This document shows, piece by piece, positions 1 through 64,000 of a stretch of 64,000 bases of DNA (positions within the stretch are counted from its first letter, which is position 1; every line of letters begins with the position of its first letter). Made by a program: the position numbers and the translations under genes. Under the pieces are notes generated by a model, which was not told where the DNA came from, made no database searches, and saw only the letters and a program-made list of their open reading frames with translations. The DNA comes from Nitrospirota bacterium (GTDB taxonomy: Bacteria > Nitrospirota > Nitrospiria > JACQBZ01), in the NCBI GenBank assembly GCA_016201865.1, contig JACQCA010000062.1, positions 1 to 64,000 of the forward strand, given 5' to 3'.

Positions 1-150
1 ACCCGAAGGCCTCGCCCAAAGCATCGGGGACATCCACAGGGTGAAGGATCGGCCCATTGGAACCGTAGGATTCATGATCGGTATCCACTCCAGAGACGCT
101 GTGATTAGGTTACACCGCATTAGCCGGACAGGCTCCTAGGCAGCGCTGCA
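1..150. other. Window edge without a supported gene
   Basis: No convincing ORF is visible in the first 150 bases. A minus-strand reading frame is open at the very edge and could belong to a gene outside the window, but there is too little sequence to name it. A near direct repeat, ATTAGGTKACACC, sits at 104-116 and 150-162, the second copy overlapping the stop codon of the 78-aa gene. Confidence 0.4.
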
Positions 151-387
151 TTAGGTGACACCCGCAGCGGCAAGTATTTTCTTCTTCACCGATTTCGGAA
201 AATCCACGAGAACAAAATGGGCTTTGTGGTACAGATAGTCTTCGCCGCTCTCATCAACAATGCGCAAGAGATCGTCCTTGGCCGCCTTCGGATCGGAGAG
301 AATCCGATACACTTTGCCAAGGATGAGCGACGCCTCATAGTCGGCGTTATTGATGCAGAGTGCGAACGGTTTTACATGCGGTTTCAT
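151..387 (-). CDS. Conserved hypothetical small protein (78 aa), second gene of a coupled pair
   Basis: A 78-residue soluble protein with no signal peptide or membrane segment. The visible core is FALCINNADYEASL near the N-terminus and DESGEDYLY followed by a short hydrophobic strand (FVLVDFP). I recall this layout as a recurrent small-protein family in bacteria with no assigned function. Its ATG overlaps the stop of the 79-aa gene upstream in an ATGA arrangement, so the two are probably translationally coupled and co-expressed. The coupling and small size could suggest a toxin-antitoxin-like or accessory pair, but no catalytic motif is visible and I assign no function. Confidence 0.7.
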   Translation of the reverse strand: MKPHVKPFALCINNADYEASLILGKVYRILSDPKAAKDDLLRIVDESGEDYLYHKAHFVLVDFPKSVKKKILAAAGVT

Positions 388-623
388 CGTTCCTCCAAGT
401 AGCGTTTGATCTTCAGGTCCTTCTTACCGATACCATGCGCCTCGTACCAATGCAGTTCTACCCTCCGCAAAGCGCCGTTGGGCAGGCGAATCATTGCAAT
501 ACCTTTCAGCTTCCGCCACCGACCCCGACCATAAACCTTGCGCAGATAAGTGAGTACTCGAACTCCCGGGCCTGATGCGATGACCTCGACATCGGCAATC
601 GGGCCAATGACCTCAAACCTCAT
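384..623 (-). CDS. Conserved hypothetical small basic protein (79 aa), first gene of a coupled pair
   Basis: A 79-residue basic protein with the pattern MRFEVIGPI...VYGRGRWRKLKG...VELHWYEAHGIGKK. The many Arg/Lys residues and alternating hydrophobics suggest a small beta-rich, possibly nucleic-acid-binding fold; that is inference. I recognise the sequence style as a widespread conserved hypothetical, often next to a partner like the 78-aa gene that follows it. The two overlap by four bases (ATGA). The 142 bases between this gene and the miaA stop hold no ORF I can support. Function unknown. Confidence 0.7.
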   Translation of the reverse strand: MRFEVIGPIADVEVIASGPGVRVLTYLRKVYGRGRWRKLKGIAMIRLPNGALRRVELHWYEAHGIGKKDLKIKRYLEER

Positions 624-765
624 AGGCCTCCGGTATCCATGCGCTTCCCATCAACGGCCCGTCTTGTTCGCGCCACCGGTGGTGCGGCAAGTCCTGAGAG
701 CCGTACAGTCTATTGGTTTTAATACTTTTATATATGTAAGTCAACAGTATCCGAGCCAAAAAATC

Positions 766-1815
766 CTATACGGAATGGGCATGAATGATGGACTCGACTT
801 TCAAATACGCTTCTTTATCGCTGTCTCGTTCGGCCAGATCGATCCACCGTATGGACGGGTCGCGATTAAACCATGTGAACTGCCGCTTTGCATACTGCCG
901 GGTATCGCGCTTGAGCCGATGAATCGCCTCGGCCTGATCGTACTCTCCTTTTATATATCCGACAATCTGACGGTATCCCAGCCCTTTCATCGCCGGCAGT
1001 TCGGACGAATAGTCTTTCTCAATCAGGCCGCGGACCTCCTCCACCAGCCCATTAGCCATCATTTTATCCACGCGGGCCTCGATCCTCCGGTAAAGATCGG
1101 CTCTCGACCGCCTCAAACCGATAAGGATCGCCTCGTACGGTTTTTCCGAGAACCGGTGTTCGCGATGATGATCGGAAAGCGGCCGGCCCGTCTTCTCATA
1201 CACCTCGATCGCCCGCACTAACTTGGACCGGTCTTGCGGCTTGATCGCACCGGCCGAGTCGGGATCGACTTTCTTCAATCGTTGATGAAGGTATCCCACG
1301 CCTTCCCGGCGCTCGGCCTCGTACAGCCGTTCACGGAACGGCCAGTCCGCCTCGGGCCCAGACCACAGCCCGTGCAGTAGCAGTTTCACGTACAGGCCGG
1401 TCCCGCCCACGATGATCGGGATGCTTCCCTCCCGATGCAGCCGTTCGATCACGGCCTCCGCAAGGACCTTGAATCGCCCGGCGCTGAACAGCTCATCCGG
1501 ATCGACGATGTCGATACCGTGATGGACAACCCGCGCCCGCTCACCCGGCCCGGGCTTGGCCGTCCCGACGTCCATGCCCCGATAAACCATACGGGAATCG
1601 GCGCTGATCAGCTCGGTCCGAAGCCGTTCGGCCAGCCGGATCGCGGTGGCGCTCTTTCCAACGGCCGTGGGGCCGACCAGTACGATCAACGGCTTGTTTC
1701 TGATAGGGGCTCGCGTCGCCCCCTCCACACATCGGTTGCAAACCGCCGAGTGCAGGCCGGGCGAAGCCGGATGGAGCCTCCCCCTCTCGCTCGCCTTGCT
1801 CGCTGAATCGTTCAT
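766..1815 (-). CDS. miaA: tRNA dimethylallyltransferase MiaA with an in-frame palindromic insertion at the N-terminus
   Basis: Transfers the dimethylallyl group to A37 of tRNAs reading UNN codons. The P-loop GPTAVGKSA is near residue 47, followed by DSRMVYRGMDVGTAKP, GGTGLYVKLLLHGLW and QDRSKLVRAIEVYEKTGRPLS, ending with a typical RQYAKRQFTWFNRD region. Family members usually reach the P-loop within about 10 residues. Here an extra stretch of about 36 residues (about 4-39) is encoded by a repeat element also seen at 45.5, 53.5 and 61.1 kb. The ATG overlaps the mutL stop (ATGA), which supports this start and translational coupling. No better downstream start is visible: the few in-frame GTG/TTG codons before the P-loop lack a Shine-Dalgarno sequence. 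Confidence 0.95.
   Translation of the reverse strand: MNDSASKASERGRLHPASPGLHSAVCNRCVEGATRAPIRNKPLIVLVGPTAVGKSATAIRLAERLRTELISADSRMVYRGMDVGTAKPGPGERARVVHHGIDIVDPDELFSAGRFKVLAEAVIERLHREGSIPIIVGGTGLYVKLLLHGLWSGPEADWPFRERLYEAERREGVGYLHQRLKKVDPDSAGAIKPQDRSKLVRAIEVYEKTGRPLSDHHREHRFSEKPYEAILIGLRRSRADLYRRIEARVDKMMANGLVEEVRGLIEKDYSSELPAMKGLGYRQIVGYIKGEYDQAEAIHRLKRDTRQYAKRQFTWFNRDPSIRWIDLAERDSDKEAYLKVESIIHAHSV
1703..1805 (-). repeat. Family-1 palindromic element, copy 1 (inside miaA)
   Basis: On the minus strand this begins CAGCGAGCAAGGCGAGCGAG and continues through AGGGGGAGGCTCCA. It ends TGGAGGGGGCGACGCGAGCC then CCTA, matching the arms of the copies at 45489, 53456 and 61106. The central part is longer than in the other copies and contains a CCGG-type hairpin plus a CGGTT-TGC-AACCG hairpin. 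It inserts after the third codon of miaA without breaking the frame. Confidence 0.85.
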
Positions 1816-3632
1816 CGTCGTTGAAATAATTTTTCCAGATCGGCCCGGCTGAACCGGACGCGGATCGGCCGGCCGTGGGGACAGGTCGGCGGGACCTCCT
1901 GCCGGTAGAGGTCCTCCAGCAATCGCGTCATCTGTTCCGGCCGAAGCGATTGGTGGGCCTTGATCGCGGCATGGCAGGCCATCGAGGCCATGACATTCTG
2001 AAGGGTCTCTTCCGCGGCCGGGGTCGCGCCCGCGCCGACGTCATCGAGAAGATCTTCCAATAGGATCCGGCCGTCGACCACGCCGAGGACGGCCGGAGCG
2101 GCCCGAATACGAAAACTCCGCTCGCCGAACTCCTCCACCGAAAGGCCGAGGCCCCCCAGCAGCGGCAGAACTTCACGGAGCCGCAAAGCCTCGGCCGTCG
2201 GGAATTCGACCACCTCGGGGATCAACAGCGGTTGGATCGGTATCTCGGAGGCCTTTTGCTGCGATCGAAAGCGCTCATAGAGCAGCCGTTCGTGCGCCGC
2301 GTGCTGATCGATCAGATGCAGTTCGGACTCCACAAGCGCCACGATGTAGGTCTGATCCACCTGGCCCAACGGCTCGATTCGAATCGGCCACAGGATCGTC
2401 GCCGGCCGCGCGGCCGCGGCATCGGATGAAGTCGCCTCGCCTTCCGGCGGATGATAGACGGCCATCGCTTCGCGGGTTCCCTCCGGCCACCGGGGGTCCG
2501 ATGACGGCCGCGCACCCGAAAGAGATTTAACGTCGGAAAACGTCGGACGTCCGGTTTTTATCACATGGGACGCCGCGCCGGAATCAGAGACGTACGACAC
2601 CGCCGGAACCGCAGGCAGCCCCTCTCGCCGCAGGCGCTCCCGTAAGGCCTCCTTGATGAACCGATGCATCGCCTGCGTGTCGCGGAATCGCACCTCGCGT
2701 TTTGCCGGATGGACATTGACGTCCACCGAGGCGGGATCCATCTCGATAAAGAGATACGTCATGGGGTGGCGGCCTTTGGCCAGAAGCGTCCCGTAAGCCT
2801 CATTGACGGCATGCGACAGTGAGGTATTCCGAATCGCGCGCCGGTTTAAAAAAAACTCCTGGTGCTCCCGTGTGGCGCGGAAACGACCCGGTTTCGAAAA
2901 CCACCCCGTCAACGTGATGCCGTTGGATTCGGCCCCCGAGTCGCTTGCCACCGATACGAAATCCGAATCGCCCCCCGCAGCGTCGTCCGAACCGGTGACC
3001 TGGGAGGTCCGCTCCATGACGTTTCGAACAATCGGGAAATCCAAAAGGAGATGATCGTTATGCGTCAGTCGGAAATGGATCCAGGGATGCGGCAGGGCCT
3101 GCTGCTGCACGGTATGGACGATATGGGCCAGTTCCGTGGCGTTTGACTTCAAGAATTTCTTGCGGGCCGGGGTATTATAAAAAAGATCTTCCACTTCGAT
3201 CAGGGTCCCGGCCGGCGCCGCGGCCTCTTTAATAGGAAGCACGGTCCCCCCGTGGATCCGGATCTCGGTCCCGATCGCCCCTCCCTTCTGCGCCGTCACC
3301 ATTCTCACCCGTGCAACGGCTGCGATGCTGGGAAGCGCCTCCCCGCGAAATCCCATCGTCCGGATCGCGGCCAGATCCGCCTCGGTCGCCAGCTTGCTCG
3401 TCGCATGCCGCTCGAAGGCCTTCCGCGCGTCCTCCGGTTCCATCCCCTCGCCGTTATCCGAGACCCGGATCAGCCGACGGCCGCTGTCGGCCGCCTCGAT
3501 AAAGATCCGGGTCGCTCCGGCATCAATTGCGTTCTCGACCAGCTCCTTGACGACCGAGGCCGGACGCTCCACGATCTCGCCGGCGGCGATCTTGTTGCAC
3601 AAGTTTTCAGGGAGGATATGGATTTTGGACAT
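1812..3632 (-). CDS. mutL: DNA mismatch repair protein MutL, endonuclease type
   Basis: The 606-aa protein has an N-terminal GHKL ATPase with IAAGEIVERPASVVKELVEN, DNGEGM and GFRGEALPSI, a transducer domain (NVHPAKREVRF), a variable linker at about 340-410, and a C-terminal dimerisation domain. The C-terminal domain contains DQHAAHERLLYE, which fits the DQHA(X)2E(X)4E endonuclease motif, along with ACHAAIKAHQSL and a final CPHGRP motif. It is therefore expected to nick DNA, as in bacteria without MutH. It sits between cpoB and miaA, an order common in Gram-negative bacteria, and overlaps miaA by four bases. No mutS is in the window. Confidence 0.97.
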   Translation of the reverse strand: MSKIHILPENLCNKIAAGEIVERPASVVKELVENAIDAGATRIFIEAADSGRRLIRVSDNGEGMEPEDARKAFERHATSKLATEADLAAIRTMGFRGEALPSIAAVARVRMVTAQKGGAIGTEIRIHGGTVLPIKEAAAPAGTLIEVEDLFYNTPARKKFLKSNATELAHIVHTVQQQALPHPWIHFRLTHNDHLLLDFPIVRNVMERTSQVTGSDDAAGGDSDFVSVASDSGAESNGITLTGWFSKPGRFRATREHQEFFLNRRAIRNTSLSHAVNEAYGTLLAKGRHPMTYLFIEMDPASVDVNVHPAKREVRFRDTQAMHRFIKEALRERLRREGLPAVPAVSYVSDSGAASHVIKTGRPTFSDVKSLSGARPSSDPRWPEGTREAMAVYHPPEGEATSSDAAAARPATILWPIRIEPLGQVDQTYIVALVESELHLIDQHAAHERLLYERFRSQQKASEIPIQPLLIPEVVEFPTAEALRLREVLPLLGGLGLSVEEFGERSFRIRAAPAVLGVVDGRILLEDLLDDVGAGATPAAEETLQNVMASMACHAAIKAHQSLRPEQMTRLLEDLYRQEVPPTCPHGRPIRVRFSRADLEKLFQRR

Positions 3633-3640
3633 GATGACGT

Positions 3641-4618
3641 TTATTTCAATTCGGCCAGTTTGTTTCGGGCCAGTTTCCCTTCGCCGGAAAACGGATAGAT
3701 CTCGACCACCTTCTTGAGGTAGACCTTGGCCTTGGCCCGATCGCCGAGTTCGATCGAGGCGTAGCCCGCCTTCAGAAGCGCACCGGGAACCTTCTCGCTC
3801 TTGGGGTAATCGCTGACGACCTTGTCGAAGGCCTCGATCGCCTTCAGATACTCTTTCCTGCCGTAAAACGACTCGCCGACCCAGTACTGCGCGTTGGGCG
3901 CGAGGCTCGTCCCTTTGTACTGGGTCAGGAAGTTTTGGAACCCGAGCAGTGCGAGGTCGTAATTGCCCTTGAGATAATCGTTGTAGGCCAGACCGTAGGC
4001 CTCGGACGGGGAAAACCCCGTCGCTTTATCTTTCTCGGTCGGCCGGCCCGGCAGAACGATCTTTTGATCGGAGGGGGCGGCCTCCACGGAAGGTTTGGGC
4101 TCCGCGGTCTCGGCCGGTTTCAGGTCGGACGGCACCGAAACCACCTTTTGGACGGCCTGGATCACCCTGTCCATGTCGGCAACCGTTTTTTCAAGCGAGG
4201 CGATCTGGCCGTCCAGTGTATCGAGACGGCCGGTGAATTCTTTGGAACGAAAGGCCTGATCGTCCGTCCGTTGGGACAGGTCGGCCAGAAGATGGCCGTT
4301 CTCCTCCAGCTTGCCCTGAAGCGTCTGGAGATCCGCCGCCACCTGATCCAACCGGATGACCAGATCGGCCTGACCGCGCTGGACCGTCGTGGAACGTTCC
4401 TTAAAATAACTCTCGACGACTTGAAGCCGGTTCTGAATCTCGGTCATCTGGGCCTCTCTTTTTTCCTGCACGGTCTGCAGATCCATGACGTCGGCCTGGG
4501 TCGCGCAGCCCGAAACGAACGGCGGCCCGCTCAACACCGCGAGAAACGATAGAAGGCGCCCCGGACGATCGAATCTCATCCAGGCCCGAGGAAACGGCGG
4601 CCTGCTCGGTGTATTCAT
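3641..4618 (-). CDS. cpoB: Tol-Pal associated lipoprotein/periplasmic TPR protein CpoB (YbgF)
   Basis: A 325-aa exported protein. The N-terminus has a hydrophobic segment ending in a lipobox-like VSGCA near residue 38, so it may be a lipoprotein rather than free periplasmic. A long coiled coil (about 45-175, with heptads such as QTVQEKREAQMTEIQNRLQ) is followed by a Pro/Glu-rich linker. Three C-terminal TPR-like repeats start around residue 205 (AYGLAYNDYLKGNYDLALLGF, NAQYWVGESFYGRKEYLKAI, LLKAGYASIELGDRAKA). E. coli CpoB links Tol action to peptidoglycan synthesis at division. The start is supported by GGAGGAAAGG directly before the ATG. It lies 12 bases after pal. Confidence 0.93.
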   Translation of the reverse strand: MNTPSRPPFPRAWMRFDRPGRLLSFLAVLSGPPFVSGCATQADVMDLQTVQEKREAQMTEIQNRLQVVESYFKERSTTVQRGQADLVIRLDQVAADLQTLQGKLEENGHLLADLSQRTDDQAFRSKEFTGRLDTLDGQIASLEKTVADMDRVIQAVQKVVSVPSDLKPAETAEPKPSVEAAPSDQKIVLPGRPTEKDKATGFSPSEAYGLAYNDYLKGNYDLALLGFQNFLTQYKGTSLAPNAQYWVGESFYGRKEYLKAIEAFDKVVSDYPKSEKVPGALLKAGYASIELGDRAKAKVYLKKVVEIYPFSGEGKLARNKLAELK

Positions 4619-4630
4619 CCTTTCCTCCTC

Positions 4631-5194
4631 CTACTGAATTACGAAATGGGCCCGACGGTTTTTTGCGTAGCATTCCTCGTTCTGTTCTTTACACACCGGG
4701 CGCTCCTCGCCGTAACTGAGGGTGGATAATCGGTCTTTATGGACGCCCAAGGCCGCAAGGAAGGCCTTCACGGCCTTCGCGCGGCGTTCGCCCAAGGCCA
4801 GGTTGTATTCGTTCGTTCCCCGTTCGTCGCAATGCCCTTCGATCGACAACTTGGCCCTTTGATGATCGTTGAGCCATCGGGCGGTGTTCTCCAGCACGGC
4901 CCGCGCATCGTCGCGGATGTTGTATTTGTCGTAATCAAAATAGACATCGCTCACGTCCTGCGCGCGGGGAGAAGGCTTTTCGGCCTCTTTGGCCACCGGC
5001 GTCTCGGCAATCGGCGGGGTCGGTTGAGGCGTCGGCGCCGCCGGCTGCACCTTCTCGGCCGGGGGCGTGACTTTCTCTTCCTTCACCTTCGGCGGCTCCT
5101 TGGCCGTTTCCACTTTCTTCGGACAGCCCGATAACAACAAGGCGGCGCCGATGCCCGCAACGATGACAATAGCGATATGATTTCTGACCTGCAT
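4631..5194 (-). CDS. pal: Peptidoglycan-associated lipoprotein Pal
   Basis: The 187-aa lipoprotein anchors the outer membrane to peptidoglycan. The chosen start (MQVRNH) follows AAGGAGGGAGAAA; a longer frame extends upstream but lacks a Shine-Dalgarno. The signal peptide ends at a lipobox LLSGC. A Pro/Lys/Glu-rich linker leads to an OmpA-like domain: VYFDYDKYNIRDDA, IEGHCDERGTNEYN, LGERRAKAVKAFL. The D and R of the peptidoglycan-binding site are present. It is fifth in the tolQ-R-A-B-pal-cpoB operon. Confidence 0.96.
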   Translation of the reverse strand: MQVRNHIAIVIVAGIGAALLLSGCPKKVETAKEPPKVKEEKVTPPAEKVQPAAPTPQPTPPIAETPVAKEAEKPSPRAQDVSDVYFDYDKYNIRDDARAVLENTARWLNDHQRAKLSIEGHCDERGTNEYNLALGERRAKAVKAFLAALGVHKDRLSTLSYGEERPVCKEQNEECYAKNRRAHFVIQ

Positions 5195-5254
5195 TTTCTC
5201 CCTCCTTGGTTGGGTGGTGAAATGGCAATGAATGATTTTCAATCGGCGATGAAA

Positions 5255-6556
5255 TTAGGGCGACCAGGACGGACCGTTATTTTTAGCCCCATTGAACGTC
5301 AGCCGTTCCAGCTCCGTTCCATCCGCGTTCATCATGAAAAGATCTCCGGGGCTGATACGGGTCGAGCTGAAGACGAGATGCCGCCCGTCGGGCGACCAGG
5401 TCGGCGACTCATCCTCACCCGGTCCATCGGTTAACTGGGCCAGTTTAGCGCCGTCCGGCGAGATCGCGCAGATTCGCAACCGGCCGTCCACGCGGCAGGC
5501 ATACGCGATCGCCGTTCCCTTCGGCGACCAGGACGGCGACGTATTGTAATCGCCGCTGAACGTGAGCCGACGCACATTGGTCCCGTCCGCGTTCATCATA
5601 TAGATCTGAGGGCTCCCCCCCCGATTGGAGGTGAACGCGATCTCCGTCCCGGTCGGCGACCAGGCGGGCGACAGGCTGTCGCTTTGATCCATCGTCAGTC
5701 TCCGCAGCTCCTTTCCCTCCCGATTCACCCGGTAAATCCGGGTCGGCCCGTCCATGCTGCTTGCGAAGGCCAACTCGTTTCCGGACGGCGACCAGGCCGG
5801 TGAAATATTCAGTCCTTCAAACTCGATCATCTTTGAGAGCCGTCCGGTCATCATATCCAGCGTATAGATGGCGGGCCTCCCTCCGCGATAGGACGTGTAG
5901 GTAATCCCGTTGCCGTCCGGGGACCACCTCGGGGAAAGGTTAAGGCTCCGGTCGTTCGTGATTCGCCGTACATTATATCCGTCGTAGTCCATTAAATACA
6001 ATTCTTTGCTTCCCGTCAAGTTGGAAGAGAAAACCACGCGGGTTCCGGCCACACCTCGCTCGCCGGTATACTGAAGGACAATATCATCCGAAAAACGGTG
6101 CAGGAGGACCCGGAGATGTTGCGCCTCGCCCACGTACCGCTTGCCCATCACCATCTGCCCGGTCGCGCCGTCGTACACCCGGCCCTCCAGCGCCAGGCTC
6201 TCTTCCCTGGACGCGAGCGACACCCAGACCACGGCCTGCACGTCCTCCCGCCCGACTTTTTTAACCAACTCGGCCGAGGGGGCCTCGCCGCCGGCCAGCT
6301 CCGGATAAAACGGCGCATGGACCATGCGAAAGATCTGCGACCGACGGAGGTCGCCTTCCAGAACCGTCCGGATCTCATTGGCATGCCGGGCCAAGACCGA
6401 CGGCGTCGCCACATGAATGAGGCTCAGCGGAATTCGCGAGGCCTCCGAACGGGCCACGCCTAAAAATACCTCGGCCCCCTCAGCCTGACGGACTCCGACC
6501 CATGCAAGAATCAGAAGGAGCGGCCAACCGGCCTTGACGATCCCGCCTCGAGCCAT
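5255..6556 (-). CDS. tolB: Tol-Pal system beta-propeller protein TolB
   Basis: A 433-aa periplasmic protein with an N-terminal signal peptide (residues 1-27, cleavage after an A-E-G-A region). An N-terminal alpha/beta domain is followed from about residue 165 by repeated TolB/WD40-like blades of the form LSPRWSPDGNGITYTS, ISPAWSPSGNELAFAS and SPAWSPTGTEIAFTSNRGG, at least five by eye. TolB binds Pal and the C-terminal domain of TolA, joining inner-membrane energy to the outer membrane. It starts a few bases after the tolA stop and precedes pal. Confidence 0.96.
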   Translation of the reverse strand: MARGGIVKAGWPLLLILAWVGVRQAEGAEVFLGVARSEASRIPLSLIHVATPSVLARHANEIRTVLEGDLRRSQIFRMVHAPFYPELAGGEAPSAELVKKVGREDVQAVVWVSLASREESLALEGRVYDGATGQMVMGKRYVGEAQHLRVLLHRFSDDIVLQYTGERGVAGTRVVFSSNLTGSKELYLMDYDGYNVRRITNDRSLNLSPRWSPDGNGITYTSYRGGRPAIYTLDMMTGRLSKMIEFEGLNISPAWSPSGNELAFASSMDGPTRIYRVNREGKELRRLTMDQSDSLSPAWSPTGTEIAFTSNRGGSPQIYMMNADGTNVRRLTFSGDYNTSPSWSPKGTAIAYACRVDGRLRICAISPDGAKLAQLTDGPGEDESPTWSPDGRHLVFSSTRISPGDLFMMNADGTELERLTFNGAKNNGPSWSP

Positions 6557-6562
6557 GCCCCG

Positions 6563-7282
6563 TCAGCTCTTTTTCATCAGCGAAAAACTGAAATGGACCT
6601 TGAGAGGCTCATCCGAACTTCCTTGAGGAAAGGGCGGCATCGGCCGGGCCTGATAAACCGCTCGTAGAGCGGCTTGATCCATGAAGGCGTTTCCCGAACT
6701 TTTCTCGATCTTGATTTCGTCGATTATCCCGGTCCGAAATAAAACGAAACTCACGACGGCCTCCCTCCTCTCGGCCGTCGATTCGAGCGGCGGCGGCAAC
6801 CAATAGCTTCCTATCTTCTCCTGAATGCGGATGAGATAATACGGATATTTGAAACCCGGCGCCTCGATCTTTGCCTCGACCTTCACTCCCGAAGGCGGAA
6901 TCGCGGCCGCAGGCTCGGAGGGCTTCCGGCCCGACGGCGGAACGGCCGCCGCCGGTTCGATCGGTTTTGGCGGCGGGCTCGACCTCACCATCGGCCTTTT
7001 CTCGGACTCGATCCGGGGACGGGCAGGATCCTTCGGCGCCTCGACCTTTTTCACAGGCCGTCTCGGAACGGGCGGAGGCGCCGCGGGGCTTTCTTTCACC
7101 GCGACGGCGGGTTCAATCGGAAACGAAGGAAGACTCACCAGATCCACCTGATACGCATCCGGGCTGAAGCGACGCGGCGAACCGACGAGAACGGCGATCA
7201 GCATCGGGACCACGAGGCCCGCATGAAACACGGCCGACCAAACCAGCATCCTCTTCAGACTGACGCCGGCATGCCTATCCAT
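6563..7282 (-). CDS. tolA: TolA/TonB-type energy-transducing protein of the Tol system
   Basis: A 239-aa protein with a single N-terminal membrane anchor (about residues 12-34) and a long Pro/Ala/Lys-rich periplasmic spacer (about 50-145) containing repeated PPSGxKPSEPAAA-like units. The C-terminal TonB-like domain starts near YPYYLIRIQEKIGSYW and ends ALRAVYQARPMPPFPQG. Its place between tolR and tolB assigns it as TolA. It is shorter than E. coli TolA, which is common outside gammaproteobacteria where the TolA C-terminus looks TonB-like. Confidence 0.9.
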   Translation of the reverse strand: MDRHAGVSLKRMLVWSAVFHAGLVVPMLIAVLVGSPRRFSPDAYQVDLVSLPSFPIEPAVAVKESPAAPPPVPRRPVKKVEAPKDPARPRIESEKRPMVRSSPPPKPIEPAAAVPPSGRKPSEPAAAIPPSGVKVEAKIEAPGFKYPYYLIRIQEKIGSYWLPPPLESTAERREAVVSFVLFRTGIIDEIKIEKSSGNAFMDQAALRAVYQARPMPPFPQGSSDEPLKVHFSFSLMKKS

Positions 7283-7312
7283 CGGTCCTGCACCATCGAG
7301 CGTCGGTCGCCA

Positions 7313-7750
7313 TTAACGGCGAGCCCCGCCCGGCTGATCGCCGCCGGATTCCGGCAGGGGTTCCGTCACCATCCCCAGCCGTTCGATCCCCGACCGTTTG
7401 ACCACGTCCATCACGGAAACCACCAGGCCGTACGGCACCTCACGATCCGCGCGGAGATAAACGGCCGGTTGCGGCGACCGGCTTTTGAGGACCTCCAAGG
7501 CGGAGGCCAGCCGATCGAACGGGACAGCGTCCTTGTCCATGAATATTTCTCGTCGCTTGGTGACGGTTAAAACGACCCGTTCCTCCGGCGCAATCGTGTT
7601 CGCGGCCGTCCGAGGCAGGTCGATGTCCAACCCCCGGTACAGGAGCGGCGCCGTGACCATGAAGATGACCAGCAGCACCAGGACCACGTCCACCAAGGGG
7701 ACGACATTGATCTCGGACATGAATCGCCGGCCTTGTGTTCCGTTGATCAT
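7313..7750 (-). CDS. tolR: Biopolymer transport protein TolR (ExbD family)
   Basis: The 145-aa protein has one transmembrane helix beginning INVVPLVDVVLVLLVIFMVT. The Asp in PLVDVVLVLL is the conserved proton-channel residue of the ExbD/TolR family. A periplasmic domain follows (LRADREVPYGLVVSVMDVVKRSGI). The ATG overlaps the tolQ stop by four bases, which fixes this start against a longer frame running through tolQ on the same strand. It works with TolQ as the proton-driven motor of Tol-Pal. Confidence 0.95.
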   Translation of the reverse strand: MINGTQGRRFMSEINVVPLVDVVLVLLVIFMVTAPLLYRGLDIDLPRTAANTIAPEERVVLTVTKRREIFMDKDAVPFDRLASALEVLKSRSPQPAVYLRADREVPYGLVVSVMDVVKRSGIERLGMVTEPLPESGGDQPGGARR

Positions 7751-8499
7751 TCGGAACCTGCCTTCGCCGACTCCGCCTTGCGCGACGTCCTCGACTGAAC
7801 GACCCGTTTCTCCACAAGGCTTAAGAACTCGTTCGAGAAGGTCTCCATTCCGGAGGCCACGATCCGGATCCGGCTGACGTAATAATTGAACGCGACCACC
7901 GCCGGGATGGCCGCGAGCAAACCGGCCGCGGTGGCCACCAAGGCCTCGGAGACGCCGGGCGCCACGGCCGTGATGCTGGCCGTTCCTTGACGGCTGATGC
8001 CCTGAAAGGCCGAGATGATCCCCAAAACCGTTCCAAAGAGACCGATGAAGGGAGAAACATTCCCGGTCGTGGCCAGAAACGAGAGATAAGACTCGAGCGC
8101 TCCGATCCGCTCGTCCACCGCCCGCTTTAAGGTCCGCTCCAGGATCTTGAGACCGGCCGCCCGCTCCGGCTCGTCCATCCCTCTCAGGTCGTCCTCCGTC
8201 TTCAACGAGAAGGTGGGATCGAGCCGTTCCAAACCGGCCAGGAAGACCCCGGCCACGGGCGACAGCCTCAACCGCATGGCGGCCTTCCGCAGCTCGATCA
8301 GGTCCTCGACCTTCCAATAGAGCGACAGAAATCGCCGGTCCTCGGCCGCCGCCCTCCGGAACACTAAAAATTTCTGAAAGATGATGGCCCAGGAGACGAG
8401 CGATAAAAGAAGGAGGACGAGGAGCACGGCCTGGGTAATGATGCTGGCGGAAAGAATAAGGTCGACTACGCTTGTGTCAATCGTACCAAAGGACGGCAC
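7747..8499 (-). CDS. tolQ: Tol-Pal motor protein TolQ (MotA/TolQ/ExbB proton channel)
   Basis: The 250-aa inner-membrane protein has an N-terminal helix (LILSASIITQAVLLVLLLLSLVSW) and a cytoplasmic loop. Two further helices lie in the conserved part TGNVSPFIGLFGTVLGIISAF and PGVSEALVATAAGLLAAIPAVVAFNYY, the MotA_ExbB signature. The start codon is GTG. It is the first gene of the tol operon. The 118 bases upstream, up to tRNA-Asp, contain family-2 repeat copy A, which would lie in its leader if transcription enters from the tRNA side. Confidence 0.96.
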   Translation of the reverse strand: MPSFGTIDTSVVDLILSASIITQAVLLVLLLLSLVSWAIIFQKFLVFRRAAAEDRRFLSLYWKVEDLIELRKAAMRLRLSPVAGVFLAGLERLDPTFSLKTEDDLRGMDEPERAAGLKILERTLKRAVDERIGALESYLSFLATTGNVSPFIGLFGTVLGIISAFQGISRQGTASITAVAPGVSEALVATAAGLLAAIPAVVAFNYYVSRIRIVASGMETFSNEFLSLVEKRVVQSRTSRKAESAKAGSE

Positions 8500-8518
8500 C
8501 GTCTCTACCTGTTGAAAT

Positions 8519-8600
8519 CGGGGGGCCGCTGCGGCAGTGAAGAAACAAGGTCCTCACATGCCCCCCGCGCTCGCGCCGGCAAAGCCGGACGCTCGCTTAC
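8519..8600 (-). repeat. Family-2 structured repeat, copy A (tolQ leader / downstream of tRNA-Asp)
   Basis: Read on the minus strand: AGCGAGCG, a CCGGC-TTT-GCCGG hairpin, GCGAGCG, GGGGGGC, the stem GTGAGG...CTTCAC, then GCCGCAGCGGCCCCCC, which can pair with GGGGGGC. Copy B at 8905-8990 keeps GGGGGGCAT, AGGACC and GCCGCA, but has ATCGGA...TCCGAT in place of GTGAGG...CTTCAC. It is therefore a conserved folded element rather than a plain sequence repeat. Confidence 0.65.
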
Positions 8601-8616
8601 CATGGGCATGAAAAAA

Positions 8617-8693
8617 TGGCGGGGCCGGCGGGGCTCGAACCCGTGACCTCCGGCGTGACAGGCCGGCGTTCTAACCAGCTGAACTACGGCCCC
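8617..8693 (-). tRNA. tRNA-Asp (anticodon GTC)
   Basis: Minus strand, 77 bases including an encoded CCA. The acceptor GGGGCCG pairs with CGGCCCC, with discriminator G. The D arm contains AGCTGGTTAGAAC, the anticodon loop CTGTCAC gives GTC, and the T loop is TTCGAGC. It lies downstream of tRNA-Val on the same strand and is probably co-transcribed from the promoter at about 9051-9079. Confidence 0.95.
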
Positions 8694-8816
8694 GACATTC
8701 ATCGTTTCACAACAAATAGAGCAATAGAGCATTGGAGCGCATTTGAACCGTGATCGCCCTATTCCAATGTTCCACTGCTCTACCGCTTAAATGCTCCGCT
8801 TCGCCTCCGGCGAATC
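8694..8816. other. Inter-tRNA spacer with an imperfect inverted repeat
   Basis: The spacer between the two tRNAs contains AGAGCAATAGAGCATTGGAG near 8716-8735 and a partly complementary ATTCCAATGTTCCACTGCTC near 8760-8780. A TTCGCC-TCC-GGCGAA hairpin lies just before tRNA-Val. These may be processing structures or remnants of a small palindromic repeat. No ORF is supported. Confidence 0.5.
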
Positions 8817-8892
8817 TGGTAGGCGGAAGGCGATTTGAACGCCTGACCTTCCCGGTGTAAGCGGGATGCTCTGCCTGCTGAGCTATCCGCCC
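8817..8892 (-). tRNA. tRNA-Val (anticodon TAC)
   Basis: Minus strand, 76 bases with an encoded CCA. The acceptor GGGCGGA pairs with TCCGCCT (one G-T), with discriminator A. The D arm is AGCTCAGCAGGCAGAGC, the anticodon loop CTTACAC gives TAC, and the T loop is TTCAAAT. It is first in the two-tRNA transcript. Confidence 0.95.
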
Positions 8893-8904
8893 TTATTATA
8901 ACTA

Positions 8905-8990
8905 GGGGCCCGTGCGGCAAAATCGGAAACGGTCCTCCGATGCCCCCCGACCCCGCGACTCTCACGGCAGAGCCGTGAGCCGGCTTATTG
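8905..8990 (-). repeat. Family-2 structured repeat, copy B (leader of tRNA-Val)
   Basis: Minus strand: an imperfect CTCACGGC-TCT-GCCGTGAG hairpin, then GCGGGGTC, GGGGGGC, the perfect stem ATCGGA...TCCGAT around GGACCGT, and GCCGCACGGGCCCC. It is homologous to copy A with compensatory changes in the inner stem. A third copy of just the GGGGGGCCGTGCGGC edge lies at 8996-9010. The element sits between the tRNA promoter and the 5' end of tRNA-Val, so it would be transcribed. Confidence 0.65.
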
Positions 8991-9050
8991 TATCCGGGGG
9001 GCCGTGCGGCGGCCGCCCTTTTCTTGCAAACAGATATAAAGTTGTGTAGA

Positions 9051-9079
9051 ATACTAACAACTTCATCCCCGTTTGTCAA
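9051..9079 (-). promoter_or_regulatory. Sigma-70 type promoter for the tRNA-Val/tRNA-Asp transcript
   Basis: On the minus strand TTGACA (9074-9079) and TAGTAT (9051-9056) are separated by 17 bases. The predicted start is about 9044, roughly 150 bases before tRNA-Val, so the primary transcript would carry family-2 repeat copy B as a leader. Confidence 0.7.
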
Positions 9080-9134
9080 CCGGAATGATCGTCCGTTTTT
9101 CGACGACAATCAAGGTTTTCCTGGAGAATGACTG

Positions 9135-10331
9135 ATGTTCCATCGCCTGATCGTCGCCTTCATCGCCCTGACCGTGCTGCCGGGCCTGACGGCCTGCAAC
9201 GCAAAACAGCCGGAAGCGCCGCCCGCCCCCAAAACTTCCGTTCCCCAACCGACCGGCGCCGCTCCGAATGAGACGCCGTGGCTCAATTTTACGACCGGCG
9301 CCAACATCAAGGCGATGGCCCTTGAAGGCGGTCATCTCTGGATGGGATTGTCCAACGGGATGATCCGATACGACACGCAGACGCCGGACAGCCACGAGAT
9401 CTTCACGCCCGCCTCGACCCACGGAGGCCTTTTGAGCAAGGGGATCTACACGCTCAAGGTCGACAAACAGGGCAACAAATGGATCGGGACCTACGGAGGC
9501 GGCCTGACCCGGTACAACGAAAAGACCTGGAAGACGTATACCGTTGCGGATGGGCTGGGGGATCAGTGGATCTACGACATGGTCTTCGACGGAGATTTGA
9601 TGTGGATCGCCACGTGGAAGGGCGTCAGCGTCTTCGACGGGCATCGATTCAAGAATTACACTGAAAAGGACGGCCTGCTCGACAAATGGGTCTACGCCAT
9701 CGCCCTGGATCACGACCATGTCTTTTGGTTCGGCACCGAGTCCGGCGTGAACCGTTTTGACGGGAAACGATGGTCCGGCTACACGCATAAAGACGGGCTG
9801 GGCGCCGAGGTCGAGCCGAAGGCCTTGACCGCCTCCGGAAATGACGCGCCGACCGAACCGGTCGTCTCGGCCGTTCCCTCCGCCGAAGAAGCGGGCTCCG
9901 GCGCCGATTATCCCTCTTCGTCCTATTCCTCGTCTTCCGTACAGCACCACATGGACCCGAGCAAGAAGAACGCGGGGGCCAACGCGAACTTCGTGATCGC
10001 GGCCGCGGTCGGGAACGACAACGCCAAATGGTTCGGGACGTGGGGCGCGGGACTTTCGCGCTTCGACGGGAAAACCTGGACGACCTTCACGAAGAAGGAC
10101 GGCCTCGGCGGGAATTTCATTCACACCCTGACGGTGGACTCCGACGGGAACATCTGGGCCGGAACCAACGGCGGCGCGAGCTGGTATGACGGACGGCGGT
10201 GGCGGAATTTTTCGACGGACGACGGCCTGGTGGACAACAATGTCTTCTCGATCGTCTTCGATGAGAACGGCGACCGGTGGTTTGGAACCTGGCAGGGCTT
10301 AAGCCGCCACCGCGGCAAACTGCCGTCATAG
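9135..10331 (+). CDS. Secreted beta-propeller lipoprotein with regulator-propeller (reg_prop) repeats
   Basis: A 398-aa lipoprotein: signal peptide with lipobox GLTAC near residue 21, a Pro-rich linker, then propeller repeats of the type GNKWIGTYGGGLTRYNEKTWKTY, LMWIATWKGVSVFDGHRFKNY and NAKWFGTWGAGLSRFDGKTW. These match the reg_prop (two-component regulator propeller) family usually fused to histidine kinases, but no membrane helix or kinase follows here. A low-complexity Ser/Ala/Pro-rich stretch (about residues 230-290, including DYPSSSYSSSSVQHH) interrupts the propeller. The ligand is unknown. A weak Shine-Dalgarno (TGGAG) precedes the ATG. Confidence 0.85.
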   Translation: MFHRLIVAFIALTVLPGLTACNAKQPEAPPAPKTSVPQPTGAAPNETPWLNFTTGANIKAMALEGGHLWMGLSNGMIRYDTQTPDSHEIFTPASTHGGLLSKGIYTLKVDKQGNKWIGTYGGGLTRYNEKTWKTYTVADGLGDQWIYDMVFDGDLMWIATWKGVSVFDGHRFKNYTEKDGLLDKWVYAIALDHDHVFWFGTESGVNRFDGKRWSGYTHKDGLGAEVEPKALTASGNDAPTEPVVSAVPSAEEAGSGADYPSSSYSSSSVQHHMDPSKKNAGANANFVIAAAVGNDNAKWFGTWGAGLSRFDGKTWTTFTKKDGLGGNFIHTLTVDSDGNIWAGTNGGASWYDGRRWRNFSTDDGLVDNNVFSIVFDENGDRWFGTWQGLSRHRGKLPS

Positions 10332-10418
10332 TCGTCCACTCCCGACCGGACGGCCGCCCGAATCTCCACCTAAAAATTCACTTTACACGGACCGCAGGCT
10401 TATGATATCTTCGGGCCC

Positions 10419-10928
10419 ATGCAATTTTATACTTTTCTGTTCGCGCTTGTTTTTTTGACGACCGGAAGCCTCGGGAGCACGATGGCCGCCGCCCAGGCCC
10501 CAACGTCCAAAAAATCCGAACCTCCGGGCCGTGAAGTCCCGATCTTGGGAAACACACATATCCAACGGGCCGCCGATCCGCACGTGCCTTACAACAGCGT
10601 CCCACCCACGTCCGGCCCGCACCTCCCTTTCATTGCCAACTGGGGCCTATCAAAGACGCCCATTCCCAACGAACTCCAGGTGCACAATCTCGAAGACGGC
10701 GGCGTGATGATTCAGTACAACTGCAAGAACTGCGATGCCTGGATCGCCCAGTTGGAAAAGCTCGCCGCGAAATACAAAAAGGTGATCGTCGCGCCCTATC
10801 CCGATATGAAAACCCCCATCGCGCTGACGGCCTGGGGACGAATCGATACCATGGACCAACCGGATGAGGCCCGTATCGATCGGTTCATCAATGCCTACAT
10901 GGGCATCGATCATCATACACGCGAGTAA
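10419..10928 (+). CDS. Secreted DUF3105 family protein
   Basis: The 169-aa protein has an N-terminal signal peptide (residues 1-26, AAAQA end). The mature part matches the DUF3105 pattern: VPYNSVPPTSGPHLP, VHNLEDGGVMIQYNCKNC, VIVAPYPDMKTPIALTAWG and a final D-HH-T-E. Two cysteines (CKNC) and several His residues could bind metal; that is inference. The family has no firmly established biochemical role. It is flanked by the propeller lipoprotein and lnt on the same strand. Confidence 0.82.
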   Translation: MQFYTFLFALVFLTTGSLGSTMAAAQAPTSKKSEPPGREVPILGNTHIQRAADPHVPYNSVPPTSGPHLPFIANWGLSKTPIPNELQVHNLEDGGVMIQYNCKNCDAWIAQLEKLAAKYKKVIVAPYPDMKTPIALTAWGRIDTMDQPDEARIDRFINAYMGIDHHTRE

Positions 10929-10984
10929 GTCCGCCTCTTCGTGATTGACCCTGCGTTCCGCCCCCGCAACCGACGGAATCTTCG

Positions 10985-12532
10985 ATGACGAACCTGTCTC
11001 CATGGGGACCGGCCTTCCTGAGCGGCGTCCTGTCTTTTCTGAGTTTTCCCCGCTTCGATCTTGAATCCCTCGCCTGGGTCGCGCTCGTCCCTCTTTTCCT
11101 CGCGCTCGAAAACCAGTCGATCCGAAGATCCTTTTGGCTGGGCGGACTGACCGGCATGATCTATTTCCTTGGAACGGTCCATTGGGTTACGAATACCATG
11201 ATTCGGTACGGGAAGCTTCCAGCCCTCGTAAGTTACCCCCTTATGTTCATGCTTGTGTTGTATCTCGCGTCTTACGCGGCGGTATTTGCAACGCTGATCG
11301 TTTTCCTAAGACAGCGTCTCGGGTTTCCGTTTTTTTTATCGGCGCCGGTCCTCTGGACCGCGTTGGAACTCCTTCGGACCTACGCGCTGTCCGGCTTCCC
11401 GTGGGCGTCGCTGGGTTATTCGCAGTATCTCTCGCTGCCCGTGATCCAGATCGCGGATATCACCGGCGTGTACGGCGTTTCCTTTCTGGTGGTGCTCGTC
11501 AATGCCGCCGTCGCGGAAGGAGTTCTCGCGTTCAGGCGTCGAAGCCTTTACCGATCCGCATGGATCGCGGTCGCCGCCGCCGTTCTGATCGTCGCACTGG
11601 ACCTAAGTTACGGGGCTTGGCGGTTGTCGGAGGACAAGGACTCCGAGCCGCCGACACTGCGCGTGGGCGTGGTCCAGGCAAATATTCCTCAAGACGTCAA
11701 ATGGGATGCACGATTCCGACAGGCAACGATCGGTCGGTATGAGCGGCTGACCCATGATCTCGCTTCCCAATCCGTCCGCCTCATTGTCTGGCCGGAAGCG
11801 GCCATGCCGTTTTTATTTGATGAGGACAAGTTTTTTCAGCAGCAAGTGATCGAATTGGTCCGGGCCGAGGGTGTTCCTCTTCTGTTCGGCAGCCCGGCCG
11901 TGACGACCGTCGGGAACCGGCTACGGATGTTCAACAGCGCCTATTTTCTTTCGGCCGACGGCCGGGTGATGGGCCGGTACGACAAGATGCACCTCGTCCC
12001 GTTCGGGGAGTACGTTCCGCTCTCGACCATCCTGTTCTTCGTCGACAAGATGGTGGAGGGGATCGGCGATTTCTTGCCGGGACAGGACGACACCCTGTTC
12101 CACCTCCGGGAGGCGAATCTCGGCACCGTAATCTGTTTCGAGGTGATCTTCCCGGATCACGTCCGGCAGTTTGTAAAAGAGGGCGCGCAGGTTATGTCCA
12201 CGATCACGAACGACGCCTGGTTCGGCGACTCGTCCGCGCCCTATCAACATTTTTCAATGGCGGTCTTCCGGGCGGTGGAAAACCGCGTCCCCTTCGTGCG
12301 CGCGGCCAACACCGGCATATCGGGCTTCATCGACCGGACCGGCCGCATTCAAAAGACAACCGGCATCTTCGTCGAGGCCGCGCTGGCCGACACCGTCCGA
12401 CTGCGCACGCAGACCACGTTCTATACGCGGTACGGTGATGTTTTTGCCTATGTTTGTGTTATAATAATCTCGTTAATGATCCTATTCGCTTTGCGAAAAG
12501 GGATCGACCCTAAGGAGCCTGCAAATGCTTGA
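10985..12532 (+). CDS. lnt: Apolipoprotein N-acyltransferase Lnt
   Basis: A 515-aa inner-membrane enzyme that adds the third acyl chain to lipoproteins. Six or so N-terminal membrane helices (residues about 10-210) precede a nitrilase-like domain. The catalytic Glu lies in VWPEAAMPF, the Lys in GRYDKMHLVPFGEYVP and the Cys in GTVICFEVIFPD. A C-terminal helix (VFAYVCVIIISLMILFAL) closes the protein. Its last codons overlap the prfB start. The enzyme fits the many lipoproteins in the window and the Lol genes at 18.7-20.7 kb. Confidence 0.96.
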   Translation: MTNLSPWGPAFLSGVLSFLSFPRFDLESLAWVALVPLFLALENQSIRRSFWLGGLTGMIYFLGTVHWVTNTMIRYGKLPALVSYPLMFMLVLYLASYAAVFATLIVFLRQRLGFPFFLSAPVLWTALELLRTYALSGFPWASLGYSQYLSLPVIQIADITGVYGVSFLVVLVNAAVAEGVLAFRRRSLYRSAWIAVAAAVLIVALDLSYGAWRLSEDKDSEPPTLRVGVVQANIPQDVKWDARFRQATIGRYERLTHDLASQSVRLIVWPEAAMPFLFDEDKFFQQQVIELVRAEGVPLLFGSPAVTTVGNRLRMFNSAYFLSADGRVMGRYDKMHLVPFGEYVPLSTILFFVDKMVEGIGDFLPGQDDTLFHLREANLGTVICFEVIFPDHVRQFVKEGAQVMSTITNDAWFGDSSAPYQHFSMAVFRAVENRVPFVRAANTGISGFIDRTGRIQKTTGIFVEAALADTVRLRTQTTFYTRYGDVFAYVCVIIISLMILFALRKGIDPKEPANA

Positions 12533-13638
12533 AGAAGAGAAGACCACGCTCAACGCCCTGATGACCCGAATGAGCGAACTCCGGGGGCATCTTTGACTTG
12601 CCGGGCCTTCAAAGCCGCCTTCAAGAAATTGAATCCCGGATAGCCGCGCCCGATTTTTGGAACAACGCCCAGGTCGCCCGCAAGGTCTCCCAGGAAAAGA
12701 CCCACATTGAAAAAACGGCAAAGAAATGGGAGCGGCTGGAGCAGCTTCAGGAAGATCTATCGGTGCTGCTCCAGTTGTCCGATGAACAGGCGGACGCTTC
12801 CCTTCACCCCGAAATCGCCCAGTCGCTTAAAACCCTTCAGGACGAGATCCGTCACCTGGAGGTCGAGATGCTCCTGTCCGGCGACAAAGACTTGAACAGC
12901 GCGATCGTGGCGATCCATCCCGGCGCGGGAGGAACCGAATCGCAGGACTGGGCCCAGATGCTGTTCCGAATGTACAACCGGTGGGCCGAACGGAACGGCT
13001 ACAAGGTGGAACTGATCGATTTCCAGCCCGGCGAAGAAGCCGGAATTAAGAGCGCCACCTTCTCGGTGATCGGCGACTATGCCTATGGCCATCTCAAGGC
13101 CGAGGCCGGCGTCCACCGCCTGGTCCGGATTTCTCCGTTCGACGCGAACAAGCGCCGCCACACCTCTTTCTCATCGGTCTTCGTCTATCCCGATATCGAG
13201 GACGACGCCGAGATCGAGCTGGACGAAAAGGAGATTAAGATGGATGCGTTTCGGTCCAGCGGGCCGGGCGGGCAGAACGTCAACAAGGTCTCCTCGGCCG
13301 TACGGCTCACGCATATCCCCACCGGCATCGTGGTGGCCTGCCAAACCGAGCGATCGCAGCACAAGAACCGGTCAATGGCGATGAAACTTCTGCGCGCCAA
13401 GCTGTATGAACTGGAACAGGAAAAGAAGGAAAAGGAGATGAGCTCGATTGTGGGCGAGAAAAAGGAGATCGCCTGGGGAAACCAGATCCGCTCGTACGTC
13501 TTCCAGCCCTATCAGATGGTTAAGGACCACCGGACGAATACCGAGGTCGGAAACGTCTCGGCCGTCATGGACGGCGAGATCGATGAGTTCATCAATGCTT
13601 ATCTGGTTCAGTCGATGAGGACCTCAAAAAGGACCTGA
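12525..13638 (+). CDS. prfB: Peptide chain release factor 2, expressed by programmed +1 frameshift
   Basis: Recognises UGA and UAA stops. Translation starts at ATG 12525 (after AAGGAG) and reads 23 codons to an in-frame TGA at 12594-12596 in CTTTGAC. The remaining 347 codons lie in the +1 frame, starting from GAC at 12595. An internal Shine-Dalgarno-like CGGGGG lies just upstream of the slip site. The C-terminal part contains the stop-codon tripeptide SPF (RISPFDANKRRHTSF) and the peptidyl-hydrolysis motif GPGGQNVNK. Total length is about 370 aa, normal for RF2. The start overlaps the end of lnt. Confidence 0.97.
12588..12597 (+). promoter_or_regulatory. Programmed +1 frameshift site of prfB
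   Basis: The slippery codon CTT is followed by in-frame TGA and C (CTTTGAC), with a purine/G-rich anti-Shine-Dalgarno match (CCGGGGG) a few bases upstream. This is the classic RF2 autoregulatory signal: low RF2 slows termination at UGA and favours the shift that makes more RF2. Confidence 0.95.
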
Positions 13639-13692
13639 CCGGCCTTTGATTGATTTCGATTCGGGAAGGAATCTTAACCTCAGGAGCGCTTC

Positions 13693-14850
13693 ATGATGAC
13701 TCGAACCGTTGGTTTGATCGTGATGACTCTTGCTCTGATCGACTCGACCGAACGATCCTGGGCCCTGCCGCAGTTTGGAATCCAGTTCGGATCCGAGCTG
13801 CACGAGGGACATGCGCATGACGAACTCCTGAAGACCCTCGATTGTCGCGCCTGCCACGTCAACCCCGACGGCGGCGGCATGCGCAACGAGCACGGCCGCG
13901 AATTTTCGATCGAACGACTGCCGCTTAACGATAGGACGGAGGATAACGAGAAAGCGATCGAGGCCGCCCGGATCAATCCCTATATCTCATTCGGAACGGA
14001 CCTCCGATTCGCCTATCTTCGGGCCGGACAGGAGTCCGCTTCGAAGTACAAAGATTCATTCTTCCCGATGCAGGCCGATCTTTATATCGCATTTATACCG
14101 ACCGATTATTTCACCCTTTATTACCAAGACGGAGTCCAGGCCTCCGGAAGCCGCGAAACGTTTCTATTGATTCAGCGCCTGCCTTTCAATTCGGACATCA
14201 AAATCGGCCGGTTTATACCGCCTTACGGCCTGAAAGTAGACGATCACACCTCTTTCATCCGAGAGAAGCTCGGCTTCGGCCCATTCGGTTTCGGACAAGT
14301 CAGCGGGGTGGAGGCCGGGTTTGCAAAGTCCGACTGGTTCGGCAATGCCGCCGTCTTCAATAGTCCGGAAGGATCGACCGGAAGTCCAACGTTAGGCCAG
14401 GACCGCCACGCAAAGGGCGCCTCCGCAACCGGCGGAATCAAAACCAACCGCGTCTGGCTGGCCGGTTCGATCTACGATAACCGGCCCGGCACCGAAAAAG
14501 ACGACTACGTCGGCGGCTACGGCGCGCTGCGACTGGGACTGTTTACCGTGATGGGCGAGCGGGACCGTCTCCATGTCGAGGATCGGACGGCCAACGGCGC
14601 GAAGCGAACCGGTTCGGCTTCTTATGCCGAGTTGGATTTCAGACCGATCCGTGGAATCAATACTAAACTGAAATACGACCGGTACGACCCCGACCGCGCC
14701 GTTTCAAAAGATGAGCTGAATCGGTACACGTTCGGCATGGATCTTTATCCCTACCCATTTACCGAGGTGATCTTACAGTACCGGATCAATAAAGAGACCC
14801 CGGAAATTCGCAACGACCAGACAATTGTGATGGCCCATTTCTTTTTTTAG
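13693..14850 (+). CDS. Outer-membrane beta-barrel protein with an N-terminal haem c motif (cytochrome-porin architecture)
   Basis: The 385-aa exported protein has a signal peptide (about 1-25). The next 60 residues are His-rich and carry one haem c attachment motif, CRACH (near residue 51), in the context CRACHVNPDGGGMRNEHG. From about residue 90 to the end, alternating amphipathic strands (LYIAFIPTDYFTLYYQDG, KIGRFIPPYGLKVDDHTSF, TFGMDLYPYPFTEVILQYRI) end in Phe (HFFF), as in outer-membrane barrels. The overall plan of one haem plus a porin resembles Cyc2 iron oxidases, but the haem-site sequence differs from the Cyc2 consensus I know, so function is inferred only. Shine-Dalgarno CAGGAG precedes the ATG. 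It lies beside a GEMM riboswitch and a cytochrome c lipoprotein. Confidence 0.8.
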   Translation: MMTRTVGLIVMTLALIDSTERSWALPQFGIQFGSELHEGHAHDELLKTLDCRACHVNPDGGGMRNEHGREFSIERLPLNDRTEDNEKAIEAARINPYISFGTDLRFAYLRAGQESASKYKDSFFPMQADLYIAFIPTDYFTLYYQDGVQASGSRETFLLIQRLPFNSDIKIGRFIPPYGLKVDDHTSFIREKLGFGPFGFGQVSGVEAGFAKSDWFGNAAVFNSPEGSTGSPTLGQDRHAKGASATGGIKTNRVWLAGSIYDNRPGTEKDDYVGGYGALRLGLFTVMGERDRLHVEDRTANGAKRTGSASYAELDFRPIRGINTKLKYDRYDPDRAVSKDELNRYTFGMDLYPYPFTEVILQYRINKETPEIRNDQTIVMAHFFF

Positions 14851-15078
14851 CCCCCAAGGCGAATCGTCACGCTACCATCATCGTGTACCTGACTTCATAG
14901 TCTGCGACAATAATTGTCAGAGCATCACATAAAACAAAATATCGCTCATCGCTCTCGATCATTTAAAGATAAACCGGATCATTCTGCTTTTCTTATAGAA
15001 TCTCCCTGAATACTCTCCATTCCTTTCCATTAAACTTGCCCTCGCATGCAATTTGCATTAATCCGATTCTGAAATAAT
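14851..15078. other. AT-rich intergenic region upstream of the riboswitch
   Basis: No ORF is supported. The base composition is clearly more AT-rich than its surroundings. Two short perfect palindromes are visible: GACAATAATTGTC near 14907-14919 and ATGCAATTTGCAT at 15046-15058. A weak promoter-like pair, TTGCAT (15053-15058) and TAATCA (15075-15080) with 16 bases between, could drive the riboswitch RNA. Confidence 0.4.
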
Positions 15079-15110
15079 CACCTTATTCCCTCCAGAAAAA
15101 GGTGTTTTTT
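15079..15110 (+). terminator. Possible rho-independent terminator after the haem-barrel gene
   Basis: A CACCTT stem pairs with AAGGTG across a loop of about 14 bases, followed directly by TTTTTT. The stem is short and the loop long, so the strength is uncertain. It would separate the barrel gene from the riboswitch that begins a few bases later. Confidence 0.45.
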
Positions 15111-15210
15111 CATTTGCTCAGAGCGAATCCGGAGAAATCCGGAGACGCAGAGCAACGGGGCTAAGAAAGCGGTTCATGCATGAACCGCTTTGATGCCAGC
15201 CGAGCCGCCA
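15111..15210 (+). ncRNA. GEMM-I type cyclic dinucleotide riboswitch (c-di-GMP or 3',3'-cGAMP)
   Basis: The aptamer core is readable. CAGAGCGAA corresponds to CAGGGCAAA of the Vc2 c-di-GMP-I aptamer. A perfect TCCGGA-GAAA-TCCGGA stem with the GAAA tetraloop (15128-15143) is followed by GACGCAGAGC (15144-15153). The second stem, GGGGCTAAG...GCCAGCC, is extended by a hairpin with AAGCGGTTCATG arms. The base I align with G20 of Vc2 is A, the change associated with GEMM-Ib/cGAMP sensing, although alignment by eye could be off by one. The 3' strand (GAGCCGCC) is shared with the following terminator. No plus-strand gene follows. Confidence 0.8.
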
Positions 15211-15242
15211 AAGGGTTATCTCTTTGGCGGCTTTCTGTTTTT
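15202..15242 (+). terminator. Intrinsic terminator acting as riboswitch expression platform
   Basis: AGCCGCCAAAG pairs perfectly with CTTTGGCGGCT (11 bp) around an eight-base loop, followed by TTCTGTTTTT. Its left arm overlaps the 3' end of the aptamer, so ligand binding and termination are mutually dependent. The minus-strand cytochrome gene stops at 15241, inside the T tract. In that direction there is no T run, so it does not terminate that gene. Confidence 0.8.
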
Positions 15243-15723
15243 AGTTATCAGGCGCCCCATCCAAAATCCATTGTCGGACCACATCGATCTCGGTTTGGGT
15301 CAGGCAGCAGCCGGATCGCGGCATTTGATCGGTTCCGGACGAGATATCCCTCCCTTCGAGTTTCCTAATGAGGTAACTGTTATTGGGATCGACCGGTATG
15401 ACCCGTACACCACATGGCTGATTCGAAGTCGGTCCGCAGCCGTTCTGAACGCTGTCAATATTAACCAGATTAGCGTATGCGAGTGGTTGCGTCGATAGAT
15501 CAAGGCCGCGTGGACCGGTCCCGACATACCCTGCTCCGCCCAGAACATGGCAGCTCGCACATCTTGGAGTAAAAATATTTTGCTGAATGCTTGAAAGCGT
15601 CGCCGGAAACGGCAAGGGGTTTCCTGAACCGCCGCCCGAACCTCCGCCGCCGCAGCCCGATAACAGGGCCGCCATGACAAAAACCTCCATAGCCATCCGA
15701 CAGTGCCGACTTAATCGTTTCAT
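15241..15723 (-). CDS. Mono-haem cytochrome c-type lipoprotein
   Basis: A 160-aa protein with a lipobox LLSGC near residue 24, a Gly-rich linker, and one haem motif CASCH in the context QNIFTPRCASCHVLGG. The rest (GLDLSTQPLAYANLVNI, VDPNNSYLIRKLEG, DQMPRSGCCLTQTEIDVVRQWILDGA) matches the single-haem domain common in lipoproteins of environmental bacteria, with the Met in QMP a likely distal ligand. AGAAGG precedes the ATG. It follows the chorismate-lyase-like gene by 11 bases. Its 3' end meets the GEMM riboswitch terminator, so riboswitch read-through RNA would be antisense to it. Confidence 0.85.
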   Translation of the reverse strand: MKRLSRHCRMAMEVFVMAALLSGCGGGGSGGGSGNPLPFPATLSSIQQNIFTPRCASCHVLGGAGYVGTGPRGLDLSTQPLAYANLVNIDSVQNGCGPTSNQPCGVRVIPVDPNNSYLIRKLEGRDISSGTDQMPRSGCCLTQTEIDVVRQWILDGAPDN

Positions 15724-15734
15724 GATGCCTTCTT

Positions 15735-16349
15735 CTAACCGGCTCCTTGTCGGCCGGTAAAATGGCGCTCAAAAAACTTTTCGGCGATCACAATCACCGG
15801 CCTGCCTTTCACGCTGATCCGATATCGGCGGAAATAAATCGGGTCGCCTTCTTTGATTTCAAAATAGGCGGACAACTCCTTCCCGGCCTTTTCCGTTCCA
15901 AAATCTAAAATCTCCCGATAGGTTTCGAGCCGCCGGTCGCGCAGGAGCTCGCCCATTCCCAGTCGCCCTTGACGCAGGTCGTTCTGAATGCCGACATCCA
16001 ACCGATCGATTCGGATATGGGATTCGGCAAAGGTATAGACGCAGCCGCTTTGGACCCCGCGCAAAAGGATTCGGCGCAGCAAGACGGCATCCCCCGATTT
16101 GAGCTCCAATTCGGGAACGGCCGATGCCGATCGGGTCTCTTCCTGAAACAGCTTCTCCACGCGGATGGGCTCCCATAAATAGGCCTCGAGAAACTTGGTC
16201 ACGGTCCCGTCCGTCACCAGGAGGGCTCTCAAAAAGGGATTCATCTCCTGAAAACAGATGCCGTTCAACGGAATATTGCCGGCCGTCACCTTGGGTAAAA
16301 ACCCACGGAGCGGATCGTAGACATACTCCGTCATCTGATCATTTTTCAC
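15735..16349 (-). CDS. Chorismate pyruvate-lyase-like protein (DUF98 family)
   Basis: About 204 aa from the GTG start preceded by AAGGA at a seven-base spacing; a longer open frame exists upstream but lacks a Shine-Dalgarno. Diagnostic segments are MNPFLRALLVTDGTVTKFLEAYL, VLLRRILLRG, YTFAESHIRIDRL and LGMGELLRDRRLETYREIL, which match the DUF98/chorismate lyase pattern. Such enzymes release pyruvate from chorismate to give 4-hydroxybenzoate, used for quinone-type products; activity here is inferred. It sits between a PilZ gene and a cytochrome lipoprotein on the same strand. Confidence 0.78.
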   Translation of the reverse strand: MKNDQMTEYVYDPLRGFLPKVTAGNIPLNGICFQEMNPFLRALLVTDGTVTKFLEAYLWEPIRVEKLFQEETRSASAVPELELKSGDAVLLRRILLRGVQSGCVYTFAESHIRIDRLDVGIQNDLRQGRLGMGELLRDRRLETYREILDFGTEKAGKELSAYFEIKEGDPIYFRRYRISVKGRPVIVIAEKFFERHFTGRQGAG

Positions 16350-16445
16350 TTGCACTTCCTTTTTATGGTTGAGGTCCGGCATTGGGGAACGTATCCGGAC
16401 CGCCGAGCCTTGACTGTGCCGCGATGACCTCTTCACGAACCAGGC

Positions 16446-16769
16446 TTACTTTGAGGACGATAATAGAAAAGCCGTCCCGATCCGATAAGCATCCCTCCGG
16501 CCGTTCGGCCGGACCCACTGCACTTCGGCCAAGGCCGAGGGCATCGGCGGCGGATCCGAAGGAGGAAACTCAATTCGGATGATCGTGGATGGCTTCAAGC
16601 GCCGCGCCGTAGTCAAACATACCCCTCCCGCACTAATATCACAGAGTCGCCCCTCGAACCATCGAGAGGCTTTGGGGCGGACAAGCGCCTCGACTGAAAC
16701 GCCCGTTTCATATCGAACGGTCCGCCGTACCGGGTACCGTGGATTCGACCGCCTTTCAACCGTCGCCAT
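16446..16769 (-). CDS. PilZ domain protein (c-di-GMP binding)
   Basis: A 107-aa single-domain protein. The start MATVERRSNPRYPV is supported by AGGGAGG five bases upstream; an upstream extension of the frame is ignored. RSNPR gives the RxxxR motif and DISAGG gives the D/NxSxxG motif of c-di-GMP-binding PilZ domains, followed by strands (IIRIEFPPSD, VQWVRPNG). It is a probable second-messenger receptor acting on an unknown partner. It heads the minus-strand group that runs towards the GEMM riboswitch at 15.1 kb. Confidence 0.88.
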   Translation of the reverse strand: MATVERRSNPRYPVRRTVRYETGVSVEALVRPKASRWFEGRLCDISAGGVCLTTARRLKPSTIIRIEFPPSDPPPMPSALAEVQWVRPNGRRDAYRIGTAFLLSSSK

Positions 16770-16864
16770 GCCGCCCTCCCTTTTTGAGTGTGCGTCGTTC
16801 TTATACACCCTGGATGCCGATCGAGTCAATCCCAAATCAGGGATTATCTTAAGAGCACCATGCA

Positions 16865-17137
16865 TCAGACGGACGTTTCAAACCGCACCGCCATTGTGGC
16901 CAGGCTCTTGGGAGTTTTGAATTTTGAGTTTTGAGTCGTGAGTTCTGATTGGCGCCATTTTAAATAGCAGACGACGGCGAGAAGATAGAACAACGCGGCC
17001 AACGAAGCAAAGCGCTGGACGATATAGGTCACGGCCTGGGTCTGGATCGGATGCACGATAAATAAAAAGGCCGTGGCCAGAGCAATCCAAGGAGCAGAAA
17101 ACAGTTTTGAGTTCAGTGGATGGATCCGGAATAGCAA
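16865..17137 (-). pseudogene. Remnant of a TMTC-like membrane glycosyltransferase gene
   Basis: The translated fragment contains WIALATAFLFIVHPIQTQAVTY, then QRFASLAALFYLLAVVCYLKW. This is the membrane core of the same family as the intact gene at 50056-52059 (LLTASLFAVHPIHAEAVAW). Only about 45 residues of recognisable protein remain. The frame then runs into low-complexity sequence and stops, and no N-terminal part or TPR region is visible on either side. It is therefore a decayed or truncated copy rather than a small gene. The lysS promoter lies just beyond its 5' end. Confidence 0.7.
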
Positions 17138-17171
17138 TAACGTCCCGCGTCATCATGCCACTTCCTTCTGC

Positions 17172-17201
17172 TTGACGGCTCTTTTAAAATGCCTGTATAA
17201 T
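17172..17201 (+). promoter_or_regulatory. Sigma-70 promoter of the lysS-lolC-lolD operon
   Basis: TTGACG (17172-17177) and a perfect TATAAT (17196-17201) are separated by 18 bases, 44 bases before the lysS start codon. Confidence 0.75.
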
Positions 17202-17245
17202 CCATCCACCTTAAACAAGAAACCTTCACAAAGGACCCATCGGGA

Positions 17246-18742
17246 ATGTCGGAAAACGATCAGTATCAGCAACGGCTCAAGAAGCAGGACGAACTGCGCG
17301 CGCTCGGCGCGGATCCCTACAACGGACGGCTCCGCGCCACCCATTCCATCGCCACGATCGCCGAGTCCTATGGAACCCGCACGCAAGAACAAATGGAGAA
17401 GGAGCCGGTTCATTGCGCCCTGGCCGGCCGGATCATGACCCTCCGACGATTCGGAAAAGCGGCCTTCGCCCATATCCAGGATGCCGCCGACCGGATCCAG
17501 GTCTACTTTAAGCAGGAGTTTCTCGGCGAGAAGGACCTTGCCGTCTACGAACGACTCGACATCGGCGATCTGATCGGGTGCGACGGAATCCTGTTCCGAA
17601 CCCGGACGGGGGAACTCACGCTCCAGGTTCAACGGCTCGTGCTGCTGACCAAGTCGCTCCGCCCCCTTCCCGAGAAGTGGCACGGCCTGACGGATGTCGA
17701 GACGCGCTACCGCCAGCGATATCTGGACCTCATCAGTAATCCCGACGTTCGCGGCGTCTTCATTCAGCGAAGCCGGATCATCGCGGCCGTCCGGGAGTTT
17801 TTAAACGAACGCGGTTTTCTCGAGGTCGAGACGCCGATGATGCAGCCGATCCCGGGCGGAGCGGCCGCGCGGCCGTTCATCACGCATCACAACACGCTGG
17901 GGATAGACCTGTATCTTCGAATCGCGCCCGAACTGTACTTAAAGCGGCTGATCGTGGGAGGGTTGGAGCGGGTCTATGAGATCAACCGGAACTTCCGAAA
18001 CGAAGGGGTCTCGACGGTTCATAACCCCGAGTTCACCATGCTCGAATTTTATCAGGCCTACGCCGATTATTTTGACCTGATGACGACGACGGAGGAGCTG
18101 TTCGGTTTCGTGGCGAAGCGGGTCCTGGGCGCATTGATCTTTCCTTACCAGAACCACACGATCGACCTGACTCCGCCGTGGAGACGGCTGTCGTTTCACG
18201 AAGCGATCCGGTCGGCCGTTGCAAAGGAGACGGACGCCCGTTCCGAGGAGATCCTGAACGACCGCGAGAAACTCTTGGCCTTCATGGACCGGAAGAAAAT
18301 CGCGGTGCGGGGAAAACCCTCACGAGGCAAACTGCAACAGGAGCTGTTCGAGGCCGTCGTCGAACCCTCGCTGATCCAGCCGACCTTTATCACGGACTAT
18401 CCCACTGAAATATCGCCGCTCGCAAAACGCAAGGAGTCGAACCCGGAGCTGACGGACCGGTTCGAACTCTTCATCAACGGGCTGGAGCTGGCGAACGCCT
18501 TCTCGGAATTGAACGATTCTCAGGACCAGCGCCGACGCTTTGAGGACCAGATGAAAAGCCGCGCGGCGGGAGACCTCGAAGCTCATCCGATGGACGAGGA
18601 CTATCTGAGGGCCTTGGAGCACGGGATGCCGCCGACGGCCGGCGAGGGCGTCGGCATCGACCGCCTGGTGATGCTGCTCACCAACCAGACCTCGATCCGG
18701 GACGTGATTCTCTTCCCGCAACTCCGGACGGAGAAATCATGA
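17246..18742 (+). CDS. lysS: Lysyl-tRNA synthetase, class II
   Basis: The 498-aa enzyme has an N-terminal OB-fold anticodon-binding domain (about 55-155, e.g. [17 protein letters not shown]) and a class II catalytic core. Motif 2 is visible in [20 protein letters not shown], followed by [12 protein letters not shown]. Motif 3 is [12 protein letters not shown] followed by SIRDVILFP. Length is normal for the family. The last four bases overlap the lolC start (ATGA), so the three genes form one operon; lysS upstream of lol genes is a known arrangement. Confidence 0.97.
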
Positions 18743-19989
18743 ACCTCCCCTACGAGCTTTTCATCGGCCTGCGCTATCTGAAGGCCAAGCGGCGCCATCG
18801 GTCGATCTCGCTCAACACGATCATCTCGATCGGCGGCGTGACGCTGGGCGTGGCAGCGCTGATCGCGACGCTGGCCGTCATGACCGGATTCAAAGAGGAC
18901 CTGCGCGACAAGATTCTGGGAACCAATTCGCATATCGTGATCTCGGACCGAACGCATGATACGATGAAGGACTACCGAACCGTCCTCGAACGAGTCCAGA
19001 AGGTTCCGCACGTCGTTGCGGTCACGCCGTTCATCTACAATCAGGTCCTGCTGACGTCCGAAGGAAGCGTGCACGGCGTCGTTCTGCGCGGAATCGATCC
19101 GGCGCTGGAAGGAACCGTGACGGACATCCGGAAGAATCTGGTCCAGGGCTCGCTGGACGATCTGAGGCCGTCGTCAACCGCCGCGGCCGAGACGACGCCC
19201 CCGAAGCCGGGGATCATCGTGGGCAAAGAGCTGGCCGGCCGTCTCGGGACTTTTTTAGGCGACACGATCAACGTCATCTCGCCCACCGGGACGCCGGGGC
19301 CGCTCGGGATCATTCCGAAGATCCGCAAATTCGAGGTGGTCGGCATCTTCGATTCCGGCATGTACGAATATGATTCGACGCTGGCCTACATCTCGATCGG
19401 AACGGCCCAGGATTTTTTCAACCTCGGCGACGTCGTGACGGGCGTCGAAGTGAAGGTGGACGACATTTTTGCCGCCGACCGGATCTCTCGGGCCATCGAG
19501 CTTGAACTGGGCTTCCCCTACTGGGCGCGGGACTGGATGAAGCTGAACAAGAACCTGTTCTCTGCGCTCCAGCTCGAGAAGATGATGATGTTCATCATCC
19601 TGATCCTGATCATTCTCGTGGCCTCCTTCAACATCGTCGGCACGCTCACGATGATCGTGGTCGAAAAAAGCCGCGAGATCGCGATCCTCAAGGCGATGGG
19701 CGCCACCCGGCGGGAGGTGATGCGGATCTTTATGGTGGACGGGCTGGTAATCGGCGGGGTCGGAACGGCGATCGGCATCCCGCTGGGATATCTCGTCTGC
19801 TATCTCCTCCAGTCCTTCTACACGCTGCCGAGCGATATCTATTACATCAGCCACCTGCCGGTCAAGATCCGGTCGCTGGACGTCCTTGTCGTCTCGCTCT
19901 CGGCCGTCACGATCAGTTTCGTCGCCACGCTCTATCCGTCCTATCAGGCCGCGCGCCTGAATCCCTCCGAGGCCTTGAGGTACGAATGA
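18739..19989 (+). CDS. lolC: Lipoprotein-releasing ABC transporter permease LolC/LolE family
   Basis: The 416-aa inner-membrane protein has an N-terminal [20 protein letters not shown] box, then a transmembrane helix ([20 protein letters not shown]). A large periplasmic domain (about 50-260) and three C-terminal helices in the FtsX-like core follow, with motifs [19 protein letters not shown] and [18 protein letters not shown]. With a single permease gene it may work as a homodimer (LolF-type) with LolD to extract lipoproteins from the inner membrane. It overlaps lysS and lolD by four bases each. Confidence 0.94.
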
Positions 19990-20666
19990 CCGGGACAATC
20001 GTCATCAAGGTCACGAACCTCGCCAAGACGTTTCATATGCCCCAGCCGCTGCCGATTCTCAAGGGGATCGATCTGGAGGTTTCACGGGGAGAGATGATCT
20101 GCATCGTCGGGGCTTCCGGCGTCGGGAAGAGCACGTTTCTCCACTTGTTGGGCGGCCTGGACCGGCCGACCTCCGGAACGGTCGAATTCGAAGGCCAGGA
20201 CCTGTTCGCCCTCAACGACCATCAACTGGCCGCATTCCGAAACCGAAAGATCGGATTCGTCTTCCAGTTCCACCATCTCCTGCCGGAATTCACGGCGATT
20301 GAGAATGTCATGATGCCGGCGCTGATCCAAGGCCAAAAGCGACCGGAGGCCGCACGACAGGGGGCTGAGCTTTTATCGGAGGTCGGCCTAAGAGAGCGGC
20401 TTTCGCACCGGCCGGGCGAGCTTTCCGGAGGCGAGCAGCAGCGCGTGGCCGTGGCCCGCGCGTTGATCTTAAAACCCAGCCTGATTCTCGCCGACGAACC
20501 GACCGGAAATCTCGACAGCCATACCTCGGATGAAGTCTTCTCACTGATGAAGCGACTCAATAAACAATTCGGAAACACCTTCATCCTGGTCACCCATAAT
20601 GAAAAGCTCTCGGCCCAGGCGGATCGGGTGATCCGGATGGTGGACGGACGTATCGAGGCCGGCTGA
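19986..20666 (+). CDS. lolD: Lipoprotein-releasing ABC transporter ATPase LolD
   Basis: The 226-aa ATPase shows Walker [14 protein letters not shown]-loop [19 protein letters not shown] (characteristic of LolD/MacB), signature [15 protein letters not shown], Walker [13 protein letters not shown] and the switch His in LVTHNEK. It is coupled to the permease gene by a four-base overlap and powers lipoprotein release to the Lol pathway. Confidence 0.96.
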
Positions 20667-20708
20667 TCGGCTTCGGGTCCCTCTCGAAGACAGGATCTGT
20701 TCCCATGC

Positions 20709-20737
20709 TTGACAATGGGTTTCGGGTCTGGTAGGGT
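20709..20737 (+). promoter_or_regulatory. Promoter of the lexA operon
   Basis: A perfect TTGACA (20709-20714) is followed after 17 bases by TAGGGT (20732-20737). The predicted start near 20744 leaves a leader of about 20 bases with no clear Shine-Dalgarno before the lexA ATG at 20764. The -10 box abuts the inverted repeat at 20737-20758. Confidence 0.75.
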
Positions 20738-20758
20738 AGGTCTACATTTGTAGGCCTA
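20737..20758 (+). promoter_or_regulatory. Candidate LexA operator (SOS box) overlapping the lexA promoter
   Basis: A 22-bp imperfect inverted repeat: left half TAGGTCTACAT, right half TTGTAGGCCTA, i.e. TAGG-Y-CTACA then TGTAG-R-CCTA with four mismatched positions. It overlaps the -10 region and the expected start site of lexA, the usual position of an autoregulatory LexA box. The sequence does not match the E. coli CTGT-N8-ACAG, the Bacillus GAAC/GTTC type or other boxes I know. Confidence 0.6.
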
Positions 20759-20763
20759 CTGTC

Positions 20764-21384
20764 ATGAAGGACGTGTTAACCCCTCGCCAGGAAGGCGTCC
20801 TCGCCTTCATCAAGGAATCACTCAAGCAGAAGGGTTTTCCGCCGACGGTACGGGAAATCGCCCGACATCTTCACCTGCGTGGACCCAAGGGGGCCCAGAA
20901 ACATCTATCCGCTCTGGAAACCAAGGGTTATATTCGTCGCCGACCAGGACTCTCCCGTGCAATGGAAGTGATCGGATGGTCGGGAGGAACCGCCGGGTCA
21001 ACGGTCGCACTTCCAGTGGTCGGCCGGGTCCGGGCCGGAACGCCCCTCCTGGCCATGGAAGAGGTTCAAGGCCATCTTCAACTGGATCGAGCGATTGCGC
21101 CGGCGGGGGCTTTTGTCCTAAAGATCACCGGCGACAGCATGATCGGGGCCGGCATCCACGACGGCGACTATGCCGTCGTCCAACCTCGGACTCAAACCCA
21201 AAATGGCGATGTGGTGGTGGCGCTTATCAACGACGAGGCCACGGTGAAACGGTTTTACAAAGACCGTGAGACGATCCGGCTTGAACCGGCGAATGCCCGC
21301 ATGCAACCGATCGTGGTAAGACCGGAAGAAGAGGAGGTCCGCATCGTCGGGAAGGTGATGGCCATTATCCGCAAAATGAGTTGA
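20764..21384 (+). CDS. lexA: LexA repressor, SOS master regulator
   Basis: A 206-aa repressor-protease. The N-terminal winged HTH spans about 1-70 (LTPRQEGVLAFIKE, GFPPTVREIARHLHL). The self-cleavage Ala-Gly lies in VGRVRAGTPLLAMEE, the catalytic Ser in ITGDSMIGAGIHDGDY and the Lys in DEATVKRFYKD. All key residues are present, so RecA-stimulated cleavage is expected. It heads a four-gene operon ending in DNA polymerase IV. The divergent-looking HTH and the unusual palindrome upstream suggest a lineage-specific SOS box. Confidence 0.95.
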   Translation: MKDVLTPRQEGVLAFIKESLKQKGFPPTVREIARHLHLRGPKGAQKHLSALETKGYIRRRPGLSRAMEVIGWSGGTAGSTVALPVVGRVRAGTPLLAMEEVQGHLQLDRAIAPAGAFVLKITGDSMIGAGIHDGDYAVVQPRTQTQNGDVVVALINDEATVKRFYKDRETIRLEPANARMQPIVVRPEEEEVRIVGKVMAIIRKMS

Positions 21385-21638
21385 GAAATATGCTGACCGA
21401 GATTAGAGAACCCATAAAAGTGGGGGCCGTCTTCGAGCCGGAGGGAACGATCATCCCCAAATGGTTCGTCCGGAATGGGCGCAAATACGTCGTTCAGAAA
21501 GTGACGTTTACCTGGAAAGTCCGGGACGGACAGAAAGCCCTCTATCATTTTGCCGTGACGGATGGGGTGAATCTGTATGAGCTGACGTATGATGCCGTAA
21601 CATCAGCCTGGAAATTAATGGCCGTGAGTCCCCTGTAA
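21381..21638 (+). CDS. Conserved hypothetical small protein in the lexA operon (about 82-85 aa)
   Basis: A small protein of alternating beta-type segments: IREPIKVGAVFEPEGTIIP, WFVRNGRKYVVQKVTFTWK, YHFAVTDGVNLYELTYD. It either starts at a TTG overlapping the lexA stop or at ATG 21390. I recall similar short proteins beside lexA/dinB/imuB-type genes in other bacteria, but no function is assigned. Its tight coupling to lexA implies SOS-linked expression. Confidence 0.8.
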   Translation: MRNMLTEIREPIKVGAVFEPEGTIIPKWFVRNGRKYVVQKVTFTWKVRDGQKALYHFAVTDGVNLYELTYDAVTSAWKLMAVSPL

Positions 21639-21661
21639 GAAGCGGTCAAAAGGAAAACACC

Positions 21662-22957
21662 ATGGACATCCTGCAAAAGCTCGGCATCTTGGGAGACGGC
21701 GCCTTACAAGAGCATGAACTCTCGGCGAACCAGTCCGCACCGTCCTGTTTTACCCCTCAGCGCATTCCAGATCCCTATCAACACCATCGCAATCCTGTCG
21801 TAAAGGGCTCGGGGAAATTCCTTCCCGGCGGCATTCATATCAGCCCCGTGGGCGGCGGCAAGTCCGCCTCAGGCGGAGTTCGCCTGCTCAAAGTCCTCCA
21901 GACGAATATCTGCGAGTTCGACTGCTTCTATTGCGAGCACCGTGCCGGCCGGGACGTCCCCCGAACGTACGTCTCGCCGGAAGAACTGGCCCGGACCTTT
22001 ATGACGCTTCATCAAAAACGCCTCGTGGACGGGCTGTTTCTCTCTTCCGGTATTACAAAAAAGATCGACACGATGCAGGAGCGAATGGTCCAAACGGCCG
22101 AGATTCTCCGAACCCGGTACCGGTTTCGGGGTTACATTCATCTCAAAATCCTCCCGGGGGTTTCTCTCGCCGCAGTGGAGGAAACGACGCGGCTTGCAAG
22201 CCGTGTCTCCCTTAATCTCGAGGCCCCCACCCCGCAACATCTGGCGCGGCTTTCGGCAAAGAAGAGTTTTTTGGACGACATGCTGACCCGGATGGTCTGG
22301 GTGAAGCGGGTTAAGGATGCCGACCCCGACCGGATTCCGGCGGGACAGATCACCCAGTTCGTGGTGGGCGCAGCGGGCGAAACCGACCACGATCTCCTCG
22401 CCGCCGTCGACCGGCTCTACAAACAGATCGGTCTGCGCCGGGCCTACTTCAGCGCCTTCTCCCCCGTCCCGGACACGCCGCTCGATCATCTTCCGCCGAC
22501 TCCCCTGCTTCGGCAAAACCGCCTGTATCAGGCCGACTGGCTGCTGCGGTTCTACGGATTCTCGCCGACGGAACTGGTCTTCAATGCCGAGGGCCGCCTG
22601 CCCTTAGCGGTCGATCCCAAAATGGCTTGGGCCGCAAACCATCCGGAATTTTTCCCGCTGGATGCGACCAAGGCCGACTACGAAATGCTGCTGCGCGTGC
22701 CCGGAATCGGCCCGACCTCGGCCCGACGGCTCATCGAGCTTCGCCGTTCTCTGGTCGTCACCGACCCGCAGTCGTTGACGCGCCTCGGCGTCGTTCTCAA
22801 GCGCGCCGCGCCGTTTCTGCTCCTCCAAGGCCGGCCCTTGACTTCCATCCTGTCACAAACTCGTGTCAGGCCTGCACAACTCGATTTATGGTCGCCGGAG
22901 GGCTTTCAACCCTCCGATCGTCCTTTGATCTTGGAACCGGACGAGATCGGCCGATAA
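21662..22957 (+). CDS. Radical SAM protein with C-terminal helix-hairpin-helix, putative DNA modification/repair
   Basis: The 431-aa protein carries the [4Fe-4S]/SAM cluster motif CEFDCFYC (C84, C88, C91), preceded by RLLKVLQTN. It ends with a helix-hairpin-helix, LLRVPGIGPTSARRLIELRR (about 340-360), typical of DNA-binding repair proteins. This combination matches the radical SAM family often annotated as putative DNA modification/repair, which is usually found next to a uracil-DNA-glycosylase-like partner. No such partner is adjacent here. A good Shine-Dalgarno (AAAAGGAAAA) precedes the ATG. A TCCGCCTCAGGCGGA palindrome lies in its coding sequence at 21863-21877. Confidence 0.85.
   Translation: MDILQKLGILGDGALQEHELSANQSAPSCFTPQRIPDPYQHHRNPVVKGSGKFLPGGIHISPVGGGKSASGGVRLLKVLQTNICEFDCFYCEHRAGRDVPRTYVSPEELARTFMTLHQKRLVDGLFLSSGITKKIDTMQERMVQTAEILRTRYRFRGYIHLKILPGVSLAAVEETTRLASRVSLNLEAPTPQHLARLSAKKSFLDDMLTRMVWVKRVKDADPDRIPAGQITQFVVGAAGETDHDLLAAVDRLYKQIGLRRAYFSAFSPVPDTPLDHLPPTPLLRQNRLYQADWLLRFYGFSPTELVFNAEGRLPLAVDPKMAWAANHPEFFPLDATKADYEMLLRVPGIGPTSARRLIELRRSLVVTDPQSLTRLGVVLKRAAPFLLLQGRPLTSILSQTRVRPAQLDLWSPEGFQPSDRPLILEPDEIGR
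21863..21877. repeat. 15-bp palindrome TCCGCCTCAGGCGGA inside the radical SAM gene
   Basis: A perfect palindrome around one central base. The same TCCGCCTNAGGCGGA pattern recurs at 43526, 45525, 50774 and 61142, with a close variant at 44142. Confidence 0.85.
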
Positions 22958-22998
22958 TCGCTACGGCCTTCATCATCACAAGACGGATTCTCAAGACC

Positions 22999-24216
22999 AT
23001 GCCCCGCACCATTCTCCATATCGACATGGATGCCTTCTTCGCCTCGGTCGAACAACGGGTCCATCCGGAGCTATCGGGTAGGCCGGTCGCCGTTTGCGGC
23101 GCCAATGCCCGCACCGTCGTGCTCACGGCCTCTTACGAGGCCCGCGCGTTCGGCGTCAAGACCGGCATGACGCTGCCGGAGGCCCGCGCGCTCTGTCCGG
23201 GCTTGATCGTCGTTCCCGGCGATCACGACCGCTACATCGACGTCAGCCGACGGCTGGTCGAGATCTATCAGGACTATACCCCAACGGTGGAGGTCTTCTC
23301 GGTGGACGAGGCCTTCCTGGACGTCACGGCTTCGAGGACCCTGTTCGGCGACGGCGAATCGATCGCGGCCGCGATCAAACACCGCGTCCGGAGGGAAACC
23401 GGGCTTACGGCCTCGGTCGGCATCGGTCCCAACAAGCTGTTGGCCAAACTGGCGAGCGGTCTTAAAAAACCGGACGGGTTGGTCCGGATTGAACTTGAGA
23501 ATCTGCCGATCTTCCTCGAAAACTTGCCGGTCAAGGCGCTGTGCGGGATCGGTCCCAACCTCGGGCGGGCCTTGGCCGAGATGGGAATTCGGACCTGCGG
23601 TGAACTGGGACGGGCCCCGTTGGAACGGTTGACCGGACGATTCGGAATCATCGGCCGTTCGCTCAAGGCGATGGGTCAGGGACAGGACGACCGCCCAGTC
23701 GTTCCGGCCGAGGAAGAACCAGAGGCCAAGTCCATCGGCCACGGCATGACGCTGGCACGGGATAGTTCGCGACCGGAAGAGATCGAACAGCATCTGCTCC
23801 ATCTTTCGGAAATGGTCGGACGGCGGGCCCGACGGAACCGGCTGGCCGGAAACGTCGTGACGCTGACGCTGCGGTACGCCGACTTTCAGACCTTCACACG
23901 ACAGCGCCGGATCAAGACGTTTCTCAATGACGGCATCGAGATCCACCTGGAGGCGCGACGGATCTTTCGAGCCGTCCGTCTCCAACAAGCCGTGCGGCTG
24001 GTCGGCGTGAGCCTGTCCGGACTGAGCCGGGATGCAGGCCAGATCCCGCTTTTCGAGGCAGACCGGAAACGCCGCCGGCTGATCGCCGCGATGGACGGAA
24101 TCAACGACCGCCACGGCGGCTGGACCGTCCGGTGGGGCACGCTGCTCACGCGCGATCCCCACAAGACCGTGATCTCACCCGCCTGGCGGCCGAAGGGCGT
24201 CCGGGATTATGATTAA
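22999..24216 (+). CDS. dinB: DNA polymerase IV (Y-family, DinB)
   Basis: A 405-aa translesion polymerase. The start at MPRTILHIDMDAFFASVEQ is fixed by the conserved metal-binding Asp within the first 10 residues; the open frame extends upstream but overlaps the radical SAM gene. Other motifs are SYEARAFGVKTGM, a steric-gate region near DAFFASVE, SVDEAFLDVT with the catalytic Asp/Glu, and the thumb/HhH KALCGIGPNLGRALAEMGI. QIPLFE near residue 353 resembles a beta-clamp-binding motif. It is the last gene of the lexA operon and so is probably SOS-induced. Confidence 0.96.
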   Translation: MPRTILHIDMDAFFASVEQRVHPELSGRPVAVCGANARTVVLTASYEARAFGVKTGMTLPEARALCPGLIVVPGDHDRYIDVSRRLVEIYQDYTPTVEVFSVDEAFLDVTASRTLFGDGESIAAAIKHRVRRETGLTASVGIGPNKLLAKLASGLKKPDGLVRIELENLPIFLENLPVKALCGIGPNLGRALAEMGIRTCGELGRAPLERLTGRFGIIGRSLKAMGQGQDDRPVVPAEEEPEAKSIGHGMTLARDSSRPEEIEQHLLHLSEMVGRRARRNRLAGNVVTLTLRYADFQTFTRQRRIKTFLNDGIEIHLEARRIFRAVRLQQAVRLVGVSLSGLSRDAGQIPLFEADRKRRRLIAAMDGINDRHGGWTVRWGTLLTRDPHKTVISPAWRPKGVRDYD

Positions 24217-24258
24217 ATTGATCCCGTATACAAAATATGTTATAAAGGATGCGTGGCG

Positions 24259-25026
24259 ATGCAGATCAAAGCCTTTGGGCAGTCGGATGTCGGCCGCGTC
24301 CGTTCTTCCAATGAAGACGCCTGGGGTGTTTTTCCGGATCTCCGGTTCTTCATCGTGGCGGACGGCATGGGCGGCCACGCGGCAGGAGAAGTGGCCAGCC
24401 ATATGGCGGTCGACACGATGCGCGATTTCATTCAGACCACCGCGCAGTCGTCCGAGATCACCTGGCCCGTCGATGTCGACCGAAATCTTTCCTTGCCCGC
24501 CAAGCGGCTGGTCGCGGCCGGAAAATTGGCCAACGAAAAAATCTATCAAACCAGCCGCTCCAACCCCAAGCTCGCCGGCATGGGCACGACGATGGTCGCG
24601 GGCCTGATCGATGAGGACATTGCCTATATCGCCCACGCGGGCGACAGCCGCGCCTACCTGATTCGCGACGACAAGATCCAACAATTGACCCAGGACCATT
24701 CGTTGATCAACGACTACATCACCCAGGGACTCCTCAAAATGGAAGAGGCCGGTCAGCATCCGCTCCGGCATGTCATCACGCGGGCCTTGGGAAGCAATGC
24801 GAAGATCGACGTGGACCTGAAGACCGTTCCGCTCGTCCACGGCGATGCCTTTCTTCTCTGTTCCGACGGCTTAAGCAATCTTCTGACGGAAGAAGAGATG
24901 CGCTTAAACCGCCCCGGTTCTCCCGAAGACCTCCCGGCCGCCTGTCAACGGCTCATCGAACTCGCCAATAAAAAAGGCGGCGAGGACAACATCACCGTGG
25001 TCCTGATCTCCGGCACCCGATCCTAA
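24259..25026 (+). CDS. PPM-type serine/threonine protein phosphatase
   Basis: The 255-aa phosphatase (start ATG 24259 with AAAGGA eight bases upstream; GTG at 24253 is an alternative) shows the PPM metal-binding motifs SSNEDA, VADGMGGHAAGE, AGDSRAYLIRD, CSDGLSNLL and GGEDNITVVLI. Such Stp/PrpC enzymes reverse Hanks-type kinase phosphorylation. No partner kinase is in the window. Twelve bases separate it from the UPF0182 gene, so the two are probably co-transcribed. Confidence 0.94.
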   Translation: MQIKAFGQSDVGRVRSSNEDAWGVFPDLRFFIVADGMGGHAAGEVASHMAVDTMRDFIQTTAQSSEITWPVDVDRNLSLPAKRLVAAGKLANEKIYQTSRSNPKLAGMGTTMVAGLIDEDIAYIAHAGDSRAYLIRDDKIQQLTQDHSLINDYITQGLLKMEEAGQHPLRHVITRALGSNAKIDVDLKTVPLVHGDAFLLCSDGLSNLLTEEEMRLNRPGSPEDLPAACQRLIELANKKGGEDNITVVLISGTRS

Positions 25027-25038
25027 AGGACGATTTCC

Positions 25039-27735
25039 GTGTCCACCGTTAGAAATCTGATCCTTCTTCTGCTGATCCTTCTTCTGGTTTCATTCTCAAG
25101 CAACCTCCTCGCCCTCTACGTCAACTGGCTTTGGTTTGAGGAGATCGGTCAGGCATCGGTCTTGCTGACCACCCTGGGAGCCGAATATGCGGTGGGTCTG
25201 GCCGCAGGTCTGATCGCATTCCTTTTCATGCTGCTCAATCTCGCCGTGTCCCATCGGTACCGACGGTCGCCCCAGCGGTTTCAAGGAAGCGACCTGCTTG
25301 CATTGCCGTTGCGCCTGCAGATTGATTCCTATCTGGGCAAACTGATCCCGATCGTCTCGGCGGTGTTCGCCTTTCTCATCGCAATGAGCGGGGCCGCCCG
25401 TTGGGAGGACTATCTCCTTTTCTCCCGTTCTGCCCCGTTCAACATGACGGAACCGGTCTTCAACAAGGATATCGGGTTCTATCTCTTCCAACTGCCGTTT
25501 CTTGAATATGTCCAGGGAATGCTTTCGGCCCTTCTCATCTTAACCCTGATCGCCACCGGCCTGCTGTATATCTACCACGGGGGAATCTCGCTGACGCCGC
25601 AGGGATTATCCATCGCGCGGATTCCAAGACGCCATCTTTTTCTGCTGGTCGGACTTTTTTTCATCGTGAAAGCGGCCGGCTATCGCTTCGAGGCCTACGA
25701 TCTGTTATCCGCCCACCACGGGGTGGTCGCCGGAGCCGTTTACGCCGATATCCATGCCCGCCTGCCGGTGCTCTCCGGGCTGTCCTTCCTAACCGTCTTC
25801 GTCGGCGCGGTCATCGCCGTCAGCGGATTCACGCGCGGCTGGTTTCTTCCATTGGGCGCACTGGGACTGCTGGTGACGGTCAGCTTGGGGGGCGGCTCCA
25901 TCTATCCCGATCTTCTCCACCGGTTCAAGGTGCTCCCGAATGAGATTGAATTGGAACGGCCCTATATTGAGAGAAACATCGCGGCCACGCGTTTGGCGTA
26001 CGGGCTGAACAACATTCAGGAGGAGGTCTTTCCAGCCGAGGAAACGCTGACCCCGGCCGACCTGGCGCGCAACCACCTGACGATTAAAAACGTCCGCCTC
26101 TGGGATCATCGCCCTCTGCTGGTCACCTACCGTCAGCTCCAACAGATCCGGACCTATTACGATTTTGTGGACGTGGACAACGATCGTTACTTCATCAACG
26201 GGGAATACCGGCAGGTGATGCTTTCCCCTCGGGAGCTGAACGACCAGAACCTCCCGGGCGGGGCCAACTGGATCAACGAGCACCTGACCTACACGCACGG
26301 ATACGGCGTGACGATGGGTCCGGTCAACCGGATTTCGAAAGAGGGGCTGCCCGAATTCCTGCTGAAGGACATCCCCCCGGTCGCCGTCTCCGATATCACC
26401 GTCACCCGTCCCCAGATTTACTACAGTGAGATCGCCAACGCCTATGTCTTCGTGAAGACGAACGCACAGGAATTCGATTATCCCATGGGGGACAAGAACG
26501 AATACTCCGTCTATGAAGGCCGGGGAGGCGTTCCGATCAGGTCGCTGGGTCGCAAACTCCTGTTCGCCGCTTATTTCGGCTCGATGAAGATCCTCCTCTC
26601 CAACGACATCCTCCCGGAGAGCCGAATCCTGTATTACCGCAACGTCCTGGAACGCGCCCGGCAGGTCGCTCCCTTCCTCCGGTATGACCGGGATCCGTAC
26701 ATGGTCATCACCCGAGACGGGCGGCTGGTCTGGATCCTGGACGGGTATACCACCGGCAACCGCTTCCCCTACGCGCAACCCCTGCGCGGAATCGGCAACT
26801 ACATCCGCAACTCGGTCAAGGTCGTGGTGGACGCTTATGACGGAACGATGGACTTCTACATCAATGATCCCCGGGATCCGATTGTTCAGACCTACGCCAA
26901 GATCTTCCCCTCCCTGTTGAAGTCGATGGAGGAGATGCCGTCGGACCTGCGGGCGCACCTGCGTTATCCCCAAGACCTGTTTAAGATCCAGTTCCAGCTC
27001 TTTGCCACCTACCACATGCAGAACACGCAGATCTTTTACAACCGCGAGGATCTATGGACCGTTCCGCGACAAGGAGAAAAGGAGATGGAGCCGTATTACA
27101 CGATCATGAAATTCCCGAAAGAGACCAAAGAGGAATTCATCCTCATGAGCCCCTACACCCCGGCCCGGCGGGATAATATGGCCGCGTGGCTGGCGGCCCG
27201 CTCGGATGGGGAAAACTATGGGAAACTGATCGTTTTTCTGTTTCCGAAACAGAAGCTCATCTACGGTCCCCGCCAGATCGAGGCGCGCATTGATCAAGAC
27301 GCCCAGATCTCGCAGCAGTTGACGCTCTGGAATCAGCGCGGCTCGCAAGTGATTCGGGGCAGCCTCTTGGTCATCCCCATTGAGAATTCCGTCTTGTACA
27401 TCGAACCGCTCTACTTGGCGGCCGAGGCCGGCTCCTTGCCGGAATTGCGCCGTGTGATCGTCACCTTCGGAAACCAGCTTTCGATGGCGGACGATCTCGA
27501 AACGGCGCTGTCGAACATCTTCGGAGGAAAGCCCGCCACTCAACGGGCCGCTCCGGAGGCGGCCGGCGGTCTTCCGGAACGGCTGTCGCTCGGGGAGCGG
27601 CTTCAATCCGCACTGACCCATTTCCAGAAAGCCCAGACCTACCTCAAAGAGGGCAACTGGGCCGGTTACGGCGAGGAACTCAAACAGGTGGAGTCGATCC
27701 TTCGCGAACTTGCCAGGAATGAGCCGAAGCGGTAG
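25039..27735 (+). CDS. UPF0182 family large membrane protein
   Basis: An 898-aa protein beginning at GTG. About seven transmembrane helices occupy residues 1-290 (e.g. NLILLLLILLLVSFSSNLLALY, YAVGLAAGLIAFLFMLLNLAV). They are followed by a long soluble domain with family landmarks NIAATRLAYGL, SPRELN, TYTHGYGVTMGPVN, PQIYYSE and FPYAQPLRG. The C-terminal 60 residues (QSALTHFQKAQTYLKEGNWAGYGEELKQVE) form a short helical repeat. The family is conserved and widespread but functionally uncharacterised. The end of the gene lies just before the start of the response regulator. Confidence 0.93.
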   Translation: MSTVRNLILLLLILLLVSFSSNLLALYVNWLWFEEIGQASVLLTTLGAEYAVGLAAGLIAFLFMLLNLAVSHRYRRSPQRFQGSDLLALPLRLQIDSYLGKLIPIVSAVFAFLIAMSGAARWEDYLLFSRSAPFNMTEPVFNKDIGFYLFQLPFLEYVQGMLSALLILTLIATGLLYIYHGGISLTPQGLSIARIPRRHLFLLVGLFFIVKAAGYRFEAYDLLSAHHGVVAGAVYADIHARLPVLSGLSFLTVFVGAVIAVSGFTRGWFLPLGALGLLVTVSLGGGSIYPDLLHRFKVLPNEIELERPYIERNIAATRLAYGLNNIQEEVFPAEETLTPADLARNHLTIKNVRLWDHRPLLVTYRQLQQIRTYYDFVDVDNDRYFINGEYRQVMLSPRELNDQNLPGGANWINEHLTYTHGYGVTMGPVNRISKEGLPEFLLKDIPPVAVSDITVTRPQIYYSEIANAYVFVKTNAQEFDYPMGDKNEYSVYEGRGGVPIRSLGRKLLFAAYFGSMKILLSNDILPESRILYYRNVLERARQVAPFLRYDRDPYMVITRDGRLVWILDGYTTGNRFPYAQPLRGIGNYIRNSVKVVVDAYDGTMDFYINDPRDPIVQTYAKIFPSLLKSMEEMPSDLRAHLRYPQDLFKIQFQLFATYHMQNTQIFYNREDLWTVPRQGEKEMEPYYTIMKFPKETKEEFILMSPYTPARRDNMAAWLAARSDGENYGKLIVFLFPKQKLIYGPRQIEARIDQDAQISQQLTLWNQRGSQVIRGSLLVIPIENSVLYIEPLYLAAEAGSLPELRRVIVTFGNQLSMADDLETALSNIFGGKPATQRAAPEAAGGLPERLSLGERLQSALTHFQKAQTYLKEGNWAGYGEELKQVESILRELARNEPKR

Positions 27736-27775
27736 AATTATAGAAGATAAACGGATCTCCGATGGAAAAAAAGAG

Positions 27776-29200
27776 ATGAAGACGATTCTGCTCGTGGACG
27801 ATGAGGCCGGTATTGCCGAGTCACTCAAGATGGTTCTCGGACAAGACTACCGTCTTCTCTGGGCCGCCACCGGTGAAGAGGCCCTTAAGCGGTTCTATCG
27901 GAATCCGCCTCACCTGATCCTTCTGGATATCCTGCTCCCGGGTTCTGACGGCCTGACTCTTTTAAAACAGTTCCGTGAGATCGAACCGTCCCTCCCGATC
28001 ATCATGCTCACCGGCACCCGAATGGTCAAAACGGCCGTGGAAGCGATGAAGATGGGCGCAACGGATTACGTCAACAAACCGTTCAATATTGATGAACTGC
28101 GATTGACGATCGACAACGCCATCGCCTCTTATAACCTGGGACGTGAGGTCCTCTATCTCCGGTCCGAAGTAAGCCAAAAATACCGTCCCGACAATCTGGT
28201 CGGCAAGAGCCGGATCATGCGCGAGGTCTTCCTCAAGATTGAACAGGTGGCGAATGCCAAGACAACGGTTCTCATTACGGGCGAAAGCGGCACAGGCAAG
28301 GAGATGGTGGCGAGGGCCTTGCATTACAACAGCGTCCGACGCGACCGGCCGTTTGTCGCCATCAACTGCGCCTCAATCCCGGAAAGCCTGATCGAGAGCG
28401 AACTTTTCGGATATGAAAAGGGGGCCTTTACCGACGCCGCCGGCCGGAAGCTGGGCCAGTTTGAAGCCGCAAACGGCGGAACGCTGTTTTTGGACGAGAT
28501 CGCCGAACTCAGCCCGGCCACACAGGCCAAACTGCTGCGCGTGCTCCAATCCAAAGAATTCACTCGGATCGGAGGAACCCGGATCGTCCAGGTGGACGTG
28601 CGCCTCATCGCCGCAACCAATAAAAATCTGGAAGAGGCCCTCCGTCGCAAAACCTTCCGCGAGGATCTCTACTACCGGATCAATGTCTTTTCCATCCATC
28701 TGCCGCCGCTGCGCGAGCGGATGGAAGATGTCCCATTGCTGCTCAATGATTTCCTGGACAAGAAATCGAAGGAGAACAACCTGAAGACGAAATCGCTCAA
28801 CAAAGAGGCGCAGGCCTACTTGATGCGGTACGACTGGCCCGGAAACATCCGCGAGCTTGAAAACGTCATCGAGCAGGCCGTCACGCTGTCCACCCATCAA
28901 GTCATTGGGGTAAACGACTTGCCCATGCAGCTTCGAACCCGTCGAAAAACCAACACGTTTAAAGAAGAAGCCCTGGGAGGCCGTCTCTCTCTGGTGGACG
29001 CCGTAAAATCCTTTGAACGTGAAATCATCGAGTCCGCCCTTAAGGAAGCCGATTATATCCAAACCAAGACCGCCCGTCTTCTTGGAATCACCCGGCGAAT
29101 CCTTAAATATAAGATGGACATGCTTGGAATTACGACAAACAGCAACCCTGAAACTTCTTCTTCCGCAAAATCCTCGTCCGACCGTCTGAAAATGGGTTGA
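27776..29200 (+). CDS. Sigma-54-dependent response regulator (NtrC family)
   Basis: About 474 aa. The start is chosen where the receiver begins (MKTILLVDDEAGIAE); the open frame continues upstream into the UPF0182 gene. The receiver (1-120) has the phospho-Asp in LILLDILLPG. The AAA+ domain has Walker A GESGTGKE, the sigma-54 contact loop as GAFTDA (G to D in the canonical GAFTGA, a variant seen in the family), Walker B GGTLFLDEI and RVLQSKEFTRIGG. A Fis-type HTH (QTKTARLLGITRRILKYKMDML) ends the protein. No cognate kinase is adjacent. A candidate sigma-54 promoter lies 240 bases downstream, before the HD-GYP gene. Confidence 0.93.
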   Translation: MKTILLVDDEAGIAESLKMVLGQDYRLLWAATGEEALKRFYRNPPHLILLDILLPGSDGLTLLKQFREIEPSLPIIMLTGTRMVKTAVEAMKMGATDYVNKPFNIDELRLTIDNAIASYNLGREVLYLRSEVSQKYRPDNLVGKSRIMREVFLKIEQVANAKTTVLITGESGTGKEMVARALHYNSVRRDRPFVAINCASIPESLIESELFGYEKGAFTDAAGRKLGQFEAANGGTLFLDEIAELSPATQAKLLRVLQSKEFTRIGGTRIVQVDVRLIAATNKNLEEALRRKTFREDLYYRINVFSIHLPPLRERMEDVPLLLNDFLDKKSKENNLKTKSLNKEAQAYLMRYDWPGNIRELENVIEQAVTLSTHQVIGVNDLPMQLRTRRKTNTFKEEALGGRLSLVDAVKSFEREIIESALKEADYIQTKTARLLGITRRILKYKMDMLGITTNSNPETSSSAKSSSDRLKMG

Positions 29201-29442
29201 AAACGCCGACCGATGGCATCCCAAAACAGGCTGGATAAACAAATTTGAACACAGCCCGTCTAAAACCTATCCTTATGATTTATCGATCATTATTTAAAGT
29301 GCGCCATCCATATGTACAAAACTGAACATCACAAGGCTTTCTTAGTTTCCGCTATCGAATACATTGATCTCGATTGATAAATTTTTCCTTTAAAAATCAA
29401 GCTCTCGAAGTGGTCTCCTATTAGACCGAGGTCAACGATATC
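29201..29442. other. AT-rich intergenic region
   Basis: No gene is supported here. The sequence is more AT-rich than the flanking genes and has no strong hairpin. A minus-strand frame of 88 codons that runs into the next gene has no coding character. The stretch may contain activator-binding sites for the sigma-54 promoter that follows. Confidence 0.4.
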
Positions 29443-29460
29443 ACGGTACGCGAGTTGCAT
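29443..29460 (+). promoter_or_regulatory. Candidate sigma-54 promoter upstream of the HD-GYP regulator
   Basis: ACGGTACGCGAGTTGCAT has GG at 29445-29446 and GC at 29457-29458, exactly the GG-N10-GC spacing of -24/-12 promoters, and matches TGGCACG-N4-TTGCW at all but a few positions. The start would be near 29470, about 68 bases before the ATG. A sigma-54 activator is encoded immediately upstream. Confidence 0.6.
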
Positions 29461-29537
29461 ATCATTTTTACAAGCGATAAAACCTTCCTCATGCCCAGGA
29501 GACTCAATACAGTCAGAACCCCAAATGGAGGTACTCG

Positions 29538-30680
29538 ATGGAACCGCGCCACAGCATCTTGATCGTTGACGACGAAGCAGGTCCCCGGGAAGCACTCAAC
29601 ATGATTCTAAAACCGTTCTATGGGGTCTATAACGCCGAAAATGGAAATCAGGCCCTCGATATGATCGGTAAAACCCCTGTAGACTTGGTCATCCTGGATC
29701 TTAAAATGCCCGGACTTCAAGGCACTGATATTCTTCGCGAGATTAAACATAAGAAAAGCAGTGTGGAAGTGGTGATCTTATCCGGGTATGGAAGTCTTAA
29801 AACGGCCATCGATGCGATACGCTTAGGAGCCGCCGACTATCTTTTGAAACCGTTCAATGTCACCGAGATCATATCGGTCATCAACCGGATCTTGGCCAAA
29901 AAGACGCAACGGGATCAGCTGGCTAATTTTCTAACGGAATTGGGTGAAATGGTCGGTTGCAACGCCACCGTTGATGAGATTCGGGGCTCGATGACCGATC
30001 AACCCGCTTTTCTCGAGAAACTCAAAGAGATGTTTTCACGGATGGTCACACAGGGCGGGCCGATCGATTCCGGAAATTACCTCGAATTTGTGCGGGTCTT
30101 GTCCGAAACTCTCGAAAATAAGGATCCCTTTACGCACGGACACTCAAGCCGGGTCAACTATTACTCAAATCTGCTGGCCCAACGGCTTAACTTAAGTGAA
30201 GCGGAGCAACGCGACTTGCAGATCGGCGCTTATCTGCATGATATCGGGAAGCTGGGGGTTGACGTGCGAACCATCTATAAGGAGGGCTCTTTCACGAGAC
30301 AAGAACTCCTCTTGATGCGAAGGCATCCCGAGATCGGGGTGGATCTCGTCACGCCCATCGGCCTATCTCACCACGTGGTTTCCATCATCCGCCATCACCA
30401 TGAATTTTACGATGGAACCGGATATCCGGACGGTTTAAAAGGTGAAACCATCCCCCTTCTGACGCGTATCGTGTCTACGTCGGAGAGCTTTGATGCCATG
30501 GTCACGGACCGGCCGTACCGGAAGGCCCTGCCGGTCAAGGAGATCGTGGCCGAGTTGAAGCGATGCTCCGGCAAACAATTCGACCCGTATCTTGTTCAGC
30601 TTTTGCTGGAGATCATCGAGGAAAAAGGGGACGACATCCTTCCGAAACGTTTTCAACCGGTCCAGCCTCTCACCGCCTGA
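29538..30680 (+). CDS. Response regulator with HD-GYP domain (cyclic dinucleotide phosphodiesterase)
   Basis: A 380-aa protein with an N-terminal receiver (HSILIVDDEAGP, phospho-Asp in LVILDLKMPG) and a linker (about 130-195). The C-terminal HD-GYP domain has THGHSSRVNYYS, YLHDIGKLGV, RRHPEIG, IIRHHHEFYDGTGYPDGLKG and DAMVTDRPYR. The metal-binding His/Asp residues and the GYP signature are intact, so hydrolysis of c-di-GMP (or 3',3'-cGAMP in some relatives) is expected. A strong TGGAGGT lies before the ATG. It is probably expressed from the sigma-54 promoter at 29443-29460. It fits the PilZ protein and the GEMM riboswitch elsewhere in the window. Confidence 0.93.
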   Translation: MEPRHSILIVDDEAGPREALNMILKPFYGVYNAENGNQALDMIGKTPVDLVILDLKMPGLQGTDILREIKHKKSSVEVVILSGYGSLKTAIDAIRLGAADYLLKPFNVTEIISVINRILAKKTQRDQLANFLTELGEMVGCNATVDEIRGSMTDQPAFLEKLKEMFSRMVTQGGPIDSGNYLEFVRVLSETLENKDPFTHGHSSRVNYYSNLLAQRLNLSEAEQRDLQIGAYLHDIGKLGVDVRTIYKEGSFTRQELLLMRRHPEIGVDLVTPIGLSHHVVSIIRHHHEFYDGTGYPDGLKGETIPLLTRIVSTSESFDAMVTDRPYRKALPVKEIVAELKRCSGKQFDPYLVQLLLEIIEEKGDDILPKRFQPVQPLTA

Positions 30681-30719
30681 ACGGTGTGGACGGATCATGC
30701 CATTTTCAAGGAGAACCAC

Positions 30720-30857
30720 ATGGGCAGCACAGCGATTGTTCTCATGATCGGTCTTGTGACGGGTTATCTCTTTATTGAACAGGTGTTTGTCACGCCGCCG
30801 AAATTTCTGCCGTTTTATATCCTCTTATCGGTTATTCTGGTCATGATGACCGTTTGA
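30720..30857 (+). CDS. Small membrane protein, 45 aa
   Basis: ATG 30720 follows AAGGAG with five bases between. The product reads MGSTAIVLMIGLVTGYLFIE, then QVFVTPPKFLP, then FYILLSVILVMMTV. It has two hydrophobic helices joined by a short polar turn with a Pro pair. It lies between the HD-GYP gene and the convergent recN stop. I do not recognise a family. The good ribosome site, the position 39 bases after the regulator and the clean two-helix pattern make it a plausible real gene that may act with the HD-GYP regulator. Confidence 0.6.
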   Translation: MGSTAIVLMIGLVTGYLFIEQVFVTPPKFLPFYILLSVILVMMTV

Positions 30858-30866
30858 GGATTCCCG

Positions 30867-32549
30867 TCATCGCTCGCCGAGCGGATTCAACATCTCCCGG
30901 GCATGCCGGACGGCAGTGGAGGTGATCTGACGGCCTCCGAGCATCCGTGCAATCTCCTCGACGCGATCCTCCCGTTCCAGTCGCTTGACCTTTGTCACAG
31001 CGCGGCCGTCGGATAAGGACTTCTCAACGGTGAAGTGGGTCGACGCCTGACTGGCGATCTGAGGAAGGTGCGTGATGCACAAGACCTGGCGGCGCCGGCC
31101 CAGCTCTGTAAGCCGTTGGCCCACGACCTCGGCCACGCTCCCGCCGATACCGGCATCCACCTCGTCGAAAATCAGCGTCGGAACGCGGTCCGCGGACGCC
31201 AGGATGGTCTTGAGCGACAACATGATTCTCGATAATTCTCCGCCCGACGCAATCCGAGCCAACGGTTTGGGCTCTTCTCCCGGGTTGGGCGCCACCAGAA
31301 ACTCGACGGTGTCCGCACCGGCGGGGCCGAAATCGTCCGCCCCGCGCCCGGACTCGATCCGGATCACAAACCTCGTCTTGCCCATTTTCAACTGGCCGAG
31401 CTCGCTCTCGACTCTCTTCTCAAGCAAGCGCGCAGTCCGAATCCGTCCCTTCGTCAAGCGTTGAGCCAACTCGGCGCATTTTACCCGGCCCGCATCCAGG
31501 GTCTCCTGCAGAGACTGGAGACGTTCGTCGCGCGCGGACAAGATCGCAAGTTCCTCCTGAATTTTTTGATGCAACTCCAGAATCCCCTCGACGCTCGGGG
31601 CATATTTCTTCTTCAGCGAGGCCATCAAATGCAACCGATCCGTAATCCGTTCCAGACGTTCCGGATCGTATTCGATCCCTTCTTTGTAATCCCGTAATCG
31701 TTCCGCGATTTCCCGGAGTTGGGCCACGGCTCCGGAACAGGACTCCGCCATACTCTTCATCCGTTCGTCCGTGCGGACCAACGCATCGATCGAAGATTCC
31801 ACCTGCGCCATCTGGCTTAAGATCGCGCCGTCTGCCGCATACAAGCGCCGATAGGCCTCGTCCGCGAACAGGGCCAGCCGCTCGGCATTCGCCAGAACGG
31901 TTCGCTCCCGCTCCAGACGGCCGTCCTCCCCCGGAGAAAGTTGCGCCGAGCCGATCTCGTGAATCTGGAACTTCAGGAGATCTTCGCGTTGGAAGCGGTC
32001 CCGCTCCAGGGCCTGCAATGCGGTGAGTTCATCGGTCGTTTTTCGGAAGGTCAGATAGTGACGATGGTATTCTTCTCGAAGAGGCAGCCGTTCTCCAAAC
32101 GCATCCAACAAAAACAACTGTTGGTCCGACCGCAACAGGGATTGATGTTCGTGCTGTCCGTGAATATCCACCAACAGATCGCCGAACTGCTGGAGCTGCC
32201 CGATCGTCACAAGGTGCCCGTTCATATAAGCGCGACTTTTACCGGAACGCGCGAGAACGCGGCGGACGATGAGATCGTCGCCTCCCTCACCGGGAATGTC
32301 CGTTTCAATGAGTTGATGGGAAATCGGGCTTTGAGGGGAAATCTCGAAGGCCGCCTCTAAGACGGCCTCATCGCAACCGGTTCGGATCTGTTCGGCGGAA
32401 GCGCGACCCCCCAGAAGGAGATCCACCGCATCCACCAGGATTGATTTTCCGGAACCCGTTTCCCCCGTCAGGACGTTGAGTTGCGGATCAAACCGGATTT
32501 CGAGACGATCAATGATGGCAAAATTGCGAATGCGCAGTTCGCGCAGCAT
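30867..32549 (-). CDS. recN: DNA repair protein RecN (SMC-like ATPase)
   Basis: The 560-aa protein starts MLRELRIRNFAIIDRLEIRF, the family start. Walker A is LTGETGSGKSILVDA. Two coiled-coil stretches occupy the middle (about 150-370). The C-terminal ATPase half has RIASGGELSRIMLSLK (signature) and PTLIFDEVDAGIGGSVAEVVG (Walker B), followed by QVLCITHLPQIAS. It acts in double-strand break repair and is usually SOS-controlled. I see no copy of the lexA-type palindrome in front of it. It follows trxA by 39 bases and is probably read from the same promoter. Confidence 0.96.
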   Translation of the reverse strand: MLRELRIRNFAIIDRLEIRFDPQLNVLTGETGSGKSILVDAVDLLLGGRASAEQIRTGCDEAVLEAAFEISPQSPISHQLIETDIPGEGGDDLIVRRVLARSGKSRAYMNGHLVTIGQLQQFGDLLVDIHGQHEHQSLLRSDQQLFLLDAFGERLPLREEYHRHYLTFRKTTDELTALQALERDRFQREDLLKFQIHEIGSAQLSPGEDGRLERERTVLANAERLALFADEAYRRLYAADGAILSQMAQVESSIDALVRTDERMKSMAESCSGAVAQLREIAERLRDYKEGIEYDPERLERITDRLHLMASLKKKYAPSVEGILELHQKIQEELAILSARDERLQSLQETLDAGRVKCAELAQRLTKGRIRTARLLEKRVESELGQLKMGKTRFVIRIESGRGADDFGPAGADTVEFLVAPNPGEEPKPLARIASGGELSRIMLSLKTILASADRVPTLIFDEVDAGIGGSVAEVVGQRLTELGRRRQVLCITHLPQIASQASTHFTVEKSLSDGRAVTKVKRLEREDRVEEIARMLGGRQITSTAVRHAREMLNPLGER

Positions 32550-32588
32550 GGAAGTCCCGAAACCGTGATGATGCGACTCGCCCGGCCT

Positions 32589-32921
32589 TTACGCCGCCGC
32601 CAGAAGCGAATCGATCTTATCTTTGAATTGTTTCTTCGCGGCCGCGCCGACGATCTTGTCGACCGGTTTTCCATCTTTAAAGAAAAGAAGCGTCGGGATC
32701 CCCATAATCTGATACCGGCTGGCCACCTCCGGATTTTCATCCGTATTCAGTTTGAATACACGCAGCCGACCCTCATATTCCTGGGCCAGGTCATCCACAA
32801 TCGGGGCGACGATTTGACACGGTCCGCACCACACGGCCCAGAAATCGACCATCATCAGCCCTTTCCCCTTCAACACTTCTTGGTCCCAGCTCTGCGCATC
32901 CACCTTAAACGGTTTTGACAT
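32589..32921 (-). CDS. trxA: Thioredoxin
   Basis: A 110-aa thioredoxin with the active site WCGPC in [18 protein letters not shown], the conserved cis-Pro in [15 protein letters not shown], and ending [11 protein letters not shown]. The second ATG (MSKPFK) is chosen because AAAGGGG lies at proper spacing from it; the first ATG, two codons upstream, would sit on the Shine-Dalgarno. It reduces cytoplasmic disulfides. It has its own promoter and leads into recN. Confidence 0.96.
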
Positions 32922-32970
32922 GAACATCCCCTTTCCTTATTGCCCCTCATTGCCATGGTCAAGTGGGGAA

Positions 32971-32999
32971 ATTTTATACCACTTTCCATGCGGTGTCAA
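32971..32999 (-). promoter_or_regulatory. Sigma-70 promoter of trxA-recN
   Basis: On the minus strand TTGACA (32994-32999) is followed after 17 bases by TAAAAT (32971-32976). It is about 50 bases before the trxA start. Confidence 0.7.
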
Positions 33000-33031
33000 T
33001 TGATCATTGATCTTCTTTAAACCGGATTAAC

Positions 33032-33064
33032 AAAAAGCCCCCGCCGCAAGAAGCGACGGGGGCT
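33032..33064 (-). terminator. Rho-independent terminator of the groES-groEL operon
   Basis: On the minus strand AGCCCCCGTCGC pairs with GCGGCGGGGGCT (one mismatch/wobble) around TTCTT, followed by TTTTTG. It begins 20 bases after the groEL stop codon. Confidence 0.85.
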
Positions 33065-33083
33065 TCACGACGTACCGACGTGT

Positions 33084-34709
33084 TTAGTACATCTCCCCCA
33101 TACCACCGCCGCCGGGCATCGGAGGCATCTTCTTCTCCTCCGGCAACTCGGCCACCATCACCTCGGTGGTCAGCATCAGGGCGGCCACGCTGGCCGCATT
33201 CTGAAGGGCCGTCCGGGTGACCTTCGTGGGATCAATGATTCCGGCCTCGACCATGTCCACATAGGTCTCGCTGATCGCATCGAACCCGACGTTGGTCTTC
33301 TCCTTACGGGTCCGCTCCACCACGACCGAGCCTTCAAAGCCCGCATTGATCACAATCTGCCGGATCGGCTCTTCGAGAGCCCGCTTGACGATGTTGACGC
33401 CGACCTGTTGATCTCCCTCAAGTTTGAGCTTATCGAGAACCGGGATACACCGGAGAAGGGCCACGCCGCCGCCCGGGACGATTCCTTCCTCCACCGCGGC
33501 CTTCGTCGCGTGAAGGGCGTCTTCCACCCGGGCCTTCTTCTCCTTCATCTCCGTCTCGGTCGCCGCGCCGACGTTGATCACGGCCACGCCGCCGACGATC
33601 TTGGCCAGCCGCTCCTGGAGCTTCTCGCGATCATAATCCGAGGTAGTTTCCTCGATCTGAGCCTTGATCTGCTTCACCCGGCCCTGAATCTTGGCCGAAT
33701 CCCCGGCGCCTTCAATGATCGTCGTATTATCTTTATCGATGTTGACCCGTTTGGCTCGGCCGAGATCCGTGATCTTCACGTTCTCAAGCTTCAGACCCAG
33801 CTCTTCCGAGATCACCTGCCCGCCGGTCAGAACGGCAACGTCTTCCAACATCGCCTTTCTCCGATCTCCGAATCCCGGAGCCTTTACGGCCGCGCAATGA
33901 AGCGTTCCGCGAAGCTTGTTCACGACCAGGGTCGCCAGCGCCTCGCCTTCGACCTCCTCCGCAACGATCACAAACGGCTTCCCCATCCTGGCAATCTGCT
34001 CAAGAATCGGCAGAAGGTCCTTCATCGCGCTGATCTTCTTCTCATGGATCAGGATGAAGGGGTCCTCCAACGTGCATTCCATCCGTTCCGGATCGGTGAT
34101 GAAGTACGGCGAGAGATATCCGCGATCGAACTGCATCCCTTCGACCACGTCCAGCGTCGTGGTCATGCTTTTCGCTTCCTCAACCGTGATCACGCCATCC
34201 TTGCCGACCTTTTCCATCGCCTCTGCGATCAGTTCACCGATGGTTTTATCGCTGTTGGCCGAAATCGTGCCGATCTGCGCGATTTCCTTTTTGGTCTGGC
34301 AGGGCCTGGACAGTTTTTTGAGCTCTTCGATCACGACTTCCACCGCCCGATCGATGCCTCGTTTCAGCTCCATGGAATTGGCGCCGGCCGACACGCTTTT
34401 CACGCCTTCTTTAAAAACCGACCAGGCCAGAACGGTTGCGGTTGTGGTTCCATCTCCGGCCGCATCACTCGTCTTACTGGCCACTTCCTTGAGCAGTTGC
34501 GCCCCCATGTTCTCGTAGGGATCTTTCAACTCCACTTCTTTGGCGACGGTCACGCCGTCCTTCGTGATCGTGGGCGCGCCGAACTTCTTGTCGATCATCG
34601 CGTTTCTTCCTTTGGGGCCCAACGTGGCCTTGACCGCTTCCGTCAATTGATTGACCCCCCGGAGCACGGCCGCGCGGGCCGAGTCACTAAACAACATCTG
34701 CTTTGCCAT
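33084..34709 (-). CDS. groEL: Chaperonin GroEL (60 kDa)
   Basis: The 541-aa subunit has all family landmarks: [46 protein letters not shown] (ATP site), [61 protein letters not shown], and a Gly/Met-rich tail [11 protein letters not shown]. It forms the folding chamber with GroES. The ATG follows AGAGGTGG. It is the second gene of the CIRCE-controlled operon and is followed by a strong terminator. Confidence 0.98.
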
Positions 34710-34797
34710 AAAACCACCTCTTTCCGTTTCGTTGAAACGAAGCGAATCACGCTCCGTTGGTTGTGTGATGATTGAGACTGGTTATGATCGAAGCGTC

Positions 34798-35061
34798 TTA
34801 CTTCTCAAACACGCCTAAGACATCTTCCTCTTTGACGATCAGATAGTCCGTCCCGTCCATGTTGATCTTGCTGCCCGAATATTTGTCAAAAAGGACGGCA
34901 TCGCCGACCTTAAGATTTTTAACCTCGCTGCCCACCGCCTCGATCTTGCCCTTTTGCGGCTTTTCTTTAGCGGCCTCCGGGATATAGATTCCTCCCGCCG
35001 TCTTATCCATTTCTTCCGAATAGCTCACGAACACGCGATCCTTAAGCGGTCTAAACTTCAT
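34798..35061 (-). CDS. groES: Co-chaperonin GroES, short-loop form
   Basis: An 87-aa product from the start MKFRPLKDRVFV, where the family normally begins. An in-frame ATG at 35100 adds 13 residues and also has a Shine-Dalgarno, so the start is ambiguous. The mobile loop region (EEMDKTAGGIYIP) and the end DYLIVKEEDVLGVFEK are normal. Compared with E. coli GroES, about 8-10 residues are missing between KIEAVGSE and LKVGDAVLF, where the roof hairpin lies; a similarly short form occurs in some other phyla. Expression is expected to be heat-inducible through HrcA/CIRCE. Confidence 0.95.
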   Translation of the reverse strand: MKFRPLKDRVFVSYSEEMDKTAGGIYIPEAAKEKPQKGKIEAVGSEVKNLKVGDAVLFDKYSGSKINMDGTDYLIVKEEDVLGVFEK

Positions 35062-35160
35062 CCCCACTTCCCCTTTCTTCTGTGCGGCCTGTACAGTCAT
35101 ATCATGTTCCCCCTTTCTTGAATAAGACCCGGCTACATCGTCATTCGACGCAACCGACCA

Positions 35161-35187
35161 TTAGCACTCTATTTAACAGAGTGCCAA
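35161..35187 (-). promoter_or_regulatory. CIRCE operator (HrcA binding site)
   Basis: TTAGCACTC, nine bases, then GAGTGCCAA: one mismatch from the CIRCE consensus TTAGCACTC-N9-GAGTGCTAA. It overlaps the -10 box of the groES promoter, so HrcA would block transcription. hrcA itself is not in the window. Confidence 0.95.
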
Positions 35188-35214
35188 TTTACACAATAAT
35201 CTTAGTGAAGTCAA
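35186..35214 (-). promoter_or_regulatory. Sigma-70 promoter of groES-groEL
   Basis: On the minus strand TTGACT (35209-35214) and TAAATT (35186-35191) are separated by 17 bases. The CIRCE element begins inside the -10 box. Confidence 0.8.
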
Positions 35215-35229
35215 GTCTTTTTTTACAGA

Positions 35230-36570
35230 TTAATTAACTGTCTGCAACGGCTTAATTTCCTTGAATCTTTCCCATGTCTTGAGAAGCTCAATCGCTTTCT
35301 GAAGCTGAACATCCTCCGCCTCCTGCGATGCTTCGCTCAACGGCGGCGCCGCCGGGCTCTGAGTCTCCTTCTCAGGACGAGGCTCCACGCCCTCGTTTTT
35401 AAGATGCCGTTCCAAATCTTTTTCACGCAGCAGGAACGGCGTCGGAGCGGCCCCCTTGACCGGCATGGATTTAACGATGATATCCGGCGTGATCCCGATA
35501 TTCTGAATCGAACGTCCTTTCGGCGTATAATATTTGGCCGTGGTCAATCGAAGACCGGATCCGTCGCTCAACTGCAGGATCGTCTGGACGGATCCTTTTC
35601 CAAACGTCTGCGTCCCCAGGATCATCGCGCGACTCCAGTCCTGCAATGCGCCCGAGACGATCTCGGAAGCGCTGGCGCTTCCTTCGTTCACCAGAACAAT
35701 CATGGGATAGTTGTCGTACGGATTCTTGTTGCCGGACAGATACTCATCTTTTTCCTTCTTCGGGTCGCGGCCTTTGATGGACACCACCGTTTTGCCCGGA
35801 GGAATGAACAGCTCCGTCGTTTCAACCGCCGACGTTAAAAGACCGCCCGGGTTGTTTCTCAGATCCAGGACGACGGACTGCATGCCTCCCTCTTTGAGTT
35901 TTTTCAGCGCGGCCGTAAGGTCTTTCGCCGTCATCTCCTGAAACTGGCTGACCCGAACATACCCGATATGATTTTCCAGCATCTTACTCTTGACGCTGTC
36001 GATCTTGATCACTTCCCGGATCAGGTTGAACACCAGCGGTTCCTCGGTCCCTTCCCGCTGAATGGTCAGCGCGACCTTCGTGCCCTTCGGGCCCCGCATC
36101 TTCTGAACCGCCTCCATCAGCGTCATCTCCTTCGTGGATTCCTCGTTCACCTTAATGATAAAGTCGCCTGCATGAATCCCGGCTCGGTCTGCCGGCGTCC
36201 CTTCGATCGGAGCAATGACGGTCAGGCGGTTGTCCTTGATCCCGATCTGTATTCCGAGCCCCCCGAACTCCCCCCGGGTGTCCACCTGCATCTCTTTGTA
36301 TGCCTCCGGAGACATGAACGCCGAATGCGGATCCAAGGTATTGAGCATCCCTCGAATCGCGCCGTAGACCAGGTCCCGGCTCTTGCTTTCTTCAACATAA
36401 TTCTTCTGAATGACGGACAGGACCTCGGCAAATATCTTGAGCTCCTCATAAGTTTCGGCTTCGGCCGAAAGCGCGCTGCGAAGCCCTTTCCCGACCATCA
36501 TGCCCGTCGTGAACACGGTCACCAATAGGACGATCGCGACACCCACCCAGGTCTTTTGTTGCTTCTGCAT
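35230..36570 (-). CDS. ctpA: Carboxyl-terminal processing protease CtpA (S41 family)
   Basis: About 446 aa from the ATG that follows GGGAGG; the longer frame would start at a TTG inside that Shine-Dalgarno. An N-terminal membrane anchor (WVGVAIVLLVTVFTTGMMVG) is followed by a PDZ domain (about 95-175, GGLGIQIGIKDNRLTVIAPI). The S41 protease core has VLDLRNNPGGLL, the nucleophile Ser in GSASASEIVSGALQD and Lys in GTQTFGKGSVQT. It is a periplasmic processing enzyme. It lies next to envC in the same orientation, a frequent neighbour. Confidence 0.95.
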   Translation of the reverse strand: MQKQQKTWVGVAIVLLVTVFTTGMMVGKGLRSALSAEAETYEELKIFAEVLSVIQKNYVEESKSRDLVYGAIRGMLNTLDPHSAFMSPEAYKEMQVDTRGEFGGLGIQIGIKDNRLTVIAPIEGTPADRAGIHAGDFIIKVNEESTKEMTLMEAVQKMRGPKGTKVALTIQREGTEEPLVFNLIREVIKIDSVKSKMLENHIGYVRVSQFQEMTAKDLTAALKKLKEGGMQSVVLDLRNNPGGLLTSAVETTELFIPPGKTVVSIKGRDPKKEKDEYLSGNKNPYDNYPMIVLVNEGSASASEIVSGALQDWSRAMILGTQTFGKGSVQTILQLSDGSGLRLTTAKYYTPKGRSIQNIGITPDIIVKSMPVKGAAPTPFLLREKDLERHLKNEGVEPRPEKETQSPAAPPLSEASQEAEDVQLQKAIELLKTWERFKEIKPLQTVN

Positions 36571-36613
36571 GTTATGTTTTCCTCCCAAACGGTTTTAACT
36601 CCCTTCTCCCGAT

Positions 36614-37810
36614 CTATGGCCGTTTCAGCCACAGCAACGGATTTAACGGATCCGCTCCGTGACGGAGCTCAAAATAAAGCGCGTGGCCGCTGGTCAGCCC
36701 GGTGTCCCCGATCTCTCCGATGATCTGACGGCCGGCGACCCGATCTCCCGCCGAAACGAGGAGTTTCGCGGCGTGGGCATAAAGCGTAAAATAATTTTTC
36801 CCGTGATCCACAATCACCAACAGTCCATAGCCTCGAAACCAGTCCGCATAGACGACCGAACCGTCGTACACGGATCGGATCGGACTTCCCGGACCGGCCT
36901 GGATCTCAATTCCCTTCCGGTACACATCGGCGTCAAACTTGGGATGTTTCTGGCGACCGAACGCGGTGATCACCCGACCCTCCGTGGGCCAGCCCAGGCG
37001 GCCGCGTTGCTCCTCAAATCCCAACGCCGCTTCGTGTTCCCGGCGGGCCTTCCGCTGCTTTTCCAGATCCTCGATCAAATCCTTCAACCGGGAGGTCGAC
37101 TCTTCCAGTTCACGGATCGTCCGCCGATAGGTCGACTTTTCATTTCGGATGCTCGCCAGCAGCAGGTCCTTCTTCTTTTTCTCGTTCTGAATCTCGAACA
37201 ATTTTTGGGTGATCTCCGTCTTGTACGCGACGAGCTCGGCCCGGGCCCGGCGCATGGCCGTCTCCTTGGGTTCCATCTGCGCGACGGCCGACTGATAACT
37301 CTGAAGCAGTTCCCCCTCTTTCTTGGAGACCCAAGCCAGATAATCGTATCGCTTCAGAAAATCGTAATAGTCCTTCGACGCAAATAGGACCTTTAAGGAA
37401 TTTAATCGCCCTTCTTGATACAACACCCGGACCCGCTCGCGAACAAGCCCCTTCTTGGCGTCGATTTCGCGCCTCAACGATCGGAGATCCCCATCAAGCC
37501 TCCCGATCTCTTGATCCCGTTCGACCAATTGAAGATTCACCACTGCGAGCTCTTTCTGTTTGAGCGTCCGTTGGTAATCCATCGCCTCCAGATTCTCCAA
37601 GATCGAGTTCTCCCGCTGGGTCGCGACCCGGCTTTTTCGGCGCTGCTGCTCGATCGTCCGTCGGAGCAGCTCCAACTCCTGCTTTTCCTGCGTGATCTTC
37701 TTTGAAACCGTCTCGGATCGGGGCTGCGCCGATACCTCGATTCCCGTCCACAAAACCGCCGAGGCGACGACCCCCAGACCGCACAGCGTCCGGACCCAGA
37801 TCGGCTTCAT
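36614..37810 (-). CDS. envC: Murein hydrolase activator EnvC-like, degenerate LytM domain
   Basis: A 398-aa periplasmic protein; the start at MKPIWV overlaps the ftsX stop (ATGA). It has a signal peptide, a long coiled coil (about 40-255) that in E. coli contacts the FtsX periplasmic loop, and a C-terminal M23/LytM domain (GRVITAFGRQ...GYGLLVIVDHGKNYFTLYAHAAKLL). The first zinc-ligand motif HxxxD is replaced (YRKGIEIQ), so the domain is probably non-catalytic and activates amidases. Operon order ftsE-ftsX-envC supports a role in septal peptidoglycan splitting. Confidence 0.92.
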   Translation of the reverse strand: MKPIWVRTLCGLGVVASAVLWTGIEVSAQPRSETVSKKITQEKQELELLRRTIEQQRRKSRVATQRENSILENLEAMDYQRTLKQKELAVVNLQLVERDQEIGRLDGDLRSLRREIDAKKGLVRERVRVLYQEGRLNSLKVLFASKDYYDFLKRYDYLAWVSKKEGELLQSYQSAVAQMEPKETAMRRARAELVAYKTEITQKLFEIQNEKKKKDLLLASIRNEKSTYRRTIRELEESTSRLKDLIEDLEKQRKARREHEAALGFEEQRGRLGWPTEGRVITAFGRQKHPKFDADVYRKGIEIQAGPGSPIRSVYDGSVVYADWFRGYGLLVIVDHGKNYFTLYAHAAKLLVSAGDRVAGRQIIGEIGDTGLTSGHALYFELRHGADPLNPLLWLKRP

Positions 37811-38697
37811 AAAAATCGTCGAATCGAAATAAGGCTTCCGGCGCATCCGCATCCCACCCCCGCAGCCAGGAACAGCATCGTCCACGTAGCGGGCAGGAAC
37901 ATCAAGGTCATGCTGTTGCCGAGGAAACCGCTGGTCTCGGCCAGCCGGCTTTTGGCCAGCTCATAAAACAGCCGCAACAAAAGAAGGGACAGCGCGCCGC
38001 CGATCAAGCCCAAGAACGCGCCTTCCAGGAGAAACGGCATCTGAATATACATGCGGGTCGCGCCGATCAGTCGGAGCACCTCGATGTCGGCCAGGCGGGA
38101 CCAGACCGTCAACCCGATCGTGCTGGAAATAATCACGACCGCGGCCAGTCCCAGGATCAGTCCGATCAGGGTGCTTCCCACTCGCAAGATTTCCAGGACG
38201 GCATTGACGTTTTCGACCCATTCACGCCCGTACTGAATGTCCTCGATCCCTTTCAGGGTCTTGAGCTGTTGCGCCGCCCGTTGGATGGCCTCGGACGACT
38301 GAAAGGTCTTCTCCAGCGTCAACTCAAACGAGGCCGGCAGCGGATTTTCTCCAAGTCCCTTCAGAAGGATCTCCTTTCCTTCCAACGACTGGCGGAAATC
38401 GTCCAGGGCCTTCTCCTTCGAGATGTATGATACGTTTGAAACGCCGGGTTGTTCCCGGAGCTTTTCCTGAAGCGACGCGATCTCTTTCTCGGAAAGTCCG
38501 TCCTGAAGGTAGAGGATCACCTTGATTTCCTGCCGAAGCGCGCCGACCATGGCATCGAGGTTGAAATACAACAGCAGGAATAGACCGAAGAGCATCATCG
38601 TAAACGCGATCGCCGCCGTGGCGATCGCGGCCGAGGACGCGTTCCCGCGCAGACTCGAAAACGCCTCCTGGACGAAATACCGCCCCTGCCGCATCAC
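37807..38697 (-). CDS. ftsX: Cell division protein FtsX
   Basis: A 296-aa membrane protein with four helices: one near residue 25-50 (AIATAAIAFTMMLFGLFLLLYF) and three C-terminal ones. A periplasmic loop (about 55-165) carries VILYLQDGLSEKEIASLQ. The segment WSRLADIEVLRLIGATRMYIQMPF is the conserved FtsX coupling region. It transmits FtsE ATPase cycles across the membrane to the EnvC-like protein. It overlaps ftsE and envC by four bases each. Confidence 0.95.
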   Translation of the reverse strand: MMRQGRYFVQEAFSSLRGNASSAAIATAAIAFTMMLFGLFLLLYFNLDAMVGALRQEIKVILYLQDGLSEKEIASLQEKLREQPGVSNVSYISKEKALDDFRQSLEGKEILLKGLGENPLPASFELTLEKTFQSSEAIQRAAQQLKTLKGIEDIQYGREWVENVNAVLEILRVGSTLIGLILGLAAVVIISSTIGLTVWSRLADIEVLRLIGATRMYIQMPFLLEGAFLGLIGGALSLLLLRLFYELAKSRLAETSGFLGNSMTLMFLPATWTMLFLAAGVGCGCAGSLISIRRFL

Positions 38698-39356
38698 CGG
38701 TTCCCTTCGACGATCTTTCCCTGTTTGAGGACGATCACCCGGCGCTGGACCCGCGATACGATCTCCCGATGGTGCGTCGCCACGACCACCGTCGTCCCTT
38801 TGGCGTTGATCGCCTTCAACAGATCGACGATGTCGGCCGCCTGATCGGCGTCGAGGTTCCCCGTCGGCTCATCCGCCAGCACGATGGTCGGATGACCGAC
38901 GATCGAACGCGCCACGCAGAGCCGTTGTTGCTCGCCGGCCGAGAGCATCACCGGCAGCAACTCCCTTTTATGCTCCAGACCGACGGACTCCAGAACCTCC
39001 AGGACCCGTCTTCGAATCTCGGTCGGAGACGCCGCAGTGATTTGCAAGGCGACGGCCACGTTGTCAAAGACCGTTTTTTTCTGAAGCAACTTAAAATCCT
39101 GAAAGATAAATCCGATGCTTCTTCTCAGATACGGCAGGCTGGATTCTTTCAGTCGCGCAATGTTTCGGTTCTGAATCACGACCTGACCGGAGTCCGGACG
39201 TTCCAAACCGAAGAGGAGTTTAAGCAGGGTCGTCTTCCCGGCGCCGCTGGGGCCGGTCAACAAAGCGAACTCCCCCTTTTCGATCCGAAAGGTGATATCC
39301 TCCAACGCCGCACGGTGACGACCATACGACTTGTAGACGTGAAACAGTTGGATCAT
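38694..39356 (-). CDS. ftsE: Cell division ATPase FtsE
   Basis: The 220-aa ABC ATPase has Walker A TGPSGAGKTTLLK, Q-loop FIFQDFKLL, signature LSAGEQQRLCVARSI (Ser-Ala-Gly instead of SGG), Walker [15 protein letters not shown] and VVATHHREIVSRV. It begins MIQLFHVYKSYG, typical of FtsE, and is the first gene of ftsE-ftsX-envC. Confidence 0.95.
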   Translation of the reverse strand: MIQLFHVYKSYGRHRAALEDITFRIEKGEFALLTGPSGAGKTTLLKLLFGLERPDSGQVVIQNRNIARLKESSLPYLRRSIGFIFQDFKLLQKKTVFDNVAVALQITAASPTEIRRRVLEVLESVGLEHKRELLPVMLSAGEQQRLCVARSIVGHPTIVLADEPTGNLDADQAADIVDLLKAINAKGTTVVVATHHREIVSRVQRRVIVLKQGKIVEGNR

Positions 39357-39359
39357 CCG

Positions 39360-39767
39360 CTACGACTTTTTACGCTCCTCCCGGGCTGATAGATAATCCA
39401 AGATCATATCGTCCAGGCTTTTCGCTCTCCCCGGCGCCGCGGCCGGCCGTTCCCCCGGGGACTTGCCCGTCGTCGAGGCCCGGTCCGCGCCGGCCTTCTC
39501 AAGCGGCGGGCCCGACGCCGGCAACACGCGTCCCGCCTGCAGATCCTGGATCATCTTCTTATGCTGTTCCATCATCATCCCTTTCACGATCGCCGCGAGA
39601 CCGTCCGCCTTCACGCGGGCGGCGTAGCTGGTCTTACGCGTCGCCAGAATCGCGCCGCCGTGAAACAGGATCGTGACGATCGTCGGATTCGCGGAACCGG
39701 AGTCCTCGGTCTGGACGTGACAGATCTTTCCCTCATACTCGACATCGGTATTCAGTCCCGTGATCAT
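39360..39767 (-). CDS. Conserved hypothetical protein (135 aa)
   Basis: The protein begins MITGLNTDVEYEGKICHVQTED and continues NPTIVTILFHGGAILATRKTSYA and MMMEQHKKMIQDLQAG. It ends with a disordered Pro/Gly/Ala linker and a short helix (SLDDMILDYLSAREERKKS). I recall similar proteins in Nitrospirota and Desulfobacterota, without function. The ATG sits one base after the yraN stop, so the two are coupled. It lies just ahead of ftsE on the same strand. Confidence 0.8.
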   Translation of the reverse strand: MITGLNTDVEYEGKICHVQTEDSGSANPTIVTILFHGGAILATRKTSYAARVKADGLAAIVKGMMMEQHKKMIQDLQAGRVLPASGPPLEKAGADRASTTGKSPGERPAAAPGRAKSLDDMILDYLSAREERKKS

Positions 39768-39768
39768 C

Positions 39769-40149
39769 TCAAATGAAATTCCCCCTCGCTTCAAACGCGT
39801 TCCGGATCAGCTCGATCTTGACGGATCGGTCCGATCCCCCCTCGATCAGGACCAGGTCAAAACGGCAGGGACGGTCGTGCAACCGTTCCCGCGTCAAATA
39901 GTGCAGCGCAAGATGACTGAGCCGGCGTTGTTTTTGCGCGTCCACCGCCCAGGGCGTTCCGCCGTAACGGGCATTCCGACGGGCCTTGACCTCGACAAAA
40001 ACCAGGACGTCCCCGTCATAGGCGACCAGATCGATCTCGCCTCGCCGCAGGCGGACGTTCCGGTCCACAATGCGGTAGCCGCGCCGCTCAAGAAAGAGGG
40101 CCGCCTCCGACTCGCACTGCCTTCCGAACGCCCGAGTCTCAAGGCTCAT
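39769..40149 (-). CDS. yraN: UPF0102 family protein YraN (endonuclease-like fold)
   Basis: The 126-aa protein matches UPF0102: GRQCESEAALFLERRGYRIVDRN, then RRGEIDLVAYDGDVLVFVEVKAR, which is the D-ExK-type nuclease-like motif, and KQRRLSHLALHYL. Activity is not firmly established for the family. It overlaps the rnhB end by 11 bases and follows it, a very common order after rnhB. Confidence 0.93.
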   Translation of the reverse strand: MSLETRAFGRQCESEAALFLERRGYRIVDRNVRLRRGEIDLVAYDGDVLVFVEVKARRNARYGGTPWAVDAQKQRRLSHLALHYLTRERLHDRPCRFDLVLIEGGSDRSVKIELIRNAFEARGNFI

Positions 40150-40876
40150 GATTCACCGACGGCGGTCGAACCCGGCGGAACGTTTTCCGATGGATCGGAC
40201 AGGGCCCGAACCGCTCCAAGGCCCGCAGATGTTCCGCCGTGCCGTATCCCTTATGAGAACGGAAATGGTACTGAGGATAGCGACGGTCGTACTCCGCCAT
40301 CAAGCGATCCCGCGTCACTTTTGCGACCACCGAGGCCGCCGCGATCGTCTGACTGAGATCGTCGCCCTTGATCAACGCTTTTTGCGGAATCCGAAGGTTC
40401 GGCAAGGTCAAGGCGTCAATCAGCAGATAATCCGGCGGCGCCGTCAAATTTTCCAGGGCCCGGTTCATGGCCAAGATCGTGGCCTTCAGGATGTTGATCC
40501 GATCAATCGTTTCATGGCCGACGATCCCGACGCCGATGGCAAGCGCCCGGCGATGGATCTCTTCAAAGAATTTTTCCCGTTGGAGGGCCGTCAACTTCTT
40601 TGAATCGCGGAGACCGGGAAGAACCGCGGACTTGGGGAGAATGACCGCCGCCGCCACCACCGGCCCGGCCAGCGGACCGCGCCCGGCCTCGTCCAGCCCG
40701 GCAATGCGTTCAAAACCCCGGGCATAACCCAAACGTTCGAAGCGGGTGCGGTCCGGACCCTGGGAAGCAATCGGACCGGATTCCGACGGACCGGGTCCGT
40801 CCCGGGAGATCGGGTCGTGCAACGGGATAATCCTCACACACCGGCTGGGGACAGATTTAAAATCTGTCCCCTCCAT
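40139..40876 (-). CDS. rnhB: Ribonuclease HII with a palindrome-encoded N-terminal extension
   Basis: The 245-aa frame removes RNA from RNA/DNA hybrids. The catalytic core starts near residue 58: RIAGLDEAGRGPLAGPVVAAA with the D-E pair, DSKKL, VVAKVTRDRLMAEYDRRYP and HKGYGTAEHLRAL. The N-terminal ~55 residues are not family-like. They begin EGTDFKSVPSR, the translation of a perfect 25-bp palindrome (40847-40871). The ATG lies two bases from the rplS stop. Internal GTG/TTG codons after the palindrome are alternative starts, so the true N-terminus is uncertain. Confidence 0.93.
   Translation of the reverse strand: MEGTDFKSVPSRCVRIIPLHDPISRDGPGPSESGPIASQGPDRTRFERLGYARGFERIAGLDEAGRGPLAGPVVAAAVILPKSAVLPGLRDSKKLTALQREKFFEEIHRRALAIGVGIVGHETIDRINILKATILAMNRALENLTAPPDYLLIDALTLPNLRIPQKALIKGDDLSQTIAAASVVAKVTRDRLMAEYDRRYPQYHFRSHKGYGTAEHLRALERFGPCPIHRKTFRRVRPPSVNHEP
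40847..40871. repeat. 25-bp perfect palindrome at the 5' end of rnhB
   Basis: Arms GGGGACAGATTT and AAATCTGTCCCC surround a single A. Read in the rnhB frame it gives the peptide EGTDFKSVPS, which I recall from many unrelated proteins in environmental genomes, suggesting a dispersed repeat. In RNA it would form a strong hairpin between rplS and rnhB. Confidence 0.85.
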
Positions 40877-40878
40877 CG

Positions 40879-41310
40879 TCAGCTTTTATCGGCCTTGACC
40901 GTCTCGGTCTCGGGCTCGGGTTCCGGCTCCGATACCGGCGACGGGCGCCGATCCGGCACTTCCGTCGAAAATTCCCGCTCCGCGATCCTGGCCGCTTTTC
41001 CCTGCTTCGTCCGGAGGTAATACAGCTTGGCCCTTCGGACCCGTCCTTCGCGAACCACCTCGATCTTCTCCAGCATCGGGCTATGGAGCGGGAATACCTT
41101 TTCCACGCCGACGCCGAAGGAGAGCTTTCGGACCGTCGCCGTCTCGCGATGGCCGCCGCCTTTTCGGGCGATCACGGTCCCTTCAAACACCTGGATCCGC
41201 TCTTTCTCGCCCTCCATCACTTTGACGGAGACCCTCACGGTGTCGCCCACGCGAAACACGGGAATCCGCGCTTTCTTCAATCCTTGTTCGATTCGATCCA
41301 ACCGGTTCAT
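40879..41310 (-). CDS. rplS: 50S ribosomal protein L19
   Basis: The 143-aa protein has the L19 core: [75 protein letters not shown]-terminal acidic/Pro extension (about 25 residues, [16 protein letters not shown]) goes beyond the usual 115-120 residues. It sits at the end of the rpsP-rimM-trmD-rplS cluster. Confidence 0.97.
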
Positions 41311-41323
41311 AAATCCCTGCCTC

Positions 41324-42073
41324 CTATCGTCCGCCCGTTTCTTTTCTGAGATCCTCCACCCATTGCCGATCTTCGTCGGTCAAATCCACCTCGTCGAACA
41401 GGTCCGGCCGCTTCCGAAGCGTATTTTCGAGGGCCTGACGCCGACGCCAATTCCGGATGGCCTCGTGATCTCCGGAGGTTAAAACCGCCGGAATCCCGAA
41501 ACCGCGGAAAACCGCCGGACGGGTATACTGCGGATAGTCCAGCAATGACGCGGCGAAGGAATCGGCCTCGGCCGATTCCGGGTCGCCCAGCACGCCGGGC
41601 ACCCATCGAACCGCCGCATCCATCATGACCAAGGCCGGCAGTTCGCCGCCCGTCAATACGTAATCTCCGATGGAAATCTCTTCCACCTCCAGGCCCTCGC
41701 GCACGCGCTCGTCCACGCCTTCATACCGGCCGCAGATGAACACGAGCCGTCGCGTCTCCCGACCGAACTCCCGAGCGACCGATTGCGTGAACCGCCGGCC
41801 CTGCGGCGACGTCAGGATCAAACGCAACGATTCGCCGCATGACCGGATCCGATCCACCGCTTTAAAGATCGGCTCCGGCTTCAAGACCATCCCGGCCCCC
41901 CCGCCGTAGGGATGATCGTCGGCCGTTCGGTGGCGATCCTCCGTAAAGTCGCGAAGGTCGTAAACCGCAACCTCCAACAACCCCTTTTCCCGGGCCCGTT
42001 TGAGGATGCTCTGCTCAAGAACCGGCCGGATGATATCGGGAAAGAGGGTGAGGACATCGCATTTCATCGTCAT
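41324..42073 (-). CDS. trmD: tRNA (guanine-N1)-methyltransferase TrmD
   Basis: The 249-aa SPOUT enzyme makes m1G37. Motifs are [38 protein letters not shown] and [30 protein letters not shown] (trefoil knot and SAM site). The ATG overlaps the rimM stop (ATGA). It is part of the translation/RNA operon. Confidence 0.97.
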
Positions 42074-42600
42074 TCAAAAAGCCCCTCCATCGGGCGAACA
42101 ACCAGCCGTTTCCGTTTCAGGTCCACCTCGATCACGACGGTCTTGATGGCCGGGATCAACCGCTCCTGCTTCCCGTCCCGAACCACCAGGACATCGTTGC
42201 TTCCGGTCGGCCAGATTTCCTCCACCCGACCGAGACCGCGGCCGTCTTCCCTGTAAACTTCAAGCCCGATGAGGTCGTGCTGGAAGTACGAATCCTTGGG
42301 AAGTTCGATCACGTCCGAATGAGGGATTCGGACCGTCCCGCCGATGAACCGCTCCACCTGCTCGACGGCATTCATCTCGCGGCAGAAAAGAGTCACGGAT
42401 CCCGCTTGAACACGGACTTCCGCGATCGTACAGGTCTGCCGGGTTCCGTCGGGAGATTCCAAGACGGTCTTCGCGAGCCTTCGAAACCGGTCCGGATCCT
42501 CCGTCAGCGGTCGGACCTTAAACCCGCCTTTGATGCCGAACGGTTTCGTGATCCGCCCGATCACAACCCAATTATCACCCGAATTATCACCCGAAGCCAT
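42070..42600 (-). CDS. rimM: Ribosome maturation factor RimM
   Basis: About 176 aa from MASGDNS, four bases after khpA. It has WVVIGRITKPFGIKGGFKVRPLTEDP (N-terminal domain) and the PRC-barrel with DLIGLEVYREDGRGLGRVEEIW and IPAIKTVVIEVDLKRKRLVVRP. It helps 30S head assembly by binding S19. The frame is open further upstream into khpA, but the family start favours this ATG. Confidence 0.95.
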   Translation of the reverse strand: MASGDNSGDNWVVIGRITKPFGIKGGFKVRPLTEDPDRFRRLAKTVLESPDGTRQTCTIAEVRVQAGSVTLFCREMNAVEQVERFIGGTVRIPHSDVIELPKDSYFQHDLIGLEVYREDGRGLGRVEEIWPTGSNDVLVVRDGKQERLIPAIKTVVIEVDLKRKRLVVRPMEGLFE

Positions 42601-42604
42601 ACCC

Positions 42605-42835
42605 TCATTCGAGGATCTCAAGAACGCAGCGTTTGCCCAACTTGGTCCCCGCGGCATTCAGGATCGTCCGCATCGATCGCGCGGTCCGGCCTTGCTTGCC
42701 GATGACCTTTCCCAGGTCCTCTTGGGCGACACGAAGCTCGATGATCGTGGTCTTTTCGCCTTCCGTCTCTCTGACCGATACCGCTTCCGGTTTGTCCACC
42801 AGCGACTTCGCGATAAACTCGATGAGATCTTTCAT
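42605..42835 (-). CDS. khpA: KH domain RNA-binding protein KhpA
   Basis: The 76-aa single KH domain protein begins [21 protein letters not shown] and has the KH signature [25 protein letters not shown] lies five bases before this ATG, preferring it to an upstream one. It is a small RNA chaperone-like protein. Its place between rpsP and rimM is classical. Confidence 0.94.
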
Positions 42836-42968
42836 CGGCGCCTCCCCCATCCACACACCCCGCGGCGTCGGCGATCGCGGCCTGATTGAGGAACACGGAT
42901 CGCCGTCTGCGATTGCCGTCTTTAAGGAGGACTCGGCAGAGACTTGCGAAACTGCAATCGATCCTCCG

Positions 42969-43238
42969 CTATGAACTGCCGGCGGCCTTCACCGGTTGAA
43001 ACAGTCCCGCTTTTTTGAAAAGCTGCTGCACCGTATCGGACACCTGGGCTCCTTTTTTGAGCCAATCGACGGCCCGATCCTGCTTAATCCGAACCGCCGC
43101 CGGTTTGGCCAACGGATCATAGGTGCCGATGATCTCAAGGCACCGGCCGTCCCGCGGCATGCGGGAATCGGCCACGACGATGCGGTAGAACGGCCGTTTA
43201 TGCTTGCCGATACGGGTCAAACGAATCATGGTTGCCAC
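42969..43238 (-). CDS. rpsP: 30S ribosomal protein S16
   Basis: The 89-aa protein contains [28 protein letters not shown], then EIIGTYDPL and a helical tail [22 protein letters not shown] start at 43238 has GGAG nine bases upstream; ATG 43229 is the family-typical start but is farther from it. The 133 bases between this gene and khpA contain no further ORF. Confidence 0.96.
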
Positions 43239-43273
43239 TGAACAAGACTCCTTTCATAAAGTAACGGTCCGTG

Positions 43274-44638
43274 TTAGAGAGATCGTAAAAGACCGGCGAT
43301 CCCCGTCCGTCCCTGAGAACGGGACAGCGTTTTCATTAATTTCTTGGCCTGAAGGAAACGCTTGAGGAGTTGATTGACCTCCTGAACGGTCGTCCCGCTG
43401 CCTCGCGCGATCCGCTTTCGTCGGCTTCCATCGATCACGCCGGGCTGGCGTCGCTCCTGCGCCGTCATCGAATTGATGATCGCCTCGACCCGGACCAGTT
43501 CCCGATCCGGCAGGTTCTCGGCCGATCCGCCTAAGGCGGAGGTCTGAACCCGTCGCCCCATGCCCGGCAGCATCCCGATCAGGTTTTCGACCGATCCCGA
43601 CTTCCGGACGGCGCGAATCTGATCCCGGAAATCGTCGAACGAGAAGCCCGCCGTCTTCCATTTCTCGGCCGCGGCCTCGGCCTGATCCTTCGAAAAAACC
43701 TCCTCGGCCCGCTCGATCAGCGAGAGAACATCGCCCATGCCCAGGATCCGGGAGGCCATCCGATCCGGATGAAAAGGCTCCAGGGCGTCGAGCTTCTCTC
43801 CGGCACCGATAAACCTCACCGGCAGACCAGTCACGGCCCGGATGGAGAGCACCGCCCCTCCGCGCGCATCGCCGTCCAGTTTGGTCAGGATGATCCCGGT
43901 CAAGCCGACCGCTTGATGAAACCGAAGCGCCATCCGGACCGCATCCTGGCCGGTCATGGCATCGGCCACCAGAAGGACTTCGTGCGGGTTTAAATCGGCC
44001 TTGATGCGTTTCAATTCCTCCATCAAGGGGTCATCTACATGCAGACGGCCGGCCGTGTCCAAAATCACCAGATCGTCGTGACGGGCGCGCGAGAGAGCCG
44101 CCGCCTCCCGACAGACCGCAACGGCATCCTCGGCCGGCCGGCCCGCCTGAGGCGGGTGAGTCTCGACGCCGATCTGCCGGCCCAACAAAACCAATTGTTC
44201 GACGGCCGCCGGCCGCCGCGGGTCCGCCGCCGCCAAAAGAACCCGTCGGCCTTCCCGCTTGAAACGATTCGCCAGTTTTGCGGCCGTTGTGGTCTTGCCC
44301 GATCCCTGCAGGCCGACCAGCATCACGACGGTCGGAGGATTCGTGGAGAGAGGCAGCGGCGGCCCGGAAACGGTCTCGCCCATCAAGCGGCGCAGCTCCT
44401 CCCAGACGATCTTGACGACCTGCTGACCGGGCGTCAGGCTTTCGCGGACCTCCCGGCCCAGCGCCTTTTGCCGAACGGCATCGAGAAAATCCCTGACCAC
44501 CTTGAAATGGACATCGGCTTCAAGAAGGGCGAGTCGGACTTCTTTCAGAGCGGCGTCAAGATCGCTTTCGTTTAAGACCCCCCGGCCTTTGAGTCTCTTA
44601 AAAATACCTTCCAGCTTTGCCGACAGCCGGTCCAACAC
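43274..44638 (-). CDS. ffh: Signal recognition particle protein Ffh
   Basis: The 454-aa GTPase has an N domain followed by the G domain: GLQGSGKTTTAAKLA, DTAGRLHVDDPLMEEL, TKLDGDARGGAVLS. The M domain includes NLIGMLPGMGRR and VEAIINSMTAQERRQP, then GSRRKRIARGSGTTVQEVNQL, which binds SRP RNA and signal peptides. Two short palindromes occur inside the gene (43526-43540 and 44142-44156). The first encodes SALGGSA in the linker after GMGRR, where relatives vary in length. It is first in the ffh-rpsP-khpA-rimM-trmD-rplS-rnhB-yraN run. Confidence 0.97.
   Translation of the reverse strand: MLDRLSAKLEGIFKRLKGRGVLNESDLDAALKEVRLALLEADVHFKVVRDFLDAVRQKALGREVRESLTPGQQVVKIVWEELRRLMGETVSGPPLPLSTNPPTVVMLVGLQGSGKTTTAAKLANRFKREGRRVLLAAADPRRPAAVEQLVLLGRQIGVETHPPQAGRPAEDAVAVCREAAALSRARHDDLVILDTAGRLHVDDPLMEELKRIKADLNPHEVLLVADAMTGQDAVRMALRFHQAVGLTGIILTKLDGDARGGAVLSIRAVTGLPVRFIGAGEKLDALEPFHPDRMASRILGMGDVLSLIERAEEVFSKDQAEAAAEKWKTAGFSFDDFRDQIRAVRKSGSVENLIGMLPGMGRRVQTSALGGSAENLPDRELVRVEAIINSMTAQERRQPGVIDGSRRKRIARGSGTTVQEVNQLLKRFLQAKKLMKTLSRSQGRTGIAGLLRSL
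43526..43540. repeat. 15-bp palindrome TCCGCCTAAGGCGGA in ffh
   Basis: Another member of the TCCGCCTNAGGCGGA set, falling in the variable M-domain linker of Ffh. Confidence 0.85.
44142..44156. repeat. 15-bp palindrome CCCGCCTGAGGCGGG in ffh
   Basis: A variant of the TCCGCCTNAGGCGGA palindrome with a compensating change at both outer bases. Confidence 0.8.
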
Positions 44639-44739
44639 GACAGCACTCCCGCAAATCTTCTGTTCTCAGCGCGCCAAACCATAAATTTTTCATCAAGTTT
44701 AAAGAAACGCGGCGGTAAAGTCAAGAACAAAATCGGACA

Positions 44740-44767
44740 TGTCAACCCACTTTTGTGTAGGTTGACA
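44740..44767 (+). promoter_or_regulatory. Perfect 8-bp inverted repeat with promoter-like sequence ahead of the TA locus
   Basis: TGTCAACC and GGTTGACA are separated by 12 bases (CACTTTTGTGTA). The right arm contains a TTGACA that could be a -35 box, with CTTATA 17 bases later (about 44785-44790). The dyad could be an operator or a transcribed hairpin in the ffh upstream/TA upstream region. Confidence 0.5.
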
Positions 44768-44830
44768 TTTTCCCTCAGAGTATGCTTATACTCGCCCCCC
44801 ACGGGAAATTAATTTAAACGGAGGAAAACG

Positions 44831-44917
44831 ATGATCTCTTTTAGCGGTCAGGCTCCATACGACGGAAACCGTCTTGACATCTCCCATTACACATGTTATA
44901 CACAATGCAGGAGGTGA
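44831..44917 (+). CDS. Possible 28-aa leader peptide or gene remnant before the antitoxin
   Basis: ATG 44831 follows ACGGAGGAAAACG, a very good ribosome site. The frame reads MISFSGQAPYDGNRLDI..., with two Cys near the end, and stops at 44917, four bases before the antitoxin ATG. The TA promoter lies inside it. I do not recognise a family. It could be a leader peptide or a truncated older gene. Confidence 0.35.
   Translation: MISFSGQAPYDGNRLDISHYTCYTQCRR
44874..44902 (+). promoter_or_regulatory. Strong sigma-70 promoter of the toxin-antitoxin operon
   Basis: TTGACA (44874-44879), 17 bases, TATACA (44897-44902). The start would be near 44909, only about 13 bases before the antitoxin ATG. A short palindrome ACATGT lies in the spacer and may be part of the autoregulatory operator. 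Confidence 0.75.
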
Positions 44918-44921
44918 TGTC

Positions 44922-45155
44922 ATGACCCGCATGCAGATTCTATTGGAGAAAAAGGAAGTTCAGGCCCTTCGCCGTACGGCGAAAGCATCCGGGAAAAGTT
45001 ACTCCCAGCTTGTCCGGGAAGCCATTGATACCGTGTACACGTCCCGCGTGAGTGAGCATGAAATTGCCCGCATGGCCGGAGAAGCAAAACGGGGAACAGG
45101 GATCAAAAAATTCAAGGACTCCAAATCCTTTCTGCGCTATTTGTGGAACCTGTAA
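44922..45155 (+). CDS. Antitoxin, CopG/ribbon-helix-helix-like
   Basis: A 77-aa protein starting MTRMQILLEKKEVQALRRTAKASG, with KSYSQLVREAIDTVY after it: a beta strand plus two helices typical of ribbon-helix-helix DNA-binding antitoxins. The C-terminal part (KRGTGIKKFKDSKSFLRYLWNL) would bind the toxin. GGAGGTGATGTC precedes the ATG. Its stop is immediately followed by the toxin's GTG start. Confidence 0.85.
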   Translation: MTRMQILLEKKEVQALRRTAKASGKSYSQLVREAIDTVYTSRVSEHEIARMAGEAKRGTGIKKFKDSKSFLRYLWNL

Positions 45156-45434
45156 GTGGAGTATCAAAGCAGCCGAGGATTTGAAAAGATCCTGCGGCGG
45201 CTTCCTCCCAACGAAAAAAAGGAGGTTCAAAGGCATGTGGATGCCTTTGTTCGAGCTCTGGAGAGCCGCACCATTCCACTGGGAACAGGACTTAAAAAGC
45301 TTAGGGGTTCCGTTTGGGAGTTACGCATCAATCTCGCTCTTCGTATTTTATTCCGGTGGGAAAAACAGACCGTCACTTTCCTTTTTGTCGGCAATCATAA
45401 TGAAGTTCGACAATTCATAAAGCACTACGTCTGA
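45156..45434 (+). CDS. RelE/HigB-like toxin (probable mRNA interferase)
   Basis: The 92-aa protein has the RelE-family plan: FEKILRRLPPNEKKEVQRHVDAF, then KLRGSVWELRINLALRILFRWEKQTVTFLFVGNH, ending in a helix. The WELRI, RILFRW and FLFVGNH strands are the usual core, with Arg residues positioned for RNA contact. It starts at GTG right after the antitoxin stop. It is a type II toxin-antitoxin module with its own promoter, probably an acquired cassette between ffh and the protease gene. Confidence 0.85.
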   Translation: MEYQSSRGFEKILRRLPPNEKKEVQRHVDAFVRALESRTIPLGTGLKKLRGSVWELRINLALRILFRWEKQTVTFLFVGNHNEVRQFIKHYV

Positions 45435-45488
45435 TAAGGCCCAAGCCGGAGCCGAGGGCCGGACTAAGAACCGCCAGCGGATAGGTGC

Positions 45489-45563
45489 CCAGCGAGCACG
45501 GCGAGCGAGAGGGGGAGGCTCCATTCCGCCTTAGGCGGATGGAGGGGGCGACGAGAGCCCCTA
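45489..45563 (+). repeat. Family-1 palindromic element, copy 2 (between toxin and S8 fusion gene)
   Basis: CAGCGAGCACGGCGAGCGAG then AGGGGGAGGCTCCAT, the hairpin TCCGCCTTAGGCGGA, and TGGAGGGGGCGACGAGAGCC then CCTAC. It lies 54 bases after the toxin stop. Its 3' end supplies the stop codon of the minus-strand S8 fusion gene (45561-45563). Confidence 0.88.
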
Positions 45564-47783
45564 CAAGAGAGAAAACCGCCAGCTTAAACCGAGAGAATAA
45601 TTGAAGCCGCCCACGTTGAGGGAATCATCGAAGGCGTCGGCGCTCTTGACGTTGGCGACGGCATACCGGGCCTCGGTGAGAATCGAAAACTGCTGCATCA
45701 CGGGCCATTCCAGACCGATCACGGCATGGATGCCGGCCAGGTTATCCGTCAATCGGTCTTCAATCAAACCATGGAGCTTGCGTTTAAAGTAGTAATACCC
45801 GATCCCGCCCCCGATATACCACTGAACCGGTTTCCAGAACCGAAGGGTCGCGTAACGCGTCGGCGTAATGAGGACGTACGCGGTTGAAAAGGAGATCCGT
45901 TGACAGCAGACATTCTTGAGATCGGCCTCCTGGGCGTATCGGCCCGTCGTCACCGTCAAACCGTACTCCTCACGCCACCGCCACTGATATTCAAGCTCGC
46001 CGCTCAAACCCGAAAGGTCGTTCCGGGATAGAAGGCCGGAATTGGTGTCGAAGTACTTGCTGGTGTCGTACCGATGATATCCCAATTTTAGACCTATGGA
46101 ATGGAACGTCTCAAACGGGCGGTCGTCTTGGTCGCTGTCCTCCTCGATATTTTCCAGATCATCCGCCTGAGCCGACACGGCCTGAGGCCAAAAAATCATC
46201 AGGGCCAACAATCCGGCCGCGGACGCAACGCCGGCTCGACGACCAGAAATGACCCACCGTCGGTTGACCCGCCTTCGCAAACGGTTCCGGAGCATCGGGA
46301 TCAGGAGCGGCCAGAACAGCGTGAAAAAGAAAAGCCCGATCTGGACCGGCGGCGTCGGCTCCTCATCGGACGGACGCACGATCCCGGCCGGAAAACCGCA
46401 TCCGGCCTTTCCGCCGGTAAGGCCCGATCCGGCCTCACGGAGAAGGGCCTTCCTCGCATTGACAAGACCGCCGGACGCCACGAGGCCCTTTAACGAATTC
46501 CGCGGATCGGCCGTCAAGGAAATGATCGACTTGATCTGTGCGGGAGTCAGTGAATTATTCCGGGCTAAGAGCAGGCCGGCGACGCCCGAGACATGGGGCG
46601 CGGCCATGGAGGTGCCGGGCAGGTAGTCATAATTTTGGGCATAGAGAAACCCCGTACAGAACCAATTGGCCTCGGAATTGAGCGTCACCGGGAAGGTGGG
46701 CATCGTCGAGTAGACACAGTCTCCAGGCGCGGCCAGATGGACGGAGGACTTCCCGAAATTCGAGAAAGAGGCCAACCGGCCGTTGAAATCGCCGGCCGCC
46801 ACCGAGATGACATTGGGCAGATCGTAACCTGCAGGATAGATCGGAAACGAATCGTTATCGGCGCCGTCATTCCCGGCCGCCGCCACGAAAAGGATGCCGG
46901 CGTTATCGGCCGCCGCAATGGCGTCGTGTTCGGCTTGAGAAAAACCGGGCGACCCAAAGCTGGCATTGATGATCCGGGCCTTATTCATAACGGCATACTG
47001 GACCGCGGCCACCTCGTCCTCCACGCTGCCGCAGCCGTGGGACTCGAGAATTTTCAGCGGCATCAGCCCCACGTCCCAGTTCACCCCGGACACGCCGATC
47101 GCGTTGTTCCCCTTGGCCCCGATGATTCCGGCCACATGCGTGCCGTGCCCGTTATTATCCAGAGGATCGTTGTCGCCCACGGGATCGTCCGGCGTGCAGT
47201 TGCAATTATTATTCGCGTCCACCGTGCAGGTCTGGGTGCCGACGAAGTCCCAGCCCGGCACGGCGTTGGGCGCAAGGTCCGGATGAGTATAATCCATGCC
47301 CGTATCCAGGACGGCCACGAGCACGCTCGACGACCCGATCGTGATATCCCACGCCTCCGGGGCATCGATATCGGCGTCGGTCATACCCGCGAGCGGTTGC
47401 CCGAGTCCGTTGTCCGTGCCGGGAAGGCTCTGGCCCGTGTTATGGAGGCCCCACTGCCGGTTGAACAAGGGGTCATCGGGCAGACGAAACGCCCGCCGGA
47501 GATAGTTCGGCTCGGCGTATAGAACATCCGGATGATTTCGATAAGCGGCCACGGCCTCCTCCACGGAAAGGTCGGGGGGGAGGGAGAGAAGCTCAATTCC
47601 GAGACTGTTCGGCTTCCGCTTGACGACGGTCTTCATCTCTGCCCCGAAGCGTTCGATCGTTTCGGGCGGTGTGCCGGGCTTGAACTTGACCAGGACTTCT
47701 CCCGGGACATAAGACGTCTCGGCCGCCGATGCCGAATCGGCCGTTGCTATCAAGAGGATTAATACGACCGACAACCGCAACAC
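45561..47783 (-). CDS. Subtilisin-like serine protease fused to a C-terminal outer-membrane beta-barrel
   Basis: About 740 aa from GTG 47783, which follows GAGAGG and gives a clean signal peptide (LRLSVVLILLIATADSASA). A fervidolysin-type N-terminal propeptide (VPGEVLVKFKPG) precedes the S8 domain: Asp in VAVLDTGMDYTHP, His in NNGHGTHVAG, Ser in LPGTSMAAPHVSG. Then GCGFPAGIVRPSDEEPTPP and a membrane helix with Arg cluster (FWPLLIPMLRNRLRRR) resemble a C-terminal sorting tail. Directly after, a second signal-peptide-like segment (ASAAGLLALMIFWPQAVSAQ) begins a barrel of about 200 residues ending WRFSLL. It looks like two ORFs joined in frame. Confidence 0.85.
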   Translation of the reverse strand: MLRLSVVLILLIATADSASAAETSYVPGEVLVKFKPGTPPETIERFGAEMKTVVKRKPNSLGIELLSLPPDLSVEEAVAAYRNHPDVLYAEPNYLRRAFRLPDDPLFNRQWGLHNTGQSLPGTDNGLGQPLAGMTDADIDAPEAWDITIGSSSVLVAVLDTGMDYTHPDLAPNAVPGWDFVGTQTCTVDANNNCNCTPDDPVGDNDPLDNNGHGTHVAGIIGAKGNNAIGVSGVNWDVGLMPLKILESHGCGSVEDEVAAVQYAVMNKARIINASFGSPGFSQAEHDAIAAADNAGILFVAAAGNDGADNDSFPIYPAGYDLPNVISVAAGDFNGRLASFSNFGKSSVHLAAPGDCVYSTMPTFPVTLNSEANWFCTGFLYAQNYDYLPGTSMAAPHVSGVAGLLLARNNSLTPAQIKSIISLTADPRNSLKGLVASGGLVNARKALLREAGSGLTGGKAGCGFPAGIVRPSDEEPTPPVQIGLFFFTLFWPLLIPMLRNRLRRRVNRRWVISGRRAGVASAAGLLALMIFWPQAVSAQADDLENIEEDSDQDDRPFETFHSIGLKLGYHRYDTSKYFDTNSGLLSRNDLSGLSGELEYQWRWREEYGLTVTTGRYAQEADLKNVCCQRISFSTAYVLITPTRYATLRFWKPVQWYIGGGIGYYYFKRKLHGLIEDRLTDNLAGIHAVIGLEWPVMQQFSILTEARYAVANVKSADAFDDSLNVGGFNYSLGLSWRFSLL

Positions 47784-47876
47784 CGCGGGCCTCTCACATA
47801 AAACAACGTCCACCCTGTACCGGAACAAGATGGACGTGAATCGAATACGACGGGGAGACGCGGCCGGATGCTCCCT

Positions 47877-48563
47877 TCACGGACGATCTTCCACCCAGAC
47901 GTCTCCTTGCGGGGTGACCTCTTTCTTCCAGATCGGGGCGATCGCCTTTAATTCATCGATGCACCAGCGGCAGGCCAGAAAAGCTTCGGCGCGGTGTTGG
48001 GCGGCCGCAATGACCAAAACAATATTTCCGCCGACGGGCACCTCGCCGCTCCGATGGATCATGCAGACCTCGATGATCTCAAACTGCCGGAGGGCCCGTT
48101 CCCGGATTTCGGCCAGCGTTCGCTCGGCCAGGCCGGGATAATGTTCATAGCGCAATCGGTCGACCCGATGTCCTTTGGAGAAGTCGCGCGCCGTTCCGAT
48201 AAAGACGGCCACGCCCCCGATCCGGCCGGAGACGGCCTTGATGCGGCGCAGCTCCTCGTCCAAAGAGAAATCTTCCGTCTGAATCCGCGTCCAGGGTTTG
48301 GCAGACAAGGCGATCGCTCCCCCCGAAAAGGGCGGCATGAGGCCGACCTCATCCCCATCCCGAATCACGGTTTCTTCCGTTGCCATCTCCTGATTCACGG
48401 CCACGAGGACTCTCTTTTCCTTGACCCAATCCATGATCACCGGAATCTCCGGCTGCAGTCGTCGCCATAATTCGTCTATCGGCATCGGCCGGCTCAAGGC
48501 CACCGTCAGTTCCGGACGACCAGCCAGGTCTTTCAGTTTTGCGAATAACCGCACCTTGACCAT
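47877..48563 (-). CDS. MoaD-MoaE fusion: molybdopterin synthase
   Basis: A 228-aa fusion. Residues 1-82 are MoaD-like (MVKVRLFAKLKDLAG...VIRDGDEVGLMPPFSGG), with the Gly-Gly that must carry the thiocarboxylate. Residues 83-228 are MoaE: IGTARDFSKGHRVDRLRYEHYPGLAER, EVCMIHRSGEVPVGGNIVLV, CRWCIDELKAIAPIWKKE. Since Gly-Gly is internal, activation presumably needs cleavage after it, as reported for MoaX of Mycobacterium. It follows moaC, whose stop touches this start. Confidence 0.92.
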   Translation of the reverse strand: MVKVRLFAKLKDLAGRPELTVALSRPMPIDELWRRLQPEIPVIMDWVKEKRVLVAVNQEMATEETVIRDGDEVGLMPPFSGGAIALSAKPWTRIQTEDFSLDEELRRIKAVSGRIGGVAVFIGTARDFSKGHRVDRLRYEHYPGLAERTLAEIRERALRQFEIIEVCMIHRSGEVPVGGNIVLVIAAAQHRAEAFLACRWCIDELKAIAPIWKKEVTPQGDVWVEDRP

Positions 48564-49067
48564 TCACTTCTTGCCTTTGACTTCCCGTGTATAGCTCCCC
48601 GACTTCCCGCCGGACTTGGAGACCAGCATGATCTCGCCGAAACTCATTTCGCGATCCGCCGACTTGCACATATCATAGATCGTCAAGGCCGCCGCACAGA
48701 CGGCCGCCATCGCCTCCATCTCGACCCCCGTCTGACCGGCCGTTCGGACGGTGGACGTGATCGCAATGCCGCAGCGATTCTCGTCGTCCGGATTCGGATC
48801 TTCTTTAAACGAGACTTCCACGCCGGTCAACAACAAGGGATGGCAAAGCGGGATCAGGTTCGGGACCTGTTTGGCCGCCATGATCCCGGCCACTCGCGCG
48901 ATGGTTAGCACATCTCCCTTCGCGACGCCCCCTTTTTGGATCAGCCTCAAGGTCTCCGGTTTCAGATAGACCTTGCCCGCGGCCATGGCCGTCCTTTGGG
49001 TCTGCGGCTTTCCCGTGATATCCACCATTCGGGCCCGGCCGCTCTCATTCAGATGGCTCAATGGCAT
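48564..49067 (-). CDS. moaC: Cyclic pyranopterin monophosphate synthase MoaC
   Basis: About 167 aa (start at the second ATG, nine bases after AAGG). It has LSHLNESGRARMVDITGKPQTQR, IPLCHPLLLTGVEVSF with the catalytic His/Lys environment, TVRTAGQTGVEMEAMAAV and YDMCKSADREM. Together with MoaA (not in the window) it makes cPMP, the precursor of molybdenum cofactor, which the adjacent MoaD-MoaE then converts. Confidence 0.96.
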   Translation of the reverse strand: MPLSHLNESGRARMVDITGKPQTQRTAMAAGKVYLKPETLRLIQKGGVAKGDVLTIARVAGIMAAKQVPNLIPLCHPLLLTGVEVSFKEDPNPDDENRCGIAITSTVRTAGQTGVEMEAMAAVCAAALTIYDMCKSADREMSFGEIMLVSKSGGKSGSYTREVKGKK

Positions 49068-49179
49068 CAGGCGCATCCTTGATTATAAATGCCGCTCATC
49101 ATATCCCTTTTCTCCGGCAAAGGCAACCTCAACGGCCACGGCGCTTTAACCGTTTTCTCTCGGCCGCCTTGGCCTCCTC

Positions 49180-49953
49180 TCACAACCGGTCCATCTCGGC
49201 CAATGTCATCTCCGACAGCGGGCTGCGCGATTTTCCGGCCCTCTTTTCCATATAATGAAACCGCTCCACAAACCGCCGGTTGGCCTTGCGCAAGGCCTCC
49301 TCCGGATCAAGCTTCAGAAACCGGGCCATATTCACGAGCGAGAAGAAAAGATCGCCGAACTCGGCCTGAATCTCGCGGGACCGCCCCGTCCCGATCGCAT
49401 GCTCGAGTTCCTTGATCTCTTCACGCACCTTGCTCCAGACCGGCCCCATCTCTTTCCAGTCAAACCCGACGCGGGATGCGCGCGTCTGAAGCTGGTAGGC
49501 CCGCATCAAGGCCGGCAACGGCTTTGGGACTCCGTCCAGAACCGATTTGCGTTTGCGGTTTCGTTTTTCCCCTCGCTTTAATTCCTCCCACCGGGCCAGA
49601 ACCTCCTTGGCCGTCGCCGGCTTTCCTCTCCGACCGGAAGAGGCCGCCGCGCCGAACACATGGGGATGCCGCCGTGTCATTTTGTCGATCGCGCAAGAAA
49701 GAACATCCTCGATCCCGAATTCGCCCCGCTCTTCGGCGATCTCGGAATGAAATAAGATCTGGAACAACAGATCGCCCAGCTCCTCTTTCAGAATTTCTGG
49801 GTCGCCGTCGTCGATCGCCTCGAGAACCTCGTAGGCCTCCTCCAGGAGAAACGGCTTCAAACTCTCCCGCGTCTGCTCTTTGTCCCACGGGCAGCCGTTT
49901 TTCCCGCGGAGTCTTTCCATCACGGCCGCCAGATCATCAAATCGCTTCGACAT
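49180..49953 (-). CDS. mazG: Nucleoside triphosphate pyrophosphohydrolase MazG
   Basis: About 257 aa, start ATG 49953 with GAGG seven bases upstream. It has LRGKNGCPWDKEQTRESLKPFLLEEAYEVLEAI and EELGDLLFQILFHSEIAEE, the EExxE-12-28-ExxD metal-binding motif, and a second, weaker MazG domain (EIQAEFGDLFFSLVNMARFLKLDPEEALR). It hydrolyses abnormal or excess NTPs. It is upstream of moaC on the same strand with a 112-base gap. Confidence 0.95.
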   Translation of the reverse strand: MSKRFDDLAAVMERLRGKNGCPWDKEQTRESLKPFLLEEAYEVLEAIDDGDPEILKEELGDLLFQILFHSEIAEERGEFGIEDVLSCAIDKMTRRHPHVFGAAASSGRRGKPATAKEVLARWEELKRGEKRNRKRKSVLDGVPKPLPALMRAYQLQTRASRVGFDWKEMGPVWSKVREEIKELEHAIGTGRSREIQAEFGDLFFSLVNMARFLKLDPEEALRKANRRFVERFHYMEKRAGKSRSPLSEMTLAEMDRL

Positions 49954-50019
49954 CCATAGGCCTCGCAAAATAAAATGCCCGGTCCATTATACCGGCTTCC
50001 ACGCAAGATGCAAACACCG

Positions 50020-50048
50020 TTTACACCTTCTCCTTCGTTTGCTATAGT
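50020..50048 (+). promoter_or_regulatory. Promoter placing a leaderless start on the TMTC-like gene
   Basis: TTTACA (50020-50025), 17 bases, TATAGT (50043-50048). The ATG at 50056 is seven bases after the -10 box, so transcription would start at or next to the start codon, and no Shine-Dalgarno is present. Confidence 0.6.
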
Positions 50049-50055
50049 GATCGCC

Positions 50056-52059
50056 ATGGGAAAGGCGAAACGGACTAAAGGACCGCAGAGAGATCTCAAC
50101 CCCGGCGCATCCGGATCGACCGGGCAAAGAACGCGGGGGAATGCGGAGGCGCGGCTCTTCCGTTTCGGATGGCTCCTGCCTCTGCTTCTATCGCTCGGGG
50201 TCAACGCCACGGTGCTCTTCAACGGCTTTGCCTGGGATGATGCGGTTTTCTTCGTCGAGCAACCCGATCCGACCGTTCCATCCCAAAAGATCGACGGACC
50301 GGCCCTCAAAGCGGATGCGTATTTCCGTCCACTAATCGGATGGAGTTACACACTGGATCGGGCAATCTGGGGTCTGAACCCCTTCGGGTTCCATCTCTCG
50401 ATCTATCTCGCCCATGCTCTCACCACCCTGTTGGTCTATTTGTCGGTTGTTACTCTTCTGCGGCTCTACCACAAAGAAAAAGCGGAGGGCATCGCCCTTT
50501 TGACCGCTTCGCTTTTTGCCGTCCATCCCATTCATGCCGAGGCGGTGGCCTGGATCTCGGGCCGAAGCGATATCTTCATGACCCTGTTTATGATGATCGC
50601 GCTGTATGCCTACCTCCGGTACCGACAGGGAGCGACGTCCCGGATCACACTTCCCCTCTTTGCCATGGGCTGCGTTTTAAGTCTGTTCAGCAAGGAGACC
50701 GCAATTCCCTTCCTTTTGATCTTCCCGGTCTTAGACGTCTTGTTTCACCGTTCGGAGGCGACCCGATGGCGGGTCCGCCTCAGGCGGATGAAGGACCCTT
50801 TGATCTGGGTCTGGGCCGTGGGCCTGGGATCGTTTATCCTCTACCGCCTGGCACAGGTCGGAATGCCGCCCGCCCCGAGCGGTGGGACACTGTCGGAGGG
50901 AAATGGGATCACGACATTGTTCATCGCTCTGGGCTATTACCTGAAGTTGTTATTCATTCCCCATCCCCTCAACCTGTTCGTGCCCGAGTTGCCGACCGGG
51001 CCGGCGGGAGCGATCTATGGGCTGATCGGATTGGGCGGGACCCTCCTGCTGGTTTGGATTCTGATCCGGCGGAGTCGGACCCCTGGGGCGGTGGGGGTTG
51101 TCTGGTTTTTGTTGGGGATGGCGGCGCCGGCGGTCGTGCCGTATGTCCGGGTGTCGGTGACGCCGGTGGCCGAGCGGTACGCCTATTTGGCTTCGGGAGG
51201 ATTCCTGCTGCTGGTCAGCCTCGGGGGGCATGAACTCTGGCGGCGGGCGCAGGCGCGATGGGACGACCGGATCGAGGTTCGATGGGCCTTCATCGGCGCG
51301 GGGGTGGTCGTGGGGTTGATGTCTCTCCTGACGGTGGCGCGGAACGGGGTGTGGCGGGATGAGGTCTTGATTTGGGAGGACACGGTTAGGAAATCGCCGC
51401 AGGCGGCCTTGCCGTATTACAATCTGGGCAATGTCTACAAGCGTCGGGGGCGTCCGGAGGAGGCCGCTCGCGTGTATCGGGCCGCCTTAACGCTGAAGCC
51501 GGGCCTGGCCAGTCCCCATTTCAACCTTGGGGTTGTTTATGAAGAACTGGGACGTCTCGACGAAGCGATTCAGGAGTATCAAACCGGTCTGAAAATCGAC
51601 CCCAACGATGCGCTGGCCCATAAAAAACTGGCCAATGTGCTCTCCCGTAAAGGCCGAACAGAGGATGCCGAGAAGGAGTATCAGACCGCATTGAAGCTTC
51701 AGCCCGACTCGGCCGTGACGCACTACAATCTCGGCACCGGCCTGATTCAGCAGGGGCGGCTGGAGGAAGCCGTTCGGGAATTCCGGGCCGCTATCCGCTT
51801 GGACCCGGATTATCAAAACGCCCATTACAACTTAGGGCTGGCTTATGCCAACCAAGGAAAACGCATGGAGGCCATCGAGGAATTTCGGACGGTCGTTCGT
51901 TTAAAACCGGACGATGCGGCAGCCCATGCCGTCCTCGGTGATCTCTATAAGGATCAGGGAAAGGTTGCGGAAGCGAAATATCAGTATGAACGAGCATTAC
52001 AACTCAAACCCGACTTTACGGCAGCACGCGAAGCCCTTTCATCTCTCCCGAAACAATAA
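50056..52059 (+). CDS. TMTC-like membrane protein with C-terminal TPR repeats, probable glycosyltransferase
   Basis: 667 aa. The N-terminal half has about ten membrane helices, the GT-C-like landmark GFAWDDAVFF, then YFRPLIGWSYTLDRAIWG and ASLFAVHPIHAEAVAWISGRSD. The C-terminal ~220 residues are at least six canonical TPRs (LPYYNLGNVYKRRGRPEEAARVY, PHFNLGVVYEELGRLDEAI, and so on). This matches the TMTC/O-mannosyltransferase-like family, whose bacterial members are mostly uncharacterised. A pseudogene fragment of the same family lies at 16.9 kb. A TCCGCCTCAGGCGGA palindrome occurs at 50774-50788. Confidence 0.85.
   Translation: MGKAKRTKGPQRDLNPGASGSTGQRTRGNAEARLFRFGWLLPLLLSLGVNATVLFNGFAWDDAVFFVEQPDPTVPSQKIDGPALKADAYFRPLIGWSYTLDRAIWGLNPFGFHLSIYLAHALTTLLVYLSVVTLLRLYHKEKAEGIALLTASLFAVHPIHAEAVAWISGRSDIFMTLFMMIALYAYLRYRQGATSRITLPLFAMGCVLSLFSKETAIPFLLIFPVLDVLFHRSEATRWRVRLRRMKDPLIWVWAVGLGSFILYRLAQVGMPPAPSGGTLSEGNGITTLFIALGYYLKLLFIPHPLNLFVPELPTGPAGAIYGLIGLGGTLLLVWILIRRSRTPGAVGVVWFLLGMAAPAVVPYVRVSVTPVAERYAYLASGGFLLLVSLGGHELWRRAQARWDDRIEVRWAFIGAGVVVGLMSLLTVARNGVWRDEVLIWEDTVRKSPQAALPYYNLGNVYKRRGRPEEAARVYRAALTLKPGLASPHFNLGVVYEELGRLDEAIQEYQTGLKIDPNDALAHKKLANVLSRKGRTEDAEKEYQTALKLQPDSAVTHYNLGTGLIQQGRLEEAVREFRAAIRLDPDYQNAHYNLGLAYANQGKRMEAIEEFRTVVRLKPDDAAAHAVLGDLYKDQGKVAEAKYQYERALQLKPDFTAAREALSSLPKQ
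50774..50788. repeat. 15-bp palindrome TCCGCCTCAGGCGGA in the TMTC-like gene
   Basis: Same palindrome as at 21863-21877, here in a cytoplasmic loop region encoding RLRR. Confidence 0.85.
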
Positions 52060-52179
52060 GTCCGCAGATCCTGTCTGCTGAAGAGCCGTCCGATCCCTTG
52101 CAAACAAAAGGACTTTATGTTACGGTATTCTCGTCGGAAATTCAGATTTTTTTGTGCGTTGTGATCGAAGGAGAACGGG

Positions 52180-55100
52180 TTGTATAAAAAGTCTCTCGCC
52201 TTCCTGTTGGTCATTCTCCTCCTCGCCTTGACGTTTCATCTGCTGCTGCGCGGAGGACTGTTCTCGGAATCCCTGACGCGCTTTGCGGCCGCCCGGATCC
52301 AAGATCTGACTGGTACGCCGGTCACACTGCGTCGCGTGACACTCAGCCTGATTCCCACCGCCGCGGTCTTGGAGGGTGTCGTACTGCCTTTCCCCGAACC
52401 GGGCCGCCCGCCGATCACGGTCGAGCAGATACGGGTCACCGTTTCTCCCTGGTCCCTCTTGACCGAAGTGACGTTCATCAAAAAAATCAGCTTCATCCGC
52501 CCCGAAATCGTTCTGCGCACGGGGGAGGGTTCGCTCCTGCCGATCCGGACGGACTTTGGAAAAGTCTCTTCAAGCCCTTCCGCAGATCAACCGCGACGAT
52601 TCAATGCGGTGATTCGCGCGATCGAGATCCATAACGGCCGCATCGTCATCGAACCGGTCGCCGGCAAACCGGTTTTAACCTTGTCCGACCTGGAAGGAAA
52701 CGTGGCGCCGGATCTCCGGATGGAAACCTTCAACGCGATCGTCTCGGCCGAAGGAATGACGCTGGATCTAAACGGTTTCCACAAGAAGTTGGAGTCCGTA
52801 ACGGCGCAGATGACCCTCCAATCTCACGATCTGGAAATCCAAAAGTTGGAAGCGACCGATCCGGTCTCCCGTTATACCTTCCGCGGCGCCGTCCGCGACC
52901 TGACCCATCCGAGGCTTGCGCTTTCCGTGGAGGCCTTTTTCCCCCTGGACGACCTCGCGGCTCTTCTGCCGGGCCTTTTACGCGCCGTCCCGGTCGCGGG
53001 CAAAACCCAATTTTCGGGCGAAGCGACGGGGTCGTGGCCCGACCTGACAGTCCGCGGCGATCTTTCCGTTTCCGGAATGACCGTCTCATCAAAACCGGCG
53101 GGCGATCTGAAAACGGTTCTCGTTTATCAAAACCGCGCCTTCTCCTTTTCGGAGTTCTCGGCCGCCGTATTCGGAGGACAACTGGCCGGAAACATCCGGC
53201 TGTCCCTTCCGGAATCCGCCGAGATCCCGATTCCGTATCAACTGTTGCTGACGTTCAGCGAGCTTGATCCTTCGGCCTTTCTGCCCATCGTCGGGATTGA
53301 AGGTTACCCGGCGCGGCAACGCCTCGAAGGCGCACTCGAACTGACCGGCGCCGGCCTCGATCCGGCCGGTCTGACCGGATCCGGCCGGCTGCACCTGACC
53401 GAACAAAAAGGGTCCGCCTCCGTAGATCCGCACGGGCAAGCCCGTGGGGGTCTACCAGCGAGCACGGCGAGCGAGAGGGGGAGGCTCCAGCCGGCTTTGC
53501 CGGTGGAGGGGGCGACGCAAGCCCCTATACAGGCTGGCCCGATCGAAATACTGGCGCGGCTCCGCGAGGCCGCCATGCGTTTCGAGATCGATCATGGAAC
53601 ACTGTCCCTGGATCAGACGACCGCCCGCACCGCCCGATCGTCTCTGACGATCCGAGGCCGGATTCAAACCGACGGACCGATGGCCGTTCAGGTCAGGCTG
53701 GAGACCGACGATATCGCCGAACCGGCGTCCGTCATTCCGCTCCATGGGATCGGAGGGGGCCTTAAGCTGGACGGCAAACTGACCGGAACATGGCGGGATC
53801 CCGTCTTTAAAGGAGAAGGCCGTGCGCGGAATCTTCAACTGCGGGGCCATTCGTTCGAGACGGTCGAGTCGGACCTGTTTTATCAAAACCGGACGATCCG
53901 GTTTAAGAAAGCCGTCTTTCGTGAGAAACAGGCCCGCTACGAGATTACAGGATTGGTCGCATTCAAACCTTCCGAAAACGGCCTGCCGGGCCCCTTCTTC
54001 GACATCGCGGCCAAAATCCGCCAAGGCTCTCCGCGCGACGTCGTCGCTATTTTCACGAAGGAGCTCCCGATCCTTGTGCCGGCCTCCGGCGAGCTCACCG
54101 CCAAAGGAGTCCCGAAACAGTTCCGCCTGACGGCGCGCCTTCAGGCCGGCGCGGGCTCGATCTACGGCCAGACGGTGGATGAAGGAACGGTCTCGATGCA
54201 GCTCACGCAAGACCGAATCGTCTTCAAAGAAGCCCAGGCCAAGCAAGGGATGAGCGTCCTGTCCGGACAGGGTTGGATCCGGTTCAACGGCGAATTCGAG
54301 TTCTCGGCCGAGACGGCGGAAGCGCGCCTTGAGGATTTCGATCCGGTCAAAAAACAACTCGACCGTCTTCGAGGACCGTTTTCCGGTCGGATCCTCGGCC
54401 GCGGCTCATTCCGCGATCCCCATATTGAAATCGAACTCGCATTCCCGGATGTCGCCTATCAGGACCGATCGTTCGGGCCCGGACGCGTCTCCGTCAAGGT
54501 CGAAGGGCATCGTCTCACGGCCGATCTTCATCTGTCCAAAGGGGTCAACGGCGACGGCGAGATGGAATGGGTGCCCGGCCATCCCTACCGGGTCGCGCTC
54601 ACGCTGGACAAGGCGGATCTCTGGCCGTGGATCGGATCATCCGGATCGGCCGCGTCCGACCGATCCGCCGTCGTCCATGTCGTCACGACCGGAACGATCA
54701 CGGCCCGCGGGCAGATCGACTCGGCCTCCGGGATGTGGTACGAGGCGGACGCCGCCGTTCACCTCACCTCCCTGGCGATCGATTTTCAAGACTATCTCAT
54801 CACCAACGAAGGGGACATCCGGATCGAACTTCAAAAGGGAAACGCGATCCTGCAGTCGCTGCGTCTGAAGGGGCCGGGAACCGTTCTGACGGCCTCCGGC
54901 GATCTGCAACTGTTTAAGAGTTACAACCTCTTCGTGAGCGGCGAGGCCGATCTGGACCTGTTCCGGATCTTCACGAAGGAGATCACCTACGGAAAGGGCC
55001 TGGCCTATCTCGCCCTCCAGGTGACGGATCGTTGGGACAATCCTAAAATCCGCGGCGGAGTGATCATCCACGACGGTCTCGTGAAAAGCGCCACATGGGG

Positions 55101-56202
55101 ACAGACGATCACGATCACCTCGGTCGGCCTCTCGTTCAACGAGCGGCAGGTGCTTCTCGAATCCCTCAACGCCCAGCTCGGCGACGGACGGCTCCAGGCC
55201 AGCGGGCGGATCGACCTGGTTCGGTTTGCGCCGGTCCGCTTCGGGGTCGATCTGGAGATCGTCGGGGCGCGGATCGCATCCATCCCCGGGATGACGGCTT
55301 TTTTCGACGCCTCGTTGACCCTTCAGGGCGACCTCCAAACCCAGTCCCTCTCGGGCGAGGTAGAGATCCGCCGCGCCAGTTATGAACGCCGCTTGGATTG
55401 GCAGACATGGATCCTGGAGTTCCTCAAGCAAGAAAAAACGGAGCCGATCTCGTTGCCCTTGCTCAAGAGCACGGCCCTGAATATTCAGATTCGGGGAAAG
55501 GAGAATCTCCGAATCAACAACAACCTGGCCAAGCTCCCGATCGAGGCGGATCTGCTGCTCAAAGGAACGGTCGCCCGCCCGGTCCTTCTCGGACGGGTCG
55601 AGGCCAAGGGAGGAACCTTCTCGTTCCGGCGGAATGATTTCAAAGTCCTCTCAGGAACGCTGGATTTCATCAATCCGGAACGGATCCGGCCGATCATCGA
55701 TCTGAGGGCCGTGACCCATGTGAAGGAGTACGACATCGATCTGAGTCTGGTCGGACCGATCGACAAATTCGATCTTCAGCTTTCCTCCGATCCGCCCCTC
55801 AAAGACGAAAACGAAGTCCTCTGCCTGTTGACCTTCCGGAGGCGTTGCAAGGAGGTGGAAACGGCGTCCAAAGAGATCGGAACGGCCGAGGCCTCGGCCC
55901 TCGTCTCCGGCGAGATTCAGACCCTCATCACGGACAAGGTCGAGGCAATCACGGGGATCGACCGAATCCAGGTGGATCCGTATTATGCCACCAGCAAGTC
56001 CGGCGGCGGTCCCCAGATCACGGTTTCAAAGCGTCTCCTGGAGGACAAGCTGTACGTCACGTATGTCACCACCCTCGATCCTTCCCAGGAGCAGCTCATC
56101 CAGATGGAGTATGCGATCAGCAAGAATGTCTCGCTCATCGGCCAACGGGATGAGTTGGGTCGCGTCGGCGGGGATCTCAAGCTTCATTTCGAGTTCCGGT
56201 AG
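52180..56202 (+). CDS. TamB/AsmA-like translocation and assembly module protein with an in-frame repeat insertion
   Basis: 1340 aa from a TTG start preceded by GAAGGAG. An N-terminal anchor (KSLAFLLVILLLALTFHLLL) is followed by an AsmA-like start (LTGTPVTLRRVTLSLIP) and long beta-helical sequence. The C-terminal TamB/DUF490 domain (about 1000-1340, with FSFRRNDFKVLSGTLDFINPERIRP) ends in a beta strand (GGDLKLHFEFR). Such proteins bridge the periplasm for lipid or outer-membrane protein traffic. Residues about 414-450 (VDPHGQARGGLPAS...SERGRLQPALPVEGATQAPI) come from a hairpin plus family-1 repeat. The next gene is Omp85, supporting a Tam-type system. Confidence 0.9.
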   Translation: MYKKSLAFLLVILLLALTFHLLLRGGLFSESLTRFAAARIQDLTGTPVTLRRVTLSLIPTAAVLEGVVLPFPEPGRPPITVEQIRVTVSPWSLLTEVTFIKKISFIRPEIVLRTGEGSLLPIRTDFGKVSSSPSADQPRRFNAVIRAIEIHNGRIVIEPVAGKPVLTLSDLEGNVAPDLRMETFNAIVSAEGMTLDLNGFHKKLESVTAQMTLQSHDLEIQKLEATDPVSRYTFRGAVRDLTHPRLALSVEAFFPLDDLAALLPGLLRAVPVAGKTQFSGEATGSWPDLTVRGDLSVSGMTVSSKPAGDLKTVLVYQNRAFSFSEFSAAVFGGQLAGNIRLSLPESAEIPIPYQLLLTFSELDPSAFLPIVGIEGYPARQRLEGALELTGAGLDPAGLTGSGRLHLTEQKGSASVDPHGQARGGLPASTASERGRLQPALPVEGATQAPIQAGPIEILARLREAAMRFEIDHGTLSLDQTTARTARSSLTIRGRIQTDGPMAVQVRLETDDIAEPASVIPLHGIGGGLKLDGKLTGTWRDPVFKGEGRARNLQLRGHSFETVESDLFYQNRTIRFKKAVFREKQARYEITGLVAFKPSENGLPGPFFDIAAKIRQGSPRDVVAIFTKELPILVPASGELTAKGVPKQFRLTARLQAGAGSIYGQTVDEGTVSMQLTQDRIVFKEAQAKQGMSVLSGQGWIRFNGEFEFSAETAEARLEDFDPVKKQLDRLRGPFSGRILGRGSFRDPHIEIELAFPDVAYQDRSFGPGRVSVKVEGHRLTADLHLSKGVNGDGEMEWVPGHPYRVALTLDKADLWPWIGSSGSAASDRSAVVHVVTTGTITARGQIDSASGMWYEADAAVHLTSLAIDFQDYLITNEGDIRIELQKGNAILQSLRLKGPGTVLTASGDLQLFKSYNLFVSGEADLDLFRIFTKEITYGKGLAYLALQVTDRWDNPKIRGGVIIHDGLVKSATWGQTITITSVGLSFNERQVLLESLNAQLGDGRLQASGRIDLVRFAPVRFGVDLEIVGARIASIPGMTAFFDASLTLQGDLQTQSLSGEVEIRRASYERRLDWQTWILEFLKQEKTEPISLPLLKSTALNIQIRGKENLRINNNLAKLPIEADLLLKGTVARPVLLGRVEAKGGTFSFRRNDFKVLSGTLDFINPERIRPIIDLRAVTHVKEYDIDLSLVGPIDKFDLQLSSDPPLKDENEVLCLLTFRRRCKEVETASKEIGTAEASALVSGEIQTLITDKVEAITGIDRIQVDPYYATSKSGGGPQITVSKRLLEDKLYVTYVTTLDPSQEQLIQMEYAISKNVSLIGQRDELGRVGGDLKLHFEFR
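53422..53455 (+). repeat. Hairpin element directly upstream of family-1 copy 3 in the TamB-like gene
   Basis: GTAGA-CC-CACGGGC pairs with GCCCGTG-GG-TCTAC around AA, with two unpaired positions, giving a 34-base hairpin inside the coding sequence. It abuts the family-1 element, so the insertion looks composite (two palindromes in tandem). Confidence 0.75.
53456..53528 (+). repeat. Family-1 palindromic element, copy 3 (inside the TamB-like gene)
   Basis: CAGCGAGCACGGCGAGCGAG then AGGGGGAGGCTCCAG, hairpin CCGGCTTTGCCGG, then TGGAGGGGGCGACGCAAGCC and CCTAT. It is translated in the same frame as copy 1 in miaA: SERGRLQP...VEGATQAPIQ. The hairpin differs from copies 2 and 4 (CCGGC/GCCGG versus CCGCC/GGCGG), a compensated change. 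Confidence 0.88.
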
Positions 56203-56209
56203 AGAAGAC

Positions 56210-59059
56210 TTGAAGACCCGGAGGATACAGAGCAGCGGGGGAAGGCCGGGCGTTCCCTTTTTTTCGGCTTTGTTTTTCTGGACGCTGGCCCTTTGGGCCG
56301 GGCTCTCGGCTGGCCGGCCCGCCGTCGCCGTCGCCCAATCCTTCGAAGGACAAACGATCATGCAACTGGAGGTGAATTCCCGAGTGGGGATGACGATCGA
56401 AGCGCTCAGTCGGATGACCGGCATCCGCGGCGGCATGCCCTATTCCGGCATGGCCGTCCGCCAGAGTCTCGATTCGCTCTATGCCGCCGGCCTCTTCACC
56501 GATGTTTGGGTGGAGGTCGACCCGATCGAAGGAGGCGTTGCGGTGATCTATAATCTCACGGAGAAGACCCTCCTGGCCGATCTCCGCATCAAAGGCAACC
56601 GGGTCTTTTGGACCCGAACTCTGACGGACGCGATGGGCCTGTCGATCGGAGAGGAGTTCACGGATGAGCGGTGGAAGGCCTCGATCGCCCGCCTCATGGA
56701 TTTTTTTCAGCGGCACGGTTACCTGCGGGCCCGGCTGGACAGCGAGGTCTCCCAGATCGCCGGGACGAATGAGGTCGCGGTCACGGTCAAGGTGCGAGAA
56801 GGAAGCCGCGCCAAAATCCGGGAAACGAAATTCACCGGAAACATCGTCTACTCCCCCCTCCGCCTCTGGTCGCTCGTCCGATCGACGGGAGGCGAATTTT
56901 ACGGGGCGGATATCTTGGACGAAGACATCGCCCGCCTGGAAACGCTGTACCGTGAAAACGGTTATCTGAAGGCCGTGGTCGGACCGCCCGAAATCCGTTA
57001 TGAGGAATCGCTCGACGAGGTCGCGATCACGATTCCCGTCGAAGCCGGAACCCGGGTTGCGGTTCGGTTCGAGGGCAACGCCCCCTTCCCGGAAATTCAA
57101 TTGATGCCCCTCCTCCTTTTTCTTGAGGAGCGGAGTTACGACGAGACGGTCTTCCGGGCCAGCGCCGATCGCCTGGCCGACTTTTATCGCGCCCACGGCT
57201 ATCCGTTCGTGAAAGTGGACTATGCCCGACAGGAGATTCCGGACGCGAATCTCTTCCAGGCGACGTTCCTCATTCAACCGGGAAACTTCGGCTGCCTGCG
57301 GACGATTCTGTTCGTCGGGAACACCTTCTTCTCCGCGGATCGCCTCCAGGAATTCATTCAAACGCGGCCCGGCAACACGCTGTTTTGCGGAACCGTCGAT
57401 CCCGACCGGTCGGACGCCGATGTCAAAACAATCAAGAACCGCTATCTCGAACAGGGCTTCGCAGCGGTGAAGGTCGAGGCCCGTGTGGAGTACAATGAAG
57501 AGCGGACCCTGGCCTATCTGATCTTCGCGATCGCGGAAGGCCCCCGCACCCGGATCGCCGAGATCCGCTTCGAAGGCAACCGGGCCATGGCCTCGGATGA
57601 GCTTCGGAAGACCGTCCGCCTCCGACCGGATTCGCCGTATGACGCGACGACCGTCCGAAAGGATCAGGAAGAACTCCTGGTCCTCTATCACCAACACGGG
57701 TATGTCTACGCCGAGATCGATCCGCAACCGGTTTTCTCGGAAGACCGCAGCCGGGCGACGATCCGTTACCGCATCCGAGAAGACGAACCGGTCGTGATCG
57801 GACGGGTCCTCTTGAACGGCAACACCTTCACCCAGGACGACGTCATCCTTCGGGAAGTACAGGTCAAGCCGGGCGATCCGTACGATGAAACCCGCATCCA
57901 GATCAGCCGGCGCCGGATTCAGCAACTGGGCTATCTGAGCAATGTCCGCTTCGAACCGATCAATCCGATCAGCCGTGAATCCAAGGAGCCCGTCAAGGAT
58001 CTGAGGCTCACCGTCCAGGAACGTCCCACGAAAACCCTGGATCTCGGAATCGGATATGCCGACGTGGAACACCTGCGCGGCTTCATCCAAGGAACCCACC
58101 ATAATCTGTGGGGCACCGGCCGGTCGTTGAGTCTCCGGGCCGAGGGCAGCGGGATCGAAAGCAAATACTCCACGACCTACCGCGAACCCTGGCTTTTGGG
58201 TTATCCGATGGAGGGCCGCCTGGTCGCGTTCGACCAGACCCAGGTGCGGACCACCTACAAGCTGACCGGCGTCGGTGGCACGGCCGGGCTGGAAAAGAAC
58301 CTCACGGAGAGCCTCAAGAGCTCCCTGCTTTACCAGATCGAATTCAATAACTTCACCAATGTCTCGGAAGAGGTTCTCGCGAAAGAAGATCAGGGCCGCG
58401 TCAACATCGCGACCCTTAACCCTTCCCTGATCTTGGATGCCCGCGATAATCCGTTTAACCCTACTTCAGGCACCTTGAGCGGCATGGCCTTCCGACTCGG
58501 GGCCAAGAACCTGGGGTCGGAAGTTCAAATTAGAAAAGCCACGGTCCAAAGCAACTGGTTTTTTCCGCTCACCCGATGGCTGGTGGCGGCCCTGTCGGCT
58601 CGGGGAGGGGTCGTGGAGAAGTTTGGCGAAAGCAAGAAGGTTCCCCCGAGCGAGAAGTTCTTTTTGGGCGGCCGGAGCACCGTCCGCGGCTACGAGCAGG
58701 ATGCGCTGGGGATCGTGGGCCAGACGATCGTGCCGAAAGCGGACGGCACCGGCGTCGAATTCATCGGCGGCAACGCCATGCTCCTGTTCAACGGCGAGAT
58801 CCGCCTCTCTCTGCCGGGCGGATTGGGCCTGGTGATCTTCAACGACCGGGGAAACGTCTTTGGAGATTATAAAGACGTCGACGTCAATCTCCTGAAATCG
58901 ACCGTCGGCGCCGGAATCTGGTTCAGCACGCCGGTGGGACCCTTACGGCTTGACTACGGCTACAAAATGGATCGCGAAGAAAACCTCTGCCCGACCTGCG
59001 CCGTCGTGGTGAAAGAGAGCCGGGCCGAGTTGCATTTCACATTGGGATTTGCATTTTAA
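56210..59059 (+). CDS. Omp85 family outer-membrane assembly protein with about seven POTRA domains
   Basis: About 949 aa from TTG 56210 (eight bases after the TamB-like stop; no in-frame ATG gives a signal peptide). The signal peptide ends near AVAVAQ. Then come about seven POTRA-like units, several marked by IxGNR/FxGN strands: LRIKGNRVFW, TKFTGNIVYS, VRFEGNAPFP, ILFVGNTFFS, IRFEGNRAMA, VLLNGNTFTQ, after a first unit near residue 50. The barrel (about 640-949) contains the conserved FLGGRSTVRGYEQD and ends ELHFTLGFAF. BamA has five POTRAs and TamA three, so this is a long variant. Pairing with TamB suggests a Tam-like role. Confidence 0.9.
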   Translation: MKTRRIQSSGGRPGVPFFSALFFWTLALWAGLSAGRPAVAVAQSFEGQTIMQLEVNSRVGMTIEALSRMTGIRGGMPYSGMAVRQSLDSLYAAGLFTDVWVEVDPIEGGVAVIYNLTEKTLLADLRIKGNRVFWTRTLTDAMGLSIGEEFTDERWKASIARLMDFFQRHGYLRARLDSEVSQIAGTNEVAVTVKVREGSRAKIRETKFTGNIVYSPLRLWSLVRSTGGEFYGADILDEDIARLETLYRENGYLKAVVGPPEIRYEESLDEVAITIPVEAGTRVAVRFEGNAPFPEIQLMPLLLFLEERSYDETVFRASADRLADFYRAHGYPFVKVDYARQEIPDANLFQATFLIQPGNFGCLRTILFVGNTFFSADRLQEFIQTRPGNTLFCGTVDPDRSDADVKTIKNRYLEQGFAAVKVEARVEYNEERTLAYLIFAIAEGPRTRIAEIRFEGNRAMASDELRKTVRLRPDSPYDATTVRKDQEELLVLYHQHGYVYAEIDPQPVFSEDRSRATIRYRIREDEPVVIGRVLLNGNTFTQDDVILREVQVKPGDPYDETRIQISRRRIQQLGYLSNVRFEPINPISRESKEPVKDLRLTVQERPTKTLDLGIGYADVEHLRGFIQGTHHNLWGTGRSLSLRAEGSGIESKYSTTYREPWLLGYPMEGRLVAFDQTQVRTTYKLTGVGGTAGLEKNLTESLKSSLLYQIEFNNFTNVSEEVLAKEDQGRVNIATLNPSLILDARDNPFNPTSGTLSGMAFRLGAKNLGSEVQIRKATVQSNWFFPLTRWLVAALSARGGVVEKFGESKKVPPSEKFFLGGRSTVRGYEQDALGIVGQTIVPKADGTGVEFIGGNAMLLFNGEIRLSLPGGLGLVIFNDRGNVFGDYKDVDVNLLKSTVGAGIWFSTPVGPLRLDYGYKMDREENLCPTCAVVVKESRAELHFTLGFAF

Positions 59060-59060
59060 G

Positions 59061-60515
59061 ATGACGGAATCTTCTTCTAAAAAGATCGGACTTGTTTTGA
59101 TAACGGCGCTTGGCCTGACCGTCGCCGTCGTCCTGCTCCTGATCGTCCGCGAGCGGCTCTCTCCGACGCCGGCGGAAGGCCCGAAGACCGAGCAGGAAAC
59201 CGCTCCCCGTCCGGCCGCGGCAAAGGACGAACCGGTTCTGACCATCCCTGCGGACCGGTCCGAGCGTGAACCGCCGTTGCGGATCCTCATGAAACCGGGC
59301 GCCTCTCCTCCGGCGTCCGTCTCGGATCACGACCCGGTGACGGCGCAGTTGAACAACGAAGGATTGACCCATTACAGCCGGGGCGACTATTCCGAAGCGG
59401 CCGCCCTCTTTCAGAAGGCCTTTGAGCGGGACGGCCAAAATCGCACCCTTCGGAACAACCTCGCGCTGGCCAAAGGCAATCTGGCCTGGAAGCAGGTCGA
59501 GGCCCGTCAATATCGGGAGGCCCTGGAAAATTACCAATCGGCCGTCCGGCTCGTGCCGGACGAGCCCACCTTCTTTTTGGGCCAAGGACTGGCCTATGAC
59601 CGTCTGAATGAACCGGATCGGGCCGTCCAGAGTCTGAAGGAGGCGATTGCCTTAAATCCAAAAATGCCGGAGGCCTATAAAATCCTCGGGGATGTCTATT
59701 ACCAACGGGATGAGATCGAGATGGCCGCGGGTTATTACGAGAAAGGACTGGAGTTGGATCCGTCCGATCCTGCGCTTCGGCTTCATCTGGCCAAGGTCCG
59801 ACGGGAAAAAGAGACCCAGGCCGGCTTTCAGCAGGAAGCCTCCCGCGTCTTCACGGTCAAATTCGAAGGACGGGAAGAGCGGGACGCCGCCCAACGCGCG
59901 CTTCGCGATCTCGAAGAGGCCTATCGCGAGATCGGAAAAGCCGCTTCGTATTATCCGCAACAACCCATCACGGTGATCCTGTATTCCGATCAGCAGTTCC
60001 GGGATGTGACACGAACGGCCTCCTGGACCCAGGGATTATTCGACGGAAAGATCCGCGTGCCGATCGGCGGCGCGGCCACGGAGCCCGACCTGCTTAAAAA
60101 AGTGCTGTTCCATGAATACACCCATGCCGTCGTTCACGGGCTGAGTCGCGGCCTGGCCGTTCCGACCTGGTTGAATGAAGGCATGGCGGTCTATTTCGAA
60201 AGCGAGGACAGCACCTCTCGCGAGCAGCACCTTCTCCGACAACTTCGATCCGGGGCGACGATCATTCCGATCGAGCAACTCCACGGAAGCTTCATGGGAC
60301 TCTCGGACAACCAAGCTGCGCTGGCCTACGACGAAAGCTATTCGGCCGTCAAGACCTTGATCGGCCGATACGGCCTGTACCGGCTGATGCGCCTGCTGGA
60401 GGATATGGGAAATCAGAAGGATTTCGCCGCGGCCTTCTCGGATCAGTTCATGGTTTCGTACGAGACGTTCCAGTCGGACTGGCGACGAACGCTCCAGGGG
60501 GCGGTCCCGCGATGA
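59061..60515 (+). CDS. Membrane-anchored TPR protein with gluzincin metalloprotease domain (peptidase MA-like)
   Basis: 484 aa starting one base after the Omp85 stop. It has one N-terminal membrane helix (IGLVLITALGLTVAVVLLLIV) and a Pro/Glu linker. TPR repeats span about 95-250 (NNEGLTHYSRGDYSEAAALFQ, EAYKILGDVYYQRDEIEMAAGYY). The C-terminal zinc protease domain has HEYTHAVVHGL (HExxH) and NEGMAVYFE, the glutamate ligand region. It is probably a periplasmic protease linked to the TamB/Omp85 pair by operon position. The substrate is unknown. Confidence 0.87.
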   Translation: MTESSSKKIGLVLITALGLTVAVVLLLIVRERLSPTPAEGPKTEQETAPRPAAAKDEPVLTIPADRSEREPPLRILMKPGASPPASVSDHDPVTAQLNNEGLTHYSRGDYSEAAALFQKAFERDGQNRTLRNNLALAKGNLAWKQVEARQYREALENYQSAVRLVPDEPTFFLGQGLAYDRLNEPDRAVQSLKEAIALNPKMPEAYKILGDVYYQRDEIEMAAGYYEKGLELDPSDPALRLHLAKVRREKETQAGFQQEASRVFTVKFEGREERDAAQRALRDLEEAYREIGKAASYYPQQPITVILYSDQQFRDVTRTASWTQGLFDGKIRVPIGGAATEPDLLKKVLFHEYTHAVVHGLSRGLAVPTWLNEGMAVYFESEDSTSREQHLLRQLRSGATIIPIEQLHGSFMGLSDNQAALAYDESYSAVKTLIGRYGLYRLMRLLEDMGNQKDFAAAFSDQFMVSYETFQSDWRRTLQGAVPR

Positions 60516-61102
60516 CCGAACGGAACCGGAACATCATGCGGGTGACGGCGGTCTTGCTGTTTCTTTGCGTTCACGCGCCTGTTGCATACGCAGGGGATGA
60601 ACGCATCGCCGGACTGACGGTGACCGTGATCAACAACAGCGAGCTGACCGTGTCGGCCGAGCTGATCCGCTGGTACAACCCGAATCTGCGGGACGACCTC
60701 AACAACGGCATCCCGAAGGATCTCTATTACTATATCCTGTTAAAAAAACGCCAGCCGGGTTGGTTCGACGAGGAGATCGTCTCGAAGACGATCAGGCATA
60801 CCATCAAATACGATGTCTTAAAAAAACAATACTCGATCAAGACCCGGGTCGACGATCAGACGACGCAAAAAACGGTCGAAACCTTTGAGGAGATGGCCGA
60901 TTTGATCTCGAAGATCGATCGTGTTAGAATACCTGCGGGGAAACGCCTGAAGTCCCGGCACACCTATTACGTCAGCGTCAAGGTCGAGATGCGCGCGACC
61001 AAGGTCCCCTTCTATCTCGAATACATTTTCTTCTTCATCCCCGCGCTGGAACTCGATACCCCGTGGGCCGACTCGGCCCCCTTCTACGCGCTGGAAGAGT
61101 AG
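60512..61102 (+). CDS. Exported DUF4390 family protein
   Basis: A 196-aa protein overlapping the previous stop by four bases. Signal peptide: VTAVLLFLCVHAPVAYA. The mature part is beta-rich: LTVTVINNSELTVSAELI, LLKKRQPGWFDEEIVSKTIRHTIKYDVLKKQYSI, then YVSVKVEMRATKVPFYLEYIFFFI. This matches the DUF4390 pattern, often found just before NtrY-type kinases, as here. It may be a periplasmic input to that kinase (inference). Confidence 0.85.
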   Translation: MTERNRNIMRVTAVLLFLCVHAPVAYAGDERIAGLTVTVINNSELTVSAELIRWYNPNLRDDLNNGIPKDLYYYILLKKRQPGWFDEEIVSKTIRHTIKYDVLKKQYSIKTRVDDQTTQKTVETFEEMADLISKIDRVRIPAGKRLKSRHTYYVSVKVEMRATKVPFYLEYIFFFIPALELDTPWADSAPFYALEE

Positions 61103-61105
61103 ATC

Positions 61106-61180
61106 CCAGCGAGCAAGGCGAGCGAGAGGGGGAGGCTCCAGTCCGCCTGAGGCGGATGGAGGGGGCGACGCGAGCCCCTA
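61106..61180 (+). repeat. Family-1 palindromic element, copy 4 (between DUF4390 gene and ntrY-like gene)
   Basis: CAGCGAGCAAGGCGAGCGAG then AGGGGGAGGCTCCAG, the palindrome TCCGCCTGAGGCGGA (61142-61156), and TGGAGGGGGCGACGCGAGCC then CCTAT. It begins three bases after the DUF4390 stop codon. In the frame used in miaA this copy would hit a TGA in the hairpin. Confidence 0.88.
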
Positions 61181-61211
61181 TGATAGCCGTGATTTAAAGG
61201 GAAACCATTTG

Positions 61212-63518
61212 ATGGAACAACCCTCCCAAGATTCGCAAGATTCGATAGAAGATTCGATAGAAGAACAGAGGAAGCGCAGCCACGCGCGGCCGGTCTGGAT
61301 CACGTTGGGCTTTTTAAGCCTGACCTTGGCCCTGACCGTGCTCTACTTCCGCGAGATCGAGACCCCCTCCTTCTTCCCGGGCAACCTTCTGGTCCTGACC
61401 CTGTTGGAATTGAACCTGATCCTGCTGGTTCTCCTCGGACTGCTGTTGTCCCGGAACCTGATCAAACATTATTTCGAGCGCCGCCGGAAGATGCTCGGCG
61501 CCGGCTTCCGCGGAAAGTTGATCGCCGCCTTCGTCGGCTTCGCCTCGATCCCCACCATCCTGCTCCTGATCGTCGCCAGCGGGCTTCTGACCAGCAGCAT
61601 CGAGAACTGGTTCTCGATTCAGGTGGAGCGGCCGCTGGACAACGCGCTTCAAACCGCGCAGCTCTATTACCAGCAGCAGGAGGAGACGGCGCGTTATACC
61701 TCCCGGATCCTCAGACGGCAGATCGAAGAGGGATCGCTCCTGTCCGATGAGAAACGTCCGGAATTGCTCGAACGGCTCAAGACCAAGCGGTCGGAATACC
61801 GCGTCCAGGGAATCGAATTTTATCCCGTCCGTCAGAACGTCAAGCCGCTCCGGTTCCTGGACCCGGCCGCTCCGGAACGGGCCTTTCTCCCCGTCTCCCC
61901 CGACGCGCTCACGAAGGCCTTCGGGGGACAGGAGGTGATGGAAAAACCGACGACCGATCTCGGCAGTCTGATCCGGGCCGTGGTCCCGGTCCGCGCCGCG
62001 TCAGACGACTTGGAGCCCAACGGCGTCGTCGGCGCGTTGGCGGTGGACATCCTGATCCAGGGCGGCCTATCATCCAAAATGGATGAAATCACCAAATCGT
62101 TCGAGGATTACAAGCAACTGAAGGCCTTTAAAAATCCGATCAAGGAAAGTTACATCCTGTCCTTCGTGGTGATCGCTTTCGTGATCCTGTTCTCGGCGAC
62201 ATGGTTCGGCTTCTACCTGGCCAAGAGCATCACGGTCCCGCTGCAGAAACTGGCCGAAGGCACCGAGGCGATCGCCCACGGAAACCTGGACTTCAAGATC
62301 CATGTCCGCGCGCGGGACGAGCTGGGCGTCGTCGTTCATTCCTTCAATAAGATGACGGAGGACCTCCGGATCAGCAAGACACAGATCGAGGAGGCCAACC
62401 GGTCGCTCCGCCGGTCCAACATCGAGATGGATCGGCGCCGGGCCTATATCGAAACCGTCCTGGAGAATATCGCAACGGGCGTCATCTCGTTGGACCGACA
62501 GGGCCGGATTACGACCATCAACCATTCGGCCGAAAAAATCTTTCGAACCGACGGCCGTGAGATCGCGGGAAAACTGGCTCGGGACGCCTTTCAGGCCCTC
62601 AGCCTGACGCCGCTTCTCCACCTGTTGGATGAGATGGAGACGCGGCCGCTGGACGGCCTCGAGCGGGAGCTGCACCTGACCGTGTCCGGAAAACCGCTCA
62701 CGCTCGGCGTGAGCTTCGCGCGCATGAAAGACGACCAGGATTTAAACGTCGGGTTGGTGATCGTCGTGGAAGATCTCACCGAACTGATCCAGGCCCAGAA
62801 GGCCGCGGCCTGGCAGGAAGTGGCCCAACGCATCGCCCACGAGATCAAGAACCCGTTGACGCCGATCCAGCTCTCGGCGCAGCGGCTCCGCAAAAAATAT
62901 TTCGAACAGGCCCCCGATTTTCAAAACATCGTGGACGAGTCCACCGCCACCATCATCAACGAGGTGGCGGGCCTCAAACGCCTCGTCGACGAGTTTTCCA
63001 ACTTTGCGCGGCTGCCGGCGCCGATGCCGTCGCCCAACGACCTCCATGCGATCCTGCAGGAGGTCATCCTCTTGTACCGTTCCGCGCATCGGGATCTGGA
63101 ATTCATAACGGCATACGATTCCGGCCTGCCCCGTTTGAATCTCGACCGGGAACAGCTCAAGCGGGTTTTTGTGAACCTGTTTGAAAACGCCGTGGAGGCG
63201 ATGTCCGGCCGCGGACGGTTCTGGATCACGACCCGATTCGACGGCTCCCGTCGGAAGGCCGTGGTGACGATCGAAGACGAAGGCATCGGGATCCCGGCCG
63301 AGGACATGGACAAGCTCTTCCTGCCTCACTTCTCCCGGAAGAAAACCGGCAGCGGCCTGGGACTGGCCATCGTGCACCGGATCATCAAGGACCACAACGG
63401 CCAGATCCAGGTGGCCTCTCGGGAACCGAAAGGAACGGCCGTCACGATCGAACTGCCGGCCGGCGAACCGGCGGCGGGACCGGCCGCGAAGCCCGACGAA
63501 ATCAAACACCATGTCTAA
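61212..63518 (+). CDS. NtrY-type sensor histidine kinase
   Basis: A 768-aa kinase. Three N-terminal helices (e.g. FFPGNLLVLTLLELNLILLVLLG and AAFVGFASIPTILLLIVASGLL) precede a periplasmic sensor (about 135-310). Then come a fourth helix, HAMP (KSITVPLQKLAEGTEAIAHGNLD) and PAS (about 400-500, IATGVISLDRQGRITTINHSAE). HisKA has the phospho-His in AQRIAHEIKNPLTPIQLSAQRLR, and HATPase_c has NLFENAVEAM, DEGIGIPAEDMDKLF and GSGLGLAIVHRI. It overlaps the NtrX-like regulator gene. Input may involve the DUF4390 protein. Confidence 0.95.
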   Translation: MEQPSQDSQDSIEDSIEEQRKRSHARPVWITLGFLSLTLALTVLYFREIETPSFFPGNLLVLTLLELNLILLVLLGLLLSRNLIKHYFERRRKMLGAGFRGKLIAAFVGFASIPTILLLIVASGLLTSSIENWFSIQVERPLDNALQTAQLYYQQQEETARYTSRILRRQIEEGSLLSDEKRPELLERLKTKRSEYRVQGIEFYPVRQNVKPLRFLDPAAPERAFLPVSPDALTKAFGGQEVMEKPTTDLGSLIRAVVPVRAASDDLEPNGVVGALAVDILIQGGLSSKMDEITKSFEDYKQLKAFKNPIKESYILSFVVIAFVILFSATWFGFYLAKSITVPLQKLAEGTEAIAHGNLDFKIHVRARDELGVVVHSFNKMTEDLRISKTQIEEANRSLRRSNIEMDRRRAYIETVLENIATGVISLDRQGRITTINHSAEKIFRTDGREIAGKLARDAFQALSLTPLLHLLDEMETRPLDGLERELHLTVSGKPLTLGVSFARMKDDQDLNVGLVIVVEDLTELIQAQKAAAWQEVAQRIAHEIKNPLTPIQLSAQRLRKKYFEQAPDFQNIVDESTATIINEVAGLKRLVDEFSNFARLPAPMPSPNDLHAILQEVILLYRSAHRDLEFITAYDSGLPRLNLDREQLKRVFVNLFENAVEAMSGRGRFWITTRFDGSRRKAVVTIEDEGIGIPAEDMDKLFLPHFSRKKTGSGLGLAIVHRIIKDHNGQIQVASREPKGTAVTIELPAGEPAAGPAAKPDEIKHHV

Positions 63519-64000
63519 GACGATCCTGATCGTGGACGACGAGGCCGGCATCCTGACCACTCTCGCGGGCGTGCTCACGGACGAAGGTTATCGTGTCACG
63601 ACCGCGCAGAACGGGACGGAGGCCCTACGATTGATCAAAGAAGAGCCTCCCTCCCTCGTTCTCCTGGACATCTGGATGCCGGGACAGGACGGGATCGAGA
63701 CGCTGACCCGGATCAAGAAGGACTGCCCGAACCTGCCGGTGGTGATGATGTCCGGACACGGCTCGATCGAAACGGCAGTGCGGGCCACCAAATTGGGGGC
63801 GTACGACTATATCGAAAAACCCCTTTCGCTGGACAAGGTCACGCGGCTGGTCCATCACGCCCTCTATCAGCAGCAATTAGAGGTCGAGAACCAAAACCTA
63901 AAACAGACCCTCGAACGCCATCTCGTGATGGTGGGCGAAAGCCCCTCCATCCGACGATTGCGCGAGATGATCAAAACGGCCGGCGGCTCGAACAGCCGCG
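63511..64000 (+). CDS. NtrX-type sigma-54 response regulator (truncated by window end)
   Basis: The first 163 residues are present: receiver MSKTILIVDDEAGILTTLAG, phospho-Asp in LVLLDIWMPGQDG, MMSGHGSIETAVRATKLGAYDYIEKPLSLDK, then the linker VGESPSIRRLREMIKTAGGSN at the start of the AAA+ domain. Overlap with the kinase gene by eight bases indicates a coupled two-component pair. The C-terminal part lies outside the window. Confidence 0.93.
   Translation, partial: MSKTILIVDDEAGILTTLAGVLTDEGYRVTTAQNGTEALRLIKEEPPSLVLLDIWMPGQDGIETLTRIKKDCPNLPVVMMSGHGSIETAVRATKLGAYDYIEKPLSLDKVTRLVHHALYQQQLEVENQNLKQTLERHLVMVGESPSIRRLREMIKTAGGSNSR

Follow-up and report, generated by a model that had tools for sequence, protein, structure and literature searches.

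A GEMM-Ib-type riboswitch without a sense gene in a Nitrospirota genome, probably stranded by rearrangement and starting to decay

What does a riboswitch control when the gene that should follow it is missing? In a draft genome of a Nitrospirota bacterium (GenBank assembly GCA_016201865.1) a GEMM-I riboswitch with an overlapping terminator points straight into the 3' end of a gene on the other strand. We analysed this locus within a window of 64,000 nucleotides (contig JACQCA010000062.1, positions 1 to 64,000 of the forward strand), starting from a first-pass annotation that had left two readings side by side: either the regulated gene had been lost or inverted, or the switch controls an antisense RNA.

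The aptamer, its subfamily and the missing gene

The covariance model of c-di-GMP-I riboswitches (RF01051) aligns at full length, model positions 1-87, to 15112-15212 of the plus strand. cmscan scores this match at 57.4 bits, where the gathering score is 35, with an E value of 1.4e-8 over the window, and the Infernal search thereby bears out the original claim of a GEMM riboswitch. The riboswitch region folds far more stably than its shuffled counterparts (minimum free energy -70.8, with shuffles averaging -43.1; z -7.9), and the GAAA loop and the GACGCAGAGC core are both found in the aptamer. Stem P2 (TCCGGA-GAAA-TCCGGA, 15128-15143) emerges alike from the sequence, cmscan and the fold, and the distal stem of P3 (15166-15191) is a perfect 11 bp inverted repeat. 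The whole genome holds nine RF01051 hits.

The subclass had been guessed as GEMM-Ib, and the sequence supports this. The hallmark of GEMM-Ib is an A at the position of Vc2 G20, a base that contributes to selectivity between cyclic dinucleotides (PMC9262584); here that position is A15122, and it is A in 59 of 59 sites of the subfamily described below, as it is in the Geobacter GEMM-Ib switches, especially that of G. metallireducens pilM (PMC9262584), which belong to the same aptamer class. cGAMP is the preferred ligand of the Geobacter class (PMC6456294), and judged by sequence the present switch would be of this 3',3'-cGAMP type. The source genome (G000) also encodes a GAF-GGDEF protein (L150:919-2052, contig C40) with Ser at the Hypr signature position (GHLMGS), and in the PDB it comes closest to the Hypr domain of Geobacter GacA (6d9m, E 1.3e-49); because of that residue and that match, this GacA-like protein would imply cGAMP signalling in the organism.

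Relatives and a GTDB scan yielded 59 sites of a tight subfamily marked by CUUUGCUCAGAGCAAAC...GACGCAGAGCAACGGGGCUAA...GAGCCGCCAAAGG and a terminator, drawn from Nitrospirota including Candidatus Manganitrophus, Geobacterales, other deltaproteobacterial MAGs and Acidobacteria MAGs. A sense gene lies at a short distance 3' of nearly all of them. As in Geobacter, relatives of this switch precede PilM-like genes (downstream of L103 in an Acidobacteria MAG, and of L129 and L138 in two Nitrospirota MAGs) and multihaem cytochrome genes. Two GEMM-Ib paralogs in the source genome (L004 and L005, contig C94) sit in a run of multihaem c-cytochrome genes, each ahead of such a gene and each with a TTGACA promoter, P1 and terminator. 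Among the sites with enough DNA, a plausible sense gene is missing only here and at L104 (positions 1900-2600, minus strand, Acidobacteria MAG). This second orphan has an intact P1 (UUACUUUG:CAAAGUAA) and a terminator, and the end of an opposed gene is found about 280 nt past that terminator.

Following the plus strand from the switch as far as lysS (17246), we found no plausible sense ORF, in agreement with the first-pass annotation, and no further terminator; small sense ORFs 3' of the switch were considered and set aside as antisense shadows without a ribosome site. What lies directly downstream is, as had been described, the 3' end of a convergent gene for a mono-haem cytochrome c lipoprotein (15241-15723, minus strand), so that an opposed gene stands where an antisense riboswitch would have it. 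This gene has a lipobox and one CXXCH, and its stop codon sits on the terminator U-tract. Truncation at a rearrangement junction was ruled out since the natural C-terminus aligns with homologs, and the gene is complete. It is accompanied on the minus strand by a chorismate-lyase-like gene (Rv2949c / UTRA fold, 15735-16436; PF01947, 62.4 bits) and a PilZ-domain gene (16446-16769; PF07238), the latter with a likely start at 16769 and GGGAGG upstream. The PilZ gene does belong to the opposing group, as had been remarked, though that placement does not in itself speak for control. A TTGACT-18-TATAAG sequence (16800-16829, minus strand) reads as the probable sigma70 promoter of the group. At higher coordinates (16865-17137, minus strand) lies a fragment of a membrane-protein gene (TPR glycosyltransferase-like) present in multiple copies, of which the intact ones in the genome run to 616-916 aa. 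This fragment has 14 matches in the genome, itself counted.

Helix P1, the terminator and the promoter region

In the cGAMP-responsive pilM switch the aptamer and the terminator are mutually exclusive, an ON design acting on transcription (PMC9262584), and because that riboswitch works in this way we take the present subfamily to share its logic. The ancestral state would then be a GEMM-Ib, 3',3'-cGAMP-type transcriptional ON switch of the kind expected in working relatives, where P1 and the terminator would exclude one another and ligand binding would prevent termination ahead of the sense gene. P1 in these relatives reads CCUUUG:CAAAGG, and its 3' arm is common to P1 and the terminator. In the present copy the intrinsic terminator (15202-15241, plus strand) likewise takes the 3' arm of P1 (CAAAGG, 15209-15214) into its own 5' arm. 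Its stem (15202-15233) comprises 14 pairs followed by TCTGTTTTTA, so that the overlap with the aptamer 3' end reported at first sight holds, and the length of 11 bp given for it does not.

The 5' arm of P1 (15110-15116) brings A15112 opposite G15213, an A-G mismatch at position -1, where 55 of 57 subfamily sites have C-G; an A in place of the C is seen in this copy alone. With position -1 so nearly constant, and with position -2 covarying (CG 41, TA 8 and AT 5 among the 57), P1 is under selection elsewhere in the subfamily; in this tally the L125 row seems to be mis-assigned. No P1 among the 57 is weaker than this one, calculated at -0.2 kcal/mol where the median is -6.4, and it stands next to a terminator that at -24.9 is the tenth strongest. 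A P1 so mismatched and so weak would not be expected to compete with its terminator, and the switch is predicted to be locked off.

The core departs from the subfamily as well. A23 is present in 58 of 59 sites and in 33 of 34 readable RF01051 hits, and the sole exception is this copy, which has G at 15125; A23 is not needed for a match to the RF01051 model and bears on function instead. Otherwise the core is present, as is the GAAA loop, so that the aptamer first described as intact is so in these parts and deviates, uniquely, at P1 position -1 and at A23, and both changes may well affect function.

A similar picture is found upstream. All eight sister switches of the genome have TTGACA-16-TANNNT 23-45 nt 5' of the aptamer, and a search upstream of 15112-15212 for a TTGACA-type, sigma70 promoter found none. 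A sigma54-like element, TCGCATGCAATTTGCAT (15042-15058, plus strand), matches TGGCAY-N5-TTGCW at 10 of 11 positions, without G-25. The two strands of the window, 128 kb in all, contain only three matches as good, and the distance of this element to the aptamer is about that of the intact sigma54 elements of relatives, which lie 44-52 nt upstream in L044, L051, L060 and L108. Between this element and the aptamer stands a terminator-like hairpin, CACCTT...AAGGTG followed by T6 (15079-15110, plus strand; -7.6 kcal/mol on its own); of 58 switches, only 3 have an upstream hairpin of this sort with -5 kcal/mol or less.

Sigma54-type promoters are found at many switches of the subfamily (L044, L051, L060, L063, L108, L113, L118, L121 and others). 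At 12 sites the promoter has GG...GC and agrees with the consensus at 9 or more of 11 positions. This recurrence would tie sigma54 to cGAMP switches in the subfamily. The promoter sites of L042 and L043 were found by a scan wider than 110 nt.

Antisense control should be considered in the light of these features. Ligand binding would then permit read-through, and the resulting transcript, running against the haem-lipoprotein, chorismate-lyase-like and PilZ genes, would reduce the expression of these genes through polymerase collision or duplex formation. The idea has precedent: antisense action of c-di-GMP-I switches has already been proposed, experiments have established two antisense riboswitches, and of the riboswitch families that of c-di-GMP is reported to show the greatest enrichment in antisense positions, with 152 cases (PMC9943018). 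The Listeria pocR cobalamin switch and the Clostridium ubiG-mccB-mccA SAM switch likewise have the riboswitch, with its terminator, set against the 3' end of a gene on the other strand (PMC9943018), and at our locus the terminator abuts the convergent stop codon, no further plus-strand terminator was found up to lysS, and the genome encodes the GacA-like cyclase. However, the Listeria and Clostridium switches are transcribed and ligand-controlled, whereas here the P1 antiterminator looks broken, A23 is changed, a sigma70 promoter is missing, and the sigma54-like element is damaged and followed by a hairpin that would be a further obstacle. The logic would also be reversed, as Geobacter cytochrome expression goes up with cGAMP (PMC6456294). 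Because the P1 and the promoter that it needs both look impaired, we regard a riboswitch-controlled antisense RNA as unlikely. More doubtful still is a sigma54-driven cGAMP switch gating antisense transcription through the haem-lipoprotein/PilZ operon, which, if true, would place a c-di-GMP-linked gene group under silencing by cGAMP signalling.

The terminated leader might also be the product in its own right, a stand-alone small RNA acting for example as a ligand-dependent decoy or in trans. Such an RNA would be short and, given the perfect stems and strong terminator, stable, and a second orphan exists in L104, but with no intact promoter, no conserved extra element seen and no target evidence this seems very improbable.

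Gene order and the origin of the locus

Upstream of the switch, prfB (12598-13638) precedes a porin-like gene with one CXXCH (13693-14850, plus strand), which has clear orthologs in five relatives, none of the same genus. The riboswitch is absent beside the porin ortholog in all five, and the synteny comparison suggested at the outset, which was to show what sense gene follows the switch, did not recover the lost gene in relatives that have no switch at the site. In the closest of them, G002, prfB and the porin are also neighbours, with two genes in between, no riboswitch was found with the porin block, and the chorismate-lyase-like gene runs in the direction of the porin, whereas in the source genome it is reversed. 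In G027 a related haem lipoprotein lies 3' of the porin in sense orientation. Since relatives have no switch by their porin, the G002 block differs in orientation, a gene fragment is present and the PilZ group has its own promoter, a rearrangement appears to have shaped this locus. Of the two readings first offered, loss or inversion of the gene is the better supported, by synteny, by the fragment and by the departures in P1, A23 and the promoter.

A more specific version would have the switch once sense to the PilZ group, or to another gene, with one end of an inversion at the terminator. The orientations in G002 and G027 suit this idea, and the breakpoint would fall on the U-tract. It is at odds with the PilZ group's own sigma70-like promoter and with the absence of a riboswitch in G002, and the uninverted order was found in no genome examined; taken by itself we consider it improbable. 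As to origin, an inverted operon would be a special case of a stranded switch, inversion being one possible route to it. Misassembly would put the switch beside the wrong genes, and the genome is a draft of 97 contigs. Yet the site lies 15 kb into a contig of 76 kb, the deviations in the sequence do not depend on the assembly, and prfB and the porin keep company in G002 too, so that we give this explanation scarcely any weight.

A reading of the locus and what it means

The best reading is a lineage-specific, orphaned and decaying switch left behind by rearrangement. We put at roughly two in three the probability that this is a stranded GEMM-Ib switch which no longer answers to ligand and whose remaining role, if any, is that of a fixed terminator. 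Rearrangement would have deprived the switch of its own gene and pointed it at the end of a convergent operon, and the P1 mismatch, the A23 change and a damaged sigma54 site behind a hairpin, together with the strong terminator, would have ended its response to ligand. With P1, A23 and the promoter all altered and the terminator still strong, the most that would be left is a constant stop to transcription, separating the porin gene from the haem-lipoprotein/PilZ operon. Some features count against decay: the P2, P3 and terminator stems are perfect, so that decay, if real, would be recent, or the hairpins would still be selected, and the sigma54-like element still holds 10 of 11 consensus positions. 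Stems and element together are what chiefly speaks against simple decay. L104, moreover, demonstrates that orphaning is compatible with a sound P1.

What is real at this locus is an RNA sensor of a type that as a rule turns on cytochrome and surface genes, here without a gene to control; it differs from the Geobacter GEMM-Ib switches in that its sense gene is missing, its P1 is mismatched, A23 is replaced by G and its promoter is damaged. A by-product of wider interest is a GEMM-Ib regulon in Nitrospirota genomes together with a GacA-like Hypr cyclase, its switches carrying sigma70- or sigma54-type promoters and standing before multihaem cytochrome, PilM-like and lipoprotein genes. The locus itself would be a case of a riboswitch stranded by rearrangement and beginning to decay, and it illustrates that a riboswitch facing the 3' end of a gene is insufficient ground for inferring antisense control. 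This caution bears on computational lists of antisense-acting riboswitches, where c-di-GMP switches are the most enriched.
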